From NCBI GenBank assembly GCA_013822345.1, contig PNKH01000031.1:1-64000 (forward strand): 64,000 bases of DNA, given 5' to 3'. Shown here in pieces: positions 1 to 64,000 of the stretch. The notes beneath the pieces were generated by a model, which saw only the letters and a program-made list of their open reading frames with translations, did not search any database and had not been told where the DNA came from. The stretch's first letter is position 1. The number at the start of each line of letters is the position of its first letter. This DNA is from Isosphaera sp. Its GTDB lineage: Bacteria > Planctomycetota > Planctomycetia > Gemmatales > Gemmataceae. The position numbers and the translations under genes are program-made.

Positions 1-1231
1 ACCCGGCCGGACGGTCGAGTTCGGCGGCCAGCGCCCGCAGGAACGGCTCGGCGTCGGACACGATCCCGACCGTCTGGGTGCTGCCGCGGTCCATCAGCTT
101 GGTGACCGTCGCCGGGCTGATGTCGACGCACGCCACCTTCACCCACGCCGGCAGCAGGTTCCCGACCGCCACCGAGTGGAGCGTCGTCGCCACCATTAGG
201 CAGAACCCGACCCCGGGGATCAGCCGCCGCATCGCGTCCTGGGCGGCCAGGGCGTCGGTCACCACCTCCGGCAGCGGGCCGTCGTCCCGGATGCTCCCGG
301 CGAGCACGAACGGCACGTCCCGGGTGACGCACTCGTACATGATCCCGGTCTTCAGCCGGCCGGCCGCGACCGCCTGGCGGATGCCGCCGAGCCGGCGGAT
401 GGAGTTGATCGTCCGCAGGTGGTGCTCGTGCCCCTCGGCGGTCGGCAGCCCCTGGTCGAGGGACACCCCGAGGCTGGTGCCGTAGAAGGCTTGTTCCATG
501 TCGTGGGTGGCCAGGGCGTTGCCGGCGAACAGGACGTTCACGAACCCGTTCCGGATCATCCGGGCGACGATCTCGGCCCCGCCGGTGTGGACGACCGCCG
601 GCCCGAGCACCGCCAGCACCTTGTCCCCGGCCGCCCGGGTCTTCCGGATCGCGGCCGCCACCTCCCGGACGCTCACCGCCTTCGGCCGCTCGCTCGACAC
701 CGGGCTGGCCATGAACTCGAACAGCTCGTGCCGCCGGGCCTCGGCCTCCGGCGGGAACACGCGGGTGCCGCGGCGGCCGACCAGGATCCGGTCGCCGGTG
801 CGGACGGCGGTCATCGGGACGCACCGGGCGGCCCCGGCCGGGTCGACCAGCACCCCGCAGTCCATCTCCTGGTCCTCGACCTCGACCCACTCGCCGTTCA
901 GCCGGACCTGGGTGCGGAAGTTGGTCGAGCAGTAGAACCCGTCCGGGAACGCCCCGTCCAGGTCGGCGGCGGCGGTCTCGCAGTCGGTCGGGTGGACGGG
1001 GACGGCCCCGTGCGGGTGGACCTCGGCGAGGACGGCGTCGAGCTGGGCGGCGGTGTCGGCCCGGACCTCGATCCGGACGTAGCTGGTGTCGTCCTGTCGC
1101 TCCCCGAGGCGGAACGCCTGGACGTGGTACCGGCCGCCGCGGGACAGGATGGCGTCCAGCACCTTCGGCAGGAGCAGCGAGTCGACGATGTGGCCGGTCA
1201 TCTCGACGTGCTCGACGTGCGGGCCGGGCAT
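1..1231 (-). CDS. TIGR00300 family protein (LOR/SDH-like, ornithine cyclodeaminase-related), 3' end beyond window
   Basis: Reading the minus strand from an ATG at 1231 gives 410 open codons that run off the left edge, so the C-terminus is missing. The protein begins MPGPHVEHVEMTGHIVDSLL and contains GPAVVHTGGAEIVARMI and FAGNALATHDMEQAFYGTSL. These match my knowledge of the TIGR00300 (LOR/SDH conserved domain) family, which in archaea and cyanobacteria includes ornithine cyclodeaminases and the ornithine-handling half of arginine dihydrolase-type enzymes. The start is supported by GGAGG about 7 bases upstream (near 1237-1241). It diverges from the glycosyltransferase at 1358. The family call is solid; the exact reaction is inferred. 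Confidence 0.8.
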   Translation of the reverse strand, partial: MPGPHVEHVEMTGHIVDSLLLPKVLDAILSRGGRYHVQAFRLGERQDDTSYVRIEVRADTAAQLDAVLAEVHPHGAVPVHPTDCETAAADLDGAFPDGFYCSTNFRTQVRLNGEWVEVEDQEMDCGVLVDPAGAARCVPMTAVRTGDRILVGRRGTRVFPPEAEARRHELFEFMASPVSSERPKAVSVREVAAAIRKTRAAGDKVLAVLGPAVVHTGGAEIVARMIRNGFVNVLFAGNALATHDMEQAFYGTSLGVSLDQGLPTAEGHEHHLRTINSIRRLGGIRQAVAAGRLKTGIMYECVTRDVPFVLAGSIRDDGPLPEVVTDALAAQDAMRRLIPGVGFCLMVATTLHSVAVGNLLPAWVKVACVDISPATVTKLMDRGSTQTVGIVSDAEPFLRALAAELDRPAG

Positions 1232-1357
1232 GGGAGCCTCCGGGGATGCGGGTACGGTTGTGATACCCGGTGCGGGCCCGGAAAACGAGCCGGGTCGGGG
1301 TTGTCCCGCCCCGCAGGCCCCGGGTACCCTCCCCGCGCCCAGTCCCGGAGGCCCTTC

Positions 1358-2950
1358 ATGACCCCCGCCACGGACGGACCGACGCGAATCGCCCCCCCGA
1401 CCCACAACCGCCTCGTCACGCTCGGCGAGCCCGTCGTCGTCATCGCCCCGGAACCGCCGCCCCCGCCGCCGGGTTGGGCCACCTCTCGCACCGCTCTGGT
1501 CGTCCTGGTGCTGGCCGGGTTCGGTCTGCGCGCCGCCGCCCTGGCCCAGGACCGGAACCTGTGGATCGACGAGGCGATGCTGGCCCTGAACCTGGTCGAC
1601 CGGTCCGCCGCCCAGTTGCTCGAGCCGCTCGGGTGGAACCAGGGGGCCCCGGCCGGGTTCCTCCTCGCGGTCAAGGGGACGATCACCGCGCTCGGCGTCT
1701 CGGACGTGACCTTGCGGCTGCTCCCGTTCGTCGGGTCGCTGCTCGGGCTGGTCGGGGTGGCGTGGGTGGCGCGGCGGCTGATGCCGGCCCCGGCCGCGAC
1801 CCTGGCGGTCGGGCTGGCGGCGGTCCACCCGCTCCTGCTCAGCTACGCGGCGGAGTGCAAGCAGTACGGGACGGACGCGGCGGCGGCGGTCGGGCTGTTC
1901 GCGGCCGCGGCCGGGCTGCTGCAGCGGAGGGGCGGGTTCCGGCGGTGGGCGGTGCTGGCGGCGTGCGGGGCGGCGGCGGTGTGGTTCTCGCACCCGGCGG
2001 CGTTCGTCCTCGGCGGGGTCGGGACGGCCCTGTTCGCCGACGCGGTCGTCGCCCGGGACCGGCGGCGGGTGCTGGCGAGCCTGGCCACCATCGGGTGCTG
2101 GCTGGCGAGCTTCGCCGTCTGCTACGTCACCACCCTGAAGCAGCTCGGGCACAACCAGTACCTGCTCGACTACTGGGCCGGGCACTTCCTGCCGCTCCCG
2201 CCGCGGTCGGTCGGGGACATCGCCTGGGTGGTGGACCACGTGTTCGAGTTCTTCGCGTACCCGGGCGGGCTGAGCGGGTCGGCGCTGAAGGCCGGCGGGC
2301 TGGCGGCGGTGCTGTACGCGGTCGGGGTGGTGTCGTTCGCCCGGGAGCGGTGGCCGGTGGCGGTGGCGCTGGTGCTGCCGGCGGCGTTCGCGATGGCGGC
2401 GTCCGGCGTCCACAAGTACCCGTTCGCCGGCCGGCTCCTGCTGTTCCTGGTCCCGCTGATGCTGCTCGGGGTGGCGCGGGGGGCGTGGGAGGTGTTCGCG
2501 GCGCTCCGCCCGGCCCGGCCGGTGGCCGCGGCCGCGGTCCTCGGGCTGCTGCTCGCCGCCCCGCTTCTGGAGACGTACCAGCAGGTGCGGCGGCCGATGC
2601 GGTACGAGCAGTTGGCCCCGCTCTTGGCGGACCTCCGCGGGCGGGTGCAGCCCGGGGACAAGGTGTACGTGTACTGGGGCGGGGTGCCGGCGTTCCTGCA
2701 CTACACCCGGGGCGACCCGTTCCCGGCGGCGGTGACGCTCGGGACGGAGCACAAGGACGGGCGGACGGCGTACCGGGACGAGTTGCGGGCGTTCGCGGGC
2801 GAGCAGCGGGTGTGGGTGGTGTTCAGCCACCGGCACCAGGCGGAGGAGTCGCTCTTGCGGGCGTACGCGGAGGGGCTGGGCGAGTGCCGGGAGGAGGTCC
2901 GCTCCCCCGGGGCGAGCGCCTTCCGGTACGACTTCGGCAACCCGGAGTGA
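1358..2950 (+). CDS. Membrane glycosyltransferase, GT39/ArnT-like
   Basis: A 530-residue integral membrane protein with about ten hydrophobic segments. After a Pro-rich cytoplasmic N-terminus (about 45 residues) and the first helix comes DRNLWIDEAMLALNLV. The WxDEA motif is typical of the first outer loop of polyprenyl-phosphate-sugar-dependent glycosyltransferases (GT39/PMT/ArnT), where the acidic pair is catalytic. A later AAVHPLLLSYAAECKQYG stretch also fits this superfamily. It probably moves a sugar from a lipid carrier to an envelope acceptor. The ATG at 1358 has GGAGG at 1347-1351. A longer in-frame extension upstream is antisense to the neighbouring gene and was rejected. Substrate unknown. 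Confidence 0.75.
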   Translation: MTPATDGPTRIAPPTHNRLVTLGEPVVVIAPEPPPPPPGWATSRTALVVLVLAGFGLRAAALAQDRNLWIDEAMLALNLVDRSAAQLLEPLGWNQGAPAGFLLAVKGTITALGVSDVTLRLLPFVGSLLGLVGVAWVARRLMPAPAATLAVGLAAVHPLLLSYAAECKQYGTDAAAAVGLFAAAAGLLQRRGGFRRWAVLAACGAAAVWFSHPAAFVLGGVGTALFADAVVARDRRRVLASLATIGCWLASFAVCYVTTLKQLGHNQYLLDYWAGHFLPLPPRSVGDIAWVVDHVFEFFAYPGGLSGSALKAGGLAAVLYAVGVVSFARERWPVAVALVLPAAFAMAASGVHKYPFAGRLLLFLVPLMLLGVARGAWEVFAALRPARPVAAAAVLGLLLAAPLLETYQQVRRPMRYEQLAPLLADLRGRVQPGDKVYVYWGGVPAFLHYTRGDPFPAAVTLGTEHKDGRTAYRDELRAFAGEQRVWVVFSHRHQAEESLLRAYAEGLGECREEVRSPGASAFRYDFGNPE

Positions 2951-3009
2951 CGGCGGCCGCGGCCGCGCCGCGCGGTAAACTGATACGGCGTACGAAACGG
3001 GGGCGAGGC

Positions 3010-3459
3010 ATGACGCGGTCGGTCGCGCGGTGGTCGGTTCTCCTGTTGGCCCTCGGCCCGGCGGCCGGTGCGGACGAGCCGGCCACGGACCTGAAGGGTT
3101 TGCAGGGCACCTGGGCGGTCGCCTCGGCCCAGGAGGGCGGGAAGGAGCAGGCCGCCGAGCAGTCGAAGAGGCTGAGCATCGTCATCGACCGGGACGTGTT
3201 CAGCTTCCGGTTCGAGGGCCAGCCGAAGGCCCTGGACATGAAGCTGACGGTCGACCCGGCCGCCAGGCCGAAGGCCCTGGACCTCGCCTCCACCGTCCGG
3301 GAGGGGCAGGTCGCCCGGGGCATCTACGAGCTGGCCGGGGACGAGCTGAAGGTCTGCTGGTCGAGGAACGGCAAGGCGCGTCCGGACGGGTTCGCCACCC
3401 GCCCGGGCGACGACCGGATGTTCCTGACGCTCAAGCGGGTCGGGGCACCGGACAAGTGA
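3010..3459 (+). CDS. TIGR03067 domain secreted protein
   Basis: A 149-residue protein with an N-terminal signal peptide (MTRSVARWSVLLLALGPAAG, cleavage near ADE). The mature part has the pattern DLKGLQGTWAVASAQEGGK, then LSIVIDRDVFSFRF and a late DRMFLTLKRV. That is the layout of TIGR03067, a lipocalin-like domain greatly expanded in Planctomycetes and of unknown biochemical role. The ATG is preceded by a purine-rich GGGGGCGAGG. A TAAACT-like hexamer at 2976-2981 could be its -10 box. Nothing in the neighbours suggests a function. Confidence 0.75.
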   Translation: MTRSVARWSVLLLALGPAAGADEPATDLKGLQGTWAVASAQEGGKEQAAEQSKRLSIVIDRDVFSFRFEGQPKALDMKLTVDPAARPKALDLASTVREGQVARGIYELAGDELKVCWSRNGKARPDGFATRPGDDRMFLTLKRVGAPDK

Positions 3460-3521
3460 GCGGGGCCGTCGGGGCGGTCCGGACGGGTCACCCCACGTAG
3501 AACGACGCGAGAGGTGCGGCG

Positions 3522-3905
3522 GTGGACGCCCGGATCCTGGAACTGTCGCGCGAGCCGCCGGGGTACGCCTACGAGGCGTTCGAGTTCGTGTCCGACGCGG
3601 TCGGGTTCACCGTCGACCGGCTCGGCCGGCGGGCCGAGGCCGAGGACGCGGCGGACGAGCACGTGAGCGGGGCGGAGCTGCTCCGCGGGGTGTGCGACCT
3701 CGCCGTCGCCACGTTCGGGATGATGGCCCCGGTCGTGTTCGCCCAGTGGAACGTCCGGACCACCGACGACGTCGGGCGGATCGTGTTCGCGCTGATCCGC
3801 GTCGGCCTGTTGAGCAAGTCCGACCGCGATGCCCCCGAGGACTTCCGCGACCTGTTCGACCTGCCGAAGGCGCTGGCCGAGGGGTTCGAGTTCGGCCGGG
3901 CGTGA
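3522..3905 (+). CDS. Minf_1886/TIGR04138 family conserved protein
   Basis: A 127-residue soluble protein starting at GTG with GAGAGG upstream. The N-terminal ILELSREPPGYAYEAFEFV followed by FTVDRLGRR matches the Minf_1886 (TIGR04138) family restricted to Verrucomicrobia and Planctomycetes. The C-terminal half has FALIRVGLLSKSDRDAPEDF, another conserved block. No catalytic motif, membrane segment or signal peptide is visible, and the function of the family is unknown. It converges on the D-glutamate cyclase-like pair across inverted repeat A1. Confidence 0.75.
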   Translation: MDARILELSREPPGYAYEAFEFVSDAVGFTVDRLGRRAEAEDAADEHVSGAELLRGVCDLAVATFGMMAPVVFAQWNVRTTDDVGRIVFALIRVGLLSKSDRDAPEDFRDLFDLPKALAEGFEFGRA

Positions 3906-3910
3906 GCCCT

Positions 3911-3982
3911 CTCCTGGACCGCGGCCGTCCCGGCCGCTCTTCCGCCGGGAATGCAGCGGCCGGGACGGCCGCGGTCCAGGAG
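3911..3982. repeat. Inverted repeat, family A (copy 1)
   Basis: Two perfectly complementary 28-base arms (3911-3938 and 3955-3982) flank a 16-base loop. The core is CTGGACCGCGGCCGTCCCGG. The repeat fills the gap between the convergent genes ending at 3905 and 3991. The same core recurs at 16698-16764 inside a gene and at 35334-35448. The transcript would fold into a very stable hairpin on either strand, so it may act as a bidirectional terminator or 3' end protector. Confidence 0.9.
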
Positions 3983-3990
3983 AAGACCGG

Positions 3991-4782
3991 TCACCCTTCC
4001 AGGTCGGTGTCCCGCAGGTCGGTCAGCAGCATGTGGCCCGGCTTGTGGGTGATGGCGAACGGCGGGCGGGCGTGCATCACCGCCGCCTGCGGCGTCACCC
4101 CGCACGCCCAGAACACCGGCACCTCCCCCGGCCGCACCTCCACCGCGTCGCCGAAGTCCGGCTTGTCGAGGTCGCGGATGCCGATCCCGGCCGGGTCGCC
4201 GAAGTGGACCGGCTCGCCGTGCGCCCGCGGGAACCGGGCGCAGATGCGGGCCGCCCGGATCGCCTGGTCGGCGGACAGCGGCCGCATCGACACCACCAGC
4301 GGACCGGCGAACCGCCCCGCCGGCCGGCACGCGACGTTCGTCCGGTACATCGGCACGTTCACGTCCTGCTCGATGTGGCGGACCGGTACCCCGGCCGCGA
4401 GCAGCGCCGCCTCGAACGTGAACGAGCACCCGACCACGAACGAGACGAGGTCGTCGCGCCAGTGCTTCGTCACGTCGGTCGGCTCGTCGGCGAGTTCGCC
4501 GTCGCGCCAGACGCGGTAGGCGGGGAGGTCGGTGCGGAGGTCGCCGCCGGGGGCGACGGCCTTCGGCTCCGGGTCGCCCGGCTCGGTGACGTCGAGGAGC
4601 GGGCACGGCTTCGGGTTGCGCTGGCAGAACAGGAGGAAGTCGAACGCCCAGTCGCGCGGCAGGACGACGAGGTTCGCCTGGACGAACCCGAGGGCGAGGC
4701 CGGGGGTCGGGCCGCGGTGGTCGCCACGACGGCAGGCGGCCCGCACCTCGGCCCCGGTCGCGGTTCGCAGGTCGGCGGGCAT
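3991..4782 (-). CDS. DUF1445 putative hydro-lyase, D-glutamate cyclase-like first-domain family
   Basis: A 263-residue protein starting [20 protein letters not shown]. It has the DUF1445 signatures [33 protein letters not shown] and [16 protein letters not shown]. In animals this domain is fused to a DUF4392 domain in mitochondrial D-glutamate cyclase, which turns D-glutamate into 5-oxo-D-proline. Here the two domains are separate genes joined by a TGATG stop-start overlap at 4782, so the products probably work together. An earlier in-frame start lies inside the upstream gene and is less likely. Many bacterial genomes annotate the family only as putative hydro-lyase. Confidence 0.8.
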
Positions 4783-5732
4783 CACCCCTCCAGGATCTCG
4801 CGGATGCGGACGAGCGGCTTCGTGTACTCGTCCCACGTCAGCCCGTCGACGGTGGCGGTCTGCTTCCCGGTGACGCCGTCCACGAGCGGCCCCTCGCGGA
4901 CCATGACTTCGAGGATCTGGCGCTCGCGGTCCGGGTCGAACAGGTCGGGCGGCGGCGCCTGCCCGCGGAGGACGTACACCCCGGCGGCGAGGGCGTACGC
5001 CCCCCAGTTGCTGACCCCGGCGACGATCAGGTGGTCGGTCGGGACGCGGCAGTGGATGAGGCTGCCGTTCGGGATGTTCTTCGCGACCGTGTCGGGGTGG
5101 ATCTTCCCCATCCCGATCTCGTTCCCGCCGTCCCCGATGCCGATGGTCACGTCGCCGCCGATGAGGGTCCGACGATCGAGGTAGTCCGCGTCCGCGCCCA
5201 GCATGTACGCGGAGACGTCTCGCCCCCGCATCGAATAGCAGCGGCCGTCCGCGGCGCGCCCGGCGTGTTCGACGGCGATGAGGTGGGTGTGAGCCCCGTC
5301 CCTCGGACTGGTGACGGTCGTCGAGACCATCAGCACGACATGCTCGGGGTCGTGATGGTCGTCGGGTGCGTCAACTTCTTCGACCGGTACACTGGCGACT
5401 GCGGGGAGCGCCTTCGCAATCGCCCGCACACACGGGGCGGGGGCGCTCGTCCCGGCCGGGACGCCGAGCGAGGCCATCGCGCGCATCAGGAACGCGCACC
5501 CGAGCGGTCCGTCGGTCTCGTACGCCGGCGGCTCGGAGGTCGGGATGTAGAAGCCGGTCGTCAGCGCGAGGAACGTGACGTCCCACTTGCCGGCGAGGCT
5601 GCGGCAGGCGGCGGCGAAGTCGCCGGGGTGGGCGGTGAACAGGTTGTCGTCCGGGTCGCGGGCCAGGCCGCGGCCGCCGGGGTCGGTCTGCACCGCCGCC
5701 AGGATCGCGGCCAGCTTCTCGTCGGGCGTCAT
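4782..5732 (-). CDS. DUF4392 domain protein, D-glutamate cyclase-like
   Basis: A 316-residue protein with the DUF4392 features [44 protein letters not shown] and a central metal-site-like acidic stretch [11 protein letters not shown]. It corresponds to the C-terminal catalytic domain of vertebrate D-glutamate cyclase. It is the first gene of a two-gene unit with the DUF1445 gene, one base overlapping at 4782. Its ATG at 5732 is preceded by GGGGTG, which lies inside a half-copy of repeat D that also ends the upstream rluA-like gene. Likely role: removal of D-glutamate, perhaps linked to peptidoglycan amino acid balance (inference). Confidence 0.75.
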
Positions 5733-5740
5733 GGGCGGAT

Positions 5741-5769
5741 CACCCCGTCGCTAACGCTCCGGGTTCGCC
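5741..5769. repeat. Half-copy of inverted repeat family D
   Basis: These 29 bases match one arm of the complete repeat at 22633-22661 in 28 positions. The opposite arm is absent. Read on the minus strand, the half-copy encodes the last codons (ANPER) and the TAG stop of the RluA-type gene, then GGGGTG upstream of the next start codon. The single difference changes the usual TGA-like triplet to TAG in the gene's frame. Confidence 0.75.
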
Positions 5770-6485
5770 AGCAGGTGGGCGAACCGGCCGCGCCACAGCT
5801 TCGGCACCTCCGCCGTGACCGTCACCTGCTCCCGGGTCGTCGGGTGGAGGAACGTCAGGCTCCGGGCGTGCAGGGCAATGGCGTGGCCGAACGTGTGGTC
5901 GCTCCCGTACCGCAGGTCGCCGTACACCGGGCACCCGCGGCTCGCCAGCTGCACCCGCAGCTGGTGCTTCCGTCCGGTGTGCGGGCGGAGGTCGAGCCAG
6001 GTCAGCCCGCCGTGCCGGCCGCGGACGGTGAACAAGAGCCGGGCGAACCGCGCCCCCGGGGTGTCCGCCGGCACCACCTCCACCCGGGCGTTCGGCTCGT
6101 TCTTCTTCAGGTGGTCCTCGAGCGACCCGGCGTCGGCGGCGGCCCACGGCACCTGCGGGTCGCGGCGGCCGCTGACGGCGTCCTCGACCACCGCCCAGTA
6201 CTGCTTCTCGACCGCCCCGTCGCGGAACTGCTCGCTCAGCCGGGCGGCGGCCTTCGACGTGCGGGCGAACAGGAGCACCCCGCTGACCGGCTTGTCGAGC
6301 CGGTGGACGACCCCGAGGAACACGTTCCCGGGCTTCGCGTACTTCTCCGCGAGGTACGCCTTGGCCAGCCGGTCGACCGTCTCGTCCTTGCCGTCGAAGT
6401 GGGTGGTCGGCCACCCGGCCGGCTTGTTCAGGGCCAGGCAGTGGTTGTCTTCGTACAGGATGTCGAGGCTGTCCGCGAACGACAT
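5751..6485 (-). CDS. RluA family RNA pseudouridine synthase
   Basis: A 244-residue enzyme that isomerises uridine to pseudouridine in rRNA or tRNA. The catalytic block VVHRLDKPVSGVLLFARTS carries the invariant Asp of HRLD, with the earlier LNKPAGWPTT motif and the late WLDLRPHTGRKHQLRVQL motif of the family. There is no N-terminal S4 domain, so it resembles short RluA/RluC-like enzymes with target unknown. It lies 7 bases after the amidase gene and 18 bases before the DUF4392 gene, all on the minus strand. Its final five codons and stop come from a repeat D half-copy. Confidence 0.9.
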   Translation of the reverse strand: MSFADSLDILYEDNHCLALNKPAGWPTTHFDGKDETVDRLAKAYLAEKYAKPGNVFLGVVHRLDKPVSGVLLFARTSKAAARLSEQFRDGAVEKQYWAVVEDAVSGRRDPQVPWAAADAGSLEDHLKKNEPNARVEVVPADTPGARFARLLFTVRGRHGGLTWLDLRPHTGRKHQLRVQLASRGCPVYGDLRYGSDHTFGHAIALHARSLTFLHPTTREQVTVTAEVPKLWRGRFAHLLANPER

Positions 6486-6492
6486 GGGGGCA

Positions 6493-7854
6493 TCATAGCG
6501 GGAGCGGCCGGGGCGCGAAGCCGAGTGACTGCTCGCACCACGCGGCGACCGCGAGCACGTCCGCTTCCTGCCCGTGATTGCCGACGAGCTGGATGGCGAA
6601 AGGCAGCCCGTCGGCTGACCACCCGGCCGGTACGGAGACGGTGGGTAGCCCGGTGTAGCTCCACGGGGAGTTGAACGCCGGGTCGCCTGTGGTGTCCGCA
6701 GGCGGGGCGAAACTGGTTGCGGCGGGGGTGACCAACACCCGACCGCGGCCGAACATGTGGCCGACTTCCCGACGCACGTCGTCCCGGGACCAGAACACCT
6801 TGCCGTAGGCGACCCCGCGGGCGGTCAGACCGTACTCGATCAACTCACGAATCCGCGGTGGGTAGTCCTCCGGATGCCTTGCCAAGCGGTACTCGTGGTA
6901 ACCCGCCGCCTCAACGGCCATCATCATCCGGTGGGCCGCGAGGATGTCGACGAAGCTCGCGGACGGCACCGCACGTTCGAGCCGCCCCCATTCCGCTTCG
7001 AGCCGCCCCACGGCCTCGTCGTAAGCCGCGAGAAGGTCGGGTTGTGCCGCGTCCTCGAACAGGCCCCCGAGCCGGGTGATGGGCAGCTTCGGGGCAGGCC
7101 ACTCCCGGCCGGCTTCTGCCACGCAGTCCGGGACGGGTTCGTATCCGGTCCGGAACCAGTAGTCCGGGTCGCCGTCTGGTCCGGCGATCGTTTGGAACAA
7201 GATGGCCAAGTCCTGCACGCCATTCGCCATGACCCCGACGTGGTCCAGGCTGGGGGCCAGCGGCAACACCCCGTTCACACTCACCCGGCGGTGCGTCGGC
7301 TTTAGGCTGTACACCCCGCAGTAGCTCGCCGGGCGGGTGATCGACCCGCCGGTCTGGGTGCCGAGCGCCCCCAGGCACATCCCGCACGCCACCGCCGCCG
7401 CCGACCCGCTCGAACTCCCGCCCGGCGTACGATCGAGGTTCCACGGGTTCCGAGTCGGCGGCGGGTCGAAGCTGGCGTACGCCGTCGTCACCGTCTTCCC
7501 GAGGATCACCGCCCCCGCCTGCCGTAGCCGCTCGACGCACGTCGCGTCCCGCCGGGCGTAGCTGCTCGCCCACCGCTTCGACCCGCAGCCGGTCGGCAGG
7601 TCGAACACGTCGATGATGTCCTTGACCCCGACCGGGATGCCGTGCAGCGGGCCGCGGTACTGGTTCGCCTTCAGCTCCGCCGTCAGCCGCTCGGCCTGCT
7701 CGCGGGCGCCGTCGCGGTCGAGGTACGCCCACGCCCTGACGCGCTCCTCGTACCGGTCGACCCGGGCGAGGCACTGGTCGAGCAGGTCGACGGGCGTGAG
7801 TTCCCCGCGGCGGATCAGGTCCGCGGCGGCGGTGATGGTCAACGGGTCGGGCAT
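6493..7854 (-). CDS. Amidase (amidase signature family)
   Basis: A 453-residue amidase-signature hydrolase. The Ser-cisSer-Lys machinery is visible: Lys in [10 protein letters not shown], the Gly/Ser-rich [17 protein letters not shown], and the nucleophile region [14 protein letters not shown]. The N-terminus ([19 protein letters not shown]) is typical. Substrate cannot be told from sequence; the family covers many amides, and GatA-type glutamyl-tRNA amidase is less likely because no gatB or gatC is nearby. The start at 7854 faces argC across a 48-base divergent gap. A longer reading frame upstream runs antisense through argC and was rejected. Confidence 0.85.
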
Positions 7855-7860
7855 GATGGG

Positions 7861-7866
7861 TATACT
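7861..7866 (+). promoter_or_regulatory. Possible -10 box for argC
   Basis: TATACT lies 36 bases before the argC start in the short divergent gap with the amidase gene. No clear -35 hexamer is seen at the right spacing. The hexamer sits in a partly palindromic GTATAC, so it could serve either strand. Confidence 0.3.
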
Positions 7867-7902
7867 GTACCGGTGTCGGTCGGGGTCGGGGACGGAGGGG
7901 TC

Positions 7903-8916
7903 ATGGAAAAGGTGAAGGTGGCGGTCCTCGGCGGGTCGGGGTACACGGCCGTCGAGCTGGTGAAGATCCTGCTGCGGCACCCGCACGCCGAGGTCGCGGC
8001 GGTCACGTCGCGGCAGGAGGAGCACGTCGCCGACCTCCACCCGAGCCTGCTCGGCCGGCTCGACCTCCGGTGCGAGCCGTTCGACGCCGACCGGCTCGCT
8101 GCGAAGGGCGTGCGGGTCGCGTTCGGGTGCCTGCCGCACGGCACCAGCATGGAGACCGTCCCGCCGCTGCTCGCCCGCGACATCCGCGTCATCGACCTGA
8201 GCGCCGACTACCGCCTCCGCGACCCGGCGGTGTACCACGAGTGGTACAAGGAGGCCCACCACGACCCCGCGAACCTCGCCCACGCGGTGTACGGGCTGCC
8301 CGAGGTGTACGGCGACCGCATCGGCGGCGCGAGGCTGGTGGCGAACCCCGGGTGCTACCCGCAGACCGCCATCCTCGGCCTCGCCCCGCTCGTCGCCCGT
8401 GGCCTGATCGAACCGACCGGCATCATCGTCGACAGCAAGAGCGGCGTGTCCGGAGCCGGGCGGACGCCGAAGCTCGCCGCCCACTTCCCGGAGTGCAACG
8501 AGAGCGTGTCGGCGTACGCGATCGGCAGCCACCGGCACACGCCGGAGATCGAGCAGGTGCTGTCGGACGTGGCCGGGGGGCCGGTGTCGGTGGTCTTCAC
8601 CCCGCACCTGATGCCGATGGACCGCGGCATCCTCAGCACCATCTACGCCACCCCGACCCGGCCGGTCGCTGAACCCGACCTGGTCGAGCTGTACCGGACG
8701 TACTTCGCCGGGAAGCCGTTCGTGCGGGTGCGGACGACCCCGCCGGCGACGAAGGACACCGCCCACACGAACTTCCTCGACGTGTGCGTGAGGGTGGTGC
8801 GGGGGAAGGTGCTGGTGCTCGCGGCCGAGGACAACCTGGTGCGGGGGGCGTCGGGGGTGGCGGTGCAGAACTTCAACCGGATGTGCGGGTTCGACGAGCG
8901 GGCGGGGCTGTTGTGA
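7903..8916 (+). CDS. argC: N-acetyl-gamma-glutamyl-phosphate reductase
   Basis: A 337-residue enzyme of arginine biosynthesis that reduces N-acetylglutamyl 5-phosphate to the semialdehyde with NADPH. The Rossmann motif [16 protein letters not shown] is at the N-terminus, and the catalytic Cys151 is in [24 protein letters not shown] and the late GAVQ-like [12 protein letters not shown] fit the family. GGAGGGG at 7894-7900 supports the ATG at 7903. No other arg gene is adjacent. The stop overlaps the next start (TGATG), coupling it to an apparently unrelated TIGR02996 gene. Confidence 0.95.
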
Positions 8917-9692
8917 TGGATCTGCTGAGCCAGCACGAGGCGTTCCTGCGGGCGATCTTCGACGCCCCGGACGACGACACGCCGCGCCTGGTGTACGCCG
9001 ACTTCCTGGAAGAGAACGGCGAGGCGGACCGGGCCGAGTTCATCCGCGTGTCGTGCGAGTACGACCGACTGATGCGGACCGCCTCGACGGACGAGGAGAG
9101 CGAGCGACACCGTGCCGCGTTCGTGCGAAAGGGGGAACTCGAACGCGACCTCTGGGAGGCGGACTCGCACCGCTTCGCCGAGATCGGGAGGTACCGCCGA
9201 GGGTTCCGATACGGCACCGGTCACACTCGGGCCGCCGTGGCCGTGTTGTCCTCCCTGGAGGGGGCGCGTGAAACTGCAGTCGCCGCCCACCCCGAATGGT
9301 TCGGGGCACTACACCTGACACTGGCGGACGGGGTCATCAACACACCGGACCAAGTACGGGTGCTGTTCGAGTCGCCGGCCCTCGCGAAGGTCAGGTACCT
9401 CGAACTACAGGGCGAAGAGAAGCAGACCGACGCCGCGGGCGATGGGTACTTTGTCCACGTGCCGGTCATCACCAACTCCGGCGTCGAGGCACTCGTCCGG
9501 CACCGCGGCGTCCGGCGGCTCTCTCTCCTCGACCTGCGGAACAATAACCTCGACAACGACGCGGCCCGCGCCCTCGTCCGGTCTCCGTACCTCGACGACC
9601 TGAAGCGCCTCCTCCTGCTGGACGGCAACCGTCTCCGCGGGAAGGTATGGCAGCAGGTGGTCGAGCGGTTCGGCGAGGACGTGGTCGGGTGA
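8916..9692 (+). CDS. TIGR02996 domain protein with leucine-rich-repeat-like C-terminus
   Basis: A 258-residue protein. Residues 1-50 (HEAFLRAIFDAPDDDTPRLV, then YADFLEENGEADRAEFIRV) are a textbook TIGR02996 module, a domain strongly expanded in Gemmata and relatives. The C-terminal 60 residues (VRRLSLLDLRNNNLDND and LKRLLLLDGNRLRGK) resemble one or two leucine-rich repeats, a common partner of TIGR02996. The start overlaps the argC stop by one base. No enzymatic motif is visible; a protein-protein interaction role is plausible but unproven. Confidence 0.85.
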   Translation: MDLLSQHEAFLRAIFDAPDDDTPRLVYADFLEENGEADRAEFIRVSCEYDRLMRTASTDEESERHRAAFVRKGELERDLWEADSHRFAEIGRYRRGFRYGTGHTRAAVAVLSSLEGARETAVAAHPEWFGALHLTLADGVINTPDQVRVLFESPALAKVRYLELQGEEKQTDAAGDGYFVHVPVITNSGVEALVRHRGVRRLSLLDLRNNNLDNDAARALVRSPYLDDLKRLLLLDGNRLRGKVWQQVVERFGEDVVG

Positions 9693-9720
9693 CGGTCCGG
9701 ACACCGACGGAGACGGGACG

Positions 9721-10371
9721 ATGCACACGCTGCTCACGCTCGCCGCGCTGGTCGCGGCCGACCAACCCCTCACGGCCAAGGTCGAGAAGGCCGACCCGCC
9801 GGCCAAGCTCGCCGACGCGGTCCGCACCCTCCTCGACGACCAGGCCCTCGTCGTCCGCCGCGGCGCCGCGGTCGTCCTGCGGGTCTGGTTCCGCAACCCG
9901 ATCCCGGTCAAGGCCACCGAAGAGCAGGTCAAGAACGGCCTCACCTACCGCGAGATCCCCGAGGGCACCCTCGTCGGGGCGGTCGAGTTCCCGGAGACGT
10001 TCACCGACTACCGCAAGCAGGAACTCCCCGCCGGCGCCTACACCCTCCGGTTCGCCGTCCAGCCGGACATCGGCGACCACACCGGAACCGCCCCGCACCC
10101 GGACTTCTGCCTCCTCTGCCGGGCGGCCGACGACAAGGACCCCGAGCCGGTCGAGGTGAAGAAGCTGGTCGAGGTCAGCAGCAAGGTGAACGAGGGCCGG
10201 CACCCGGCCGTCCTGCTGCTGTGGCCGAACAACGGCAAGGACGTCGGCGTGACGGTGCTCGACAAGGGGAACGGGGTGTCCGTCGCCACGGTGCGGCGGC
10301 CGGTCGCCGCCGGGGAGGTGAAGACGACGCTCGGGTTCGCGGTCACCGTGGCCGGGGTGCGGAAGGAGTGA
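9721..10371 (+). CDS. Conserved hypothetical protein, probably exported
   Basis: A 216-residue protein with a short hydrophobic N-terminus (MHTLLTLAALVAAD) that could be a signal peptide. The mature part looks beta-rich, with LVVRRGAAVVLRVWF, YTLRFAVQPDIGDHTGTAP and a C-terminal VKTTLGFAVTVAGV. The DHTG..PHPDFCLLC stretch is reminiscent of proteins that bind a ligand or metal, but I cannot assign a family. GGAG lies upstream of the ATG. The gene is 28 bases after the TIGR02996 gene and may be co-transcribed with it. Inverted repeat B1 follows. Confidence 0.6.
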   Translation: MHTLLTLAALVAADQPLTAKVEKADPPAKLADAVRTLLDDQALVVRRGAAVVLRVWFRNPIPVKATEEQVKNGLTYREIPEGTLVGAVEFPETFTDYRKQELPAGAYTLRFAVQPDIGDHTGTAPHPDFCLLCRAADDKDPEPVEVKKLVEVSSKVNEGRHPAVLLLWPNNGKDVGVTVLDKGNGVSVATVRRPVAAGEVKTTLGFAVTVAGVRKE

Positions 10372-10390
10372 CGGTTTCTGTGGCCGGAAG

Positions 10391-10454
10391 TGCGGGAGGG
10401 CGAGGCTCCTGCCGAGCCGAAGCGCAGGCTCGGCAGGAGCCTCGCCCTCCCGCA
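10391..10454. repeat. Inverted repeat, family B (copy 1)
   Basis: Perfect 28-base arms (10391-10418 and 10427-10454) with an 8-base loop. The core is GGGAGGGCGAGGCTCCTGCC. It fills the convergent gap between the hypothetical gene and the first kinase gene. Close copies occur at 37280-37346 and 41761-41823. Confidence 0.92.
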
Positions 10455-10471
10455 CCGCAGCCAACCTCGCC

Positions 10472-12925
10472 TCACGGCGCCCCGACCCGCACCCTGTTCG
10501 GGCCGAACTCCGGCGGGCCGCCGGGGAACCGCAGGAAGGTGGCGTCGTCGTCCGGGTTCGGCGGCGGCAGCTGCGGGGCCTCCAGCGGCCCGGACTTGAT
10601 CCCGGCGTTCCCCGCCTCGGCCCCCGGGCCGCGGGCGTTGTCGGCCGAGGTCACCCCGCCGATCGGCTCCTTCCCCCCCCGCAGCCGGGCGACCGGGAAC
10701 GCGCCGGCGAAGTAGTTCCGGGCCACCGTCACCTCGAACCGCCCGGCCGGCTGCGGCGTCCCCGGGGCGGCCCGCAGGTCGAAGTCCACCCCGGCCCGGC
10801 AGTTCAAGAAGGTGTTCCCGGTCACGTCCGCCTTGACCACCTTCCCGGTCGGCACCCGGAGGAACAGCACCCCCGCGTCCGCCCCGAAGAACCGGTTCCC
10901 GGTCACCTCCACGTCGACCGCCGGGCCGTCCACCCGGACCGCCGTCCCGTCCCCCTCGAACCGCCCGTTCCGGACCGCCACCCGGGCCGTGTCGACGTTC
11001 GCCGACGCGGCCAGCAGCACCCCGGTCTGGATCGGGCCGCCGAGCACCACCCGCACCCGGTCCAGCACCGCCGGCCCGCTGACGTTCTGCAACCGCACCC
11101 CGGCGGACCTCACCCGCCGGACCGTCACCCCCTCCACCGCCAGGCCCGGGCACGCCCCGCTCACCTGCACCCCCACGTCCGCCTTCCCGGCCCCGTCGAA
11201 CTCGACGTTCCGCAGCCGCAGCCCGTCCACCCCGACGGCGTCCAGCATCACCCCGCCCGACCCGTTGAACTCCACCACCGGCGGCCGGCCGTCGGCCGTC
11301 GCCCCCTCGATGACGAGGTTCTGGTGCCGGGCCCGGTCGAGCCGCACCCCGCCCTCCAGGTGGCGGGCGCGGGTCAGGGCGATGGTGTCCCCGGGCCGCA
11401 CCTTCCCGAGGGCGTCCCGGAGGGTCGGGACCGCCCCCTCCCCGTCCCCCACCACCACCCGCTGCGGCCCGGACGGGGTCCCCGGCTGGTCGGGCTTCGA
11501 CGGGCCGGAGAAGGCGAGGTACGCCCCGGCGGCCACCCCGGCGAGGAGCAGCAGGCCGGCCGCCGCGTACCAGACCCGGCGGGACCGCGGCCGGGCCGGC
11601 GGCGGAGCCGGGCGGCGGACGAGCGGGTCACTCCGGGCGGCCCGGCGGCCGGCCTCCTTCCGGTCCGCGGCCGGGGTGTCCTCGGCCGCGTCCAGGGTCT
11701 CCCAGACGGCGGCCGACGGGGTCGCGGCGACGGCCGGGGCGGCCGCCGGGGCCGGGGTGGCGGCGACCGCGGCCGGCTGCACCCGGGCGTACACCCCGGA
11801 CGCGGCCGCCCCGGGGGGCATGGTCGCCGGCCCCCGCCCGGCGGCCGCCGGCGACACCTGCGGCATCTCCCGGTCCGGCGGGACCGGGATCTGGGTCGTC
11901 AGCACCCGGTCGGCCAGGGCGGCCATCACCTCGGCCGGCGCCTGGTACCGGTCGGCCGGCTTCTTCGCGGTCATCTTCTCGACCACCGCGGCCACGTCGT
12001 CCGGCACCTCCGGGCGGAGCGACCGGACCGGCCGCGGCGGGCGGGTCTGGTGCCACAACAGCTTCTGGGCGACCGACCCCTCGGGGAACAGCGGGCTGCC
12101 GGTCAGCAGGTAGTAGAACGTCGCCCCCAGCGAGTAGATGTCGGCCCGGATGTCGACGGTGTGGCTCTCGATCGCCTGCTCCGGGGCGAGGTAGTCGGCC
12201 GTCCCGAGGACGTTCTCGTCGTACTTCTTGGTGAGCACGTCGTCCTCGTCGTGGAAGAACCGGGCCAGCCCGAGGTCGAGGATCTTCACCACCCCGGCCC
12301 GGTCCAGCAGGATGTTCCCCGGCTTGATGTCCCGGTGGACCAGCCCCATCTCGTGGGCGTGCCGGAGGCCCTCGGCGGCCCCGTACACGTAGTGGCAGGC
12401 CCGGAGCACGTCGAGCGGCCCGTGCCGCTTCACCAGGTCCTGCAGATTCGTCCCGTCGACGTACTCCATGACGAGGAAGTGGAGGTTCTCGTCCTGGTCG
12501 ATGTCGTAGGCCCGGACGATGTTCGGGTGGTCGACGGCGGCGACCGCCCGGGCCTCCCGGTAGAACCGCTCCCGGCTGCTCGGGTCGTCTGCCTTGGCCG
12601 CCGGCAGCACCTTGATCGCCACCCGCCGCCGCATCAGCTTGTGCTCGCACAGGAACACCTGGGCCATCCCCCCGGCCCCGAGCTTCTCGAGCACCTTGTA
12701 CTTGCCGATGGTGAACCGCTTGTACTTCCCCTGGAGGAGCTGCTCGGCCTGGAAGTAGGTCAGGAGCCCGTCCCGGACGAGCACCCCGGCCAGCTTCTGC
12801 GGGTCGTCGGGGACGCCGGACCGGGCGGACAGGGACTGGAGGTGGGTCTTGAGCTTGGCCTCGTCGGCGACCCCGCTCTTCCGGACCAGGTCGAGGAGCT
12901 CGTCGGCGGTGGCGGGGGCGGGCAT
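10472..12925 (-). CDS. Membrane Ser/Thr protein kinase with extracytoplasmic beta-helix domain
   Basis: An 817-residue Hanks-type kinase. Residues 1-70 are a helical planctomycete extension (TADELLDLVRKSGV). The kinase domain spans about 75-340, with glycine loop KLGAGGMAQVF, Lys105 in VAIKVL, catalytic Asp199 in HRDIKPGNILLD, DLG (Asp217) in place of DFG, and APEQ. A Pro/Ala-rich linker leads to one transmembrane helix (VWYAAAGLLLLAGVAAGAYL). The outside part has repeated short beta motifs (LVIEGATADG, LRLRNVEFDGAG, VEVTGNRFFG) typical of a right-handed parallel beta-helix, perhaps a carbohydrate sensor. The start at 12925 has GGAGAGGG upstream. Confidence 0.88.
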   Translation of the reverse strand: MPAPATADELLDLVRKSGVADEAKLKTHLQSLSARSGVPDDPQKLAGVLVRDGLLTYFQAEQLLQGKYKRFTIGKYKVLEKLGAGGMAQVFLCEHKLMRRRVAIKVLPAAKADDPSSRERFYREARAVAAVDHPNIVRAYDIDQDENLHFLVMEYVDGTNLQDLVKRHGPLDVLRACHYVYGAAEGLRHAHEMGLVHRDIKPGNILLDRAGVVKILDLGLARFFHDEDDVLTKKYDENVLGTADYLAPEQAIESHTVDIRADIYSLGATFYYLLTGSPLFPEGSVAQKLLWHQTRPPRPVRSLRPEVPDDVAAVVEKMTAKKPADRYQAPAEVMAALADRVLTTQIPVPPDREMPQVSPAAAGRGPATMPPGAAASGVYARVQPAAVAATPAPAAAPAVAATPSAAVWETLDAAEDTPAADRKEAGRRAARSDPLVRRPAPPPARPRSRRVWYAAAGLLLLAGVAAGAYLAFSGPSKPDQPGTPSGPQRVVVGDGEGAVPTLRDALGKVRPGDTIALTRARHLEGGVRLDRARHQNLVIEGATADGRPPVVEFNGSGGVMLDAVGVDGLRLRNVEFDGAGKADVGVQVSGACPGLAVEGVTVRRVRSAGVRLQNVSGPAVLDRVRVVLGGPIQTGVLLAASANVDTARVAVRNGRFEGDGTAVRVDGPAVDVEVTGNRFFGADAGVLFLRVPTGKVVKADVTGNTFLNCRAGVDFDLRAAPGTPQPAGRFEVTVARNYFAGAFPVARLRGGKEPIGGVTSADNARGPGAEAGNAGIKSGPLEAPQLPPPNPDDDATFLRFPGGPPEFGPNRVRVGAP

Positions 12926-12996
12926 CGGGAACCCTCTCCGGCGGGGCGGGCCCGGAACGGAGGTCGCGCGGGCGGCTCCCGGCGGGGGCCGCGGCA

Positions 12997-13002
12997 ACTA
13001 TA
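12997..13002 (-). promoter_or_regulatory. Possible -10 box for the beta-helix kinase
   Basis: On the minus strand TATAGT lies 72 bases before the ATG at 12925, in the 128-base gap between the two kinase genes. No convincing -35 element is seen. If used, the second kinase can be expressed independently of the first. Confidence 0.3.
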
Positions 13003-13053
13003 CGTCAGACCCGGGCGCGACGGGGGAGGGAATCCGCCGCCCGGGGGCGGGGG

Positions 13054-14940
13054 TCACCGCTCGGGGACGACGACGATCTGCTTGAGCAACCCCACCTCGA
13101 TCCCGGCGGTCCCGCGGGCCGGGTCCCGGGTCAGCTTCCCGCGGACCCGGATCGTCTTCCCGCTGTACTGCGCCAGGACCTCCTCCGGGGTCCGCCCGGA
13201 CACCTCGATCGCCCGCGGCTTGATCTGGGCGGCGAAGTTCCCCCGCTCCCGGGGGGCGGACCGCGAGTTCAGGTTGGTGGGGGCGTCGCCCCCGGTGGAC
13301 AGGACCTTGAACTCCACCGTCAGCACCGTCCCGGGCGGGTACTTGTTCGTCTCGTCCGGGGTGTACGCCGCCTCGTCGAACGCGGGGGTCGGGACCGAGT
13401 CCGGGTCCGGGCCCTTCTCGCCCCGGCCGATGTAGTACGCGGCCACCGCCCCGACCAACAGCAGCAGGGTGGCCAACACCCCGATCACGATGTACAGCCC
13501 GGTCCGCCGGGCCGGGACGACGATCACCGTGCCCGGCCCGGCCGCGGCCGCCGCGGCCGGCACCAGGTCGGGGCGGTTCGGGAGCGGGGAGGTCGGGGAC
13601 GCGCTGGCCCGGGAGGTGGACACCGGCCCGGCCACCGGCACCCCGGACGGGTCCCGGGTCGGGTAGGCCGGGTTCGACCCGCCGGACAGGGCCGGGAACG
13701 GGGTGGTGACCCCCGCCCCGCGGGCCACCCGGCCGGAGCTGCCCGGCCCCGCCGCCCGCCCGAACACCCCCCGCCCGGGGGCGAACAGCACCCGGGCCAG
13801 GCTCGGGGCCGACCCGGTCCCAGCTGCCGGCCCGGCCAGGGCCTGGACCAGCGGGCAGTGGACCGGCATCTCCTTCGGCGGCGGCGGGTCGGCCGGCAGG
13901 TCGGCCCACTCCCCGAGGGCGTCGGCCACCTCGATCGGCAGCTGGTACCGGTCGGCCGGGTCCTTCGCCATCATCTTCCGCAGGACCGCCAGGATCCCGG
14001 CCGGCACGTCCGCCCGGAACGACTCGACCGGCCGCGGCTCCCGGGTCTGGTGGGCGACCAGCTTGGCCGCGATCGTCCCGTCCGGGAACGGGGTCTGGCC
14101 GGTCAGCATGAAGTACAGGGTGCCGCCCAGGGCGTAGATGTCCGCCCGGATGTCGACCATGTTCGAGACGGCTTGTTCCGGGGCCAGGTAGTCGGCCGTC
14201 CCGAGGACGCACTTGTCGTCGTACTTCTCGGTGACGCTATCCTGCTGCTTGTTGAAGAACCGGGCCAGGCCCATGTCCAGGACCTTGATCACCCCGGTCC
14301 GGTCGAGCAGCAGGTTCCCGGGCTTGATGTCCCGGTGGACCATCCCGAGCTCGTGGGCGTGCTGCATCCCGACGGCCGACTGGGCGACGTAGTGGGCCGC
14401 CCGGACCGGGTCGAACCACCGCTTCTCCATCGCGTACCGGGCGACCACCTCCTGCAGGCTGGTCCCGTCGACGTACTCCATGACCAGGAAGTGGAGCTTC
14501 TCGTAGTGGTCGATGTCGTAGGCCCGGACGATGTTCGGGTGGTCCAGCGCCGCGACCGCCCGGGCCTCCCGGTAGAACCGCTCCTCGTTCGACCGGTCCT
14601 CCAGCTTCTCGACCGGGAGCACCTTCAGGGCGACGAGCCGCCGCATCAGGGTGTGCTCGCACAGGTACACCGCCCCCATCCCGCCGGCCCCGATCAGCTC
14701 CAGGAGCCGGTACTTCGACCCGATGGTGAACCGCTTGTACCGGCCGAGCTTGAGCTGCTTGGCCTGGAAGAAGGTGAGGAGGGACTCGCGGACGAGCAGG
14801 GCGGCGGCGGCGTCGACGGTGGTCGGGAGGGTGCCGGCCGCCCGCCCGCGGTCCAGCACCTCGTCGAGCCGGCCTTCCGGCAGCAGCCCGCTGCGGCGGA
14901 CGAGGTCGAGGAACTCGGGCACGGAGGCGGGTGCCGGCAT
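13054..14940 (-). CDS. Membrane Ser/Thr protein kinase with small C-terminal OB-like domain
   Basis: A 628-residue paralogue of the neighbouring kinase. Its N-terminal extension (VPEFLDLVRRSGLLPEGRLD) is related to that of the first. The kinase core has ELIGAGGMGAVYLCEH, VALKVL, HRDIKPGNLLLD, DMGLARF in place of DFG, and APEQ. A long Pro/Gly/Ala linker is followed by a transmembrane helix (TGLYIVIGVLATLLLLVGAV). The last 100 residues contain SGKTIRVRGKLTRDPARG and GLLKQIVVV, a beta pattern resembling an OB-fold; that reading is tentative. GAGG precedes the ATG at 14940. The two kinases share high identity in the core and probably arose by duplication. Confidence 0.88.
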   Translation of the reverse strand: MPAPASVPEFLDLVRRSGLLPEGRLDEVLDRGRAAGTLPTTVDAAAALLVRESLLTFFQAKQLKLGRYKRFTIGSKYRLLELIGAGGMGAVYLCEHTLMRRLVALKVLPVEKLEDRSNEERFYREARAVAALDHPNIVRAYDIDHYEKLHFLVMEYVDGTSLQEVVARYAMEKRWFDPVRAAHYVAQSAVGMQHAHELGMVHRDIKPGNLLLDRTGVIKVLDMGLARFFNKQQDSVTEKYDDKCVLGTADYLAPEQAVSNMVDIRADIYALGGTLYFMLTGQTPFPDGTIAAKLVAHQTREPRPVESFRADVPAGILAVLRKMMAKDPADRYQLPIEVADALGEWADLPADPPPPKEMPVHCPLVQALAGPAAGTGSAPSLARVLFAPGRGVFGRAAGPGSSGRVARGAGVTTPFPALSGGSNPAYPTRDPSGVPVAGPVSTSRASASPTSPLPNRPDLVPAAAAAAGPGTVIVVPARRTGLYIVIGVLATLLLLVGAVAAYYIGRGEKGPDPDSVPTPAFDEAAYTPDETNKYPPGTVLTVEFKVLSTGGDAPTNLNSRSAPRERGNFAAQIKPRAIEVSGRTPEEVLAQYSGKTIRVRGKLTRDPARGTAGIEVGLLKQIVVVPER

Positions 14941-15163
14941 GTGCAGTCCTCGTCCCGGGGGGGCCGGCTCGCCCCGCCCGGCGCCCGGCGAAGGGCGCGC
15001 CGGGTCGGGTCCACAGGTCGTGACAAATAATCTTGCGGTAGCAGCGGGCCGGAGCAAGGGAGCGGTTTGAATTTTGCCGGGAAATCGACCCCGGCCCGGA
15101 CCCCCATCGCATTCAGCCCGCGCCCCCCACCCGCCCCGGCCTACGCCCCGCGGCCCATCACGG

Positions 15164-15169
15164 TATCAT
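15164..15169 (+). promoter_or_regulatory. Possible -10 box for the molybdopterin oxidoreductase gene
   Basis: TATCAT lies 31 bases before the ATG at 15200. The same hexamer precedes several other genes in the window (60287, 63125, minus strand at 41240). No -35 hexamer is evident. Confidence 0.35.
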
Positions 15170-15199
15170 AGCAACACCCGCGGCCCCCGAGGCAACCCG

Positions 15200-17347
15200 A
15201 TGCGGCGCGAACTCGCGACGGTGACGGCCGTCTGCCCCCACGACTGCCCCGACACCTGCGGCATGGTGGTGACCGTCGAGGCCGGCCGGGCGGTGGCCCT
15301 CCGCGGCGACCCGGACCACCCGTTCACCCGCGGGTTCCTGTGCCAGAAGGTCGCCAACTACCTCGACCGGGTGTACCACCCGGACCGCGTCCTGCACCCG
15401 TTGCGGCGGGTCGGGCCGAAGGGGAGCGGTCGGTTCGAGCGGACCACCTGGCCGGACGCCGTCCGCGAGATCGCGGCGCGGTTCAAGTCGATCGCCGCCT
15501 CGCCCGACGGCCCGCAGGCGGTGCTGCCGTACAGCTACGCCGGGACGATGGGGAAGCTGATGTACGGGAGCCTCGACCGGCGGTTCTTCCACCGCCTCGG
15601 GGCCAGCCTGCTCGACCGCACCATCTGCGCCACCGCCGGGGCCGCCGGGTGCGACGTCACCCTCGGCACCCGGGCGATGACCGACCCCGAGGCCGCCGTC
15701 GACTGCCGGCTGATCGTCAACTGGGGGTCGAACACGGCGGTCACCAACACCCACTTCTGGCGGGTCGAGCACGAGGCCCGGAAGCGCGGGGCGAAGATCG
15801 TCACGATCGACCCCTACCAGTCGCCGACCGCCAAGCGGTCGGACTGGTGGCTCCCAATTCGCCCGGGGACCGACGCGGCGCTGGCCCTCGGGGTGATGCA
15901 CGTCATCTTCCGCGAGGGGTGGCAGGACCAGGCGTACCTGGACGCCCACTGCGTCGGGGCGGCGGAACTGCGGGCCCGGGTGCTGGCGGAATACCCGGTC
16001 GATCGAGTATCCGGGATTACGGGCCTCACGGGTGAAGAAATTGAGAAATTCGCACAGGATTACGCCCGGAGTAAACACCTCTTCGGCGGCCCCGCACTGA
16101 TCCGTGTGAACTATGGCCTGCAGCGGCACGGCGGCGGCGGGATGGCGGTGCGGACGATCGTCTGCCTGCCGGCACTGGCCGGGGACTGGCGCCACCCCGG
16201 GGCCGGGGCGCTGCTCAGCACGAGCAAGGCGTACCCGTTCGACGACCACTACCTGACGCGGCCGGACCTGGTCCCGCCCGGCACCCGCACCGTGAACATG
16301 GTGCAACTCGCGGAGGCCCTGCACGGGGAAGTCTCCGGCCCGCCGGTGCGGGCGCTGTTCGTCTACAACTCCAACCCCGCGGCGGTCTGCCCGGACCAGT
16401 CGCGGGTGCTGTCCGGGCTGGCCCGCGAGGACCTGTTCACGGTCGTCCACGACCAGTTCCGGACCGACACCGCGGACTACGCGGACATCGTCCTGCCGGC
16501 GACGACGCAACTCGAGCACTTCGACCTGCACGGCAGCTACGGGCACCTCTACGTCCAGGCCAACAACCCGGCGATCGCGCCGCTCGGCGAGGCGAAGCCG
16601 AACACCGAGGTGTTCCGGCTCTTGGCCCGGGAGATGGGGTTCGAGCCGGAACTGTTCGAGGAGACGGACGAGGAGCTGGCGCGGCGGTGCCTGGGTTCCT
16701 GGACCGCGGCCGTCTCGGCCGCTGAGCTGTCGAGCGGGAGCGGCCGAGACGGCCGCGGTCCAGGCAACGCCTTCGACGGCATCACGCTGGAGGCAACGGA
16801 GGCCGGGCCGGTGCGGCTGAACCTGCCGCGGAACTGGGCCCCGTTCGCCGACGGCCGGTTCCCGACGCCGTCGGGGAAGTGCGAGCTGTACTCGGAGCGG
16901 GAGGCCCGGGCCGGCCGCGACCCGCTGCCGCACTACGTCCCCCCGCACGAGGACCCGCAGACCCGGCCGGACCTGGCGGCGAAGTACCCGCTGCAGCTGC
17001 TCACCCCGCCGGCCCCGTCGTTCCTGAACTCGACGTTCGCCAACCTCGACCAGCAGCGGAAGGCGGCCGGCGAGCGGACGCTGGAGATCCACCCGGACGA
17101 CGCGGCGCGGCGCGGCGTCGCAGACGGGGAGATGGTGCGGGTGTTCAACGGCCGGGGCCGGTTCCGGGCGCGGGCGGTGGTGGCGGAGACGGTGAAGCCG
17201 GGGGTGGTGGTGTCGCTCGGGCTGTGGTGGCGGCGGTGGACGGACGACGGGGTGAACTGCAACGCGACGACGAGCACGGCGACGACCGACCTGGGCGGCG
17301 GGGCGACGTTCTTCGACAACCTGGTCGAGGTGGAGCCGGCCCGATGA
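15200..17347 (+). CDS. Molybdopterin-dependent oxidoreductase, BisC/FdhA-like
   Basis: A 715-residue enzyme of the DMSO reductase superfamily. Cys12, Cys16, Cys20 (CPHDCPDTC) and Cys48 (RGFLCQKV) form an N-terminal 4Fe-4S site. The bis-MGD domains include NWGSNTAVTNTHFWRVEH, ALFVYNSNPAAVCPD and the C-terminal EIHPDDAARRGVADGEMVRV. There is no signal peptide, so it is probably cytoplasmic. Residues about 500-523 (starting SWTAAVSAAEL) are encoded by an inserted copy of repeat A and should be absent from relatives. Electron partner and substrate are not shown by the context. The stop overlaps the GNAT start (ATGA). Confidence 0.88.
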   Translation: MRRELATVTAVCPHDCPDTCGMVVTVEAGRAVALRGDPDHPFTRGFLCQKVANYLDRVYHPDRVLHPLRRVGPKGSGRFERTTWPDAVREIAARFKSIAASPDGPQAVLPYSYAGTMGKLMYGSLDRRFFHRLGASLLDRTICATAGAAGCDVTLGTRAMTDPEAAVDCRLIVNWGSNTAVTNTHFWRVEHEARKRGAKIVTIDPYQSPTAKRSDWWLPIRPGTDAALALGVMHVIFREGWQDQAYLDAHCVGAAELRARVLAEYPVDRVSGITGLTGEEIEKFAQDYARSKHLFGGPALIRVNYGLQRHGGGGMAVRTIVCLPALAGDWRHPGAGALLSTSKAYPFDDHYLTRPDLVPPGTRTVNMVQLAEALHGEVSGPPVRALFVYNSNPAAVCPDQSRVLSGLAREDLFTVVHDQFRTDTADYADIVLPATTQLEHFDLHGSYGHLYVQANNPAIAPLGEAKPNTEVFRLLAREMGFEPELFEETDEELARRCLGSWTAAVSAAELSSGSGRDGRGPGNAFDGITLEATEAGPVRLNLPRNWAPFADGRFPTPSGKCELYSEREARAGRDPLPHYVPPHEDPQTRPDLAAKYPLQLLTPPAPSFLNSTFANLDQQRKAAGERTLEIHPDDAARRGVADGEMVRVFNGRGRFRARAVVAETVKPGVVVSLGLWWRRWTDDGVNCNATTSTATTDLGGGATFFDNLVEVEPAR
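16698..16764. repeat. Inverted repeat, family A (copy 2), inside a coding region
   Basis: Perfect 26-base arms (16698-16723 and 16739-16764) with a 15-base loop lie within the molybdopterin oxidoreductase reading frame, which stays open through the element. The arms share the CTGGACCGCGGCCGTC core of copies at 3911 and 35334, with a C-to-T type change in the middle on both arms, keeping the pairing intact. Confidence 0.92.
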
Positions 17348-17955
17348 CCGTCCCGGTGGTCGAGCGGCTGACCCGGCGGGACGAGCGGGCGGCGGTCGCG
17401 TCGCTGTCGGAGGCGTTCGCCGACTACCAGTTCCTCACCACCCTGTGCCCCGACCCGGCCCGCCGGGCGCGGGCGGTCGGCCCGTACTGCCGGCTGCTGT
17501 TCCGGATCGCGGCCCGTCGCGGGGCGGTGTTCGCGACCGCCGACCGGGCGGCCGTGGCCTGTACGTTCCCGCCGGGGTCGGAGTGGCCGGGGGCGTGGGC
17601 GTACCTGCGGGCCGGGGTGCTGTCGGCGGCGTGGCGGCTCGGGTTCCGTTCCGGGTGGCGGTTCTTGCGCCTCGGGTCGTGGTTCGACGCCACCCGGGCG
17701 AAGCACGTCGGCGGCCGGCCGCACTGGTACGTGATCCTGCTCGGGGTGCGGCCGGCGGCGCAGGGGCGGGGGCTGGGCCGGGCGGTGCTGGGGCCGGTGT
17801 TCGCGGCGGCGGACCGGGCCGGGGTGCCGGTGTACCTGGAGACGGTGCCGGAGGCGAACGTGGCGGTGTACCGGCGGCTCGGGTTCGACCTGGTCGGGCG
17901 GACCGAGTTCCCCGGCGGGCTGCCGAACTGGGAGCTGTGCCGCGAGCCGCGGTGA
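17344..17955 (+). CDS. GNAT family N-acetyltransferase
   Basis: A 203-residue acetyltransferase. The acetyl-CoA-binding motif A is WYVILLGVRPAAQGRGLGRA (about residues 128-147), with the Q/RxxGxG/A signature. The later NVAVYRRLGFDLVGR is the motif B region. The N-terminal half, with EAFADYQFLTTLCPDP, resembles a GNAT subgroup often found in planctomycetes and actinobacteria. The ATG overlaps the preceding stop by four bases (ATGA), so translation is probably coupled to the oxidoreductase. Substrate unknown. Confidence 0.85.
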   Translation: MTVPVVERLTRRDERAAVASLSEAFADYQFLTTLCPDPARRARAVGPYCRLLFRIAARRGAVFATADRAAVACTFPPGSEWPGAWAYLRAGVLSAAWRLGFRSGWRFLRLGSWFDATRAKHVGGRPHWYVILLGVRPAAQGRGLGRAVLGPVFAAADRAGVPVYLETVPEANVAVYRRLGFDLVGRTEFPGGLPNWELCREPR

Positions 17956-18053
17956 CGGGTTCACGTCGGGCCGGCATCCACGGGTGAAGTGACTCGGGCA
18001 GCGGAATGGGTTTCTCCGCCGCGATTCCAGGGCGGGTTGCAGGTTTGTGTGGC

Positions 18054-18103
18054 GCCGCCGCTTGCCGCTTGCGGGCGGTGCCCGCAACGCCGCAAGCGGC
18101 GAC
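18054..18103. repeat. Inverted repeat, family C (copy 1, imperfect)
   Basis: Imperfect arms built on CGCCGCTTGC...GCAAGCGGCG lie in the convergent gap between the GNAT and transsulfuration genes. A cleaner copy with 20-base perfect arms is at 63019-63063. The rest of the 170-base gap (17956-18125) shows nothing else I can name. Confidence 0.75.
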
Positions 18104-18125
18104 CTACGCGGTCGTGAAACGCGCC

Positions 18126-19289
18126 CTACCTGTCGGCCAGGGCCCGTTCGAGGTCGGCCCGGAGGTCGGCCACGTCCTCGATCCCGACGCTCAGCCGCAC
18201 CAGCCCGTCGTCCACCCCGCGGGCCTCCCGCACGTCCTTCGGGATGCTCGCGTGCGTCATCGTCGCCGGGTGGCACACCAGCGACTCCACCCCGCCCAGG
18301 CTCTCCGCCAGGCTGAACAGCCTCGTCCGCGTCATGAAGCTCCGCGCCGCCGGGATGCCGCCCTTCAGCTTCAGCGACATCATCCCCCCGAAGTTCCGCA
18401 TCTGCCGCGCCGCCACCGCGTGCCCCGGGTGGCCCGGCAGTCCGGGGTAGTACACCGCCGCCACCGCCGGGTGGGCCAGAAGCCACGCCGCCAGTGACAT
18501 CGCGTTGTCGCCGTGCCGGTCCATCCGGACGGCGAGCGTCTTCAGCCCGCGGAGGACGAGGTAGGAGTCGAATGGCCCGGGCACCCCGCCGGCCGCGTTC
18601 TGGTAGAACTTGACCGGGTCGAGCAGCGCCTTCGCCCCGACCACGCACCCGCCGACCACGTCCGAGTGCCCGCCCAGGTACTTCGTCGTGCTGTGGACCA
18701 CCACGTCCGCCCCGAGCCGGAGCGGCTGCTGGAGGTACGGCGACGCGAACGTGTTATCGACGGCCAGTTTCGCCCCGTGCCGGTGGGCCGCCTCCGCGAC
18801 CGCCGCGATGTCGAGGATCTGCAGCAGCGGGTTCGTCGGCGTCTCGATCCAGACGAGCTTCGTCTTCGCCGACATCAGCGCCTCGAACCCCGCCGGCGAC
18901 GGGTCGTCGGTGTACCGGGCGACGAGTCCCCACGGCTTGAACACCTTGTCGAGGAGCCGGAACGTGCCGCCGTACAGGTCGGCGGACGCGACCACCTCGT
19001 CGCCGGGCCGCAGCAGCCCGGCGAAGACGGCGGTGGTGGCGGCGAGGCCGGACGCGAAGGCGAGGCCGCGCTCGCCCTCCTCCAGCGCCGCGAGGGCCGT
19101 CTCGAGGGCGGTGCGGGTCGGGTTGCCGCTGCGGCTGTACTCGTACCCCTTGTGGTCGCCGGGGGCGGCCTGGGTGTACGTGCTGGTGGCGTAGATCGGG
19201 ACGACGGTCGCCCCGGTGGCCGGGTCGGCGTCCTGCCCGGCGTGGATCGCCCGGGTACTGAACCCGTGCGGGGGAGGGGTGTCGGCCAC
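18126..19289 (-). CDS. Cystathionine gamma-lyase/gamma-synthase family PLP enzyme
   Basis: A 387-residue Cys/Met-metabolism PLP enzyme. Lys203 in VVVHSTTKYLGGHSDVVGG binds PLP. YEYSRSGNPTR and the late SLGGVESLVCHPATMTHAS are family signatures. Next to a cystathionine beta-synthase gene it most likely acts as gamma-lyase, splitting cystathionine to cysteine in reverse transsulfuration, but gamma-synthase or methionine gamma-lyase activity cannot be excluded from sequence. The GTG start at 19289 has GGAG upstream. It is the last gene of a three-gene minus-strand unit, 14 bases after the DUF4058 gene. Confidence 0.88.
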   Translation of the reverse strand: MADTPPPHGFSTRAIHAGQDADPATGATVVPIYATSTYTQAAPGDHKGYEYSRSGNPTRTALETALAALEEGERGLAFASGLAATTAVFAGLLRPGDEVVASADLYGGTFRLLDKVFKPWGLVARYTDDPSPAGFEALMSAKTKLVWIETPTNPLLQILDIAAVAEAAHRHGAKLAVDNTFASPYLQQPLRLGADVVVHSTTKYLGGHSDVVGGCVVGAKALLDPVKFYQNAAGGVPGPFDSYLVLRGLKTLAVRMDRHGDNAMSLAAWLLAHPAVAAVYYPGLPGHPGHAVAARQMRNFGGMMSLKLKGGIPAARSFMTRTRLFSLAESLGGVESLVCHPATMTHASIPKDVREARGVDDGLVRLSVGIEDVADLRADLERALADR

Positions 19290-19303
19290 GGGCGGGTTCT
19301 CCG

Positions 19304-20050
19304 TCAGGGGATGCGGCTGCGCTCGCACGCCTCCGCGTAGGTCGCTTCCAGGTCCAGGCGGACGCACCCGAACCCCTTCAGGGCGAGGGGGACCGCCGGC
19401 AGGGCCGCCCCGACCGCGAGCGGCCACGTCCACAGGTCGATCAGGTCTTCCTTCTTCCGGTGTACCGGCCGGTACGCCGCGGTGTACAGGTACGGGTCCC
19501 CGGGCATCAGGAACTTGTCGTCGTGGGCGGCGAGGCGGACGAACTCGTTGTGCAGGTTCCAGTGGCGCTCGGTCACGATGTCGATCACGACCAGGCCGAT
19601 ACCCTTGCCGAGGTACGCCCAGCACTTGGCGGCGAACCGCTCCCGTTCGTCTTCTTCCTTCTTGTTGCCGGGACTGACCAACTCGACCACCCCGACGACC
19701 CGGTAGGCCCGGGTCGCGTCCCGAACCTCGACCTTGATCTCGGTCGGGAACTCCGCCGGCATGCTGAGCATCGGCTCCGGGGGCGCGTAGATTTCGGGTT
19801 CGGTCGCCACCGCGACCCCGCCCCCCGAGCCGCCCGCCGGGGCCCCGTTCTTCGGCCCGGGGGCGGCGCGCTTCTCGTACTCGGCGACGTCGGCGGCGAC
19901 GCCCATCCCGAGGTGCATCGGCGCGTCCGCCACGAACCGCTTCGGCAACCGGCGGTTCAGGTCGGCCGCGATGCACCCAGCCCACTGCGAGTGGAACGAC
20001 TCCCACGGCCGACGCCCGAGGTCGCCGTGGAAGTGGTCGTACAGCGGCAT
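19304..20050 (-). CDS. DUF4058 family protein
   Basis: A 248-residue protein beginning MPLYDHFHGDLGRRPWESFH. DLNRRLPKRFVADAPMHLG, VVGVVELVSPGNKKEEDERE and GIGLVVIDIV are the hallmarks of DUF4058, an uncharacterised family common in cyanobacteria and planctomycetes. The VELVSPxNK element recalls nuclease-fold (PD-D/ExK-like) cores, but that is only a resemblance. GGAGGGG precedes the ATG at 20050. It sits between the cystathionine beta-synthase and gamma-lyase genes with 17- and 14-base gaps, so it is probably co-transcribed with them, which is odd for its family. Confidence 0.8.
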   Translation of the reverse strand: MPLYDHFHGDLGRRPWESFHSQWAGCIAADLNRRLPKRFVADAPMHLGMGVAADVAEYEKRAAPGPKNGAPAGGSGGGVAVATEPEIYAPPEPMLSMPAEFPTEIKVEVRDATRAYRVVGVVELVSPGNKKEEDERERFAAKCWAYLGKGIGLVVIDIVTERHWNLHNEFVRLAAHDDKFLMPGDPYLYTAAYRPVHRKKEDLIDLWTWPLAVGAALPAVPLALKGFGCVRLDLEATYAEACERSRIP

Positions 20051-20067
20051 CGGCGCCCCTCCCGCGG

Positions 20068-21417
20068 TTACTTCGTCCGGGCCTGGTCCCAGTAGTGGAT
20101 CAGGTCGATCCGGGTGACGATGTCCACCACCTTCCCGTCGGCCGTCGCCAGCACCCCGGTGTACCCGGCCATCAGCAACCGGTACGCCTCGTCCAGGTGG
20201 GTCCGCACGTCCAGGGCCGGCAGCGGCCGGGCCATCACCTCCCCGATCGGCACCGCCCCCGGGTCCCGCCCGTCGTGCAGCACCCGGGCCAGCGTCACCT
20301 CCTGCACGCTCCCGACCGGCTTCCCCCCGTCCATCACCGGCAGCTGCGAGATCCCCGTCGCCTCCATCAGCCCGATCGCGTCCTCCGCCGTCGCCGCCGG
20401 GGTGATCGTCACCAACTTCCGCTCCCCGCGCTTCCGCAGCAGGTCCCCGACCGAGTGGGCCGGCGGCTCGGTGAAGGCCAGCCCGTTGGCGGTCAGCCAC
20501 CCGTCGTCGAAGAACTTGCTCAGGTAGTTCCGCCCGGTGTCGCACCCGAGGGCCACCACCAGGTGCCCGGGGCCGAGCCGGCGGGCGTACCGCAGGGCCG
20601 CCGCCACGTTCGTGCCGGTACTGCCCCCGAGCAGCATCCCTTCCCTCCGGGCCAGGTCCCTGGCGACGTGGAACGACTCCGCGTCCCCGACCCGCTCCCA
20701 GTCGTCGACGTACTTGCTGGAGAACGTCTTCGGCACGAAGTCCTCGCCGATCCCCTCCACCTTCCACGGCTTCGGGGCCCCGCCGGACAGCACCGACCCC
20801 TCCGGGTCGGCCCCGACCACCTTCACCTGTGGGTTCCGCTCCTTCAGGTACTTCCCGACCCCCGACACCGTCCCGCCGGTCCCGACCCCGCACACGAACA
20901 CGGTCACCTTGCCGCGGGTCTGCTCCCAAATCTCGGGGCCGGTGGTGCGGTAGTGGATGTCCGGGTTGGCCTGGTTGGTGAACTGGTTCGGCCGCCACGC
21001 CCCGGGGATCTCCCGGGCGAGCCGGTCGGCCACCCCGCCGTAACTCTCGGGCGAGTCCGGGGCGACGGCGGTCGGGGTGATGACGACCTCGGCCCCGTAC
21101 GCCTTCAGGAGCGAGATCTTCTCCTGCGACATCTTGTCCGGGAGGACGAAGATGCACCGGTACCCCTTGACCGCGGCGACCATCGCCAGACCGACGCCGG
21201 TGTTCCCGGCCGTCGCCTCGATGATGGTGCCGCCGGGCCGGAGGGTGCCGGCCTGCTCGGCCTCGGCGATCATCGCCAGGGCGACCCGGTCCTTGACGCT
21301 CCCGCCGGGGTTGGTCATCTCGACCTTGACCGCGACCCGGGCCTGGAGCCCCTCGGTCAGCCGGGACAGGAGGACGAGCGGGGTCCGCCCGACGGCGTCG
21401 AGGATGGAATCGAGCAT
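20068..21417 (-). CDS. cbs: Cystathionine beta-synthase with CBS domain pair
   Basis: A 449-residue PLP enzyme joining serine (or O-acetylserine) and homocysteine into cystathionine. The catalytic core covers residues 1 to about 310: Lys42 in NPGGSVKDRV, the substrate loop EATAGNTGVGLAMVA, and the phosphate-binding loop CGVGTGGTVSGVGKYL. Two CBS motifs follow (LVTITPAATAEDAIGLM and PALDVRTHLDEAYRLL), as in full-length CBS enzymes, so an adenosyl ligand may control it. There is no N-terminal heme region. GGAG precedes the ATG at 21417. It leads the operon that continues with DUF4058 and the gamma-lyase. Confidence 0.9.
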   Translation of the reverse strand: MLDSILDAVGRTPLVLLSRLTEGLQARVAVKVEMTNPGGSVKDRVALAMIAEAEQAGTLRPGGTIIEATAGNTGVGLAMVAAVKGYRCIFVLPDKMSQEKISLLKAYGAEVVITPTAVAPDSPESYGGVADRLAREIPGAWRPNQFTNQANPDIHYRTTGPEIWEQTRGKVTVFVCGVGTGGTVSGVGKYLKERNPQVKVVGADPEGSVLSGGAPKPWKVEGIGEDFVPKTFSSKYVDDWERVGDAESFHVARDLARREGMLLGGSTGTNVAAALRYARRLGPGHLVVALGCDTGRNYLSKFFDDGWLTANGLAFTEPPAHSVGDLLRKRGERKLVTITPAATAEDAIGLMEATGISQLPVMDGGKPVGSVQEVTLARVLHDGRDPGAVPIGEVMARPLPALDVRTHLDEAYRLLMAGYTGVLATADGKVVDIVTRIDLIHYWDQARTK

Positions 21418-21552
21418 GGCGGCTCCGCGGCGAACGGGCCGGGCGACGTGAGTCCCCGGAAGGGTTCGGGACGGGGGTATTGTCGGCCGGGGGTGTGGTC
21501 GGGCAAGGCGAGAACCGGGGTCGGCGGGGGCGCGGGATTTCCGGTTCTCCGG

Positions 21553-21581
21553 TTGGCCGCCGGCGTGGACCGGCCTACAGT
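21553..21581 (+). promoter_or_regulatory. Putative sigma-70-type promoter of the DisA_N gene
   Basis: TTGGCC (21553-21558) and TACAGT (21576-21581) are separated by 17 bases and lie 43 bases before the ATG at 21624. This is in the 206-base divergent gap with the cbs operon. Nothing else is recognisable in that gap. Confidence 0.4.
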
Positions 21582-21623
21582 ACACCGGCCACCTCGCCGC
21601 CGAGCCCGTGCCCGCGTGCCCGC

Positions 21624-22589
21624 ATGAGCCTGCCGAGCCAGTCCGTCGCCCTCCTCCAGGCGGCCCGGGACCTCGTCAAGAGCCTCCCGGCCGACGCCGT
21701 CCTGCTGCTGACCGAGACGGCCATCGACTGGGACGAGGTGTCCCGGATGCTGGCCGGGTGCAAGCTGTTCGTCGCAGCCGAGAACCCGGCCCTGACCAAG
21801 ACCCTGCGGGAGCGGGACGACTGGACCGTCATCGACCTCGACCCCGAGCCGCTCCCGACCCAGGAGCGGATGAACAACGCCCTGCTCAAGGCCGTCACGG
21901 AGGGACAGCTGCAGCCGGGGGCCCACGTCGTCGCCCTGTACAACGGCATCGCCAGCTCGGACGAGGACGCCCCCGAGCCGGTCGACAGCCTGAGCGTCAT
22001 ACACCTCGGCGAGCACCTGGAGCGGATGACCGCCCAGGACCTCCGCGTCCTCGGGGACGCCGCCCCGATCGAGGTGCTCCGGGCGGTCGTCGACCTGGCC
22101 GCCGAGATCGGGCGGGAGGGCCGGGAGGGCCAGCCGGTCGGCACCATCCTGGTCGTCGGCGACACCCGCAAGGTGCTCAGCCTGTCGCGGTTCCAGAACT
22201 TCAACCCGTTCCGCGGGTACAGCCGGGCCGAGCGGGACATCCGGAACCGGGACGTGCGCGAGCAGATCAAGGAGATCGCCAAGCTCGACGGGGCGATCCT
22301 GATCGGGCGGGACGGGATCGCCGAGGCGGCGTGCCTGCACTTGAACCCGCGCGGGGACGGGGTGAACCTGCGGAAGGGGTTCGGCAGCCGGCACATGGCC
22401 GCCGCCGGGATCAGCAAGGCGACGGCCGCGGTCGCGTTCGCGGTCAGCCAGTCGAGCGGGAGCGTGCGGGTGTTCCAGCGCGGCGAGGAGGTGCTGCACA
22501 TCGAGCCGCTCGCCCGCCCGCACGTCTGGCAGCCGTTCAAGTTGGAGACGCAGGAGCCGCCCGAGGACGGCGACGACGGGGCGGAGTGA
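21624..22589 (+). CDS. DisA_N (DAC) domain protein, probable diadenylate cyclase
   Basis: A 321-residue protein. Its C-terminal part (about 145-305) looks like a diadenylate cyclase domain: Asp222-Gly-Ala in LDGAILIGRDGIAEAA and Arg256-His257 in GFGSRHMAAAGISKATAAVA, followed by AVSQSSGSVRVF. In DisA/DacA enzymes these DGA and RHR motifs bind ATP to make c-di-AMP; here the third RHR position is Met. The N-terminal 145 residues (SVALLQAARDLVKSLPADAV) form a separate alpha/beta domain I do not recognise. No membrane helix or DisA DNA-binding tail is present, so it is likely cytoplasmic. Activity is inferred from the fold only. Confidence 0.75.
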   Translation: MSLPSQSVALLQAARDLVKSLPADAVLLLTETAIDWDEVSRMLAGCKLFVAAENPALTKTLRERDDWTVIDLDPEPLPTQERMNNALLKAVTEGQLQPGAHVVALYNGIASSDEDAPEPVDSLSVIHLGEHLERMTAQDLRVLGDAAPIEVLRAVVDLAAEIGREGREGQPVGTILVVGDTRKVLSLSRFQNFNPFRGYSRAERDIRNRDVREQIKEIAKLDGAILIGRDGIAEAACLHLNPRGDGVNLRKGFGSRHMAAAGISKATAAVAFAVSQSSGSVRVFQRGEEVLHIEPLARPHVWQPFKLETQEPPEDGDDGAE

Positions 22590-22597
22590 CGGGCTGG

Positions 22598-22661
22598 GGC
22601 GAACCCGGAGCGTGAGCGACGGGGTAGAACCTCACCCCGTCGCTCACGCTCCGGGTTCGCC
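22598..22661. repeat. Inverted repeat, family D (complete copy)
   Basis: Perfect 28-base arms (22598-22625 and 22634-22661) with an 8-base loop. The core is CGAACCCGGAGCGTGAGCGA. It lies in the convergent gap between the DisA_N gene and the membrane protein gene. A single arm recurs at 5741-5769 and a related variant at 27018-27090. Confidence 0.92.
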
Positions 22662-22664
22662 TGG

Positions 22665-23117
22665 TCACCGTTGCCACGCTACTGCAACCATCACCGCCGT
22701 CAGCGCGGCCCGCAGCACCCAGGCCGCCACCCGCACGGCGTTCGACCGCACCAGCCGGCGGTGCCGGGCCGCGTCGAACCCGGTCGCCGCCAGCCGCTCG
22801 TGCAGCGGGACCTGCACCAGCACCGTCGAGACGGCCCAGACGCCGGTCAGCGCCGCCCCGAGGATCACCATCCACCGCGGGACCGCCGGCGGGGACGCCG
22901 CGAGCAGCGCGAGCGAGGTAAGGAACTCGGTCGCCATCGCCGGGAAGACGACGAGCAGGGTGCGGTTCTGGTGCCGCTCCATCGTCACCCGGAACGGGAG
23001 GTCGCGCTCGTATCGGTCGAAAAGCGGGTAGTGGACGAGGTGGACGAACGCGATCACCCCGAGCATGTACCACGTCGCCAGGGCGTTCGCCAGCAGCACC
23101 GCCTCGGGGGTTGACAT
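22665..23117 (-). CDS. Small integral membrane protein
   Basis: A 150-residue protein with four hydrophobic helices (AVLLANALATWYMLGVIAFV, ATEFLTSLALLAA, MVILGAALTGVWAVSTVLV, AAWVLRAALTAVMVAVAW). The third loop has PLHERLAATGFDAARHRRLV and the last helix is preceded by RSNAVRVAAW. This layout resembles DUF1772-like small membrane proteins, but I cannot assign it firmly. It follows the SDR gene by 7 bases and is the last gene of the carotenoid-like operon, so it may be a membrane component of that pathway (inference). Confidence 0.7.
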   Translation of the reverse strand: MSTPEAVLLANALATWYMLGVIAFVHLVHYPLFDRYERDLPFRVTMERHQNRTLLVVFPAMATEFLTSLALLAASPPAVPRWMVILGAALTGVWAVSTVLVQVPLHERLAATGFDAARHRRLVRSNAVRVAAWVLRAALTAVMVAVAWQR

Positions 23118-23124
23118 CGGGGTG

Positions 23125-23874
23125 TCACTTCGCCCGGACGGTGGACAGCCCGCCGTCCACGCTGATGACCTGCCCCGTGACCCACGTCGTCTTCGGGTCG
23201 AGGAGCCAGGCGATCGCGGCGGCCACGTCTGCCGGCTCCCCCACCCGGCCGAGCGGGTGCAGCGCCGTCGACGCCTTCAGGGCCAGCTCGTTCCCGGTGA
23301 TCTTCGCCGCCAGGGGCGTGCGGACCAGCCCGGGGGCGACGGCGTTCACCCGCAGCCCCCGGCCGGCGTAGGTCGCGGCGGCCGAGATCACCAGCCCGTT
23401 CACCCCCGCCTTCGCCGCCGCGATCGCCTCGTGGTTCGCCAGCCCGATCCGCGTGGCGACGGTCGACATCAGCACCACCGACCCGCCGCCGGTCATCGCC
23501 CTCGCCGCCGCCCGCACGACGTGGAACGCGGTCAGCAGGTTGACGGCCAGCGTGTCGGCGAACTCGCGGTCGGTGGTCAGGTGTGCGGGCTTCAGCAGGA
23601 TCGACCCACACAAGTTGGCGACCCCGGCGAGCGAGCCGAACGCTTCCGTGGCCCGGGCGAACGCCGCGTCCACGGCGGCGGGGTCGGTGGCGTCGAGCGG
23701 GTGGGTGACGCACTCTGCGCCGAGCGACTGGAGCTCCCCCGCCAGCGCGTCGAGGCGGTCGGCGGTGCGGCCGGCGAGCAGTAGGCGGGCACCGGTCGCG
23801 GCGAGGGTGCGGCAGAGCTCGGAGCCGATCCCGCCGGCGGCACCGACGATCAGGTAGGCGGGGGTGTCGGGCAT
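23125..23874 (-). CDS. SDR family protein lacking the canonical catalytic tyrosine
   Basis: A 249-residue short-chain dehydrogenase/reductase. The NAD(P) motif GAAGGIG is at 11-17, then Asn112, Ser137 (VLMSTVA) and Lys155 in HEAIAAAKAG. The position four residues before that Lys, normally Tyr (YxxxK), is Ile151. The C-terminal WVTGQVISVDGG is classic. It is either a non-canonical SDR subgroup using another residue or a non-dehydrogenase. Its start lies 25 bases inside the 3' end of the glycosyltransferase gene, showing operon membership. A TATCAT-like box on the minus strand (23912-23917) might add a local promoter. Confidence 0.85.
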   Translation of the reverse strand: MPDTPAYLIVGAAGGIGSELCRTLAATGARLLLAGRTADRLDALAGELQSLGAECVTHPLDATDPAAVDAAFARATEAFGSLAGVANLCGSILLKPAHLTTDREFADTLAVNLLTAFHVVRAAARAMTGGGSVVLMSTVATRIGLANHEAIAAAKAGVNGLVISAAATYAGRGLRVNAVAPGLVRTPLAAKITGNELALKASTALHPLGRVGEPADVAAAIAWLLDPKTTWVTGQVISVDGGLSTVRAK

Positions 23875-25082
23875 GGGGGTGCGGGCTCGGGTGACGGTTC
23901 GGTGTCACCCGATGATAGGCCGGGGTGGGCCCGCCCCTTCCACCCGACCGGCCGGCCGGCCACCGCCCGGTACACGGCGTACCACTGGACGGCGAGGAGC
24001 AGCAGGACGCCGACCGGGTGGAGGAGTTCGCCCGTTAGCGATTGGCGGAACCGGACCGTTACGTGCGCCCGGACCCCGTAACCCAGCGCGATCGCGGCCA
24101 GAACCGGCGACAGCCCATCGGCCCAGAGGACGGCTGGGCAGAGCAGGAGTGCCAGCGGCAGTACCTGCCCGAGCAGCAGCACGGCCGTCCAGAACCCGAT
24201 CTGGCCGGTCGCCGCCATCCCCTCCCGGGCGTTCTTCGCCAGCCCATTCCACACCCCGGCCGCCGAACGGTACATCCGGCACGTCGCCAGGCCCGCCGCG
24301 TCGCAGATGTCGGTGAAGAACCCGGCCCGGCGGTAGGCCCGCGGTAGTGTCAGCCCGTCGTGCAGCGACGCCTTGACCGCCGCGTGCCCGCCTACCTTCT
24401 GGTACGCGGCCCGGGTCGTGACGAAGAACTGCCCGCACCCGACCCCGAGGCCGACCCACCGGACGTTGCGCATCAGCCCGATCGGGAGCCAGCACAGCAG
24501 CAGCCAGTGGATCAGCGGGATGAGGAGCCGTTCGAGGAGCGTGCCGGTCTCCTGGCGGGGGAACCCGCTGACCAGTTCCGCCCCGGACGCCCGCAGGAAC
24601 AGCACCATCCGGGCGAGGGCGTCGGGTTCGAGCCGCACGTCGGCGTCGAGGAAGACGAACACGTCGTGGCGGGCCAGCTTCGACAGTGCGAAGCAGGCGT
24701 GCTGCTTCCCGCACCACCCGTCCGGCAGCGGCGGGGCCGATTCCAACCGGACGCGGGGATCGGTCGCGGCGATCTCCCGCACCACCTCGGCGGTGCGGTC
24801 GGCCGAGTGGTCGTCGAGGACGATCACTTCGAGGTCGATGTCCTCCGACGCGAGTACGGAGGCCAGGCACGCGGCGATGCCGTGCTCCTCGTTCCGGGCC
24901 GGGATCAGGACGGAGACCACCCCCGAGCGGGGGGCGTGAGCCCCCTGAGCGCTTCCGTGCTCAGGGGGCTCACGCCCCCCGCTCGGGAGTTGCGGCGGCT
25001 CGCGGAACAGGATCGAGTTACACAGATACATCAGGGCGGGGACGGCGGCGCAGCCGAGGCACACCCAGGCGACGGCGGTCAC
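23850..25082 (-). CDS. Family 2 glycosyltransferase, CrtQ-like, with an in-frame repeat insertion
   Basis: A 410-residue membrane glycosyltransferase. An N-terminal helix (AWVCLGCAAVPALMYLC) precedes the GT2 domain: VSVLIPARNEEHGIAACLAS, VIVLDDHSADRTAEVV, the DxD-type FVFLDADVRL and LVSGFPRQETG. Several C-terminal helices follow. This architecture fits CrtQ-type carotenoid glycosyltransferases such as the staphyloxanthin enzyme, and the neighbours are CrtI-type desaturases and an acyltransferase. Residues between the first helix and the GT2 domain (around LPSGGREPPEH) are encoded by repeat G. The GTG start overlaps the acyltransferase stop (GTGA). Confidence 0.82.
   Translation of the reverse strand: MTAVAWVCLGCAAVPALMYLCNSILFREPPQLPSGGREPPEHGSAQGAHAPRSGVVSVLIPARNEEHGIAACLASVLASEDIDLEVIVLDDHSADRTAEVVREIAATDPRVRLESAPPLPDGWCGKQHACFALSKLARHDVFVFLDADVRLEPDALARMVLFLRASGAELVSGFPRQETGTLLERLLIPLIHWLLLCWLPIGLMRNVRWVGLGVGCGQFFVTTRAAYQKVGGHAAVKASLHDGLTLPRAYRRAGFFTDICDAAGLATCRMYRSAAGVWNGLAKNAREGMAATGQIGFWTAVLLLGQVLPLALLLCPAVLWADGLSPVLAAIALGYGVRAHVTVRFRQSLTGELLHPVGVLLLLAVQWYAVYRAVAGRPVGWKGRAHPGLSSGDTEPSPEPAPPCPTPPPT
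24922..24987. repeat. Inverted repeat, family G, inside a coding region
   Basis: Perfect 28-base arms (24922-24949 and 24960-24987) with a 10-base loop lie within the glycosyltransferase reading frame. The core is CCCGAGCGGGGGGCGTGAGC. The element is 66 bases, exactly 22 codons, and the frame is open throughout. Confidence 0.92.
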
Positions 25083-25891
25083 GGCCGGTCCCCCGGGGCG
25101 GCGTGCGACGGGTCGAACCGCTTCCCCCGCGCCCACGCCTTCACCCGCCGCCACCCGTCGTACACCCCGCCGACCCCGGACCGCCCGGCGAGCAGCTCCG
25201 TGAACCGCCCGGGGTCGCGGGTCACCGCCTCGGCGCCCAGCGCATCCAGGTTCCGCGTCATCGCCGCTTCGACCAGCGCCGTCCAGTCGCGGCCGGACAG
25301 CCCGGGGTGGTCCGCGGCTCGCACCGGCTCGCCGACCCGGACCAGCGCCTCGGGGGTGCGCTCCGTCCAGAACGTGTACTCCAGGGCGAGCGGGACCAGC
25401 ACCGCCGCCGGCACCCGGGCCATCAGGTGCCCGACCCCCGAGCTGATCCCGAGCGGCCGCTCCCGCACGTCCGTGAACCGCCCCTGGGCCGTCACCCAGT
25501 ACGCCCGCTTCGGCTGTGACAACACCGCCGCCCCGGTCCGGACGAACTCGGCCGCCCCGCGCAGGCTGCGGGTGTCGACCGGGACGAACCCGAGTTTCGT
25601 CAGGAACCCGTACCCCTTCACGGCCTCCGCGTCGATCGCCGCGAACTCGTCCCGGTCGGCGGTGAGCCGCGCCAGGACGAGGCAGACCATCGGGTCCCAC
25701 CACGACGGGTGGTTGAGCACGACCAGCAGCGGGTCGTCGCCGGGCGGCGGGAACGGGTGCCCGGACTTCGACACCCGGACGGCGTGGAAGTGCTTCCGGA
25801 CGTACCGCCGGGCGTACCACTTGAACAGGCGGTACAGCCACCGGGACCGGGGCGGCAGGGCCGGGGCGGGGGCCAGGCGGTCGGGTGGCAT
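25079..25891 (-). CDS. PlsC-like acyltransferase
   Basis: A 270-residue lysophospholipid acyltransferase-family protein. The HX4D catalytic motif is in VVLNHPSWWDPMVC, followed by LTKLGFVPVDTRSLRG and WVTAQGRFTDVRERPLG (the acceptor-binding blocks). A hydrophobic N-terminal stretch suggests membrane association. In this operon it could acylate a glycosylated carotenoid, the step done in staphyloxanthin synthesis by an unrelated enzyme (inference); phospholipid synthesis is the alternative. It lies 6 bases after the serine hydrolase gene and its stop overlaps the glycosyltransferase start. Confidence 0.82.
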   Translation of the reverse strand: MPPDRLAPAPALPPRSRWLYRLFKWYARRYVRKHFHAVRVSKSGHPFPPPGDDPLLVVLNHPSWWDPMVCLVLARLTADRDEFAAIDAEAVKGYGFLTKLGFVPVDTRSLRGAAEFVRTGAAVLSQPKRAYWVTAQGRFTDVRERPLGISSGVGHLMARVPAAVLVPLALEYTFWTERTPEALVRVGEPVRAADHPGLSGRDWTALVEAAMTRNLDALGAEAVTRDPGRFTELLAGRSGVGGVYDGWRRVKAWARGKRFDPSHAAPGDRP

Positions 25892-25897
25892 GGCGGG

Positions 25898-27004
25898 CTA
25901 CTTCTTCTTCGGGGCGTCCGCGAACGCGACCTTCTCGATCGCGTCCGGCTCGAACAGGTGCTTCAGCCCGGACCCGGTGGTGGCGAACACCAGCACCGCG
26001 TCCCGGTCCGGGTACACCCGGAGGTCGGCGAAGAAGATGCCGTTGCTCCCGTTGTGCCCGACCACCGTCCCCGCCGCCTTCGTCTTCCGCACCGTCCACC
26101 CGTAGGCGTAGTGGGTGTCCCCGCCCGGCTCCTCCGGCACCTGCGGGGCGAGGTGCCTGTCCCGCACGTCCCTCGGCAGCACCGCGTCCCCGCGGAGGGC
26201 GACCGCCCACCGGTACAGGTCGGCGGCGGTCGACAAGAGCCCGCCGTTGGCCCGCAGGTGCCAGTACGGGCCGTCGTCCGCCCACGGGTGGTCGAGCGGG
26301 GTGCCCCAGTCCTTCCCGTTGCGGTACCCGCGGGCGACCCGGGCCTTGTCCCACTTCGGCAGCCGGTACCCGGTGGCGGCCAGGCCGGCCGGGTCGAACA
26401 GCTTCTCCCGCAGGCACTTCTCGTACCCGCCGCCGGTCACCTCCTCGACCACCGCCCCGAGCAGGCTGTACCCGACGTTCGAGTACCGGTACCGCTTCCC
26501 CGGCTCGTCCCGCAGCTTCGCCGCGAGCGCGAGCTTGACGAAGTCGGCCCGGCCGACCGGGTCGTAGTCCCCGCCGAGCGCGTCCGGCAGCCCGGCGGTG
26601 TGCGTCAGCAGGTGGTGCAGGGTGATGTCCTTCTTGTCGTCCGGCACCCCGGGGAGGTGCTTGCTCACCAGGTCGGTGACCTTCAGCTTCCCCTCCGCCT
26701 CCAGCTTCAGGACGGCGGCGGCGGTGAACGGCTTGGTGACCGAGCCGATGTCGAACGGGGTGTCGGTGGTGAACGGCACCTTCCGGGCCCGGTCGGCGAA
26801 CCCGTACCCCTTGGCGAGGACCACCTTCCCGTCGACCGCGAACAGCACCACCCCGGAGAACGCCGGCTCCTTCTCGGTGTGGGCGGCGAACCGCCGGTCG
26901 ATCGCCTGGGCGATGTCCCCGTCGACGGTGCCGTGGGCGACGGGGAGGGGTTTCGGGGCGTCGGCCGGGGCGGCCAGGGCCGCGGCCAGGAGGAGAGGGG
27001 TCAT
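25898..27004 (-). CDS. Serine hydrolase, beta-lactamase/class C PBP family
   Basis: A 368-residue exported serine hydrolase. A short signal peptide (MTPLLLAAALAAPADA) is followed by the SxxK nucleophile motif SVTK (Ser88-Lys91) in FDIGSVTKPFTAAAVLKL, the YxN motif in YRYSNVGYSLLG, and a late HNG box (VVGHNGSNGIFF) in place of KTG. This is the layout of the beta-lactamase-related (Pfam Beta-lactamase) esterases and D-aminopeptidases; true beta-lactamase activity is not implied. It sits between the CrtI-type gene and the acyltransferase gene. Repeat D-variant ends 13 bases upstream of its ATG. Confidence 0.87.
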   Translation of the reverse strand: MTPLLLAAALAAPADAPKPLPVAHGTVDGDIAQAIDRRFAAHTEKEPAFSGVVLFAVDGKVVLAKGYGFADRARKVPFTTDTPFDIGSVTKPFTAAAVLKLEAEGKLKVTDLVSKHLPGVPDDKKDITLHHLLTHTAGLPDALGGDYDPVGRADFVKLALAAKLRDEPGKRYRYSNVGYSLLGAVVEEVTGGGYEKCLREKLFDPAGLAATGYRLPKWDKARVARGYRNGKDWGTPLDHPWADDGPYWHLRANGGLLSTAADLYRWAVALRGDAVLPRDVRDRHLAPQVPEEPGGDTHYAYGWTVRKTKAAGTVVGHNGSNGIFFADLRVYPDRDAVLVFATTGSGLKHLFEPDAIEKVAFADAPKKK

Positions 27005-27017
27005 GGGGGCCTCGGGG

Positions 27018-27090
27018 TGCCGTCCGAGCCGGACGCGTGAGCGACGGGTCTCGCCTTCGACCGTCGCTCACGCGTCCGGCTCGGACGGCA
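27018..27090. repeat. Inverted repeat, family D variant
   Basis: Perfect 30-base arms (27018-27047 and 27061-27090) with a 13-base loop. The arms contain CCGGACGCGTGAGCGACGG, a relative of the family D core. It fills the gap between two genes transcribed in the same direction, directly upstream of the serine hydrolase start. Confidence 0.9.
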
Positions 27091-27095
27091 CCGCC

Positions 27096-28667
27096 TCACG
27101 CGGTGGCGACCGGCTCCGGGGCGGGGGCGGGGCTCTTGCCGGCGACCCGGTCGCGGTCGAGGGCGTCGGCGGCGATCCACCCGGACATCAGCACCATCGG
27201 CATCCCCGGCCCGGGGTGCGCCGCCCCGCCGGCCAGGTACAGCCCGGCCACGTCCTTCGACCGGTTCGCCGGCTTGAACGCCCCGCGCCACCGGCCGTGG
27301 CTCGCCAGCCCGTAGATCGCCCCGTCCAGCACCCGGTACCGGTCGTGGATGTCCCGCGGCGTCAGCGCCGCCTCGAAGACGATCCGGTCCTCGATGTCCG
27401 GCATCTTCCCCGTTGTCTTCAGCTTGTCAAGGATGACGCGGCGGTACGCGGGGAACATTTCCGCCCAGTCGTGGTGCGGCCGGAGGTACGGGGTGTGGAC
27501 GAGGACGTACAGGGCGTCCCCGCCGGACGGGGCGGTCTCCGGCTCGGTCCGGGCGGTGGACGCGAGGTAGCAGGTCGGGTCCGGGGCCGGCTCGCCCCTG
27601 CGGTAGATGAACTCGAACTCCTCGTGCGGGTCGCGGCTGAACACGAACCCGTGGTGCAGGAGGTGGTCGTACCGCTTACTCAGCCCGAGGTACAGGACGA
27701 CCCCGGAGCACGCCGCCTCGTACCCGCGGCGGCGCTCGAACCGGCGGGCGGCGCTCGGGGCGGACTCGGCGAGCAGCTCGCGGTGCGTCCGGACCGCGTC
27801 CGCGTTCGACACCACCGCCGCCAGGTCCACCACCTCGCCGGCGTCCGTCTCGACCCCGGTCACGCGCCGGCCGGCGGTGTCGGTGAGGACACGGCGGACA
27901 CCCGTCCCGGTGCGGTACTCGACGCCGAGTTCCTCGCCGAACCTGGTCAGCGCCTCGGGCACCGCGCGGGTGCCGCCGCGGGGGTACCAGATCCCCTCGG
28001 TCGTCTGCATGTGGGCGATCGAGCAGAGGACCGCCGGCGACTGATCGGGGCACGACCCGACGTACTGGGTGAAGTGGTCGAGCATCTGCGCGACCTGCGG
28101 GTCCGGGTTGTACTTCCGGACCGTCCCGGCGACCGACCGGCCCATCCGCATCCGGAGCACGTCCCAGAGCAGCGACGGCGAGAACCCGAACTTCGGGTCG
28201 ACCATGTCGCGGATGCCGCCGATCGACTTCCAGAAGTAGTACCGGTCCGAGATGCGGTGGAGCCGTTGGGACAGGGCGGAGAACCGGCGGTACCCGTCGC
28301 CGGCGCGGGTGCCGGGGGCGCGGGCGTCGAGGGCGGCGGCCATCTCCTCGACGTCCTCGACCAGGTCGAGGACGGACCCGTCGGCGAAGAAGCACCGCCA
28401 CTGCGGGTCGAGGCGGACGAGGTCGAGGTAGTCGTCGGGGTCGCGGCCGGCCTCGGCGAAGACGCGGCGGAGGACGCTCGGGACCGTGAGGATGGTCGGC
28501 CCCATGTCGAACCGGAACCCGGCCTCGCTCAGGACGGCCGCCTTGCCGCCGAGCCACGGGCTCTTCTCGAACAGGACGACCTTGTACCCGCGGGCGGCCA
28601 GGACGCACGCCGCCGCCAGCCCCGCGAGCCCGCCGCCGACCACCCCGACCCGGTCCGCTCCGCTCAT
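27096..28667 (-). CDS. CrtI-type carotenoid desaturase/oxygenase (CrtP-like)
   Basis: A 523-residue FAD-dependent amine-oxidoreductase of the phytoene desaturase family. The dinucleotide motif VGVVGGGLAGLAAACVLAA is N-terminal, followed by FEKSPWLGGKA and FRFDMGPTIL. The C-terminal FAD block is GLYLAGGAAHPGPGMPMVL. AIYGLASHGRWRGAFKP is typical of COG1233 carotenoid enzymes. With a second such gene upstream plus glycosyl- and acyltransferases, it most resembles the CrtP-like terminal oxidase of C30 carotenoid pathways reported in planctomycetes, though which of the two is desaturase or oxygenase is uncertain. Confidence 0.82.
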   Translation of the reverse strand: MSGADRVGVVGGGLAGLAAACVLAARGYKVVLFEKSPWLGGKAAVLSEAGFRFDMGPTILTVPSVLRRVFAEAGRDPDDYLDLVRLDPQWRCFFADGSVLDLVEDVEEMAAALDARAPGTRAGDGYRRFSALSQRLHRISDRYYFWKSIGGIRDMVDPKFGFSPSLLWDVLRMRMGRSVAGTVRKYNPDPQVAQMLDHFTQYVGSCPDQSPAVLCSIAHMQTTEGIWYPRGGTRAVPEALTRFGEELGVEYRTGTGVRRVLTDTAGRRVTGVETDAGEVVDLAAVVSNADAVRTHRELLAESAPSAARRFERRRGYEAACSGVVLYLGLSKRYDHLLHHGFVFSRDPHEEFEFIYRRGEPAPDPTCYLASTARTEPETAPSGGDALYVLVHTPYLRPHHDWAEMFPAYRRVILDKLKTTGKMPDIEDRIVFEAALTPRDIHDRYRVLDGAIYGLASHGRWRGAFKPANRSKDVAGLYLAGGAAHPGPGMPMVLMSGWIAADALDRDRVAGKSPAPAPEPVATA

Positions 28668-28695
28668 CGCCGCTCCGTGCTAACCGTGCCTTGTG

Positions 28696-28778
28696 GGGTG
28701 GGCCGAGCCCGGCTCGGCGGGCGAGCCCACCGCGTGGGGGTGGTGGGACTCGCCCGCCGAGCCGGGCTCGGCCCACCC
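28696..28778. repeat. Inverted repeat, family F (copy 1)
   Basis: Arms of about 36 bases (28696-28731 and 28742-28778) built on GGGTGGGCCGAGCCCGGCTC. It lies in the 132-base gap between the two CrtI-type genes. A related copy is at 53615-53709. Confidence 0.88.
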
Positions 28779-28799
28779 GACCTCCGTACCCCGCCGATC

Positions 28800-30377
28800 T
28801 TATCGGGCGGCGGCCGACGCGCCTGCCGGGAGTTCCCCCGCCCCCGGCGCCCCCAGCCAGGCGGCGTCCCGGCCGAAGTCCGCGAGGAGCAGCCGGCTCG
28901 TGATCCGTGCACTCTCGTAGATCACCGGCAGGCCGCTGCCCGGGTGCGTCCCGCCGCCGACGAGGTACACCCCGTCCAGGTCCTCGAACCGGTTCCGCGG
29001 GCGGAGGTGGAGCATCTGCCGCCAGGTGTGGGCGAGGTTGAACGTCGCCCCGCGGTGGACCGCGTACCCCGCCTCCCAGTCCGCCGGCGTCACCACCTTC
29101 TCGAACCGGATCCGCCGCTCCACGTCCTCGATGCCGACCTTCCGCAGTTGCTGCAACAACCGCGCCCGGAACGGCCCGGCCTCCTTCGCCCAGTCCACGT
29201 TCGCCCGCTGGTGGATCACGTGCCGGTGCGTCACCGGGGCCAGCACGTACAGGGTGCTGCACCCGCGCGGGGCCAGAGTGTCGTCGGTGACCGCGGCGTT
29301 CTGCACGTAGAACGACGGGTCGGCCGACAGGACGTGCCGGGTCTCGATGTCGGCGAGGTTCTCGGCGTAGTCGGCCGCGCAGTGGATGGTGTGGTGCGGG
29401 ACGTGGTCCTGCCGGCCGTCGAGGCCGAGGTACAGCATGAACGTCGAGCAGGAGAACTTCTTCCGGGCGAGCTTGGCGTCCGTCCACCGGCGGCGGAGGT
29501 GGTCCGGGACGAGCTTCGTCATCGCGTGGGCGAAGTCGGCGTTGATCACGACCGCGTCCGCCCGGTACTCGCTGCCGCTCGTCTTCACGCCGACCGCCTT
29601 CCGCCCCTCGAACAGCAGTTCCGTCACCTCCTCGCCGAGCGAGAACGTGACGCCGAGTTCGCGGGCCACCCGGGCCATCCCGTCGCTGACCGCCGAGCAC
29701 CCGCCGTACGGGTGCCAGACGCCGAACTCGTACTCCAGGAACGACAGGATGGAGAACAGGCTCGGGCAGTGGAACGGCGACATCCCGAGGTACTTCGACT
29801 GGAACGAGAACGCCAGCCGGACGCGGTCGTCGGAGAAGTACCGGCCGAGTTCGCTGTCGAGCGACTTCCACGGGCGGAGGAGCGGGAGGAGCTTCAGCAG
29901 GTCCCACCGGGCGAGGTCTCGCCAGCCGAGGAAGGGGCTTTCCAGGGTCGGCCGGAACTGTTCGAGCTTGACGCGGTTGTCGGTCAGGAACCGGCGGACG
30001 TTGGCGGCGTCCGCGGGGGAGAGTTTCGCCACCTCGGCTTCGAGGCGCGACACGTCGGGGGTGCAGTCGAGTTGCCCGCCGGCCCCGAACATGATGCGGT
30101 ACTGCGGGTCGAGCCGGACCATCGGCACCTCGCGGTGCAGGTCGCGGCCGATCAGCTTGAAGATGCGTTCGAGGACGAGCGGGTAGAGGAAGAACGTCGG
30201 CCCGAGGTCGAAGCGGAAGCCGTCGTGCTGGACGGCGGAGCAGCGGCCGCCGACGTGGGGCAGGCGCTCGACGACGTGGACGCGGAGGCCGCCGCGGGCG
30301 AGGAGGAGGGCGGCGGCCAACCCGCCCGGCCCGGCCCCGATGACGAGCACCGAGTCCGGGCGGTTGCGGGAAGTCAT
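28800..30377 (-). CDS. CrtI-type carotenoid desaturase (CrtN-like)
   Basis: A 525-residue CrtI-family flavoenzyme. The FAD motif VLVIGAGPGGLAAALLLARG is followed by LPHVGGRCSAV and FRFDLGPTFFLYP. The C-terminus has GATFNLAHTWRQMLHLRP and VYLVGGGTHPGSGLPVIYE, like bacterial diapophytoene/phytoene desaturases. I infer a CrtN-like role, desaturating a C30 precursor. The ATG at 30377 is chosen because it begins just before the FAD motif; a TTG 15 codons upstream is possible. It is the first carotenoid gene of the minus-strand unit that continues to 22665. Confidence 0.83.
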   Translation of the reverse strand: MTSRNRPDSVLVIGAGPGGLAAALLLARGGLRVHVVERLPHVGGRCSAVQHDGFRFDLGPTFFLYPLVLERIFKLIGRDLHREVPMVRLDPQYRIMFGAGGQLDCTPDVSRLEAEVAKLSPADAANVRRFLTDNRVKLEQFRPTLESPFLGWRDLARWDLLKLLPLLRPWKSLDSELGRYFSDDRVRLAFSFQSKYLGMSPFHCPSLFSILSFLEYEFGVWHPYGGCSAVSDGMARVARELGVTFSLGEEVTELLFEGRKAVGVKTSGSEYRADAVVINADFAHAMTKLVPDHLRRRWTDAKLARKKFSCSTFMLYLGLDGRQDHVPHHTIHCAADYAENLADIETRHVLSADPSFYVQNAAVTDDTLAPRGCSTLYVLAPVTHRHVIHQRANVDWAKEAGPFRARLLQQLRKVGIEDVERRIRFEKVVTPADWEAGYAVHRGATFNLAHTWRQMLHLRPRNRFEDLDGVYLVGGGTHPGSGLPVIYESARITSRLLLADFGRDAAWLGAPGAGELPAGASAAAR

Positions 30378-30430
30378 GGACGGTCCGGGACGGGTACGGG
30401 CCGCGGGGTGCGGCCGGTTCAACCTACCGG

Positions 30431-30436
30431 ATCATA
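30431..30436 (-). promoter_or_regulatory. Possible -10 box for the carotenoid-like operon
   Basis: On the minus strand TATGAT lies 54 bases before the ATG at 30377. No clear -35 hexamer is present. The position suits a promoter for the run of genes down to 22665. Confidence 0.3.
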
Positions 30437-30479
30437 GCGGGGGGCGTGTCGGGAAATCCACCGCAACCGGCGGCGAGAA

Positions 30480-31661
30480 TCACTCGACCGGCTTGTCGCC
30501 GTAGCGGTAGATGCGCCACTCCCCGGACCGCGTCTGCACCCAGTGCAGGTAGCTGCTACTGGTGCGGATGAGGAACCCGTCGTCGCCGTCGCGGCGGCAC
30601 GATACCACCTTCTCGCGGAACAGCTGCTTCATCCACGGGAGGTTCATCCCGGAGCCGTAGTCGCCGCGCGCCGGGTCCGGCTTGCCGCTGACCTCGACCG
30701 CGTGCGGGAGGCAGAACTTCGCCACGTCGCCGGTCCGGACCGCCGCGACGAACGCCGCGTAGGTGGTCACCAGGCCGGTCGGCGGCGCGTCCTCGCGCCG
30801 CCCGAACTTGACCCCGGCGAAAAGGGTCCAGGCCTTCGCCACGTCCTCGCCGGTTTCCGGCGCGAGCGTCAGGCGCTCCGTGACTTCGCCGCTCATCGAG
30901 TCGACCCCCAAGGTGGTGAGGGTGTCCGTCCCGGACGGGTAGACGACGAGGATGGTCGTGCCGCGGAAGAAGGTCCCGGCCCCGTAACCCCCGGCGGCGA
31001 CCAAGTCGACCTTCCCGGGCAGCTCCGCCACCAGGGCCGTGAACTGGCACCGGCCGCCGAAGCGGGTCGAGAGGTAGCGGCGGTACAGCAAGTAGGTCTT
31101 GTCGCCGACCTTGACCTGGTCGAGGAACACCTTCGGGTGCTCCTCGGCCGGGTCCTTCGCCGGCCAGCCGACGACCGGGAGCGGGTGCCGGGCGAGGAGG
31201 TCGTCCTTCCCGGGGTCGAGGACCGTGAACGTGACCTCGTTCGACCGGACGCGGCCGGACCGGGACCGGTAGGTGAGGCGGAGGGTGTGCTTCCCGGCCT
31301 GGGTGAAGTGCCAGTACCCGAGGTGGCCCAACTCCACCGGGAACGAGACCTGCCGGCCGGCGGCCAACGGGGAGGCGGTCCGGAACTCGCTCGCCCGGTG
31401 GGGCCCGTCGGACGGCCGGATTCGCTGCCCGTCCGGCTCGATCACCTCCGCCCTCAAGTCCTCCAGCAGCCGCGGCATCGCGTCGTACTCGCGGTCCCGG
31501 CCGGTAACGTTCCTCAGCGTCACCCGGATGGTGAACTGCCCGGCGTACTCCTCGACGAAGCACAGCCCGGCGAGCCGGGGCGACTCGATCCGCAGCACCC
31601 AGCCGGTGCCCTCCGGGTCGGCCGCGACCTGGGCGAGCGCGAGAACCCACGCGACCATCAT
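30480..31661 (-). CDS. Hypothetical exported protein
   Basis: A 393-residue protein of no family I recognise. It starts MMVAWVLALAQVAADPEGTG, a short signal-like segment, with GGAGGA just upstream. The first half has beta-sandwich character (AGQFTIRVTLRNVTGRDREY, AGKHTLRLTYRSRSGRVRSN), suggesting an Ig-like or CARDB-like domain. The C-terminal third (VTTYAAFVAAVRTGDVAKFC and FLIRTSSSYLHWVQ) resembles the NTF2-like or DUF4440-like tails of secreted proteins, with low confidence. It is divergent from the PLP enzyme at 31738 and 102 bases upstream of the CrtN-like gene on the same strand. Confidence 0.6.
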   Translation of the reverse strand: MMVAWVLALAQVAADPEGTGWVLRIESPRLAGLCFVEEYAGQFTIRVTLRNVTGRDREYDAMPRLLEDLRAEVIEPDGQRIRPSDGPHRASEFRTASPLAAGRQVSFPVELGHLGYWHFTQAGKHTLRLTYRSRSGRVRSNEVTFTVLDPGKDDLLARHPLPVVGWPAKDPAEEHPKVFLDQVKVGDKTYLLYRRYLSTRFGGRCQFTALVAELPGKVDLVAAGGYGAGTFFRGTTILVVYPSGTDTLTTLGVDSMSGEVTERLTLAPETGEDVAKAWTLFAGVKFGRREDAPPTGLVTTYAAFVAAVRTGDVAKFCLPHAVEVSGKPDPARGDYGSGMNLPWMKQLFREKVVSCRRDGDDGFLIRTSSSYLHWVQTRSGEWRIYRYGDKPVE

Positions 31662-31737
31662 GTTCCGTCCTCCCGGCGACTCGGGTGTGCGTTCCGCTTA
31701 CCATAACCGGGCCGATCCCCGGAAGTTGGAGGACCCG

Positions 31738-32772
31738 ATGCCAGCCCCGGTGCTCACCCCGGCGGAGGTCCGGGCCGCGGCCGCCCGGCTGCCGCGCGCC
31801 CGCCTCGCCCACCTGCCGACCCCGCTCGAAGAACTCCCGCGGTTCGCCGCCCGCCTCGGCGGAGGGGTGCGGGTGTTCGTCAAGCGCGACGACTGCACCG
31901 GCCTGCTCCTCGGCGGGAACAAGGCCCGGCACAACGAGTTCCTCCTCGGCGACGCGGTCGCCGACGGCTGCGACCTAGTCGTCTGGGGGGCCGGCGTCCA
32001 GTCGAACAACTGCCGCCAGACCGCCGCCGGGTGTGCGAAGCTCGGCCTCGAGTGCCGCCTGTACCTGAGCCGCGGGCACTACCGCACCGAGCCGCAAGGG
32101 AACCTCCTCCTCGACTACCTCGTCGGGGCGCACGTCGAGTTCACCGACGCGGCGCTGGGGCCGGAGCTGACCGCCTTCCTCGCCGCGAAGGCCGACGAGT
32201 TCCGCCGCGCCGGCCGCCGGCCGTACTACTGGAACCCGCCGCGCGTCGTGCCGCTCGCCGCCGTCAGCTACGCGCTGTGCGTCGCCGAGATCGCGGAGCA
32301 GTTGGCAGCCCTCGGGTTGGCCCCGGACGCCCTGTACGTGTCGTCCGCCGGGGCGACCGGGTCCGGCGTGGCGCTCGGGAAGGCGTTGCTCGGGTGGACG
32401 TGCCCGGCCCGGCTGATCTGCCCGATGCACTGGCCGTGGCACATCCCGACCCGGACGGCCGACGACGCGAACGCCGCCGCCGAGCGGATGGGTCTGCCGC
32501 ACCGCCTCACCGTGTCCGATGTCGACGCGGACGAGGGGTACGTCGCCCCGGGGTACGGGCTGCCGTCGCCGGCCGGGCGGGAGGCGCTGCACCTGCTCGC
32601 CACGACCGAGGCGGTCCTGACCGACCCGGTGTACTCGGCGAAGGCGCTGGCGGCGCTGGTCGCGGACGTGCGGGGTGGACGGTATCGGCCGGGGAGCGTG
32701 CTGGTGTTCATCCACACCGGCGGCGTCCCGGCGATCTTCGCGGAACCCGAGAAGGTGCTGCCGGAGCGGTGA
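31738..32772 (+). CDS. D-cysteine desulfhydrase / ACC deaminase family PLP enzyme
   Basis: A 344-residue PLP enzyme of the tryptophan-synthase-beta fold. The PLP lysine is in LLLGGNKARHNEFLLGDAV, followed by VVWGAGVQSNNCRQTAAGCA and the phosphate loop SSAGATGSGVALGKALLG. KRDDCTG near the N-terminus is a family signature. It probably breaks down D-cysteine or a related small amino acid; D-cysteine desulfhydrase and 1-aminocyclopropane-1-carboxylate deaminase differ by few residues, and I cannot decide. GGAGG five bases before the ATG supports the start. A TACCAT hexamer at 31699-31704 could be its -10 box. Confidence 0.83.
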   Translation: MPAPVLTPAEVRAAAARLPRARLAHLPTPLEELPRFAARLGGGVRVFVKRDDCTGLLLGGNKARHNEFLLGDAVADGCDLVVWGAGVQSNNCRQTAAGCAKLGLECRLYLSRGHYRTEPQGNLLLDYLVGAHVEFTDAALGPELTAFLAAKADEFRRAGRRPYYWNPPRVVPLAAVSYALCVAEIAEQLAALGLAPDALYVSSAGATGSGVALGKALLGWTCPARLICPMHWPWHIPTRTADDANAAAERMGLPHRLTVSDVDADEGYVAPGYGLPSPAGREALHLLATTEAVLTDPVYSAKALAALVADVRGGRYRPGSVLVFIHTGGVPAIFAEPEKVLPER

Positions 32773-32823
32773 CCGGGCGGCCCGTGCGTGGGGGTCGGTG
32801 ATTGTGAGTCTCGGTCGGTGGCG

Positions 32824-32997
32824 CCCCTCACCCGCCGGCGAAGCGCCGGCGACCTCTCCCCAGCGGGGAGAGGTGGGGGCCGCCGGCCGCCTCACCAGCT
32901 TCCCGGTTCGGTGACCAGGAGACGGGCCGGACCAGCCCCACCTCTCCCCGCTGGGGAGAGGTCGGCCCCGGCGCTTCGCCGGGGCCGGGTGAGGGGA
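32824..32997. repeat. Two inverted copies of repeat family E
   Basis: The 318-base gap 32773-33090 holds two oppositely oriented units, 32824-32879 and 32937-32997. Each unit contains two smaller palindromes, one around GGCGAAGCGCC and one around CTCTCCCC-GGGGAGAG, and the two units are near complements of each other. I see no gene, promoter or other element in the remaining bases of the gap. Confidence 0.85.
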
Positions 32998-33090
32998 AAC
33001 CACCTGCGGAGAAACCCCGCGGCGCGATCATCTCCTTGCCCCGCCCGCCCCCCGCCGGGTACGCTGACATTCCCCCCGCGGAGCCGCCGC

Positions 33091-35328
33091 ATGCCCCGCC
33101 TCCTCGCTGCCGTCGCCCTCCTGACCGTCCCGGCCGCCGCGGCCGGCCAGCCCAAGTACGCAGACCCGGACCTCACCCCGGCCGACCGCGCCCACTGGGC
33201 GTTCCGCCCGCCGGTCCGGCCGAAGGTGCCCGCCCCAGGCCACCCGGTCGACGCGTTCGTCCGCGCCCGCCTCGCGAAGGACGGCCTCAAGCCGTCGCCC
33301 GAAGCCGACCGCCTCACCCTCATCCGCCGCCTCACCCTCACCCTCACCGGCCTCCCGCCGACCCCCGCCGAGGTCGACGCCTTCCTCGCCGACCCCGCCG
33401 CCGACGCCTACGAGAAGCTGGTCGACCGCCTCCTCGCGTCGCCGCACTTCGGCGAGCGGCAGGCCCAGCACTGGCTCGACGTGGTCCGGTTCGCCGAGAC
33501 CAACGGGTACGAGCTGGACGCCGAGCGGCCGCACGCCTGGCGGTACCGCGACTACGTCGCCAGGAGCTTCAACGACGACACGCCGTACGACCGGTTCGTC
33601 ACCGAGCAGCTCGCCGGCGACGAGCTGGCCGACGGGAAGCCGGCCCGCGAGGCCGCCGACCTGTGGGTCGCCACCGGGCTGCACCGCTGCGGCCCGGTCC
33701 ACGTCGTCAGCGGCAACCTCGACCAGGACGCCCTGCGGTTGGAGCGGCTGACCGAGATGGCGAACGGGCTCGGGGCGGCGGTCCTCGGGCTGACGGTCGG
33801 CTGCGCCCGCTGCCACGACCACAAGTTCGACCCCGTGTCCGCCGGCGACTACTACCGCCTCCAGGCGTTCTTCGCCGGGGCCGGGTACGTCGACGTCGAC
33901 CTCGCCACCGCCGCCGAGCGCGACGCCTTCGCCAAGGCGTCCGCCGAGATCGAACGGCAGGCCGCCCCGCTCACGAAGCGCGTCGCCGCGATCGACGCCC
34001 CGTACCGCACCCGGCTGACGCAGGCCAAGCGCGACCGGCTCGAACCGGTCTACCGCCAGGCCCTCGACACCCCGGCCGCCGACCGCACCCCCGAACAGAA
34101 GAAGCGGGTGGCCGAGGCCAACACCCTGTTGAAGGTGAGCTGGGACGAGGTGCTGGCGGCGATGTCCGCGGCCGACCGCGAGGAGCGGGCCGCCCTCCGC
34201 GAGCGGATCCACGCGCTGGAGGCCCGGAAGCCGGCCCCGGTCCCCGCGGCGTGGGCCGTCAAGGCGACCACCCCGGCCCCGCAGACGTTCGTCCTGAAGC
34301 GCGGCGACCTCGGCCAGAAGGCCCTGGCCGTCGGCCCCGGGTTCCCGCGCGTCCTGGCCGGGGACGCCGAGGCGCCTAAGACCCGCCTCGACCTCGCCCG
34401 CTGGCTCACCCGTCCTGACCACCCGCTCACCGCCCGCGTGATCGTGAACCGGCTGTGGCAGCACCACCTCGGCCGCGGGCTCGTCGCCACCCCGAACGAC
34501 TTCGGCCTCCGGGGCGAGAAGCCGACCCACCCCGAGTTGCTCGACTACCTGGCGACCGAACTGGCCGAGCGGAAGTGGTCGCTGAAGCACCTGCACCGGC
34601 TCATCGTCACGTCCGCGACGTACAAGCAGTCGGCGACCACGTCGCACGGCGCCAAGGCCGACCCCGCAAACGCGCTGCTGTGGCGGATGAACCGCCGGCG
34701 GCTCGACGCCGAGGCGGTCCGCGACTCCGTCCTGGCCGCCGCCGGGACGCTCAACCGCGAGGTCGGCGGGCGGTCGGTGAAGGTGCCGCTGGAGCCGGAG
34801 GTGTACGACCTGATCTTCACCGAGGACGAGCCGGACGGGCTGTGGCCGGTCACCCCGGACGCGACCCAGCACGTCCGCCGGTCGCTGTACCTGTTCAACA
34901 AGCGGAACGTCCGCCTCCCGCTGCTCGAGGCGCTTGACCAGCCGGACACGCTGAACAGTTGCGCCGACCGGCCGGTCAGCACGTTCGCCCCGCAGGCCCT
35001 CATCCTGATGAACGGGCCGTTCGTCCGCGAGCAGGGGAAGGCGCTGGCGGTCCGGCTCGCCGCCGAGTGCGGTGCGGACCCCGCCAGGCAGATCGACGGG
35101 TTGTACCGGCGGGCGTTCGGCCGGGCGGCGCGGCCCGAGGAAGCGAAGCTCGCGGCCGAGTTCCTGGCGGCCCAGGCGGGCGCCGTCCGCGACCGGCTGC
35201 GGGCGCGGCTGCCGGTCGGGCTCGACCCGGCGGCGCTGCCGGCCGGCGCCGACCTCGCCGCGGTCCGGGCGCTCGCCGACCTGTGCGTGGTCGCGTTCAA
35301 CACCCACGAGTTCGTTTACGTGCCGTGA
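33091..35328 (+). CDS. DUF1549-DUF1553 domain protein (planctomycete PSD1-type)
   Basis: A 745-residue secreted protein with a signal peptide (MPRLLAAVALLTVPAAAAGQ). The DUF1549 part includes WAFRPPVRPKVPAPGHPVDA, RRLTLTLTGLPPTPAEVDAF and HWLDVVRFAETNGYE. CARCHDHKFDPV is the usual Cys/His block. The C-terminal DUF1553 part includes LARWLTRPDHPLTARVIVNR, WQHHLGRGLVATPNDFG and RRSLYLFNKRNVRLPLLE. The family is abundant in Planctomycetes and is normally paired with a DUF1501 gene; none is adjacent here. The role is unknown, though polysaccharide breakdown has been proposed for such clusters. Confidence 0.92.
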   Translation: MPRLLAAVALLTVPAAAAGQPKYADPDLTPADRAHWAFRPPVRPKVPAPGHPVDAFVRARLAKDGLKPSPEADRLTLIRRLTLTLTGLPPTPAEVDAFLADPAADAYEKLVDRLLASPHFGERQAQHWLDVVRFAETNGYELDAERPHAWRYRDYVARSFNDDTPYDRFVTEQLAGDELADGKPAREAADLWVATGLHRCGPVHVVSGNLDQDALRLERLTEMANGLGAAVLGLTVGCARCHDHKFDPVSAGDYYRLQAFFAGAGYVDVDLATAAERDAFAKASAEIERQAAPLTKRVAAIDAPYRTRLTQAKRDRLEPVYRQALDTPAADRTPEQKKRVAEANTLLKVSWDEVLAAMSAADREERAALRERIHALEARKPAPVPAAWAVKATTPAPQTFVLKRGDLGQKALAVGPGFPRVLAGDAEAPKTRLDLARWLTRPDHPLTARVIVNRLWQHHLGRGLVATPNDFGLRGEKPTHPELLDYLATELAERKWSLKHLHRLIVTSATYKQSATTSHGAKADPANALLWRMNRRRLDAEAVRDSVLAAAGTLNREVGGRSVKVPLEPEVYDLIFTEDEPDGLWPVTPDATQHVRRSLYLFNKRNVRLPLLEALDQPDTLNSCADRPVSTFAPQALILMNGPFVREQGKALAVRLAAECGADPARQIDGLYRRAFGRAARPEEAKLAAEFLAAQAGAVRDRLRARLPVGLDPAALPAGADLAAVRALADLCVVAFNTHEFVYVP

Positions 35329-35333
35329 TCTTA

Positions 35334-35448
35334 CCTGGACCGCGGCCGTCCCGGCCGCCGAGCCTGGCGGATCAGTTGACCCGCCCGTGTGACCCGGTAC
35401 GTCCCCGGGCCGGGACAGGTGGTGCGGCCGGGACGGCCGCGGTCCAGG
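35334..35448. repeat. Inverted repeat, family A (copy 3)
   Basis: Perfect 25-base arms (35334-35358 and 35424-35448) flank a 65-base loop, longer than in the other two family A copies. It lies in the convergent gap between the DUF1549 and YcjX-like genes and starts five bases after the DUF1549 stop codon. Confidence 0.9.
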
Positions 35449-35457
35449 CAAAGACCG

Positions 35458-36834
35458 TCACTCGATCACGAAGCTCGCCAGCCGGTCGACATTGACTTGG
35501 TCCGGCGGGTAGTCCTTCCGGGCCGGCATCCGCGGGTACACCTCCGGGAACGCGTACCGCCCTGGCGGCCACTCCGTCGGCCAGTCATCCGGCAGCTCCC
35601 CGACCGTGAACCGCTGGTCCGGCCCCGGCGGCACCTTCCGCCCGTCCGCCCCGCGCAAGGGCGTACCGACCAGCATCCGCGGCCCGCCCCCGGCCAGCGG
35701 CAGCGCCTTCGTCGAAACCACCGCCGACAGGTTGAAGAAGTCGTACTTCAGCCCGTCCCGGTCGGCCGCGTACCGCTCCGCCATCCGCTTCAGCAGCCCG
35801 AGCAACCGGTCGCGGTCCGCCGGGTGGACGAGGTCCATCTTCGGGGCCGCGAACGCCACCCGGGTGATCCACCCCGGCCGCCACTGGTGCGGCAACAGCA
35901 GCGTCGACAGCCCGCGGGCGAGCGGGCCGAAGATCCGGTTCTCGCCGGGGGAGAGCACGTCGAACAGGTCGCGGACGATCTGCCGGTTGTCGTCGTACAT
36001 CCCGACCCCGCCGGCGAGCAGCATCGTCACGTCCACCAGCACGACCAGGGCGGTGCACGACTTGAACGCCAGGACGGTCGGCTCGACCACCCGTGCGACG
36101 TACCCGCGGTAGCGGGCCGAGAACGACTCGAACGGCTCCGTCCCGGGAATCCGGAGGTTGCCCGGCAGCGGGCAGAACTCGCTCGCCGCGTCCTCGCCGC
36201 AGAACCGGGCGGCGGCCAGGTTCTCGGGCGTGTCCGGCCGGGCCGCCGACCCCTGGGTGTCGAGCAGGAACGTCGACGGCGAGATGAGCGGCTTGAAGTG
36301 GAGGATCAGGTACGCCAGGGCGAGCTTGTAGGTCCGGAGCAGCTCCGCGGGCGTCACCCCGGGCTTGTTCACCGCGTCGAGGAACGGGGCGGTGCAGGTC
36401 CGGTACCCGGCGTCGTTGACGAACAGCGACAGCATCCGCTCGGACCACCCGGTGAAGTCCCGGCCGACCATCCCGGCGTCGGCGACGCGCTCCCCGGGCA
36501 GGTCGTACAGCTTCAGCAGGCAGTCGCTCCACGTCCAGTCGGACCGCTCGAACCGGCAGGCGAACTGCGACCGGTCGGTGGTCTTCGCCGGCCACCGGCC
36601 GGCGCTCACCAGGGCGTCCCGGTGGCCGGTGTAGTTGAACGCCGACCACCCCGGGTCCGGCGGCAGGACCGTGAACTTGCGGACCCGCGTCTGGGTCGAC
36701 CCGAGCGGGAACCGGTCCGGGTCGTGGTCCTGCAGGTGGTTGATGAGCGAGGTGAGCAGGACGGTCTTGCCCGAGTTGTACAGGCCGACCACCCCGACCC
36801 GGCACTCGATCGTCTTCAGCAGCAGTAAACTCAT
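35458..36834 (-). CDS. YcjX-like (DUF463) P-loop protein
   Basis: A 458-residue protein with a Walker A motif VGLYNSGKTVLLTSLINHL near the N-terminus and LLKLYDLPGERVAD as a probable switch/Walker B region. CTALVVLVDVTMLL and ITRVAFAAPKMDLVHPADRD correspond to the central and NKxD-like region, and the Tyr/Lys-rich C-terminus matches the YcjX/DUF463 family of predicted GTP- or ATP-binding proteins linked to envelope stress in enterobacteria. No membrane segment is seen. It is divergent from the VOC gene across 27 bases. Confidence 0.8.
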   Translation of the reverse strand: MSLLLLKTIECRVGVVGLYNSGKTVLLTSLINHLQDHDPDRFPLGSTQTRVRKFTVLPPDPGWSAFNYTGHRDALVSAGRWPAKTTDRSQFACRFERSDWTWSDCLLKLYDLPGERVADAGMVGRDFTGWSERMLSLFVNDAGYRTCTAPFLDAVNKPGVTPAELLRTYKLALAYLILHFKPLISPSTFLLDTQGSAARPDTPENLAAARFCGEDAASEFCPLPGNLRIPGTEPFESFSARYRGYVARVVEPTVLAFKSCTALVVLVDVTMLLAGGVGMYDDNRQIVRDLFDVLSPGENRIFGPLARGLSTLLLPHQWRPGWITRVAFAAPKMDLVHPADRDRLLGLLKRMAERYAADRDGLKYDFFNLSAVVSTKALPLAGGGPRMLVGTPLRGADGRKVPPGPDQRFTVGELPDDWPTEWPPGRYAFPEVYPRMPARKDYPPDQVNVDRLASFVIE

Positions 36835-36861
36835 GGCGTCCCCGCCGCGGTGGAGTTACCC

Positions 36862-37269
36862 ATGAGTGGTATTCGCCCGACCTCCCTCGACCATTGCTCG
36901 GTCCTGGTCACCGACCTGGCCGCCGCCCGCCGGTTCTACCGCGACGTGCTCGGGCTGCCGGAGATCCCGAAGCCGAAGACGTTCGACTTCGTCGCCCTGT
37001 GGTTCGACCTCGGCGGCGGTCAGACGCTCCACCTCCTGCAGAAGCCGCAGCCGGACACAGTCAGCCCGCGGCACTTCGCCCTGCGGGTGGCGGACGCCCG
37101 GGCGATGCGCGAGCACTTCCGCCGGCACGGGGTCGAGACGCAGGAGACGGGGCCGATCCCGCACTGCGACCGGTTCTTCGTCCGCGACCCGGACGGGAAC
37201 CGGATCGAGCTGATCCAGTGGCTGGAGGAGTACGACCCCGCTACGAGCGGGGCCGCCGCGTTGGACTGA
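36862..37269 (+). CDS. VOC family protein (glyoxalase/dioxygenase fold)
   Basis: A 135-residue vicinal-oxygen-chelate protein. Metal ligands appear as LDHCSVLVTDLAAARRFYRD (His), RHFALRVADARAMREHF (His) and the Glu in DPDGNRIELIQW. It is a single two-module unit and probably acts as a dimer. Lactoylglutathione lyase, fosfomycin-resistance-type and extradiol-type activities are all possible; the context does not decide. The ATG at 36862 has GGAG seven bases upstream, favoured over a GTG at 36850. Confidence 0.85.
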   Translation: MSGIRPTSLDHCSVLVTDLAAARRFYRDVLGLPEIPKPKTFDFVALWFDLGGGQTLHLLQKPQPDTVSPRHFALRVADARAMREHFRRHGVETQETGPIPHCDRFFVRDPDGNRIELIQWLEEYDPATSGAAALD

Positions 37270-37279
37270 GCGGGCGTCC

Positions 37280-37346
37280 GTTCGGGAGGGCGAGGCTCCT
37301 GCCGAGCCGACACCTTCGGCTCGGCAGGAGCCTCGCCCTCCCGAAC
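37280..37346. repeat. Inverted repeat, family B (copy 2)
   Basis: Perfect arms of about 31 bases (37280-37310 and 37316-37346) with a 5-base loop. The core GGGAGGGCGAGGCTCCTGCC is the same as at 10391. It fills the convergent gap between the VOC gene and the small membrane protein gene. Confidence 0.92.
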
Positions 37347-37350
37347 AGGG

Positions 37351-37782
37351 CTACCCGCGGGCGAACACCCAGACGAGCAGCGCGACCCAGGTGGCGGCGA
37401 ACAGGAGCGGGACGGCGACCGCCAGCGGGCGGGAGATGGACAGCCCGTCCGGCCGCCCCGGGCGGGCGAACCCGGCCAGCGTCCGCCGGTACTCCGGGAC
37501 GGCCCGCTTGATCCGCTCGTGGACGTGGACGCAGTACCGCCAGTGCCGGGACTGCACCACCAGCCACAGCACCGCGAACGCCAGCGCGGCCGCGGTCAGC
37601 GGGAGCAACACCCCGACCACCGGGTCCTTGTTGTACAGGATGGCGAACACCCCCAGGAGCCCGACCTGCATCGCGCTGAAGTAGTTCAGCCGGTCGTAGA
37701 ACAGCTTCTCCTCGTGCATCCCGTGCTGCCACAGCCGGTTCACCTCGTCCGGGTGCGGCGGGGGTTCGTCCGGCTCGCCCAT
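37351..37782 (-). CDS. Small membrane protein of unknown function
   Basis: A 143-residue protein with three hydrophobic helices (FSAMQVGLLGVFAILYN, VLLPLTAAALAFAVLWLVV, AVAVPLLFAATWVALLVWVF). Between helices two and three is a charged loop, RHWRYCVHVHERIKRAVPEY. The N-terminal PHPDEVNRLWQHGMHEEKLF is soluble. I do not recognise the family. It is divergent from the TPR gene at 37873 across a 90-base gap. Confidence 0.65.
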   Translation of the reverse strand: MGEPDEPPPHPDEVNRLWQHGMHEEKLFYDRLNYFSAMQVGLLGVFAILYNKDPVVGVLLPLTAAALAFAVLWLVVQSRHWRYCVHVHERIKRAVPEYRRTLAGFARPGRPDGLSISRPLAVAVPLLFAATWVALLVWVFARG

Positions 37783-37872
37783 GCGGGCATCTTACTCCCG
37801 CGGCGGGATTCTTGGCCGCCGCCGGCCGGGCCGCGGATCAACCTGGTGGCCGCCCCCTCCGGAGACCCGACC

Positions 37873-39525
37873 GTGCTGACCGCCGTGTTCCCGCTCTTCC
37901 TCCTCGCCGGCCCCGCCGCGGCGGGCCCCGAGGCCCCGGCCCCGCGGCGGAAGCCGGCCGTCCCGCTGTTCGACGGGCTCGGGAAGCACACCCGCCGGGT
38001 CGCGGCGACGCCGGACGCCCAAAGGTACTTCGACCAGGGGCTGAACTTCATGTTCGCCTTCAACCACGATGAGGCGATCCGGGCGTTCGGCCAGGCCGCC
38101 GAGCTCGACCCGTCGTGCGCGATGGCCCATTGGGGCGTCGCCCTCGCCCACGGCAAGAACATCAACTTCCCGTTCTTCCCGCCGGAGAAGGCGAAGGCGG
38201 CGTGGGCCGCCCTGAACCTGGCCCGCGGCGCGGCGAAGGGCGAGTCACCGGCGAACCGGGCGCTCATCGAGGCGCTGGCGCACCGCTACGCCGACCCGAC
38301 CCCCGAGGACACGAAGCCGCTGGAGAAGGCGTACGCCGCGGCCATGAAGGCGGCGTGGGAGAAGTTCCCGGCGGACGCCGACGTCGGCGCCCTGTACGCC
38401 GAGTCGCTAATGAACCTCCGGCCGTGGGAGCTGTGGACGGCCGACGGGAAGCCGGCCCCGGAGACGCCGGAGATCGTCCGCACCCTGGAGGCGGTGCGGA
38501 AGCTCGACCCGGACCACCCGCTCGCCAACCACCTGTACATCCATGCCCTGGAGGCGTCGCCGGAGCCGGGCAAGGCGGACGACGCGGCGGACCGCCTCCG
38601 CGGCGCCACCCCGGCCCTCGGCCACCTCCTCCACATGCCGTCGCACGTCGACATCCGCCGCGGCCGGTGGGCGGAGGCGGTCGAGGCGAACCGGCTGGCC
38701 ATCGCCGCCGACCGGGCGTACGCGAAGGCCGTCCCGGAACAGGGCTTCTACCGGCTGTACATGGCCCACAACCACCACATGCTGGCGTTCGCGGCGGCGA
38801 TGAAGGGGGAGTCGGACCTGGCCCTGCGGCACGCCCGCGGGATGGTCGCCGAGATGCCGAAGGAGTGGCTGGCGGCGAAGGGGAACGCGGCCATCGCCGA
38901 CGGGTTCGTGGCCCAGCCGCTGGAGGTGCTGAAGCGGTTCGGCCGGTGGGACGACATCCTGAAGGAGCCGGAGCCGGCGGAGGCGTTCCCCTTCGCCCGG
39001 GCGATGCGGCACTACGCCCGCGGGGTGGCATACGCCGCCAAGGGCCAGGTCGCCGAGGCCCGCGCGTCGCAGAAGGAGCTGCGGGCCGCGGCGAAGGCGG
39101 TGCCGGCGGAGGCGACGGTCGGGAACAACACCGCGGCCGACGTGCTCGGCGTGGCCGACGAGATGCTCGAGGGCGAGATCCTGTTCCGCGAAGGGAAGGT
39201 GAAGGAGGCGGTCGCGGCGCTGACCGCCGCCGTCGCCCGGGAGGACAAGTTGCGGTACTCGGAGCCGCCGGACTGGTTCGTCCCGACCCGGCACGCGCTC
39301 GGGGCGGTGCTCCTCCGCGACGGGCAGGCGGCGGCCGCCGAGGCGGTGTACCGCGAGGACCTGCGGCGCTGGCCGGACAACGGGTGGTCGCTGCACGGCT
39401 TGGCCGCGAGTCTCGACGCCCAGGGGAAGAAGGACGGGGCGGCGAAGGCGCGGGCGCGGTTCGCCGAGGTGTGGAAGCGGGCGGACGTGGCGATCCCGGC
39501 GTCGTGCCTGTGCGTCGGGGGGTGA
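37873..39525 (+). CDS. Exported tetratricopeptide-repeat protein
   Basis: A 550-residue protein starting at GTG with GGAG at 37861-37864. A signal-like N-terminus (VLTAVFPLFLLAGPAAAG) is followed by helical repeats with TPR character: RYFDQGLNFMFAFNHDEAIR, then FGQAAELDPSCAMAHWGVAL, and later LFREGKVKEAVAALTAAVAR and ALGAVLLRDGQAAAAEAVYR. Conserved LGHLLHMPSHVDIRRGRW and FYRLYMAHNHHML blocks rich in His point to a metal or ligand site seen in related planctomycete and acidobacterial proteins. Function unknown. Confidence 0.75.
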   Translation: MLTAVFPLFLLAGPAAAGPEAPAPRRKPAVPLFDGLGKHTRRVAATPDAQRYFDQGLNFMFAFNHDEAIRAFGQAAELDPSCAMAHWGVALAHGKNINFPFFPPEKAKAAWAALNLARGAAKGESPANRALIEALAHRYADPTPEDTKPLEKAYAAAMKAAWEKFPADADVGALYAESLMNLRPWELWTADGKPAPETPEIVRTLEAVRKLDPDHPLANHLYIHALEASPEPGKADDAADRLRGATPALGHLLHMPSHVDIRRGRWAEAVEANRLAIAADRAYAKAVPEQGFYRLYMAHNHHMLAFAAAMKGESDLALRHARGMVAEMPKEWLAAKGNAAIADGFVAQPLEVLKRFGRWDDILKEPEPAEAFPFARAMRHYARGVAYAAKGQVAEARASQKELRAAAKAVPAEATVGNNTAADVLGVADEMLEGEILFREGKVKEAVAALTAAVAREDKLRYSEPPDWFVPTRHALGAVLLRDGQAAAAEAVYREDLRRWPDNGWSLHGLAASLDAQGKKDGAAKARARFAEVWKRADVAIPASCLCVGG

Positions 39526-39527
39526 GT

Positions 39528-39591
39528 GCGACAAGCCCGCGGCGCGAGCAAGGGCTTCGGCCTGCCCTTGCTCGCGCCGCGGGCTTGTCGC
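39528..39591. repeat. Inverted repeat, family J
   Basis: Perfect 27-base arms (39528-39554 and 39565-39591) with a 10-base loop. The core is GACAAGCCCGCGGCGCGAGC. It fills the convergent gap between the TPR and DUF4139 genes, beginning only two bases after the TPR stop codon. Confidence 0.92.
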
Positions 39592-39599
39592 GAGTCGCG

Positions 39600-41186
39600 T
39601 CAATGCGCCACCAGCACCGTGTACGTGTACTTCACCGTCTTTTCCTCGCCGGCCTTCAGCGGGAGGGTCCAGACCAGCTCGTTCCGCTTGTTCACCGAGT
39701 ACACGCCCTCCTCCAGCAGGGCCGACTTCGGCGCCCCGTCGGCCCGGGCCAGGTCGCCGGAGAACCGCCGCCGGGCGACCACCTGCACCGCCTCCTTCCG
39801 GTGGTTGCTCACCGCCAACTCGCCCTCCACCGTCACCCGCCGGTACTGCCGCCCGCCGACCCACACGAAGTCCCGGTCCCCGTTCTTCGCCGTCCCCGCC
39901 TCGGTCTCCGTCGCCCGGGTCCGGACGCTCAGCGCCTTCTCGACCCGCAACACCATCTCCTCCCCGCTGTTCACCCAGTAGCTCGTCCGCTGGCCGTTGA
40001 ACGCCCCGTTCGCGGTCACCGTCGCCGGGGCGGTGGTCATCGGGAACGGCAGCGGGTTCTTGAACCGCAGGGCGTCCCACGGCTCCCCGTCCGCGTCCCG
40101 GTCCGACCCCCGCCCGCGCCGCTCCGGCCGGCCGTCCTCGTCCCGGGTGTCCGGGACCAGCCACTCGACCACCCGCTCGTACTCCGCCTTCCCGCCGGCC
40201 ACCACCACCGACAGGCTGTCGCCGTCCGCCAGGGTCCGCTTCCCGATCGGCTGGTAGTGCAGGTCCACGCCCTCCCCGGTCGGCGTCGCCCCGAGACTGG
40301 TGCCGACCGCCGACCCCCGGCGGTTGCCGATCGCCTGCTGGGTGACGACCGAGTTGCTGAGCGCGTCGATCTCGTACTGGAACCGGCCGGCGAGTTCCGA
40401 GAAGAACGTCGCCAGGCTCGACCCCGGGGCGAGCGGCGACCGGACGTGGGCGTACTGGACGCTCGGGTACCCGGAGATGAGCCGCAGCTCCGCCCCGTCC
40501 AGGTCGGCCAGCTCGTTCTTCACCACCGCCCGCTGCTCGACCGTCAGCGTCTTCGGGTCGGAGATGTCGACCCGGTAGCTCGGGGCCCACGCCAGCCCGG
40601 TCGTCAGGTACCGCAGAGCCACCTTCGTCTCCGCCTTGTCCGTCGCCCCGAGGGTGAGGACGAGCCGCGGCTTCCGCCGGACCACCGTGTCGACCGGCTC
40701 CCGCGACTCGACCGCCGCCACCTCCGACGGGTCGAGGTACTTCAGGCTGGCCCCGTCCCGGAGCACCAGGTACCGCCCGGCCCCGGGCTCGTCCGCCTTG
40801 GCCCGCTTCATCTTCAGGACGGTTCCCGACACCGGGTCGCGCTTCCCGCCCTTGAAGTGGACGGTCACGGCCTTCCCGGCGAAGTCGTCTTGGAGGTTAC
40901 CCGGGGCGGCCTCGGCGACCGGGACGTTCACGTCCCCGGTCCTCACCGCCGCCTCGACCGGGGCGGCGCTCTCGACCCAGAAGGTGCCGTGGACCGGGGT
41001 CGGGACGTGGTCCAGGACGTACTCCCCCGGCTTCCCGAGGGTGACCTCGCACCGGATCACGGCGAGGCCGTTCTTGAACAGGTCGGCGGCGACGATCTTC
41101 CCGGTCACCGGAGTCTCCGCGGCACGGGACGGGGTGGCGGCGAGCAACAGGGCGAGGGCGGGGGCGACCGCTCGGGTGGTCCGCAT
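39600..41186 (-). CDS. DUF4139 domain exported protein
   Basis: A 528-residue protein with a signal peptide (MRTTRAVAPALALLLAATPSRA). The central region has the DUF4139 pattern: VALRYLTTGLAWAPSYRVDI, TLTVEQRAVVKNELADLDGA and AELRLISGYP, then late LVWTLPLKAGEEKTVKYTYT. The family includes MuiA-like mucoidy inhibitors and many uncharacterised envelope proteins. The N-terminal part (VLDHVPTPVHGTFWVES) fits the N-terminal beta domain of that group. The gene stands alone, with a possible TATCAT -10 box at 41240-41245. Confidence 0.82.
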   Translation of the reverse strand: MRTTRAVAPALALLLAATPSRAAETPVTGKIVAADLFKNGLAVIRCEVTLGKPGEYVLDHVPTPVHGTFWVESAAPVEAAVRTGDVNVPVAEAAPGNLQDDFAGKAVTVHFKGGKRDPVSGTVLKMKRAKADEPGAGRYLVLRDGASLKYLDPSEVAAVESREPVDTVVRRKPRLVLTLGATDKAETKVALRYLTTGLAWAPSYRVDISDPKTLTVEQRAVVKNELADLDGAELRLISGYPSVQYAHVRSPLAPGSSLATFFSELAGRFQYEIDALSNSVVTQQAIGNRRGSAVGTSLGATPTGEGVDLHYQPIGKRTLADGDSLSVVVAGGKAEYERVVEWLVPDTRDEDGRPERRGRGSDRDADGEPWDALRFKNPLPFPMTTAPATVTANGAFNGQRTSYWVNSGEEMVLRVEKALSVRTRATETEAGTAKNGDRDFVWVGGRQYRRVTVEGELAVSNHRKEAVQVVARRRFSGDLARADGAPKSALLEEGVYSVNKRNELVWTLPLKAGEEKTVKYTYTVLVAH

Positions 41187-41486
41187 GGGAATGACCCTTC
41201 GAGGGTGGGGCGACGCGGCCGGGTCGGCCGGCGACGGGCATGATACCGCCCCCGCCGGCCGGTCGCTCGTGCCGTTACACCCGCGTGACCCGGACTGTCG
41301 GGGTTTCGGACGCCGGCCGAAGAAGTGTCCGGTTCCTGGCGCTCGGTAGTCGTCTCGGGCACGCCACTCGCGGCATCCACGAAACAGCCCACCGGGATGG
41401 GTTCAACGTCACCCCGGTCCTTCGCCCGGCCACAGTTTTCGGTTCCACCCCACATCGAACTCCGACTGCTGGGAAGGGCGCTTCAT
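41187..41486. other. Gene-free divergent gap with a possible promoter
   Basis: These 300 bases separate the divergent DUF4139 gene and the small zinc-ribbon gene. On the minus strand TATCAT (41240-41245) lies 54 bases before the DUF4139 start. There is no palindrome of the kind found in convergent gaps, and I see no convincing gene or RNA. Confidence 0.5.
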
Positions 41487-41690
41487 ATGTCCGGCACCGT
41501 ACTTCTCGACTCCGCCGCTGTCGATCAGGAACTGGTTTGCGTCTGCTGCCACTGTCACCGGGTCCGGACCGGGACCGGCGCGTGGGAGCCCCGCTACGTG
41601 TCCGAGAGCGACGAGGTGAGCCACGGCATCTGCCGTGAATGCTACGGCCAGTTCTATCCCGGGTGCCGGCTCCCCCGGACGGCCGCCTGA
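41487..41690 (+). CDS. Small Cys/His-rich protein resembling a histidine-kinase C-terminal tail
   Basis: A 67-residue protein. LVCVCCHCHRVRTGTGAWEP and EVSHGICRECYGQFYPGCR give two Cys pairs about 30 residues apart. This Cx2C...HGICxxC pattern is one I know as the C-terminal extension of many hybrid histidine kinases and response regulators, where it follows the sensor or receiver domain. Here it stands alone. The ATG at 41487 is chosen because GGAAGGG lies upstream; a longer frame beginning further 5' has no support. It probably binds zinc, and its function is unknown. Confidence 0.6.
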   Translation: MSGTVLLDSAAVDQELVCVCCHCHRVRTGTGAWEPRYVSESDEVSHGICRECYGQFYPGCRLPRTAA

Positions 41691-41760
41691 CGGCCGGGCG
41701 GCACCCGGGTCGATCACCCGGCACTGTGCCGCGCGGCCGACGCTGAGACTTCTGCTCCAC

Positions 41761-41823
41761 CGGGAGGGCGAGGCTCCCCACCGAGCCGTGTGCCTCCAGC
41801 TCGGCGGGAGCCTCGCCCTCCCG
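41761..41823. repeat. Inverted repeat, family B (copy 3, imperfect)
   Basis: Arms of about 25 bases (41761-41786 and 41799-41823) with a small mismatch/bulge. They share GGGAGGGCGAGGCTCCC with the copies at 10391 and 37280. It lies between the small zinc protein gene and uvrC, both on the plus strand. Confidence 0.85.
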
Positions 41824-41844
41824 AACCCCGGTCCGGTCCGCGGC

Positions 41845-41850
41845 TACAAT
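41845..41850 (+). promoter_or_regulatory. Possible -10 box for uvrC
   Basis: TACAAT lies 42 bases before the uvrC ATG at 41892, just downstream of repeat B copy 3. No good -35 hexamer is seen. Confidence 0.35.
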
Positions 41851-41891
41851 ACGGGAGTACACTCCCGCCGCCGGCGACCGGAGCCATTCCG

Positions 41892-43238
41892 ATGATCGAA
41901 GACCCCGTCCCCCCGGTCAGCGGCCAGGTCCCCGACCCGCGCGACCCGGCCGCCAAGGCCCGCACCTTCCCGACCGGCCCCGGCGTGTACCTGATGAAGG
42001 ACGGGGCCGGGAACGTCATCTACATCGGCAAGGCGAAGAACCTCCGCAGCCGGGCCGGGTCGTACTTCTCGAAGGAGGCGGCCCACGACCCGCGGATCCG
42101 CGACTGGGTCGGGTTCGTCCGGGACGTGGACTACATCGAGACCGCCGACCCGATCGCGGCCATCTTCACCGAGGCCCGGATGATCAAGGACATCCGGCCG
42201 AAGTTCAACAAGGACCTGCGGGACGACAAGACGTTCCCGTACCTCCAGATCCGGACGCGCGAGGAGTTCCCGCGGGTCGAGATCACCCGCAAGCCGCGGC
42301 GGGGCGGCGTCCGTCTGTACGGCCCGTTCACCGGGACGAAGCAGCTGCGGCTCGCCGTCGACGTGCTCCAGCGGCTGTTCCAGTTCCGCACCTGCAAGCT
42401 CGACATCGACTCGTCCGAGGGGCGGTGGAAGTGGTTCCGCCCGTGCCTGCTGCACAGCATCCGCCGGTGCACCGCCCCGTGCAACCTCCGCGTTAGCCGG
42501 GACGACTACCGCCGCCAGGTGAAGAAGCTGGTGTTCGTGCTGGAGGGGAAGAAGGACCGGCTGGTGCGGCGGATGGAGCGGGAGATGGCGGCGGCGGCCG
42601 AGGCGCTGAACTTCGAGAAGGCCCGGCGGCTGCGCGACGAGGTGGCGGCGCTGCGGAAGCTCGACCTGCGCGGCGACGCCAAGACCGACGTGCAGCCGGA
42701 GGTGTTCCCGATCGACCCGAAGAAGGGGCTCCGCGGGCTGCAGAAGGTACTCGGGCTGGCGACCGCCCCGCGGACGATCGAGGGGGTGGACATCGCCCAC
42801 ATCCAGGGGCAGGACACGGTGGCGTCGCTGGTGTCGTTCCTGGACGGACTGCCGTTCAAGCCGGGGTACCGGCGGTTCAAGGTCCGGACCGTCGAGGGGG
42901 TGGACGACTTCGCCAGCATGCGGGAGGTGGTGACCCGCCGGTTCCGCCGCCTCCGGGACGAGGACGAGGTGTTCCCCGACATCCTGCTGATCGACGGCGG
43001 GAAGGGGCAGTTGAACGCCGCGCTGGACGCGTTCCGGCAGCTCGGCATCGACCCGCCGTGCCTGGTCTCGCTGGCGAAGCAGGAGGAGGAGATCTTCCGG
43101 CCGGGCGAGTCGGAGTCGATCAAGCTGAGCCGGCACTCGGCGGCCCTGCGGCTGTTGCAGTACGTCCGGGACGAGGCCCACCGGTTCGCCCAGCACTACC
43201 ACCACATGCTGCGGCGGAAGCGGCTGACGGGGGAGTGA
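41892..43238 (+). CDS. uvrC: Excinuclease subunit UvrC, short form without the HhH domain
   Basis: A 448-residue UvrC homologue. The GIY-YIG nuclease domain is N-terminal (PGVYLMKDGAGNVIYIGKAK), then RLYGPFTGTKQLRLAVDVLQ, the UVR motif (ALNFEKARRLRDEVAALRK) that binds UvrB, and the RNase H-like nuclease domain with its acidic/His residues in EGVDIAHIQGQD, DILLIDGGKGQLNAAL and RDEAHRFAQHYHH. It ends about 20 residues later, so the usual C-terminal helix-hairpin-helix pair (full UvrC is about 600 residues) is missing. GGAG precedes the ATG. Likely role: dual incision at DNA lesions in nucleotide excision repair. Confidence 0.9.
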   Translation: MIEDPVPPVSGQVPDPRDPAAKARTFPTGPGVYLMKDGAGNVIYIGKAKNLRSRAGSYFSKEAAHDPRIRDWVGFVRDVDYIETADPIAAIFTEARMIKDIRPKFNKDLRDDKTFPYLQIRTREEFPRVEITRKPRRGGVRLYGPFTGTKQLRLAVDVLQRLFQFRTCKLDIDSSEGRWKWFRPCLLHSIRRCTAPCNLRVSRDDYRRQVKKLVFVLEGKKDRLVRRMEREMAAAAEALNFEKARRLRDEVAALRKLDLRGDAKTDVQPEVFPIDPKKGLRGLQKVLGLATAPRTIEGVDIAHIQGQDTVASLVSFLDGLPFKPGYRRFKVRTVEGVDDFASMREVVTRRFRRLRDEDEVFPDILLIDGGKGQLNAALDAFRQLGIDPPCLVSLAKQEEEIFRPGESESIKLSRHSAALRLLQYVRDEAHRFAQHYHHMLRRKRLTGE

Positions 43239-43240
43239 CG

Positions 43241-43263
43241 GACCCGCGTAGCCGCGACGCGGG
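43241..43263. terminator. Short hairpin between convergent uvrC and sulfatase genes
   Basis: ACCCGCGT (43241-43248) pairs with ACGCGGGT (43256-43263) around a 7-base loop in the 33-base convergent gap. There is no U-tract on either side. It could stop transcription from both directions, but it is much smaller than the family repeats. Confidence 0.45.
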
Positions 43264-43271
43264 TGGGTCGT

Positions 43272-44660
43272 TCACCCCTTCGGCGGCAGCTCGATCTGGT
43301 CCGGCTCCGGCTTCGCGCTCGTCAGCGGCAGGGTGTCGCCGAACGCCTTCTGCTGCTCCGCCAGCAGCTTCGTCAGTTCCTCGACCTTCGCCGCGTGCTT
43401 CGGCTCGCCGGCCAAATCGGTCACCTCGTCCGGGTCGTCCTTCAGGTGGAACAGCTGCGTCCGGTTGATGTGCGGGTAGCGGATCAGCTTCCAGTCGTCG
43501 GTCCGCACCGACCGCTGGAACGTCCGGTACGCCCCGAACACCACGTCCCGCACCTTCTCCGTCTTGCCGGTCATCACCGGCACGAACGACTTCCCGTCGA
43601 GGCCGTCCGGCGGCTTCACGCCGCACAGGTCGCAGACCGTCGGGAAGAGGTCGTACAGGTACGCGAAGGCGTCGGACTTCTTCCCGGCCGGGACGCCGGG
43701 GCCGGCCACGATCAGCGGCGCCCGCATGCTGTGCTCGTATAGGTTTTGCTTGCCGAGCAGCCCGTGCGACCCGAGGGCCAGCCCGCTGTCGCTGGCGAAG
43801 ATCACGACCGTGTTCTGGTCGAACCCGCGGTCCTTGAGCGTCGCCCCGACCCGCCCGACCTGCGTCGAGATGTACGTGATCATCGCGTAGTAGTCGGCCA
43901 GCTCCTTCCGGATGTCGGCCTCCGGCCGCGGCCACCCGAGCAACTTCTCGTCGCGGATCAGCAGCTCGCCGTTGTTGAACGGGTGCTTCGGGAGGAAGTT
44001 CTTCGGCAGCTTCATCCGGGCCGGGTCGTAGAAGCCCTTCGTGTCAGGGTGCGGGGTCCGCGGGTCGTGCGGGGCGGTGAACGTCACGTACAGGAAGAAC
44101 GGCTTGTCGCCCTTGTAGGTCTTGAGGAAGTCGACGGCGGCGTCGGCGAACAGCTTCGTCGAGTACCCGGTCCCGGCCTTCAGGTTCGTCTTCGGGTACT
44201 TCCCCTCCGGGTCGAAGGCGTGGACCGGCACCTTGTTCTGGTCGCCCATCCCGCCGAAGAAGATCGGGCCGCCGGCGTCGAAGCTGCGGGCGTAGCTCTC
44301 CGGGCCGTTGTGCCACTTCCCGACCCCGAACGCGTGGTACCCGGCCTTCCGGAACACCTCCGGCCAGGTCGGCACGCCCTTGAGCTGCTCGTTCACCCGG
44401 AACAGGCTCCGGCCGCTCAGGAACATCGCCCGGCTCGGGACGCACACCGCCGGCTGCATCGACCCCTGGCAGTAGGCGCGGGTGAAGGCGGTGCCGCGAG
44501 TGACGAGGGCGTCGAGTTCGGGGGTGCGGATGTCCGGGTTGCCGAGGGCGGCGATGGTGTCGGCCCGCTGGTCGTCGGAGCAGAGGAAGACGACGTTCGG
44601 GCGGTCGGCCGCGGCCGCCGGCGGGGCGAGGAGGGCGAGGCAGAGCAGGGGGAGGCGCAT
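43272..44660 (-). CDS. Secreted sulfatase
   Basis: A 462-residue formylglycine-type sulfatase with a signal peptide (MRLPLLCLALLAPPAAAA). Metal-binding DRPNVVFLCSDDQRADT is followed by the CxPSR maturation motif CVPSRAMFLSGR, with Cys73 the residue converted to formylglycine. VIFASDSGLALGSHGLLGK gives the second metal block, and FHLKDDPDEVTDLAG the C-terminal signature. It should hydrolyse sulfate esters in the periplasm; choline-sulfatase/iduronate-sulfatase-like subgroups are typical in planctomycetes. No sulfatase-maturating enzyme is in the window. Confidence 0.92.
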   Translation of the reverse strand: MRLPLLCLALLAPPAAAADRPNVVFLCSDDQRADTIAALGNPDIRTPELDALVTRGTAFTRAYCQGSMQPAVCVPSRAMFLSGRSLFRVNEQLKGVPTWPEVFRKAGYHAFGVGKWHNGPESYARSFDAGGPIFFGGMGDQNKVPVHAFDPEGKYPKTNLKAGTGYSTKLFADAAVDFLKTYKGDKPFFLYVTFTAPHDPRTPHPDTKGFYDPARMKLPKNFLPKHPFNNGELLIRDEKLLGWPRPEADIRKELADYYAMITYISTQVGRVGATLKDRGFDQNTVVIFASDSGLALGSHGLLGKQNLYEHSMRAPLIVAGPGVPAGKKSDAFAYLYDLFPTVCDLCGVKPPDGLDGKSFVPVMTGKTEKVRDVVFGAYRTFQRSVRTDDWKLIRYPHINRTQLFHLKDDPDEVTDLAGEPKHAAKVEELTKLLAEQQKAFGDTLPLTSAKPEPDQIELPPKG

Positions 44661-44697
44661 GGGAGGGTTCCGGGGTCGCGGCCGAGAAGTCGTTTCA

Positions 44698-44746
44698 GTG
44701 GGGCAGGCATTCTTGCCTGCCGGGCAGACAGGAATGTCTGCCCCAC
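44698..44746. repeat. Inverted repeat, family H
   Basis: A 49-base near-palindrome built from GTGGGGCAGGCATTCTTGCC and its partner, with a few C/T changes and almost no loop. It lies between surE and the sulfatase gene, which run in the same (minus) direction. Confidence 0.8.
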
Positions 44747-44753
44747 CGGGTTG

Positions 44754-45527
44754 TCACTCGCCCAACTCCCACGCCCACCCGCGCATGTCCGCGAGGCGGG
44801 CGTGGTCGGTCAGGTCGAACTTCAGCGGGGTGACGGTGATGTACCCCTCGGCCAGGGCCTCGACGTCGGTCCCGGGGTGCGGGTCCGGGCAGAGGAACTC
44901 GGGGCTCGCCCAGAAGTACGTCCGGCCGCGCGGGTTCACCCGCCGGTCGAACTTCTCGGTGTACGGGGAGGCGTTCTGCGGCAGCACCTTCACCCCGCGG
45001 ATCGGGCCGCGCTCCAGCACCGGGATGTTCACGTTGAACAGCGTCCCGTCCGCCGGCCGGGTGGCCAGGATCTGCTCGACCACCCGCCGGGCGTACCGGG
45101 CGGCGGTGGCGTAGTCGTAGATCTTCTGGTCGTACTCCAGCGAGACGGCGATCGCGGTGCGGCGGTAGAACGCCCCCTCGATGGCGGCCGCCACCGTCCC
45201 GGAGTAGAGCACGTTGATCCCGGCGTTGCTCCCGGCGTTCATCCCGCTGACGATCACGTCCGGCGGGTCGGGGAGCAGCTCCAGCAGGGCGAGCTTGACG
45301 CAGTCCGCCGGCCGGCCCTCGACCGCCCACCCGATCAGCGTCGTCCCGTCGTCCTCGAACACCTCGCTGACCAGGAGCGGGTTGAGCAGGGTGACGGAGT
45401 GCCCGGCGGCACTCTGCTCGGTGGCCGGGGCGACGACGGTGACGGTCCCGAGCTTCTGCAGCTCCGCCCGCAGGGCCCGCAGCCCCGGGGCGTAGATGCC
45501 GTCGTCGTTGGTGAGCAGGATCCGCAT
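44754..45527 (-). CDS. surE: 5'-nucleotidase SurE
   Basis: A 257-residue nucleoside monophosphate/exopolyphosphate phosphatase. MRILLTNDDGIYAPGLRALR holds the metal-binding Asp pair, and VVAPATEQSAAGHSVTL and DVIVSGMNAGSNAGINVLYS hold the Ser and Asn ligands. SGTVAAAIEGAFYRRTAIAV completes the family core. The ATG at 45527 is chosen because MRILLTNDDG is the canonical SurE start and GGAGG lies four bases upstream; an earlier in-frame start adds 12 atypical residues. It diverges from a membrane protein gene across about 200 bases with no other feature I can name. Confidence 0.93.
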   Translation of the reverse strand: MRILLTNDDGIYAPGLRALRAELQKLGTVTVVAPATEQSAAGHSVTLLNPLLVSEVFEDDGTTLIGWAVEGRPADCVKLALLELLPDPPDVIVSGMNAGSNAGINVLYSGTVAAAIEGAFYRRTAIAVSLEYDQKIYDYATAARYARRVVEQILATRPADGTLFNVNIPVLERGPIRGVKVLPQNASPYTEKFDRRVNPRGRTYFWASPEFLCPDPHPGTDVEALAEGYITVTPLKFDLTDHARLADMRGWAWELGE

Positions 45528-45734
45528 CGCCTCCGCCTCCGTCCGGGGCACCCGGTCATTCAACGGAAACGGCCGGCCGGTGTCGCGGGTGGTACCGGGT
45601 GTGCGGGTCGTGCCGGGCGGGGCGGCGGGGCCGGTCCGGGAACTTGACGGGCGGGCCCCGGGTCCGTATCAACAGTGGGAATTTGACCGTATCGTGTGCC
45701 GGAGGGGTCGCCCGGTCCGCCGGTGGGGGGCACC

Positions 45735-47078
45735 GTGGAACCGTCCATCTTCGTCGACTTCCATCTGCCGAACGCCCCGACCTGGTTCTACTTCTCGCTC
45801 CTGCTCGCCGTCTCCCTGTTCGCCCGGTTCGCCCGCCCGCTCTCGCTCCGCAACCTCGACCTCCTCACCCTGTTCCTGTTCGGCCCCGGGTTCCTGATCC
45901 TCCAGGAGGCGCACGCCCGGGCCGGCCGCGGCGACCCCGGGGCCGGGCGGCAGCTCGTCCTCGGGTACGCGTGGCTGCTGGCCGCGTCGGCGTACTGGTT
46001 CGCCCGGTCGGTCCTCGACCTCGCCCTGGTCCGCCGGCCGGCGGCCGGCCCGAACCTGACCACCGCCGGGATGGTGTGCCTCGGGCTGGCGCTGTTCGTC
46101 GGCCAGGCGTCGGTGGCGGTGCGGCGGACGGCCGACCCGGCCGAGGGGGCACGGGTGGGGGCCCGGCCGGCCCCGCTGGAGAAGGTGCAGGACACGGCCG
46201 CGGCGGTCGTCAGCCGGGCCCCGACCGAGGCGGTCGCCCGGGCCACCGGGGACGACCTGCGGTTCTGGGGCGAGCGGACGCTGTGCATGGTCTGCCACGC
46301 GGCGGTGGTGGTCGGGCTGCTGATGATCGGGGTGCGGCACTTCCAGGACCGGGTGGCCGGGATCGGGATGGGGACGCTGTACCTGCTCGTCCCGTACACC
46401 GCGTTCGACGTCGGCCGGCAGCTGCACCACGTCTGGCCGACCGCGTTCACCGTCTGGGCCGTGTACTTCTACCGCCGGCCGGGGGCCGCCGGGTGGCTGC
46501 TCGGGCTGGCGGCCGGGACGAGCCTGTTCCCGCTGGTGCTGTTCCCGCTGTGGGTCGGGTTCTACGCCCGCCGCGGGGCCGGGCGGTTCGCCGGGTCGTT
46601 CGTGTCGGCGCTGGTGGCCAGCGTCCTGGCGACCGCCGCCGTCCTGTGGTGGGACGGGCGGCCGGGGTTCGGGCTGTCGGCGGCGCTGAACCTGCCGGGG
46701 TGGCAGCCGTGGGGGGTGGCGACGGCCGAGAGCCTGTGGACCGGGGTGCGGGCGGCGTACCGGCTGCCGGTGTTCGTCCTGTTCGTCGCGTTCCTGGCCG
46801 GGGTGACGGTGTGGCCGAGCCCGAAGAACCTGTCGCACCTGATCGCCCTGTCGGCGGCTCTGCTGGTCGGGGTGCAGTTCTGGCACGCGGACCGGGGCGG
46901 GATGTACGTCCTGTGGTACCTGCCGCTGCTCTTGCTGGTGGTGTTCCGCCCGAACCTGGCGGCCGCCGAGCCGCCGGCCGCGGAGCCCGGCGGCGGGGTC
47001 ATGGCCAAGCTTGCCGTGGTGGTGCTGCGGCAGTTCCGGCCGGCCCGCCCCGACCCGCCGAAGGAACTCGCCGTGTGA
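45735..47078 (+). CDS. Polytopic membrane protein, possibly a GT87-like transferase
   Basis: A 447-residue protein with about ten hydrophobic segments, starting VEPSIFVDFHLPNAPTWFYF. Motifs such as FARPLSLRNLDLLTLFLFGP, LLVPYTAFDVGRQLHHVWPT and WPSPKNLSHLIALSAALLVG recall polyprenol-phosphate mannosyltransferase-like membrane proteins (DUF2029/GT87), but no catalytic motif is certain. The GTG at 45735 is preceded by GGTGGGGGG at suitable spacing; a GTG at 45696 is an alternative. Cellular role unknown. Confidence 0.65.
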   Translation: MEPSIFVDFHLPNAPTWFYFSLLLAVSLFARFARPLSLRNLDLLTLFLFGPGFLILQEAHARAGRGDPGAGRQLVLGYAWLLAASAYWFARSVLDLALVRRPAAGPNLTTAGMVCLGLALFVGQASVAVRRTADPAEGARVGARPAPLEKVQDTAAAVVSRAPTEAVARATGDDLRFWGERTLCMVCHAAVVVGLLMIGVRHFQDRVAGIGMGTLYLLVPYTAFDVGRQLHHVWPTAFTVWAVYFYRRPGAAGWLLGLAAGTSLFPLVLFPLWVGFYARRGAGRFAGSFVSALVASVLATAAVLWWDGRPGFGLSAALNLPGWQPWGVATAESLWTGVRAAYRLPVFVLFVAFLAGVTVWPSPKNLSHLIALSAALLVGVQFWHADRGGMYVLWYLPLLLLVVFRPNLAAAEPPAAEPGGGVMAKLAVVVLRQFRPARPDPPKELAV

Positions 47079-47092
47079 GCCGGCCGGCGGGC

Positions 47093-47172
47093 CGCGACCG
47101 TCCCGCCGCGACCCGTCAGGTTTGACTTGGCGTGCGGGTTTGCACCTGACGGGTCGCGGCCGGACGGTCGCG
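47093..47172. repeat. Inverted repeat, family K
   Basis: Arms of 29 bases (47093-47121 and 47144-47172) with one mismatch and a 22-base loop. The core is CCGCGACCCGTCAGGT. It lies between the membrane protein and phosphatase genes, both on the plus strand, in a 163-base gap. Confidence 0.88.
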
Positions 47173-47241
47173 GTTCGCCCGGACTCACCTTTTCCCCGCG
47201 CCCGGCCGATGCTACCGTCCGCCCCCCGGCGGAGGAACGGC

Positions 47242-47838
47242 ATGGCGACGCGGTGGCAGGTCGGTCTGGGCGTGGCGGCGGCGGCGGTGGTGGCGGCCGG
47301 CCCGCTCGGGTACGCGGCCCACCGCCACCACCACCTGCGGAACCTGCGGGTGGTCGAGGAGGGCGTCCTGTACCGGAGCGGGCAGTTGACCCCCGCCGGG
47401 CTGGACCAGGTGGTCCGCGAGAAGCGGATCAGGACGGTGGTCAGCCTGCGGGCGGCGCGGGTGAAGGGGGCCGGCAACCCGGACGACTGGGAGGAGCGGT
47501 TCTGCGCCGCCCGCGGGCTGAGGCACGTCCGGATCGTGCCGCGGGTGTGGGGGGCGGACGAGGCCGGCGAGGTGCCGGCAGCTGAGGCGGTCGCCGAGTT
47601 CCTGCGGGTCGCCGACGACCGGTCGAACTACCCGATGCTGGTCCACTGCTTCGCCGGGATCCACCGGACCGGGACGATGTGCGCGATCTACCGGATGGAG
47701 TTCCACCGCTGGCCGGCCGACCGGGCGATCGACGAGATGCAGCGGATCGGGTTCGACCCGCGCGACATGGAGCAGGACATCGAGGGTTACCTGCGGGGGT
47801 ACGTGCCGCGGTGGAAGGCCGGCGGGTCGGTAAAGTGA
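47242..47838 (+). CDS. Dual-specificity / tyrosine protein phosphatase, membrane anchored
   Basis: A 198-residue phosphatase. The P-loop is MLVHCFAGIHRTGTMCAIYR, with the CX5R signature (Cys then Arg six residues later). The upstream VEEGVLYRSGQLTPAGLDQV and IRTVVSLRAARVKG are typical of DSP/PTP proteins of the DSPc family. An N-terminal hydrophobic segment (VGLGVAAAAVVAAGPLGYAA) probably anchors it in the membrane. It could remove phosphates from protein kinase targets or from phosphoinositide-like lipids; the sequence does not tell. GGAGGA precedes the ATG. Confidence 0.85.
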   Translation: MATRWQVGLGVAAAAVVAAGPLGYAAHRHHHLRNLRVVEEGVLYRSGQLTPAGLDQVVREKRIRTVVSLRAARVKGAGNPDDWEERFCAARGLRHVRIVPRVWGADEAGEVPAAEAVAEFLRVADDRSNYPMLVHCFAGIHRTGTMCAIYRMEFHRWPADRAIDEMQRIGFDPRDMEQDIEGYLRGYVPRWKAGGSVK

Positions 47839-47888
47839 ACCCCGGGGGCAGGCCGGGTGTCCGGCCGGTGCTACCGGGGGGTCGTAGG

Positions 47889-48392
47889 ATGCGACAGTCG
47901 AAGTACACGGCCGAACTGTTGGCGCCGCTCGCCGCGGACGCGAGGTCGGTGGCCGAACTGCTGACCAGGCTCGGGCTGCGACCGAACGGGGGGAACTACC
48001 GCTACGTCGCCGCCCGCCTCCGCCTCCTCGGTATCGACACGGCCCACTTCGGCGGCCAGGGGTGGGCCCGCGGCCGGACGCAGGACTCGGACCCCGGGGT
48101 GGCACGGAACGTCGGCCTGCGGCGCCGGCCGGACGAGAACGTCTTCGTCGAGAACTCGCCTGAGACGTGCGGGGCGAGGCTGGCCCGTCGCCTGGTCCGC
48201 CTGGGGCGGGAGTACCGGTGCGGCGTCTGCGGGATTGACGAGTGGCGGGGCAAGCCGCTGAGCCTGCACCTCGACCACATCAACGGCGTGAGCAACGACA
48301 ACCGGTTCGAGAACCTCCGGTTCCTTTGCCCGAATTGCCACTCCCAGACGGAGACGTATTGCAAGCGGATGGAGTGCCGAACGGCCCGGTGA
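47889..48392 (+). CDS. HNH endonuclease-like protein overlapping a tRNA gene
   Basis: A 167-residue protein. The HNH core uses zinc cysteines Cys111/Cys114 (CGVCG) and Cys147/Cys150 (CPNC), and the active-site residues His127, Asp129, His130 in LSLHLDHINGVSNDNRFENL. The N-terminal YTAELLAPLAADARSVAELL and PNGGNYRYVAARLRLLGIDT form a helix-turn-helix-like DNA-binding part seen in phage-type HNH proteins. The last three codons and the stop (48383-48392) lie inside the 5' end of tRNA-Leu. It may be a degenerate or domesticated homing-type nuclease (inference). Confidence 0.82.
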   Translation: MRQSKYTAELLAPLAADARSVAELLTRLGLRPNGGNYRYVAARLRLLGIDTAHFGGQGWARGRTQDSDPGVARNVGLRRRPDENVFVENSPETCGARLARRLVRLGREYRCGVCGIDEWRGKPLSLHLDHINGVSNDNRFENLRFLCPNCHSQTETYCKRMECRTAR

Positions 48393-48464
48393 TGGAACTG
48401 GTAGACATACAGGTCTTAGGAGCCTGTGCCGCAAGGCGTGCGGGTTCGAGTCCCGCCCGGGTCA
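48383..48464 (+). tRNA. tRNA-Leu (anticodon UAG)
   Basis: The sequence folds as a class II tRNA. The acceptor stem GGCCCGG pairs with CCGGGTC (48457-48463) with one G-U, and the discriminator is A, as required for leucine. The D arm includes GGAACTGGTAGACAT. The anticodon stem CAGGT/GCCTG holds the loop CTTAGGA, giving anticodon UAG. A long variable arm (GCCGCAAGGC) and the T arm GCGGGTTCGAGTCCCGC follow. CCA is not encoded. The first 10 bases overlap the end of the HNH gene. Confidence 0.93.
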
Positions 48465-48479
48465 CTCCGCGAACTCACC

Positions 48480-49286
48480 TCACCCGCCCGCCGGCGGGAC
48501 CAACAACTCCCCCCGCGTCACGGTCACCGCCCGCCCGGTCAGCCGCACCCGGTCGCCGGCGCGGGTCACCCGCACCACCCCGCCGCGCTCCGACGCCTGG
48601 CACCCGACCATCTCCGCCTTCCCGAGTTTCTCGCCCCACCACTCCGACAGGCAGCAGTGCGCCGACCCGGTCACCGGGTCCTCGTCGACGCCCGCGGCCG
48701 GGGCGAAGAACCGTGACACGAAGTCGTACCGCCCGTCGTCCGACCGGGCGGTGACGATCACCCCGCGGCACTCCACCTCGGCCAGCCGGCGGAAGTCCGG
48801 CCGCAGCCCGCGCAACTCCGCCTCGGACGCCACTTCCACGAGGTAGTCGAACCGGCTCCGGCCGACCGCGACGGCGGTCGCTCCGAGGGCGTCGAGGAGC
48901 CCCGGCGGCGGGTCGCACGGGGCGGCGGGCGTCGCCGGGAAGTCTAGCTCGACCTCGCCGGTCGGGAGTGGAACGGCCGTCAGCTCGCCGCTCCGGGTGG
49001 CGAACCGGAGCACCTCGCGCGGGGCGGTCCCGGCTTCCCACAGGGCGTGCGCCGCGGCGAGCGTGGCGTGCCCGCACAGGTCGACCTCGACCCGCGGCGT
49101 GAGCCACCGCAGCTCGAATTCGGCCGCGGACCGCCGCACCAGGAACGAGGTCTCGGCCAGGTTCATCTCGCGGGCCACGAGCTGCAGCCAGTCGTCCGGC
49201 GGCCAAGTGTCGAGCCAGCACACCGCCGCCGGGTTGCCTGAGAACGGGCGGTCGGTGAACGCGTCGACGACGGCGAGCGGCGGCAT
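48480..49286 (-). CDS. PhzF family isomerase/epimerase-like protein
   Basis: A 268-residue protein of the PhzF family, which shares the diaminopimelate epimerase fold. The N-terminus VDAFTDRPFSGNPAAVCWLD and catalytic Glu in EMNLAETSFLV are diagnostic, as are VDLCGHATLAAAHAL and the late DEDPVTGSAHCCLSEWW. Only PhzF of phenazine synthesis has a well-defined isomerase role; most members are of unknown substrate, and no phenazine gene is nearby. It ends 15 bases from the tRNA, in a convergent arrangement with no palindrome. Confidence 0.9.
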   Translation of the reverse strand: MPPLAVVDAFTDRPFSGNPAAVCWLDTWPPDDWLQLVAREMNLAETSFLVRRSAAEFELRWLTPRVEVDLCGHATLAAAHALWEAGTAPREVLRFATRSGELTAVPLPTGEVELDFPATPAAPCDPPPGLLDALGATAVAVGRSRFDYLVEVASEAELRGLRPDFRRLAEVECRGVIVTARSDDGRYDFVSRFFAPAAGVDEDPVTGSAHCCLSEWWGEKLGKAEMVGCQASERGGVVRVTRAGDRVRLTGRAVTVTRGELLVPPAGG

Positions 49287-49289
49287 CGG

Positions 49290-50018
49290 TCACTTCCCGA
49301 GCGGCTGGAAGAAGTCGGCCTTCTTGTCCTCGGCCTTCGGCCCGCGGACCCGGACGTTCCGCACCTTCCCGGTGTCGTCGAACGACCCGAACCCGACGTA
49401 CCCGGACAGGAACGTCTTGTCCTCGGCCCGCATCACCGGCTTCGACAGGTCGTCGAAGTACACCTCGATCGTCCCCTTGGCGGTGTCGCGGACGAGCCGG
49501 ACCTTGTGCCAGGTGCCGGCCTTCCAGTCGACCCCCTTGGTCGTCTCCTTGGCGAAGTTCTTCCGCGGGGCGTCGTTCACGACGAACACGTTGTGGGCGT
49601 TCGGGTCCGCCGCCCGCGCGATGTGGACGTAGTAGTACTTCTGCGGGTCGGTGAACCCGAAGTACAGGCACAGGTCCTGGTGCCCGTACGGCTCGGTCGT
49701 CGACTGCAGCTCACAATCCAGCACGAAGTCGGTGAACACCTGGTTCGCGACCAGGGCGATGTGGATCGGGCTGCGGTTCTTCGGGCTGTACGGGCTCTTG
49801 TACCCCTTCCGGTCGTAGGCCAACTCGAGGAACCCGGTCCCGTCCTTGTCGGCCCCGTGCTTCCACACGGCCGGGTCGCTGAAGACGAAGTCCTTCACCG
49901 CGTCCGGCCTGGCGAAGTCCTGCTTGTACAGCTCCTTGTACCCGGCAGGGACCTGGTTGTCGGCCGACAGCGCCGACCCGACGAGGGCGGCGGCAATGAG
50001 AACGGCGGGGAGACGCAC
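49290..50018 (-). CDS. Exported DUF1080-like / concanavalin-fold protein
   Basis: A 242-residue protein starting at GTG with GAGG upstream and a signal peptide (VRLPAVLIAAALVGSALSA). The mature part resembles 3-keto-disaccharide hydrolase-type DUF1080 jelly-roll domains common in planctomycetes: FTDFVLDCELQSTTEPYGHQ, LYFGFTDPQKYYYVHIARAA, GTWHKVRLVRDTAKGTIEVY and SGYVGFGSFDDTGKVRNVRV. Likely role: binding or cleaving a sugar outside the cytoplasm. It is three bases upstream of the PhzF gene on the same strand. Confidence 0.75.
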   Translation of the reverse strand: MRLPAVLIAAALVGSALSADNQVPAGYKELYKQDFARPDAVKDFVFSDPAVWKHGADKDGTGFLELAYDRKGYKSPYSPKNRSPIHIALVANQVFTDFVLDCELQSTTEPYGHQDLCLYFGFTDPQKYYYVHIARAADPNAHNVFVVNDAPRKNFAKETTKGVDWKAGTWHKVRLVRDTAKGTIEVYFDDLSKPVMRAEDKTFLSGYVGFGSFDDTGKVRNVRVRGPKAEDKKADFFQPLGK

Positions 50019-50110
50019 GGGGCACCTCGGTGTTGCGGAACCTTTACGCGGCCGGCGTGAGTAGACTACACTCCTCCGGGGCGGTCAACTCTCGACGGAG
50101 GCTCGCATCC

Positions 50111-53071
50111 ATGTCGGCCCGCGCACTGATCGGGGTCCTGGTCGCCGGGTCGGCCGCGGTCGGCCTCGCCTTCTACGCCCCGTGGGCCGGCAAACCGGCC
50201 GCCGACGCGCCGAAGGCCGAGGCCCGCAAGCCGCTGACCACGTCGAAGGTGACCGGGTCGCCGGAGCCGCCGCCGCCGTTCAAGGCCGCCCGCGTCTTCC
50301 CGAACGTCGCGTTCAAGCACCCGCTCCTGATCGCCCGCTGCCCCGGCACCGACCGCCTGTTCGTCGGCGAGCGGGAGGGGAAGCTGTTCTCGGTCAAGCC
50401 CGGCCCGGACGCCAAGGCCGACCTGTTCTTCGACCTCCCGAAGGAGTTCAAGACGCTCGACCGGCTCCCGACCGCCAAGGGCCTCCACGAGCTGTACGGC
50501 CTGGCCTTCCACCCGAAGTTCGAGCAGAACCGCTACTGCTACGTGTTCTACACCCTCCAGGCCAAGGACCCGAAGGTCCACAAGCTGCCGGACGGGTCGC
50601 GGCTGTCGCGGTTCACCGTCACCAAGACCGACCCGCCGCGGATCGACCCGGACAGCGAGGAGATCTTACTCACCTACCTCCAGGGCGGGCACAACGGCGG
50701 CGACCTCCACTTCGGCCCCGACGGCTACCTGTACGTGACCACCGGCGACGCCGCCAACCCGAACCCGCCGGACCCGCTCGGCACCGGCCAGGACTGCACC
50801 GACCTCCTGTCCTCGATCCTGCGGATCGACGTGGACCGCGCCGACCCGGGGCTGAAGTACGCCGTCCCGAAGGACAACCCGTTCGTCGGGGTGAAGGACG
50901 TGCGGCCGGAGATCTGGTCCTACGGGTACCGCAACCCGTGGCGGATGAGCTTCGACCGGCAGACCGGCGACCTGTGGGTCGGGGACGTCGGGTGGGAGCT
51001 GTGGGAGACCGTCCACAAGGTGGAGAAGGGGTCGAACGGCGGGTGGAGCATCGTCGAGGGGCGGCAGCCGATCAAGACGAGCCAGAAGATCGGCCCGACG
51101 CCGATCCTGCCGCCGGCGATCGAGCTGCCGCACACCATCGCGGCGAGCGTGACCGGCGGGTACGTCTACCGCGGGAAGAAGTTCCCGGACCTGGTCGGCG
51201 CCTACGTGTTCGGCGACTGGGAGACGCGGCGGGTGTGGGGCGCCCGGTTCGAGAACGGCCGGCTGAAGGAGATGCCGGAGGTGATGAAGCCGTCGGTCCG
51301 GGTGGTGGCGTTCGGGGAGGACAACGCCGGCGAACTCTACTTCCTCGACTTCGACACCGGGGCGATGTACACGCTGGAGCGGAACGAAGCGGCCGGGGCG
51401 AACAGCAACTTCCCGCGGAAGCTGTCCGACACCGGCCTGTTCACCGCCGACCACGCCCCGGCCGACGGGCTGATCGCGTTCCGGCCGAACGCCCCGCAGT
51501 GGCAGGACGGGGCGACCGCCGAGCACTACGCCGCGTTCCCCGGGGCCGGCAGCATGAGCCTGTTCGAGAAGCCGCGGCCGCTGCCCGGCCAGGTCCACTG
51601 GCACGACTTCCGGACGCAGTTCCCGAAGGACACGGTGCTGGTCAAGACGCTCTCCGTGCCCGCCGCGGACGGGAGGGCGAAGCGGGTCGAGACGCAGCTC
51701 CTGCACCACGACGGCGAGGACTGGCGCGGGTACACCTACGCGTGGCGCGACGACCAGACGGACGCCGACCTGGTCCCGGCGGACGGGGCCGAGAAGGTGT
51801 TGCGGGTGGCGGACCCGGTCCACCCCGGCGGCGCCCGCGAGCAGGTGTGGACCTTCCACAGCCGGACCCAGTGCCTGACCTGTCACAACACCTGGGCCGA
51901 GTACGCGCTGGCGTTCAACCCGGCCCAACTGAACGGCCCCGGCGCCGGCCGGCACGGCCGGCCGAATCAGCTCGTCCGGTTCATGGCCGAGGGGATCATC
52001 CGCCGCGTCGCCCCGGACGACAAGCCGCTCCCGGCGTGGGACGACGCGGAGGCGGCGAAGCAGCAGTCGCTGGTCGATCCCGCGCACGCCGGCGACCTCG
52101 ACCGCCGGGCGCGCAGCTACCTGCACGCGAACTGCGCCCACTGCCACCGGTTCGGCGGGGGCGGCGGGGGGGTGGTGCTGGAACTGGAGGCGTTCCGCGA
52201 ACTGAAGGACACGCACACGCTGGACGCCGCCCCGCGGCAGGGCGACTTCGGGCTGCCGGACGCGAAGCTGATCGCCCCCGGCGACCCGCACCGCAGCGTC
52301 CTGTACTACCGGATGGCGAAGTTCGGCCGCGGGCGGATGCCGCACCTCGGGTCGGAGCACCCGGACCCGCTCGCCCTCGACCTGGTCGACACCTGGCTGC
52401 GGTCGCTCGGCAAGGCGCCGGCCGCGCCGCCTCCGGCGAACGCGGCCGGGCTGCCGGACGGGTTGAAGTCGGTCGGGGCGGCGCTGCCGTTCGCCCGGGC
52501 GTTCCCGCGGCCGGAGTTCGGGCCGTCGCGCGGGGCGGTGGTGGCGGCGGTCGGGAAGCTGGAGCCGGGGCCGGTGCGGGAACTGTTCGACGGGTACCTG
52601 CCGCCGGACCCGAAGGGGCGGAAGCTCGGGGCGGCCCCGCGGCCGGCGGCGATCTTGGGGCTGGCCGGCGACGCGGCGCTGTTCTTCGCCAAGGAGGCGA
52701 AGTGCGCGACGTGCCACAAGGTCGGTGACCGGGGGGTGTCGGTCGGCCCGGACTTCACCGCGATCGGCAAGACGCGGACGAAGGCCGAACTCCTGGAAGG
52801 GCTGTTGCAGCCGTCAGTGCGGGTCGACCCGCAGTTCGCCGCGTACCTGGTGCGGACGAAGGACGAGAAGGCGGTGACCGGGCTGCTGGTGCGGCGCGAC
52901 GAGAAGGGGGTGGTGGTCCGCGACGCGGAGAACAAGGAGCACGCGTTCGCGGCGGCGGACGTGGAGTCGGTCGCCCCGTCGCGGCTGTCGCTGATGCCGG
53001 ACGGGCTGGTCGCCGGGTGGACGGCGCAGGAGGCGGCCGACGTGATCGAGTACCTGGCCACCCGGAAGTGA
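50111..53071 (+). CDS. PQQ-type sugar dehydrogenase fused to cytochrome c motifs
   Basis: A 986-residue exported protein. After a signal anchor (ALIGVLVAGSAAVGLAFY) comes a six-bladed beta-propeller like soluble glucose/sorbosone dehydrogenases: YGLAFHPKFEQNRYCYVFYT, GGDLHFGPDGYLYVTTGD, IWSYGYRNPWRMSF and VTGGYVYRGKKF. The second half carries three heme-binding CxxCH motifs: CLTCH, CAHCH and, near the end, CATCH with the late RLSLMPDGLVAGW. It presumably oxidises a sugar or other alcohol and passes electrons to c-type hemes. The ATG at 50111 follows GGAGG. This fusion type is widespread in Planctomycetes. Confidence 0.88.
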   Translation: MSARALIGVLVAGSAAVGLAFYAPWAGKPAADAPKAEARKPLTTSKVTGSPEPPPPFKAARVFPNVAFKHPLLIARCPGTDRLFVGEREGKLFSVKPGPDAKADLFFDLPKEFKTLDRLPTAKGLHELYGLAFHPKFEQNRYCYVFYTLQAKDPKVHKLPDGSRLSRFTVTKTDPPRIDPDSEEILLTYLQGGHNGGDLHFGPDGYLYVTTGDAANPNPPDPLGTGQDCTDLLSSILRIDVDRADPGLKYAVPKDNPFVGVKDVRPEIWSYGYRNPWRMSFDRQTGDLWVGDVGWELWETVHKVEKGSNGGWSIVEGRQPIKTSQKIGPTPILPPAIELPHTIAASVTGGYVYRGKKFPDLVGAYVFGDWETRRVWGARFENGRLKEMPEVMKPSVRVVAFGEDNAGELYFLDFDTGAMYTLERNEAAGANSNFPRKLSDTGLFTADHAPADGLIAFRPNAPQWQDGATAEHYAAFPGAGSMSLFEKPRPLPGQVHWHDFRTQFPKDTVLVKTLSVPAADGRAKRVETQLLHHDGEDWRGYTYAWRDDQTDADLVPADGAEKVLRVADPVHPGGAREQVWTFHSRTQCLTCHNTWAEYALAFNPAQLNGPGAGRHGRPNQLVRFMAEGIIRRVAPDDKPLPAWDDAEAAKQQSLVDPAHAGDLDRRARSYLHANCAHCHRFGGGGGGVVLELEAFRELKDTHTLDAAPRQGDFGLPDAKLIAPGDPHRSVLYYRMAKFGRGRMPHLGSEHPDPLALDLVDTWLRSLGKAPAAPPPANAAGLPDGLKSVGAALPFARAFPRPEFGPSRGAVVAAVGKLEPGPVRELFDGYLPPDPKGRKLGAAPRPAAILGLAGDAALFFAKEAKCATCHKVGDRGVSVGPDFTAIGKTRTKAELLEGLLQPSVRVDPQFAAYLVRTKDEKAVTGLLVRRDEKGVVVRDAENKEHAFAAADVESVAPSRLSLMPDGLVAGWTAQEAADVIEYLATRK

Positions 53072-53077
53072 CCCGCC

Positions 53078-53137
53078 GGTGGGCGAGGCACTCCTGCCTC
53101 GCTTGGACCGGGGTGAGGCAGGAGTGCCTCGCCCACC
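53078..53137. repeat. Inverted repeat, family I
   Basis: Perfect 23-base arms (53078-53100 and 53115-53137) with a 14-base loop. The core is GTGGGCGAGGCACTCCTGCC. It lies in the 79-base gap between the dehydrogenase and GNAT genes, both on the plus strand. Confidence 0.9.
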
Positions 53138-53150
53138 CGGAACCCGACCC

Positions 53151-53618
53151 ATGATCCGCCCCGCGACCCCCGCCGACATCCTGGACGTCGCCCGGCTCAT
53201 CCGCGAGCTGGCCGAGTACGAGCGCCTCCTCGACCGCGTGGTGCTCCGCGAGGACGACCTGCGCGACCACCTGTTCGGCCCGCGGCCGTTCGCCGAGGTG
53301 CTGCTCGCGGAGGACGCCGGCGCCGTCGCCGGGTTCGCCCTGTTCTTCCACAACTACTCGACGTTCGCCGGCAAGCCGGGGCTGTACCTCGAAGACCTGT
53401 TCGTCCGGCCGGGGTGCCGCGGGAAGGGTTACGGGAAAGCGCTCCTGGTCGCGCTGGCGAAGCTGGCGGTGGAGCGGGGTTGCGGCCGGGTGGAGTGGTC
53501 GGTGCTGAACTGGAACGAGCCGGCGATCCGGTTCTACGAGGCGGTCGGGGCGCGGCCGATGACCGAGTGGACCGGGTACCGGCTGACCGGCGACGCGCTG
53601 GCGAAGCTGGGCTCGTAG
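53151..53618 (+). CDS. GNAT family N-acetyltransferase, diamine acetyltransferase-like
   Basis: A 155-residue acetyltransferase. LYLEDLFVRPGCRGKGYGKA is motif A with the Q/RxxGxG/A acetyl-CoA loop. The following VERGCGRVEWSVLNWNEPAI and RFYEAVGARPMTEWTGYRL match spermidine/spermine-type and related small-amine acetyltransferases. The N-terminal IRPATPADILDVARLIRELA also fits. Its TAG stop lies in the first bases of repeat F copy 2. No strong Shine-Dalgarno is seen before the ATG. Confidence 0.88.
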   Translation: MIRPATPADILDVARLIRELAEYERLLDRVVLREDDLRDHLFGPRPFAEVLLAEDAGAVAGFALFFHNYSTFAGKPGLYLEDLFVRPGCRGKGYGKALLVALAKLAVERGCGRVEWSVLNWNEPAIRFYEAVGARPMTEWTGYRLTGDALAKLGS

Positions 53619-53709
53619 GGTGGGCCGAGCCGGGCTTTGACGGCGAGTCCCACCTTCTGTGGTGCCGCGGTGGGACTCGCGGGCGAAGCGCCCGCTCGGC
53701 CCACCCTAC
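53615..53709. repeat. Inverted repeat, family F (copy 2), carrying both flanking stop codons
   Basis: Arms of about 40 bases start with GTAGGGTGGGCCGAGC at both ends (53615 onward and its complement ending at 53709). The TAG at 53616-53618 ends the GNAT gene, and the TAG read on the minus strand at 53708-53706 ends the HisA-like gene. The arms diverge in the centre. A related copy is at 28696-28778. Confidence 0.88.
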
Positions 53710-54461
53710 CGCGGCACCCGGATGGCCCCGTCGTGTAGCGCCGACGCCACCAGCACCGCGTCCGCCCCGGCGTCGCCGAGCCGGTCCACGTCGGCCCAGC
53801 CCTTCACCCCGCCGCCGGCGATCAACTCGACATCGACCGCGGAGAACTCGGCCCGGATCGCCCGCAGCACGTCCTCGGTGCCGGCCCCGGTTCCAGTGCC
53901 TACCCGTGCCAGGTCGAGAACGATCAGCGCGCGGGCACCCAACCCCACCGCCACCCTCGCCAGCCCGACCGCGTCCCGGTCGTCGGTGACTCCCCAGTCC
54001 GCCCACTTCCCGAGCAGCCGACCGGCCTTCAGGTCGATGGAGAAGGCGACCGGCCGCGGCCCGGCGAACGCCAGTGTCTCGGCCAGGTGGCGCGGTTCCG
54101 ACGCGGTCTCCAGCCCGACCACCGGCCGGACGTTTGGCCTGTTCGGTAACAGCGCCGCCGGGCGCAGGTTGTTGATGCCGATGTCAACCCAGATCGGGTT
54201 CTTGTACACCCACAAGAGTTGGTCGACCCGCGGCGACACCTCCGAGCCGCCGCGGATGGCGTCGAGGTCGGCGACGTAGAACTCGGCCGCCCCGGCCAGG
54301 TGGAGCAGGTTGACCGCCACCTGGGTCGGGTGGACCGACCGCATCATCCGGCTTTCGATCGGGCGGTACTCGTCCCGCCGCCCGCCGACCGCCCGCACGA
54401 CCGCCCCGCCCATCACGTCGAGGACGGGGATGAGGCGCGGCGGGGGGCGTTTCTCGGCCAT
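53706..54461 (-). CDS. HisA/HisF-related TIM-barrel protein
   Basis: A 251-residue (beta/alpha)8 protein. [20 protein letters not shown] resembles the N-terminal strand of HisA, with an Asp at the catalytic position. [27 protein letters not shown] and [20 protein letters not shown] are HisA/F-like phosphate-loop regions. It differs from ordinary HisA (VGRDEY and unusual inserts) and no his gene is nearby, so it is probably the HisA-like paralogue seen in some methanopterin/C1-gene-bearing planctomycetes and methylotrophs (recollection, low certainty), not histidine synthesis proper. Confidence 0.72.
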
Positions 54462-54487
54462 CGGTCGGAAGATTCCGCCGGGTCGGG

Positions 54488-54516
54488 TTGGACGGTCCGG
54501 GGCAAAGGTTTATACT
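54488..54516 (+). promoter_or_regulatory. Sigma-70-like promoter of the rpsB operon
   Basis: TTGGAC (54488-54493) and TATACT (54511-54516) are 17 bases apart, the best promoter match in the window. Transcription would begin near 54523, leaving a leader of roughly 140 bases before the rpsB GTG at 54667, long enough for autoregulation by S2 of the kind known in other bacteria, though I cannot identify a specific fold. Confidence 0.65.
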
Positions 54517-54666
54517 ACTCGTTCCGAGTCGCCCGGGTCCGTCCCGGGTCGCTCGAACTGTTGCCCCAGAAACCGGGTTGGGGGCATTTCCTACCTCGTA
54601 CCGGAGGGTCCGCCACCTCATGCGACACACCTGCGTGATCGGTGCCGAGTCCTCGAAGGGGGTCGT

Positions 54667-55578
54667 GTGGCACTCGTAGACGTGAAGGCCCTGCTCGAAG
54701 CCGGCGTCCACTACGGCCACCGGGCCAGCAAGTGGAACCCGAAGATGCGGCCGTACATCTACGGCAAGCGGAACCTGATCCACATCATCGACCTCCGGGA
54801 AACCGTCCGCGGCCTGCTCCGCGCGTACAAGTACCTGTCGCAGGTCGTGGCCCGCGGCGGGCTGGTGATGTTCGTCGGGACCAAGCGGCAGGCGAAGGAG
54901 ATCGTCGAGCGGGAGGCCGGCCGGGCCGGGATGCCGTTCGTGTCGGAGCGGTGGCTCGGCGGCACCCTGACCAACTACCGGACCATCCGCAACCGGCTGA
55001 AGCGGCTGCAGGAGCTGGAGGCGATGTGGCTCCCGGCCGGGGCGAACCCGGCGAAGGAAGACCTGAACGGGTACATCGCCGGGCTGATGACCGAGGCCGG
55101 CAAGCTGGACCCGGCGAACGCCCCCGAGATGTCGGACATCCGGACGCACTCGAAGAAGATGATCTCGCACCTGAGCCGCGAGCTGCTCAAGATCCGGCGG
55201 AACCTGATGGGCATCCGGGACATGATCAAGCTCCCGGACGCGCTGGTCATCGTCGGCCCGAACAAGGAGCACATCGCGGTCAAGGAGGCGAAGCGGATGG
55301 GGGTGACCACCATCGCCCTGATCGACACCGACAGCGACCCGGACCCGGTCGACCTGCCGATCCCCGGGAACGACGACAGCATCCGGTCGATCGAGGTGGT
55401 GCTGGCGAAGCTGGCCGACGCCTGCCTGGAAGGCCGGGCCGCCCTGCCCCCGGAGCAGCAGGGGATGATCAAGCCCCGCCAGCCGGCCGCCCGCCCCGCG
55501 GCCCCCGCCCCGACCCCGGCCGCCCCGCCGGCCCCGGTCGGCGAGCCGAACCAGGCCCCCGCCCCGGCTGTCACCTGA
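54667..55578 (+). CDS. rpsB: 30S ribosomal protein S2
   Basis: A 303-residue S2 protein. [20 protein letters not shown] is the family N-terminus, followed by [18 protein letters not shown] and [20 protein letters not shown], then [20 protein letters not shown] and [20 protein letters not shown]. The Ala/Pro-rich tail after residue 265 (about 38 residues) is longer than usual. GTG at 54667 with AAGGGGG upstream is the start; earlier frames have no support. It is the first gene of rpsB-tsf. Confidence 0.97.
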
Positions 55579-55587
55579 CTGCGGTGC

Positions 55588-55698
55588 GCCCGGGGTTCAC
55601 ACCCCGGGCTATTACCTCCCCACCCCTTCGGGGTTCAAGACAAAGCCTGTAGCCCCGCAGGGGCGGCCAGCCAATAGCCCGGGGTGTCAACCCCGGGC
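55588..55698. repeat. Inverted repeat, family L
   Basis: Arms of 26 bases (55588-55613 and 55673-55698) with one mismatch and a 59-base loop that itself contains CCCCTTCGGGG and CCCCGCAGGGG hairpins. It lies between rpsB and tsf, which are normally close neighbours. Confidence 0.87.
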
Positions 55699-55736
55699 GG
55701 CCCGCCCCGGGACAGGAACGCGAACCGGAGACAGAC

Positions 55737-56594
55737 ATGGCGACGGTCACCCCGCAGATGGTGAAGCAGCTCCGCGACCGGACCGACCAGCCGATGGGGC
55801 TGTGCAAGCAGGCCCTCGACCAGAACGGCGGGGACATGGACAAGGCGGTCGACTGGCTGCGGAGCCAGAACAAGAACATGGGCGTCAAGCGGGAGGGGAA
55901 CGAGACCGCCGAGGGCCGGATCGGCGCGTTCTTCGACAACGCCGCCAAGACCGCCGCGCTCGTCGAGGTGCGGTGCGAGTCCGCCCCGTCGGCGAAGAGC
56001 GACCAGTTCATCGCCCTGGCCAACGACCTCGCCAAGTTCGCCGCCACCAGCAAGGCCGCCGACGTCCCGGCGATGCTGGTCGAGCCGCTCGGGAAGGGGA
56101 CCGTCCAGGACCGGATCAACGACGTGGTCGGCGTGATCCGGGAGAAGATGGTGCTCCACCGGTTCCGCAAGCTGGAGGGCGGCGTCTACGGGGCGTACGT
56201 CCACCACGACGGCACTGTAGGCGTGGTGGTCGAGTGCGAGGGGTCGGGCAAGCCGAACGACGAGCTGCTCAAGGACGTGGCCGCCCACGTCGCCGCCCTG
56301 AACCCGCCGTACGCCACCATCGCCGAGGTCCCGGCCGACGTGATGGCCAAGGAGGAGGGGTTGGTGAAGGCGGAGATGGACGCCGACCCGAAGAACGCCG
56401 GGAAGCCGGCCAACATCCTGGAGAAGATCGCCGGCGGCAAGCTCCGCACCCGGCTGGCCGAGGTCGTGCTGACCGAGCAGCCGATGGCGAACGCGGCGAA
56501 GTACCCGAACACCTCGGTCGGGGCGGCCCTGCAGAAGGCGGGGCTGGCCCCGGTCCGGGTCGTCCGGTTCAAGGTCGGGGCCGTGGCCCTGTAA
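55737..56594 (+). CDS. tsf: Elongation factor Ts
   Basis: A 285-residue EF-Ts, the guanine nucleotide exchange factor for EF-Tu. VTPQMVKQLRDRTDQPMGLC plus KQALDQNGGDMDKAVDWLR is the N-terminal EF-Tu-binding module, and DNAAKTAALVEVRCESAPSA and later KLEGGVYGAYVHHDGTVGVV are EF-Ts core strands. The TDQPMGLC region replaces the common TGAGMMDC, keeping Cys. GGAGA precedes the ATG. It follows rpsB as usual, but repeat L separates them. Confidence 0.95.
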   Translation: MATVTPQMVKQLRDRTDQPMGLCKQALDQNGGDMDKAVDWLRSQNKNMGVKREGNETAEGRIGAFFDNAAKTAALVEVRCESAPSAKSDQFIALANDLAKFAATSKAADVPAMLVEPLGKGTVQDRINDVVGVIREKMVLHRFRKLEGGVYGAYVHHDGTVGVVVECEGSGKPNDELLKDVAAHVAALNPPYATIAEVPADVMAKEEGLVKAEMDADPKNAGKPANILEKIAGGKLRTRLAEVVLTEQPMANAAKYPNTSVGAALQKAGLAPVRVVRFKVGAVAL

Positions 56595-56626
56595 CCCATA
56601 CCCACTCATCCGACGGGACCATTCCG

Positions 56627-56923
56627 ATGCCTCATACCGCGAGCGCCGGGAAGCGGCTCCGCAAGTCCGAGAAGCGGCGGCGGCAGAACCGCACGGCCGC
56701 GAAGAAGATCAAGCTCCAGCGGCGGGCGGCCGCCGAGGCCATCCAGGGCGGGGACGCCGCCGCGGTCGCGACCGCGTTCAAGGCCACCCAGGCGGTGCTC
56801 GACCGGGCCGGGGCGAAGGGGTACATCCACCCGAACAAGGCGGCCCGGTTGAAGTCGCGGCTGGTGAAGCGGATGCGGGCCGCCGCGGCCGCCCCGCCGA
56901 AGGCGGACGCCGCAAAGAAGTGA
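56627..56923 (+). CDS. rpsT: 30S ribosomal protein S20
   Basis: A 98-residue very basic protein. MPHTASAGKRLRKSEKRRRQ, NRTAAKKIKLQR and the C-terminal IHPNKAARLKSRLVKRM are clear S20 signatures. The Ala/Lys tail (AAAAAPPKADAAKK) is slightly long. It is 32 bases after tsf, an unusual place; in many bacteria pyrH and frr follow tsf. The stop codon is one base from repeat M. Confidence 0.93.
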   Translation: MPHTASAGKRLRKSEKRRRQNRTAAKKIKLQRRAAAEAIQGGDAAAVATAFKATQAVLDRAGAKGYIHPNKAARLKSRLVKRMRAAAAAPPKADAAKK

Positions 56924-56924
56924 G

Positions 56925-57019
56925 AGGATTTCAGATTGCAGATTTGTGATTGACGATTGAAAGACCGGAAGTCGCTGTGTCTTTCAATCGTCAATCACAA
57001 ATCTGCAATCTGAAATCCT
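56925..57019. repeat. AT-rich inverted repeat, family M
   Basis: Perfect 40-base arms (56925-56964 and 56980-57019) with a 15-base loop. The arms are AT-rich (AGGATTTCAGATTGCAGATT at the start), in sharp contrast to the GC-rich surroundings. They fill the convergent gap between rpsT and purB, and the purB stop codon (57020-57018) overlaps the right end. Confidence 0.95.
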
Positions 57020-58478
57020 AGACGTGCAGTTCCGCCGTCATCCCGACCGCCCCGGCGTACCGCTTCCGAACCGGCTCGACGTGGTCCGCCAGGAACTCGT
57101 CCACCTGCTCCGGCGCCCGGCCGACGTACTGCCGCGGTTCGAGCGTCGCGGCGAAGTCGACCTTCCCGAACGCCGGCTCGGCCCTCAACCGGTCGAACAA
57201 CTCCGCCGCCGAACCGGTGCCGTCCTTGACCCGCGCCGTCACCGCGTGGCTGTGCGTCCGCACCAACTCGTGGACCTCCTGCCGGTCGCCGCCGGCCCGC
57301 ACCGCCGCCATCATCAGGTTCTCCGTGGCGACGTACGGCAGGTAGTCGCGGACATTCCGACCGACCACCTCGCGGTTCACCGCCAGCCCGTTCGCCAGGT
57401 TCAGCGCGATCCGCAGGACGGCGTCGGCGGCGAGGAACGCCTGCGGGAGGTACAGCCGCCGGCACGCGCTGTCGTCGAGCGTCCGTTCCAGCCACTGCGT
57501 CGCGGCCGTGTCCGCGGCCATCGACGGCAGGCCGATCAGGTATCGCGACAGCGAGCACATCCGCTCGGCCCGCATCGGGTTCCGCTTGTACGCCATCGCG
57601 CTCGACCCGACCTGGTCCGCCTCGAACGGCTCGTCCACCTCCTGCCGGTGGGCGAGCAGCCGCAGGTCGGTGCCCCACTTGTGCGCCGACTGGGCGAGGC
57701 CGCCGAGGGCGTCGAGGATCTGGGAGTCGATCTTCCGCGGATATGTCTGGCCGGTGACCGGGACGACCCGGGCGAACCCGGCCTTCCGGGCGACGAGGCG
57801 GTCGAGCTTCTTCACCTTCTCGTGGTCGCCGCGGAACAGGGCCAGAAAGCTCGCCTGCGTCCCGGTTGTCCCCTTCGCCCCGCGGAACGGCAGCTCGTCG
57901 CGCCGCCGCTCCAGCTCGTGCAGGTCGAGCACCAGGTCGTAGACCCACAGGCACGCCCGCTTACCGACGGTCGTCAACTGGGCCGGCTGGAAGTGCGTGA
58001 ACCCGAGCGTCGGCTCGGCCTTCCAGGTCGCGGCGAACCGGCCGAGGGCGTCGACGACGGCGGCGAGCGTCTCGCACACCTGGTGGAGGCTCTCGCGCAT
58101 CAGGATGAGGTCGGCGTTGTCGGTGACGAAGCAGGAGGTGGCGCCGAGGTGGATGATGTCGCGGGCGGCGGGGGCGGCCTCGGCGAACGTCTCGATGTGG
58201 GCCATCACGTCGTGCCGCTTCTTCCGCTCCCACTCGGCGGCGCGGGCGAGGTCGGCGTCGTCGAGGTGGGCGCGGAGGGCGGCCAGCTGCTCGGGCCGGA
58301 CGCGCGGCGAGGTGCCGTCGTCGGCCGGCAGCCCGAGTTCGGCCTGGGCCTCGGCCAGCGCCAACCACAGCCGCCGCCACGTCCGGATCTTGCGGACCGG
58401 CCCCCACCGCTCGCTCATCGCCTTCGAGGCGTACCGGCCGATCAGCGGGTTGTCGTACACGTCGGGCGGGGTGGTCAT
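57018..58478 (-). CDS. purB: Adenylosuccinate lyase
   Basis: A 486-residue fumarase-superfamily lyase acting twice in purine synthesis (SAICAR to AICAR, adenylosuccinate to AMP). The signature SSAMAYKRNPMRAERMCSL carries the catalytic Ser loop; GATSCFVTDNADLILMRESL and GFTHFQPAQLTTVGKRACL hold the other conserved regions. Length is typical of the eukaryote-like PurB subgroup. The gene is alone on the minus strand, with a GATAAT-like -10 (58577-58582, minus) about 100 bases upstream. Confidence 0.93.
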   Translation of the reverse strand: MTTPPDVYDNPLIGRYASKAMSERWGPVRKIRTWRRLWLALAEAQAELGLPADDGTSPRVRPEQLAALRAHLDDADLARAAEWERKKRHDVMAHIETFAEAAPAARDIIHLGATSCFVTDNADLILMRESLHQVCETLAAVVDALGRFAATWKAEPTLGFTHFQPAQLTTVGKRACLWVYDLVLDLHELERRRDELPFRGAKGTTGTQASFLALFRGDHEKVKKLDRLVARKAGFARVVPVTGQTYPRKIDSQILDALGGLAQSAHKWGTDLRLLAHRQEVDEPFEADQVGSSAMAYKRNPMRAERMCSLSRYLIGLPSMAADTAATQWLERTLDDSACRRLYLPQAFLAADAVLRIALNLANGLAVNREVVGRNVRDYLPYVATENLMMAAVRAGGDRQEVHELVRTHSHAVTARVKDGTGSAAELFDRLRAEPAFGKVDFAATLEPRQYVGRAPEQVDEFLADHVEPVRKRYAGAVGMTAELHV

Positions 58479-58695
58479 GACGTGAGGGATTCCCGTCGGG
58501 TTTCGGGTGCGGTGCGAAAGGCGTGCGGAATACTTGGCGGGGCCGCACCGGGCGTGCCAGGCGGTGCGACGCGACGATTATCTTAGACCCGGCGGCCGGA
58601 TCGGGGCCGGTCGGTCGGCGCGGGCCGGGTTCGTGGGGCAGACTCCACCCGACAGGAAGCCCGGCCGCGCCGGGCGCCGGTAAGGAGTACCGACC

Positions 58696-59007
58696 ATGCT
58701 GACGACGTGGCTCTTGCGGCTCGGGACCGCGGCCCTGGCGGTCGCCCTGTGGGCCGGGACCGGGCCGACCGCGTCCGCGGCCGACGAGCCGACCCTGCCG
58801 CGGTTCTACTACTACCCGTACTACTACTACCCGCACAGCTACTGGCCGCAGAACAGCCCGCAGTGGCCGGAGCCGAAGGGGCACCCGTACGTCCGCCCGC
58901 CGGCGTACCAGGCGTACCCGCCGTTCAAGGAGCCGGGCTGGCGGTACGAGCTGTTCACCCCGATGAAGTACTACCGCGGGAACCACTTCTGGCTCGACCA
59001 GTTCTGA
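58696..59007 (+). CDS. Small exported tyrosine/proline-rich protein
   Basis: A 103-residue protein. A signal peptide (LLRLGTAALAVALWAGTGPT) is followed by an unusual Tyr/Pro-rich mature part: RFYYYPYYYYPHSYWPQN, YVRPPAYQAYPPFKEPGWRY and PMKYYRGNHFWLDQF. I have seen similar short proteins in Gemmataceae annotations but know of no function. AAGGAG precedes the ATG. Its last 37 bases overlap the convergent RHH/zinc protein gene. Confidence 0.8.
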   Translation: MLTTWLLRLGTAALAVALWAGTGPTASAADEPTLPRFYYYPYYYYPHSYWPQNSPQWPEPKGHPYVRPPAYQAYPPFKEPGWRYELFTPMKYYRGNHFWLDQF

Positions 59008-59465
59008 GAGAGTGTGAGTGGCAAGTGCGAGTGCGAGTGGACCTTCTTGAAGTGCTCGGCGATCTTCTCCATCATCACGTGCCACCCGCAGTCGTGGCAC
59101 GGCGGGGCGGTCTGGTAGCACTTCGGGCAGTACAGCGGGCCGCCGTGCAGGAACTGCCTCACCCGCTCCCGGTCGGCCGGCGGGGCCGCCTCCACCGACA
59201 TCGGGAACGTCACCGCGGTCTTGCACTTCTCGCACGGCCGGGTGTTGCTCCCGGCGATCACCCCGGCGTAGTGGTCGTGGATCCCCTTGTCGACGACCCC
59301 GCTCCCGGCGCACAGCGGGCAGGTCATCCCGAACTGGGCGATGATCGCCTTCCGGATGAACTCGCTCTTGTTCGGCAGGGCGTCCAGGAAGCGGGCCAGG
59401 TCGTCCTCGACCTTGAACGCCACGATCTGGGACTTCTGCGGCTTCTTGTCGGCTTTCCGGGCCAT
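58971..59465 (-). CDS. Ribbon-helix-helix protein with two zinc-ribbon-like sites
   Basis: A 164-residue protein. Residues about 12-47 (SQIVAFKVEDDLARFLDALP and EFIRKAIIAQFG) look like a ribbon-helix-helix DNA-binding domain. Four Cys pairs follow: Cys49/52 (TCPLCAGSG, DnaJ-like), Cys78/81, Cys113/116 (YCPKC) and Cys123/126 (PCHDC). They could bind two zinc ions. A likely regulator, possibly redox- or metal-responsive (inference). GGGAG precedes the ATG at 59465. The final about 20 residues are encoded by sequence shared with the convergent gene. Confidence 0.75.
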   Translation of the reverse strand: MARKADKKPQKSQIVAFKVEDDLARFLDALPNKSEFIRKAIIAQFGMTCPLCAGSGVVDKGIHDHYAGVIAGSNTRPCEKCKTAVTFPMSVEAAPPADRERVRQFLHGGPLYCPKCYQTAPPCHDCGWHVMMEKIAEHFKKVHSHSHLPLTLSQNWSSQKWFPR

Positions 59466-59580
59466 GACGGCTCCCGGGGTGGGGCGGGGTTTGCCCCATC
59501 GTATGCCCGCCGCCGGCCGGTCGCAAGCGGAACGGGTGGGAACGCAGGGCGGTCCGGTGTGCGGGGCTGGGTCGGTTTCA

Positions 59581-59642
59581 CCCGCTCCCTGCCGGTCGCG
59601 GTTCGCCGGGCGCCCGGCGAACCGCGACCGGCAGGGAGCGGG
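59581..59642. repeat. Perfect loopless palindrome, family N
   Basis: A 62-base perfect palindrome: 31 bases (59581-59611) followed directly by their complement (59612-59642), with no loop. The core is CCCGCTCCCTGCCGGTCGCG. It lies in the 280-base gap between the small exported gene at 59746 and the RHH gene, both minus strand. The gap also contains a terminator (59699-59724) and nothing else that I see. Confidence 0.95.
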
Positions 59643-59698
59643 TGCGGCACCACACCAACCACCCACACGAACGAAACGGCCCTGGGCGGGAACGGAAA

Positions 59699-59724
59699 GA
59701 CCCGGCCGCGCGGGCGGCCGGGTC
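59699..59724 (-). terminator. Rho-independent-like terminator of the 59746 gene
   Basis: Perfect 10-base arms (59699-59708 and 59715-59724) with a 6-base loop. Read on the minus strand the hairpin is followed by TTTCC, a short U-tract. It begins 22 bases after the stop of the small exported protein. Confidence 0.6.
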
Positions 59725-59745
59725 AGTGGCGGACCCCGGGTCGAC

Positions 59746-60072
59746 TCACTTGTCGCCCTTCTTGCCGCCCTTCATCGTGATCTCGGTGATGTCGCCCTTG
59801 TCGGTCTTGATGTCGAACTTCAGCTTCCCCTTGGCCTTCTCGTTGCTCAGGGCCTTGACCGCCTTCTCCATCGTCCCCTCGGTGCTCTTCCCGTCCTTGT
59901 CGACCATCGACACCTTGGTCTTGTCGGTCAGCTTGTACTTCACCTCCTTGTCGCCCTCCTTGACCGTCACTTCCTTCGTCTTCTCGTCGAAGCTCACGAG
60001 GGTGACCTCGGCGGCCAGGACGATGCCGGCCATGAACAGCATGGCGGCGAGGGAGAGGAACAGCTTGCGCAT
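59746..60072 (-). CDS. Small exported lysine-rich protein
   Basis: A 108-residue protein with a signal peptide (MRKLFLSLAAMLFMAGIVLA). The mature part has regular short beta-like repeats (VTLVSFDEKTKEVTVKEGDK, EVKYKLTDKTKVSMVDKDGK) and ends in a Lys/Gly-rich tail (ITEITMKGGKKGDK). I recognise no family. GGAG precedes the ATG at 60072. The gene is divergent from the large solute-binding fusion and ends at a clear terminator hairpin. Confidence 0.75.
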   Translation of the reverse strand: MRKLFLSLAAMLFMAGIVLAAEVTLVSFDEKTKEVTVKEGDKEVKYKLTDKTKVSMVDKDGKSTEGTMEKAVKALSNEKAKGKLKFDIKTDKGDITEITMKGGKKGDK

Positions 60073-60286
60073 CGCGGACACTCCGGGTGGGGGGCGGGGC
60101 GGTATCACGCTCCGCCGCGGCACCACGCCGGGCGGGTCATGATCGAACGGGGGGCGGGCGAGTCGGTAGACGGCGGGACGGCCCCGCGGTATTCAACGCC
60201 CGGCCCGGGCGCGGGTCAATGAGCGGCCGGAAGAATTCCGGACTCCTCACCCCGCCCGGGCCGGTGTCAGTCGGGGCCGAGCCTGT

Positions 60287-60292
60287 TATCAT
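60287..60292 (+). promoter_or_regulatory. Possible -10 box for the solute-binding fusion gene
   Basis: TATCAT lies 49 bases before the ATG at 60341 in the 268-base divergent gap. No convincing -35 element is seen. The rest of the gap holds no other recognisable feature. Confidence 0.35.
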
Positions 60293-60340
60293 CAACCCGC
60301 GCCCCGCGCGAACGGTTCCGCCGCCTCACGGATTTTTCCG

Positions 60341-62995
60341 ATGCCCCGCGCCACCCCCGCCCTCGCCGCCCTCCTCGGCCTGGCCGGGCTCGTCGGGGGC
60401 GCCGCCCGCCCGCCGGCCGAGGAGGAGGACCCCAAGGGCGGGGTGAAGAAGCGGGTCGTCGTCGACGACGGGCCGGACACCGCCAAGGCGACCCCGGCCG
60501 CCCCGGTCGGGAACCCGCCGGACGTCCGGCTGGACGAACTCGCCCGGGCGGCGGACGAGGCCCGCACCCCGGAACTGAAAGCCTTCTTCGCCCGGCACCT
60601 CGTCCCGTTCGACCGCGTCTCCGACAACACCGGCACGTTCCGGGTCAAGCCGATCCCGTTCCGCCGGGCCGAGTTCGGGCAGGCGGAGAGCATCACCGTC
60701 GCCCCGCTCGACGCGGCCAACCGGCCGCAGCCCGCCAAGGGGGTGGCGGTAGCCAATGTCCGCGGGGTCGAGCACTTCGAGCTGATCGCCGCCGCCGAGG
60801 CGGACGCCCTGGTGAAGGCGAAGGCGGAGCCGGGGGCCGACAACCTGGCCGCCGCCGAGAAGCTCCTGGCCGCGGCGCTGCGGTTTCACGACTACGCCCG
60901 GGAGCGGCAGCTCCGCCGCGGCAAGACGTGGGACGAGGTCCGCACCCCGCTGGCGGCGAAGCTCCGCGAGGTCCGGCTGGAGCAGCTCAAGGCGGCGGTG
61001 GCGGTCGGGGACCCGGTCCGGGTGCGGGACGCCGGCACCCGGCTGATGGCCGCCTACCCGAAGGACCCGGCGGTGGTCAAGGCGGTCGGGGCGACCCGGG
61101 TGGCCGAGGCGGACCGGCTCCTCGCGTCGGCCAGCCACGCCGACCACCTCCGGGCGAAGGGCCTGCTCGACGAGTTCGAGGACTCGTTCCCCGGGGCCGG
61201 GGGCGAGGCGGCCGCGGCCCTCCGGGTCAAGCTCCGGGAGATGGCGGCCAAGGCGTTCACCCGGGCGAAGGACAAGAAGGCGGCCGGTGACCTGACCACC
61301 GCCCGGGACGAGCTGACCCGGGCCGCCGCCCTCGACCCGACGGTCGAGGGGATCCGCGACCTCCAGCGGGAGCTGCGGACTGGGTACCCGATCCTCCGGG
61401 TCGCGGCCCGCCAGTTCCCGGAGAAAATGTCCCCGGCGACCGCCCGGCTCGACAGCGAGAAGCAGGCGGTCGAGCTGCTGTTCGAGGGGCTGCTGGAGGA
61501 GGTGCCGGACGAGAACGGGTCGGTCCGGTACCGCCCGGGGGCCGCCCTCACCCTGCCGGCGGTGGTGCCGGGCGGCCGCGAGTTCCTGCTCCGCGCCTAC
61601 GAACGCGACCCGACCGGCCGGCCCGGGGTCGACACCAACGACCTGGTCGGCACCGTCCGGCTACTCGGTGCCCGCCCGGACACCTGGGCCGGGTACCCGC
61701 TGCCGTGGCTCGGCGGGCTCCCGGACCGGCGCGACGCCCAGGCCGTCCGCGTCCCGTTCGCCGCCCCCGGCCACCCGGACCCGCGGTCCGCCCTGACGTT
61801 CAAGCTACTCCCCGCCAAGTGGCTGGCCGACAACGGCAAGCCGGCCGACGACCCCGCCTTCGCCGAGCGGCCGTACGGGACCGGCCCGTTCCGCCTCCAG
61901 CCGACGACCCAGCCGGCCGGGGCCCGGGAGATGGTGTTCGTCGACAACCCGGTGTACGGCCGGTGGCGGGACCGGACCGGGCTGCCGCAGTTGCGGGAGG
62001 TCCGGCTGGTCGAGCTGGGGGGCCGCGACCCGGTGGAGGAGTTCAAGGCCGACCGGCTGCACGTCCTGACCGACGTGCCGACCGCCGACCTGGCGAAGTA
62101 CGCGGCCCTCGGCGGGCGGGTGCGGGTGGTGACGGCGGCGGTGAACCGGCGGGTCCACGTCCTGGCGGTGAACCTCCGCCGCCCCGACCTGCAGAACAAG
62201 GCGCTGCGGCAGGGGCTGAGCATGGCGATCGACCGGAAGGGGATCCTGGACGCGGTGTTCCGGGCCGGGAAGGACGAGTACCACAAGCCGATGACCGGGC
62301 CGTACCCGCCGAACTCGTGGGCCGACCCGCGGGCGGTGGGCGGGCCGGAGCCGCTGTTCAAGTACGACCTGGCGACCGCCCGGGTCGGCACCTACCTGGC
62401 CGGCGCCGCCCCGCGGACCGCGTTCGAGCTGGCGTACCCCGACGACGACGCCAAGGCGGAGGAGGCGTGCCGGCGGATCAAGGCGCAGGTCGAGGGGCTG
62501 ACGAAGGACGCCCCGGCCGGCCGGCGGCTGGTCATCAACCTGGTGCGGGTGTCGCCGCGGGAGCTGGCGACCCGGGTGCAGGACGAGCACCGGTACGACC
62601 TGGCGTACGTCCCGTTCGACTACCCGGACGACTGGCACCCGTTCGGGCTGGGGGCGGCGCTGGACAAGGACGCGGGCGGGCGGGGCGGGCGGAACTGGTT
62701 CGGGTTCCTCCAGCGGGACACCAACCCGGACGCCGAGGACCTGCGGCTCGGGCAGCTGCTGACCGAGCTGCGCGGGTACCGGGACGTGGCCGGCCAGTTG
62801 GCCCCACGGGCCGGGGAGGCCGGCCGGCTGTTCAACGACTGCGTCCCGTTCATCCCGCTGTGGCAGTTGGACCGGCACACGGTCGTGCACAGCTCGCTGA
62901 AGGTGTTCGTGGACGACGCCGGCGGGCCGGTGAACCCGCGGGTGCTGAACCCGACGACGCTGTTCCAGGGCGTCGCCCGGTGGCGGCTGGAGTAA
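60341..62995 (+). CDS. Fusion of a helical/TPR-like region with an ABC solute-binding (family 5) domain
   Basis: An 884-residue exported protein. A signal peptide (TPALAALLGLAGLVGGAA) is followed by about 330 residues rich in alpha-helical repeats (AAAEKLLAAALRFHDYARER, ADRLLASASHADHLRAKGLL, AREELTRAA-like LTTARDELTRAAALDP) resembling degenerate TPRs. Residues about 370-880 are an SBP_bac_5 (peptide/nickel-binding type) domain: GPFRLQPTTQPAG, ALRQGLSMAIDRKGILDAVF and FNDCVPFIPLWQLDRHTVVH. No permease or ATPase gene is nearby, so it may not serve classical ABC uptake. I know of no characterised member with this fusion. Confidence 0.75.
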   Translation: MPRATPALAALLGLAGLVGGAARPPAEEEDPKGGVKKRVVVDDGPDTAKATPAAPVGNPPDVRLDELARAADEARTPELKAFFARHLVPFDRVSDNTGTFRVKPIPFRRAEFGQAESITVAPLDAANRPQPAKGVAVANVRGVEHFELIAAAEADALVKAKAEPGADNLAAAEKLLAAALRFHDYARERQLRRGKTWDEVRTPLAAKLREVRLEQLKAAVAVGDPVRVRDAGTRLMAAYPKDPAVVKAVGATRVAEADRLLASASHADHLRAKGLLDEFEDSFPGAGGEAAAALRVKLREMAAKAFTRAKDKKAAGDLTTARDELTRAAALDPTVEGIRDLQRELRTGYPILRVAARQFPEKMSPATARLDSEKQAVELLFEGLLEEVPDENGSVRYRPGAALTLPAVVPGGREFLLRAYERDPTGRPGVDTNDLVGTVRLLGARPDTWAGYPLPWLGGLPDRRDAQAVRVPFAAPGHPDPRSALTFKLLPAKWLADNGKPADDPAFAERPYGTGPFRLQPTTQPAGAREMVFVDNPVYGRWRDRTGLPQLREVRLVELGGRDPVEEFKADRLHVLTDVPTADLAKYAALGGRVRVVTAAVNRRVHVLAVNLRRPDLQNKALRQGLSMAIDRKGILDAVFRAGKDEYHKPMTGPYPPNSWADPRAVGGPEPLFKYDLATARVGTYLAGAAPRTAFELAYPDDDAKAEEACRRIKAQVEGLTKDAPAGRRLVINLVRVSPRELATRVQDEHRYDLAYVPFDYPDDWHPFGLGAALDKDAGGRGGRNWFGFLQRDTNPDAEDLRLGQLLTELRGYRDVAGQLAPRAGEAGRLFNDCVPFIPLWQLDRHTVVHSSLKVFVDDAGGPVNPRVLNPTTLFQGVARWRLE

Positions 62996-63018
62996 GACCG
63001 ATCGGGTTCGTGTCGGGT

Positions 63019-63063
63019 CGCCGCTTGCGGCGTTGCGGCGCGGCCGCAACGCCGCAAGCGGCG
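63019..63063. repeat. Inverted repeat, family C (copy 2)
   Basis: Perfect 20-base arms (63019-63038 and 63044-63063) with a 5-base loop. The core is CGCCGCTTGCGGCGTTGCGG. It lies in the 175-base gap between the solute-binding fusion gene and rpsP. Confidence 0.92.
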
Positions 63064-63124
63064 GACCGGCGCGGGCCGCCGACATTTTCCCCCCGGTGGC
63101 GTAGTCGCCCGGCCGGGGTGCCGC

Positions 63125-63130
63125 TATCAT
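63125..63130 (+). promoter_or_regulatory. Possible -10 box for rpsP
   Basis: TATCAT lies 41 bases before the rpsP GTG at 63171, downstream of repeat C copy 2. The -35 region is not recognisable. Confidence 0.35.
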
Positions 63131-63170
63131 ACCCGTTCTCTGTGAAGTGTCGGATCGAGGGGAAGCCGCC

Positions 63171-63506
63171 GTGGCCGTTCGCATTCGGATGAAGCAGATG
63201 GGCCGGACCCACCGGCACTACTACCGCATCGTCGCCATCGACGCCCGCCAGCCGCGGGACGGGAAGGTGATTGAGGAGTTGGGCAGCTACGACCCGCACG
63301 TCGCCGACAAGGAGAAGCGGGTGACGCTCCGGCCCAGCCGGATCAAGTACTGGCAGGGCGTCGGGGCGAAGGCGTCGGAGCACTGCGCCGCGATCTTCAA
63401 GAAGTTCATGACGAAGTGGGAGGAGATCGAGGCCCGGGACGCGGCCCGGGCCGCCGAGGAGGCGGCGAAGAAGGCCGCCGACCAGGCCGCCCCGGCCGGC
63501 GCCTGA
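63171..63506 (+). CDS. rpsP: 30S ribosomal protein S16
   Basis: A 111-residue S16 protein. [20 protein letters not shown] is the standard N-terminus and [20 protein letters not shown] the following conserved part. The C-terminal 35 residues ([20 protein letters not shown]) are Ala/Lys/Glu-rich and longer than the E. coli tail. GTG at 63171 is chosen because MAVRIR is the usual start and GAGGGG lies upstream. It is followed, after 43 bases, by trmD without an intervening rimM. Confidence 0.95.
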
Positions 63507-63549
63507 CCTGGGGCGCGGCCGCCCCGGCCGCTGCTTCCCGGAGCGACCC

Positions 63550-64000
63550 GTGGGACGGACGATCCGGTTCGACGTGCTGACCCTGTTCCCGGGGATCTTC
63601 GACGGCTACCTCGGGCAGAGCCTCCTCGCCGACGCGATCGCCGCCGGGCTGGTCCGGGTCCACACCTGGAACATCCGCGACTGGACGGCGGACAAGCACC
63701 AGCGGGTCGACGACCGGCCGTTCGGCGGCGGCCCCGGGATGGTGCTGGCGGCCCAGCCGGTGGTCGACTGCGTCGAGGCGGTGCGGGCGAAGGCCGACCC
63801 GCCGGGTCGGCTGGTGATGCTGACCCCGGCCGGCGAGCGGCTGACGCAGCGGACGGTCGAGCGGCTGGCGGCGGAACCCCGGGTGCTGCTGCTGTGCGGC
63901 CGGTACGAGGGGTTCGACGACCGGGTGCGGCAGGTCCTGGCCCCGTGGGAGCTCTCGGTCGGGGACTTCGTCTGCAACGGCGGCGAGGTCCCCGCGATGG
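63550..64000 (+). CDS. trmD: tRNA (guanine37-N1)-methyltransferase, partial at right edge
   Basis: From a GTG at 63550 (GGAG just upstream) an open frame runs to the window end, 150 codons. It begins [20 protein letters not shown] and contains [20 protein letters not shown] and [17 protein letters not shown], which are TrmD signatures (SPOUT fold, S-adenosylmethionine-binding trefoil knot). The C-terminus, including the end of the knot, lies outside the window. It methylates G37 of several tRNAs, which prevents +1 frameshifts. The neighbour is rpsP. Confidence 0.95.

Follow-up and report, generated by a model that had tools for sequence, protein, structure and literature searches.

In a planctomycete bacterium, taken to be a member of the Gemmataceae, a short repeated DNA palindrome is read as part of an intact glycosyltransferase gene. 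The window, i.e., the whole 64,000-nt stretch of DNA that was analyzed, belongs to a draft genome of 7.47 Mb in 226 contigs (the own genome below), and its relevant features are collected in Table 1. An earlier note on this DNA had described a 66-base element with 28-base perfect arms within the gene. Its coordinates and overall length were correct and the arms are indeed perfect, but each of them measures 29 nt and, when one mismatch is allowed, they reach 32 nt. Folding of positions 24919-24990 (72 nt) as RNA gave -81.5 kcal/mol with a z of -12.45, and none of 200 shuffles was as good. Within the minus-strand gene, the palindrome starts at the third base of codon 32 and ends at the second base of codon 54. 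The frame of the host gene is stop-free throughout the element, and stops are present in one of its three coding-strand frames.

Table 1. Positions of the palindromes, the host gene and neighboring genes in the window.
Feature	Position	Strand	Details
Family G palindrome	24922-24987	-	66 nt, part of codons 32-54, peptide PSGGREPPEHGSAQGAHAPRSG
Arm 1	24922-24950		29 nt, contains mini-hairpin GGGGGC-GTGA-GCCCCC
Loop of family G palindrome	24951-24958		8 nt
Arm 2	24959-24987		29 nt, perfect reverse complement of arm 1
Glycosyltransferase family 2 gene	23850-25082	-	410 codons + stop, GTG start
N-terminal helix, residues 2-25	25008-25079	-	predicted model, pLDDT ~95; membrane helix by sequence
Catalytic domain Glycos_transf_2, residues 57-229	24396-24914	-	PF00535, 1.4e-23
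Upstream gene	25079-25891	-	NCBIfam: no match
Phytoene desaturase family gene (crtI_fam)	27096-28667	-	TIGR02734, 1.2e-116
Second phytoene desaturase family gene (crtI_fam)	28803-30350	-	TIGR02734, 5.5e-164
Family A palindrome	16698-16764	+	in frame in another coding region; hairpin 67 nt

Two further observations were made in the window. A 41-nt perfect palindrome at 56925-57019 (AGGATTTCAGATTGCAG...) has a GC content far below that of its surroundings, and its cluster comprises four copies in the hairpin sample described below, none of which has an open frame or lies in a gene. At 11905-14805, a pair of stretches separated by about 2,000 bases is 72-84% identical across several hundred bases and probably represents a gene duplication.

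The host gene is intact, with all 410 codons open. Its GTG start overlaps the stop of the upstream gene, which we take, judging from its sequence, to be lysophospholipid-acyltransferase-like. The protein shares 62-68% identity with its same-genus orthologues over its length, and D90-D91 and D146-D148 are among the conserved columns that it retains. CrtQ, the staphyloxanthin-type enzyme, is a family-2 glycosyltransferase near carotenoid genes. In the present case, a PF00535 protein (the last 23 residues were left out of the scan) sits near two crtI-family desaturase genes, so the designation "CrtQ-like" is fair by context, and in that sense the enzyme can be called CrtQ/CruG-like. No NCBIfam equivalog model reaches its cut-off for the protein; the best ones, HpnB and CruG, are far below. 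In a predicted structure based on a 23-sequence alignment (mean pLDDT 91.7), the helix of residues 2-25 is followed by coil and the first strand starts at residue 55. The insert thus lies between the membrane helix and the catalytic domain, which begins at residue 57, as had been proposed. A pLDDT below 50 over at least three residues is found only at residues 42-51, inside the insert, which is predicted to be disordered.

Using a threshold of E <= 1e-60, the glycosyltransferase was detected in 18 of the 19 genus genomes, the own genome included; in genome G003, it is a fragment only, without the linker. The linker between helix and catalytic domain comprises 9-15 residues in the 14 same-genus orthologues that are without a full element, and long linkers are found in the own genome (25 residues), G001 (24), G004 (24) and G015 (27). 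The comparison with orthologues suggested by the earlier note turned up the residues of the own insert in none of the same-genus proteins whose linker was seen. Instead, the insert of G015 belongs to another multi-copy palindrome family with matches in seven of the 19 genomes, and that of G001 and G004 to a third family with matches in 14. The insertion in G001 and G004 is probably one event, since the two copies are 87% identical and the two genomes form a pair in the PriA tree (support 84/77). Half units of the G015 palindrome family are present in the linkers of G011 and G018, where none of 500 shuffles was as good in either case, compared with 23 to 464 of 500 for five other linkers in the same test. 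As three palindrome families occupy one short linker, at least three captures have taken place in it.

About three native residues are left outside the element in the own linker, so the net gain relative to the relatives is 10-16 codons. The native linker is therefore shorter than in the relatives, and simple insertion does not describe the outcome. The earlier statement that the element is exactly 22 codons long is right for the hairpin and wrong for the change in the protein, in which a linker of 25 residues stands against 9-15 in the 14 orthologues; the picture of a clean 66-base insertion, with a gain of 22 codons, received no support. Among the relatives, none close enough to provide an exact empty site was found, and the linkers of the closest orthologues, which are about 70% identical at the protein level, do not align. 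The recurrence of other palindromes in the same linker, and the shared reading frame described below, were absent from the earlier, sequence-only note.

A search of the own genome with family G resulted in 87 matches, and as 40 of 53 candidates were scored, the counts are lower bounds: at least 18 doublets and several solo halves, in addition to copies of a sister family, G'. The doublets extend over 49-86 nt by hairpin extent, mostly 60-70, and their consensus consists of GGCGAGCGGGGGGCGTGAGCCCCCTGAT, a short loop and the reverse complement. Because each arm contains GGGGGC-GTGA-GCCCCC, the element resembles a pair of REP units in inverted orientation. Families G, G' and H have GGCGA ends in common, and family G is distinct from the family A repeat, as had been claimed. 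Matches to family G were found in 13 of the 19 genus genomes, including the own genome.

Hairpins of all families were collected from the window and 80 stretches of 20 kb, 1.664 Mb in total. The sample contained 371 hairpins, or about 223 per Mb, which by extrapolation would amount to about 1,665 in the own genome. When triplets were shuffled within 600 nt in the first 864 kb, no hairpin was left, against 212 observed. According to a home-made codon model trained here, which is not equivalent to curated gene calls, 37 of 363 sampled hairpins lie in frame inside coding sequence, compared with 1826 of 3000 random positions (61%; p ~1e-81). The depletion of hairpins in genes is strong, but some have survived there. 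With a stricter in-gene rule, the count in the first 864 kb was 15 of 207 and the window copy was missed. The earlier note had cited the family A copy at 16698 as another element read in frame, and had concluded that such capture is not a one-off; the reading of that copy was borne out, and the 37 sampled palindromes together with eight of 18 family G doublets bear out the conclusion.

Family G and its sister families are less depleted in genes than other palindromes. Families G, G' and H are located in genes in 19 of 69 cases, versus 18 of 294 for all others (p = 2.4e-6). For family G by itself the figures are 8 of 18, and for the other sampled hairpins 33 of 356 (p = 2e-4); when the window copy is left out, family G has 7 of 17 (p = 8e-4); the proportion of own-genome family G copies in genes showed no significant difference from that of random positions (p = 0.22). 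G-like places of nine relatives were in genes less often (17 of 48) than random nearby positions (563 of 798), the places being the long matches among the matches listed (49 taken, 48 classed and one at a contig edge). Frame openness was considered as the cause of gene entry by families G and H and rejected: in a comparison in which some clusters were chained together and families were later re-assigned, clusters that had more frames open than G has were found in genes less often, so open frames are not a sufficient reason.

The named hosts of in-frame family G are the present glycosyltransferase, an RND pump, a Ser/Thr kinase, CobW, PSCyt2/PSD1 and PriA, while two of the eight host genes gave no Pfam match. 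A G' copy sits in an E2 acyltransferase gene. The insert is situated between two Pfam domains in PriA, CobW and PSCyt2/PSD1 (family G) and in E2 (G'), precedes the Pfam domain in the glycosyltransferase, and falls inside the domain model in the pump and the kinase.

Filling of the same linker by different families is clear in two genes. One is the glycosyltransferase and the other, presumably encoding an acyl-CoA carboxylase subunit judging from its sequence, carries family H in the own genome and a G-like element at the same linker of the 82%-identical gene in G015. Such filling probably occurs in further genes. The loop of the RND pump, which by analogy to the AcrB fold we take to lie between two membrane helices, varies from 17 to 68 residues across 14 genomes (15 of 20 loci were used, leaving out partial and paralogous ones, and 14 matched the pattern). 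It folds with z <= -4 in seven of the 14, and the multi-copy repeat status of its insert is established for the own genome only. The loops of G002, G001 and G006 (L261, L262, L266), 52-68 residues long, give the impression, by eye, of having received more than one insertion, and one of them has an H-like peptide.

The CobW linker contains family G both in the own genome and in G003 (72% identity), which may be one event. In the own copy (L012, C5:57445-57548) the doublet is followed by an extra half unit, and the two are read as QGAHAPRSP twice in the CobW protein. In the kinases of the own genome and G015, which are 32% identical, family G is located between the N(V/I)L strand and DFG. In PriA, G014 has the insert of the own genome as well, and G009 has it in a decayed form, so captured copies can outlast speciation. 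In G014 (L233; L232 in the own genome) the PriA palindrome is intact though both of its arms differ from the own ones at several stem positions, as though one arm had been recopied from its partner.

The in-gene copies are entered in a preferred frame. Of the 21 in-gene G/G'/H copies in the own genome, 16 begin at one and the same codon position; the open frames predict nine (p = 0.00025). In 15 of 19, the translated frame exceeded the remaining open ones in hydrophilicity. The SGGR frame is used by seven of eight in-gene family G copies in the own genome and by 15 of 17 in-gene G-like copies of the relatives, whose frames were read from the peptides. This adds up to 22 of 25 in nine genomes (p = 8e-5 versus one half), of which a few may share descent; one half serves as the null, two frames of the consensus first arm being open. 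The second arms of in-gene copies use all three frames and the lengths in genes are often no multiple of three, so it is only the entry frame that is constrained. The preference for lengths divisible by three that the earlier note had suggested looking for was not significant (12 of 21 G/G'/H-type copies in genes vs. 18 of 44 outside; p = 0.17). The shared entry frame would be expected if the residues are under selection, and also if the target has a codon-phase bias.

As for the mobility of these elements, own palindrome families flank the own Y1 transposase (RAYT-like) genes on both sides at four of five loci, which points to RAYT mobilization of other palindrome families in the own genome. 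The loci L111, L112, L113 and L115 (contigs C75, C49, C14 and C35) are flanked by four different families and make up a neat series of REP-RAYT pairs. Among 33 Y1_Tnp loci (five own and 28 out of a longer list of relatives' loci), none showed a G arm within flanks of up to about 1.5 kb. Among 65 G/G'/H copies there was no excess of target duplications of 3-8 nt. Flanking 2-nt matches numbered 18 versus about 10 expected, and we tentatively put this excess down to palindromic ends continuing outwards.

The window segment, as a member of a multi-copy family that is read in frame in an intact gene and is absent from the orthologues seen, is in our view quite likely a REP-doublet-like repeat that entered the linker of the glycosyltransferase and serves there as a roughly neutral replacement linker. 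According to this reading, palindromic elements would be mobile and land across the genome, and most of the landings in genes would be purged. The survivors would be those in permissive, flexible linkers that offer a stop-free, mostly hydrophilic frame, where the captured element would be tolerated as a more or less neutral substitute for the native linker. Different families would be caught again and again in the same linkers because these stay permissive. A bolder version seems rather doubtful to us at present. In it, G, G' and H would form a standing source of linkers in this genus that enter in one preferred frame, take over from the native linker and give way to one another there in the course of evolution, so that orthologous proteins of different species would carry linkers made of different mobile DNA.

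The repeated filling of the same linkers could also reflect targeting at the DNA level rather than tolerance of the protein, former REP linkers being preferred landing or recombination sites at which one REP replaces another. By eye, the native linker residues beside the element are fewer than in the relatives at three loci; the same-family half units in the glycosyltransferase linkers of G011 and G018 and the extra half unit in CobW would suit such replacement as well, and REPs are said to be insertion-sequence targets in the main text of PMC3733652 (its reference 12). We nevertheless consider this explanation unlikely. Most of the 14 short glycosyltransferase linkers fold no better than their own shuffles, so no trace of a palindrome is seen in them, and two kinases with 32% identity were struck at the same turn, which indicates structure rather than shared DNA.

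The remaining explanations concern what keeps the element in place. The use of a single frame in 22 of 25 in-gene family G copies, the preference for a hydrophilic frame (15 of 19 for G/G'/H) and the PriA insert kept in G014 and decayed in G009 could all mean that the captured peptide, SGGREPPD...QGAHAPRSP, was selected for improving or regulating the host protein. The host genes are, however, unrelated, and some frame bias is forced because one of the three first-arm frames holds a stop. In addition, most G copies are very alike and may be too young for selection to have tested them, and we regard adaptive linkers as distinctly improbable. Even less probable appears a role at the RNA level, with a hairpin 95 nt into the coding region controlling the operon at the level of translation or decay, and its coding capacity being incidental. 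The extreme stability of the fold would agree with such a role, as would the complementarity kept within copies: in 22 aligned G/G' doublets the arms differ by 0.68 within a copy versus 2.47 between copies, and none of 5000 permutations was as low. However, recent transposition also yields arm identity, most genus orthologues are without a hairpin at this position, and the frame preference would be left unexplained. The draft state of the genome, in 226 contigs, leaves some room for an assembly or annotation artefact, i.e., a pseudogene or a chimeric hairpin, but this is hardly credible in view of the 410 open codons, the orthologue identity over the full length, the retained D90-D91 and D146-D148, and the occurrence of the same family in frame in eight different genes.

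Insertions of this kind are already known, since in-frame palindromes have been reported from Rickettsia and, as intragenic REP dimers, from several species. In its main text, the study of Di Nocera et al. (2013; PMC3733652) describes intragenic GTAG/CGTC REP dimers as inverted pairs in unrelated genes that encode 20-30 residues, reports different REPs at about the same site in recB of two Xanthomonas species, and mentions that Planctomycetes have REPs and that several species have intragenic ones. Family G is similar to these dimers in forming short inverted-pair palindromes in unrelated genes. GTAG/CGTC-tagged REPs are defined there by an unpaired GTAG or CGTC motif at one unit end, whereas the unit ends of family G have neither GTAG nor CGTC (by eye, in the consensus); some family G copies contain CGTC in the unit loop, not at the end. 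Unlike the findings for family G, the corresponding sections of that study give one same-site case and no shared frame.

The RPE of Ogata et al. (2000, 2002), in the descriptions given in PMC2229807 and PMC3733652, are elements of 105-146 bp fused in frame in many conserved proteins, and one tested RPE-bearing enzyme was active. Family G is RPE-like as a palindrome read in frame in several unrelated genes and, compared by description only, differs in being mostly 60-70 bp long, GC-rich and planctomycete. REPINs, according to the corresponding sections of Bertels and Rainey (2011; PMC3116915), are thought to be mobilized by RAYTs, the RAYT genes being flanked by REPs, and REPs are described there as extragenic. 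Family G resembles them in consisting of two inverted REP-like units with a short spacer, in its many similar copies and in occurring as singlets and doublets, and other palindrome families of this genome do flank RAYT-like genes. In contrast to the REPINs of that description, none of the 33 RAYT-like loci was flanked by family G, and in contrast to extragenic REPs, eight of the 18 doublets are in genes. In searches confined to open-licence papers, no other work on palindromes inside planctomycete genes came up, a weak indication of absence. As far as that literature shows, what is new is the presence of these planctomycete families in genes, the refilling of the same linker by different families and the shared entry frame.

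With more than 1,000 such elements in the own genome by extrapolation, and with the same linker filled by different families across species, these palindromes offer a countable natural experiment on the conversion of mobile DNA into protein sequence, the linkers that can bear it and the reason for the success of a single frame. With other hairpin families in the same linker of relatives, DNA of this kind appears to have supplied proteins with new linkers more than once.
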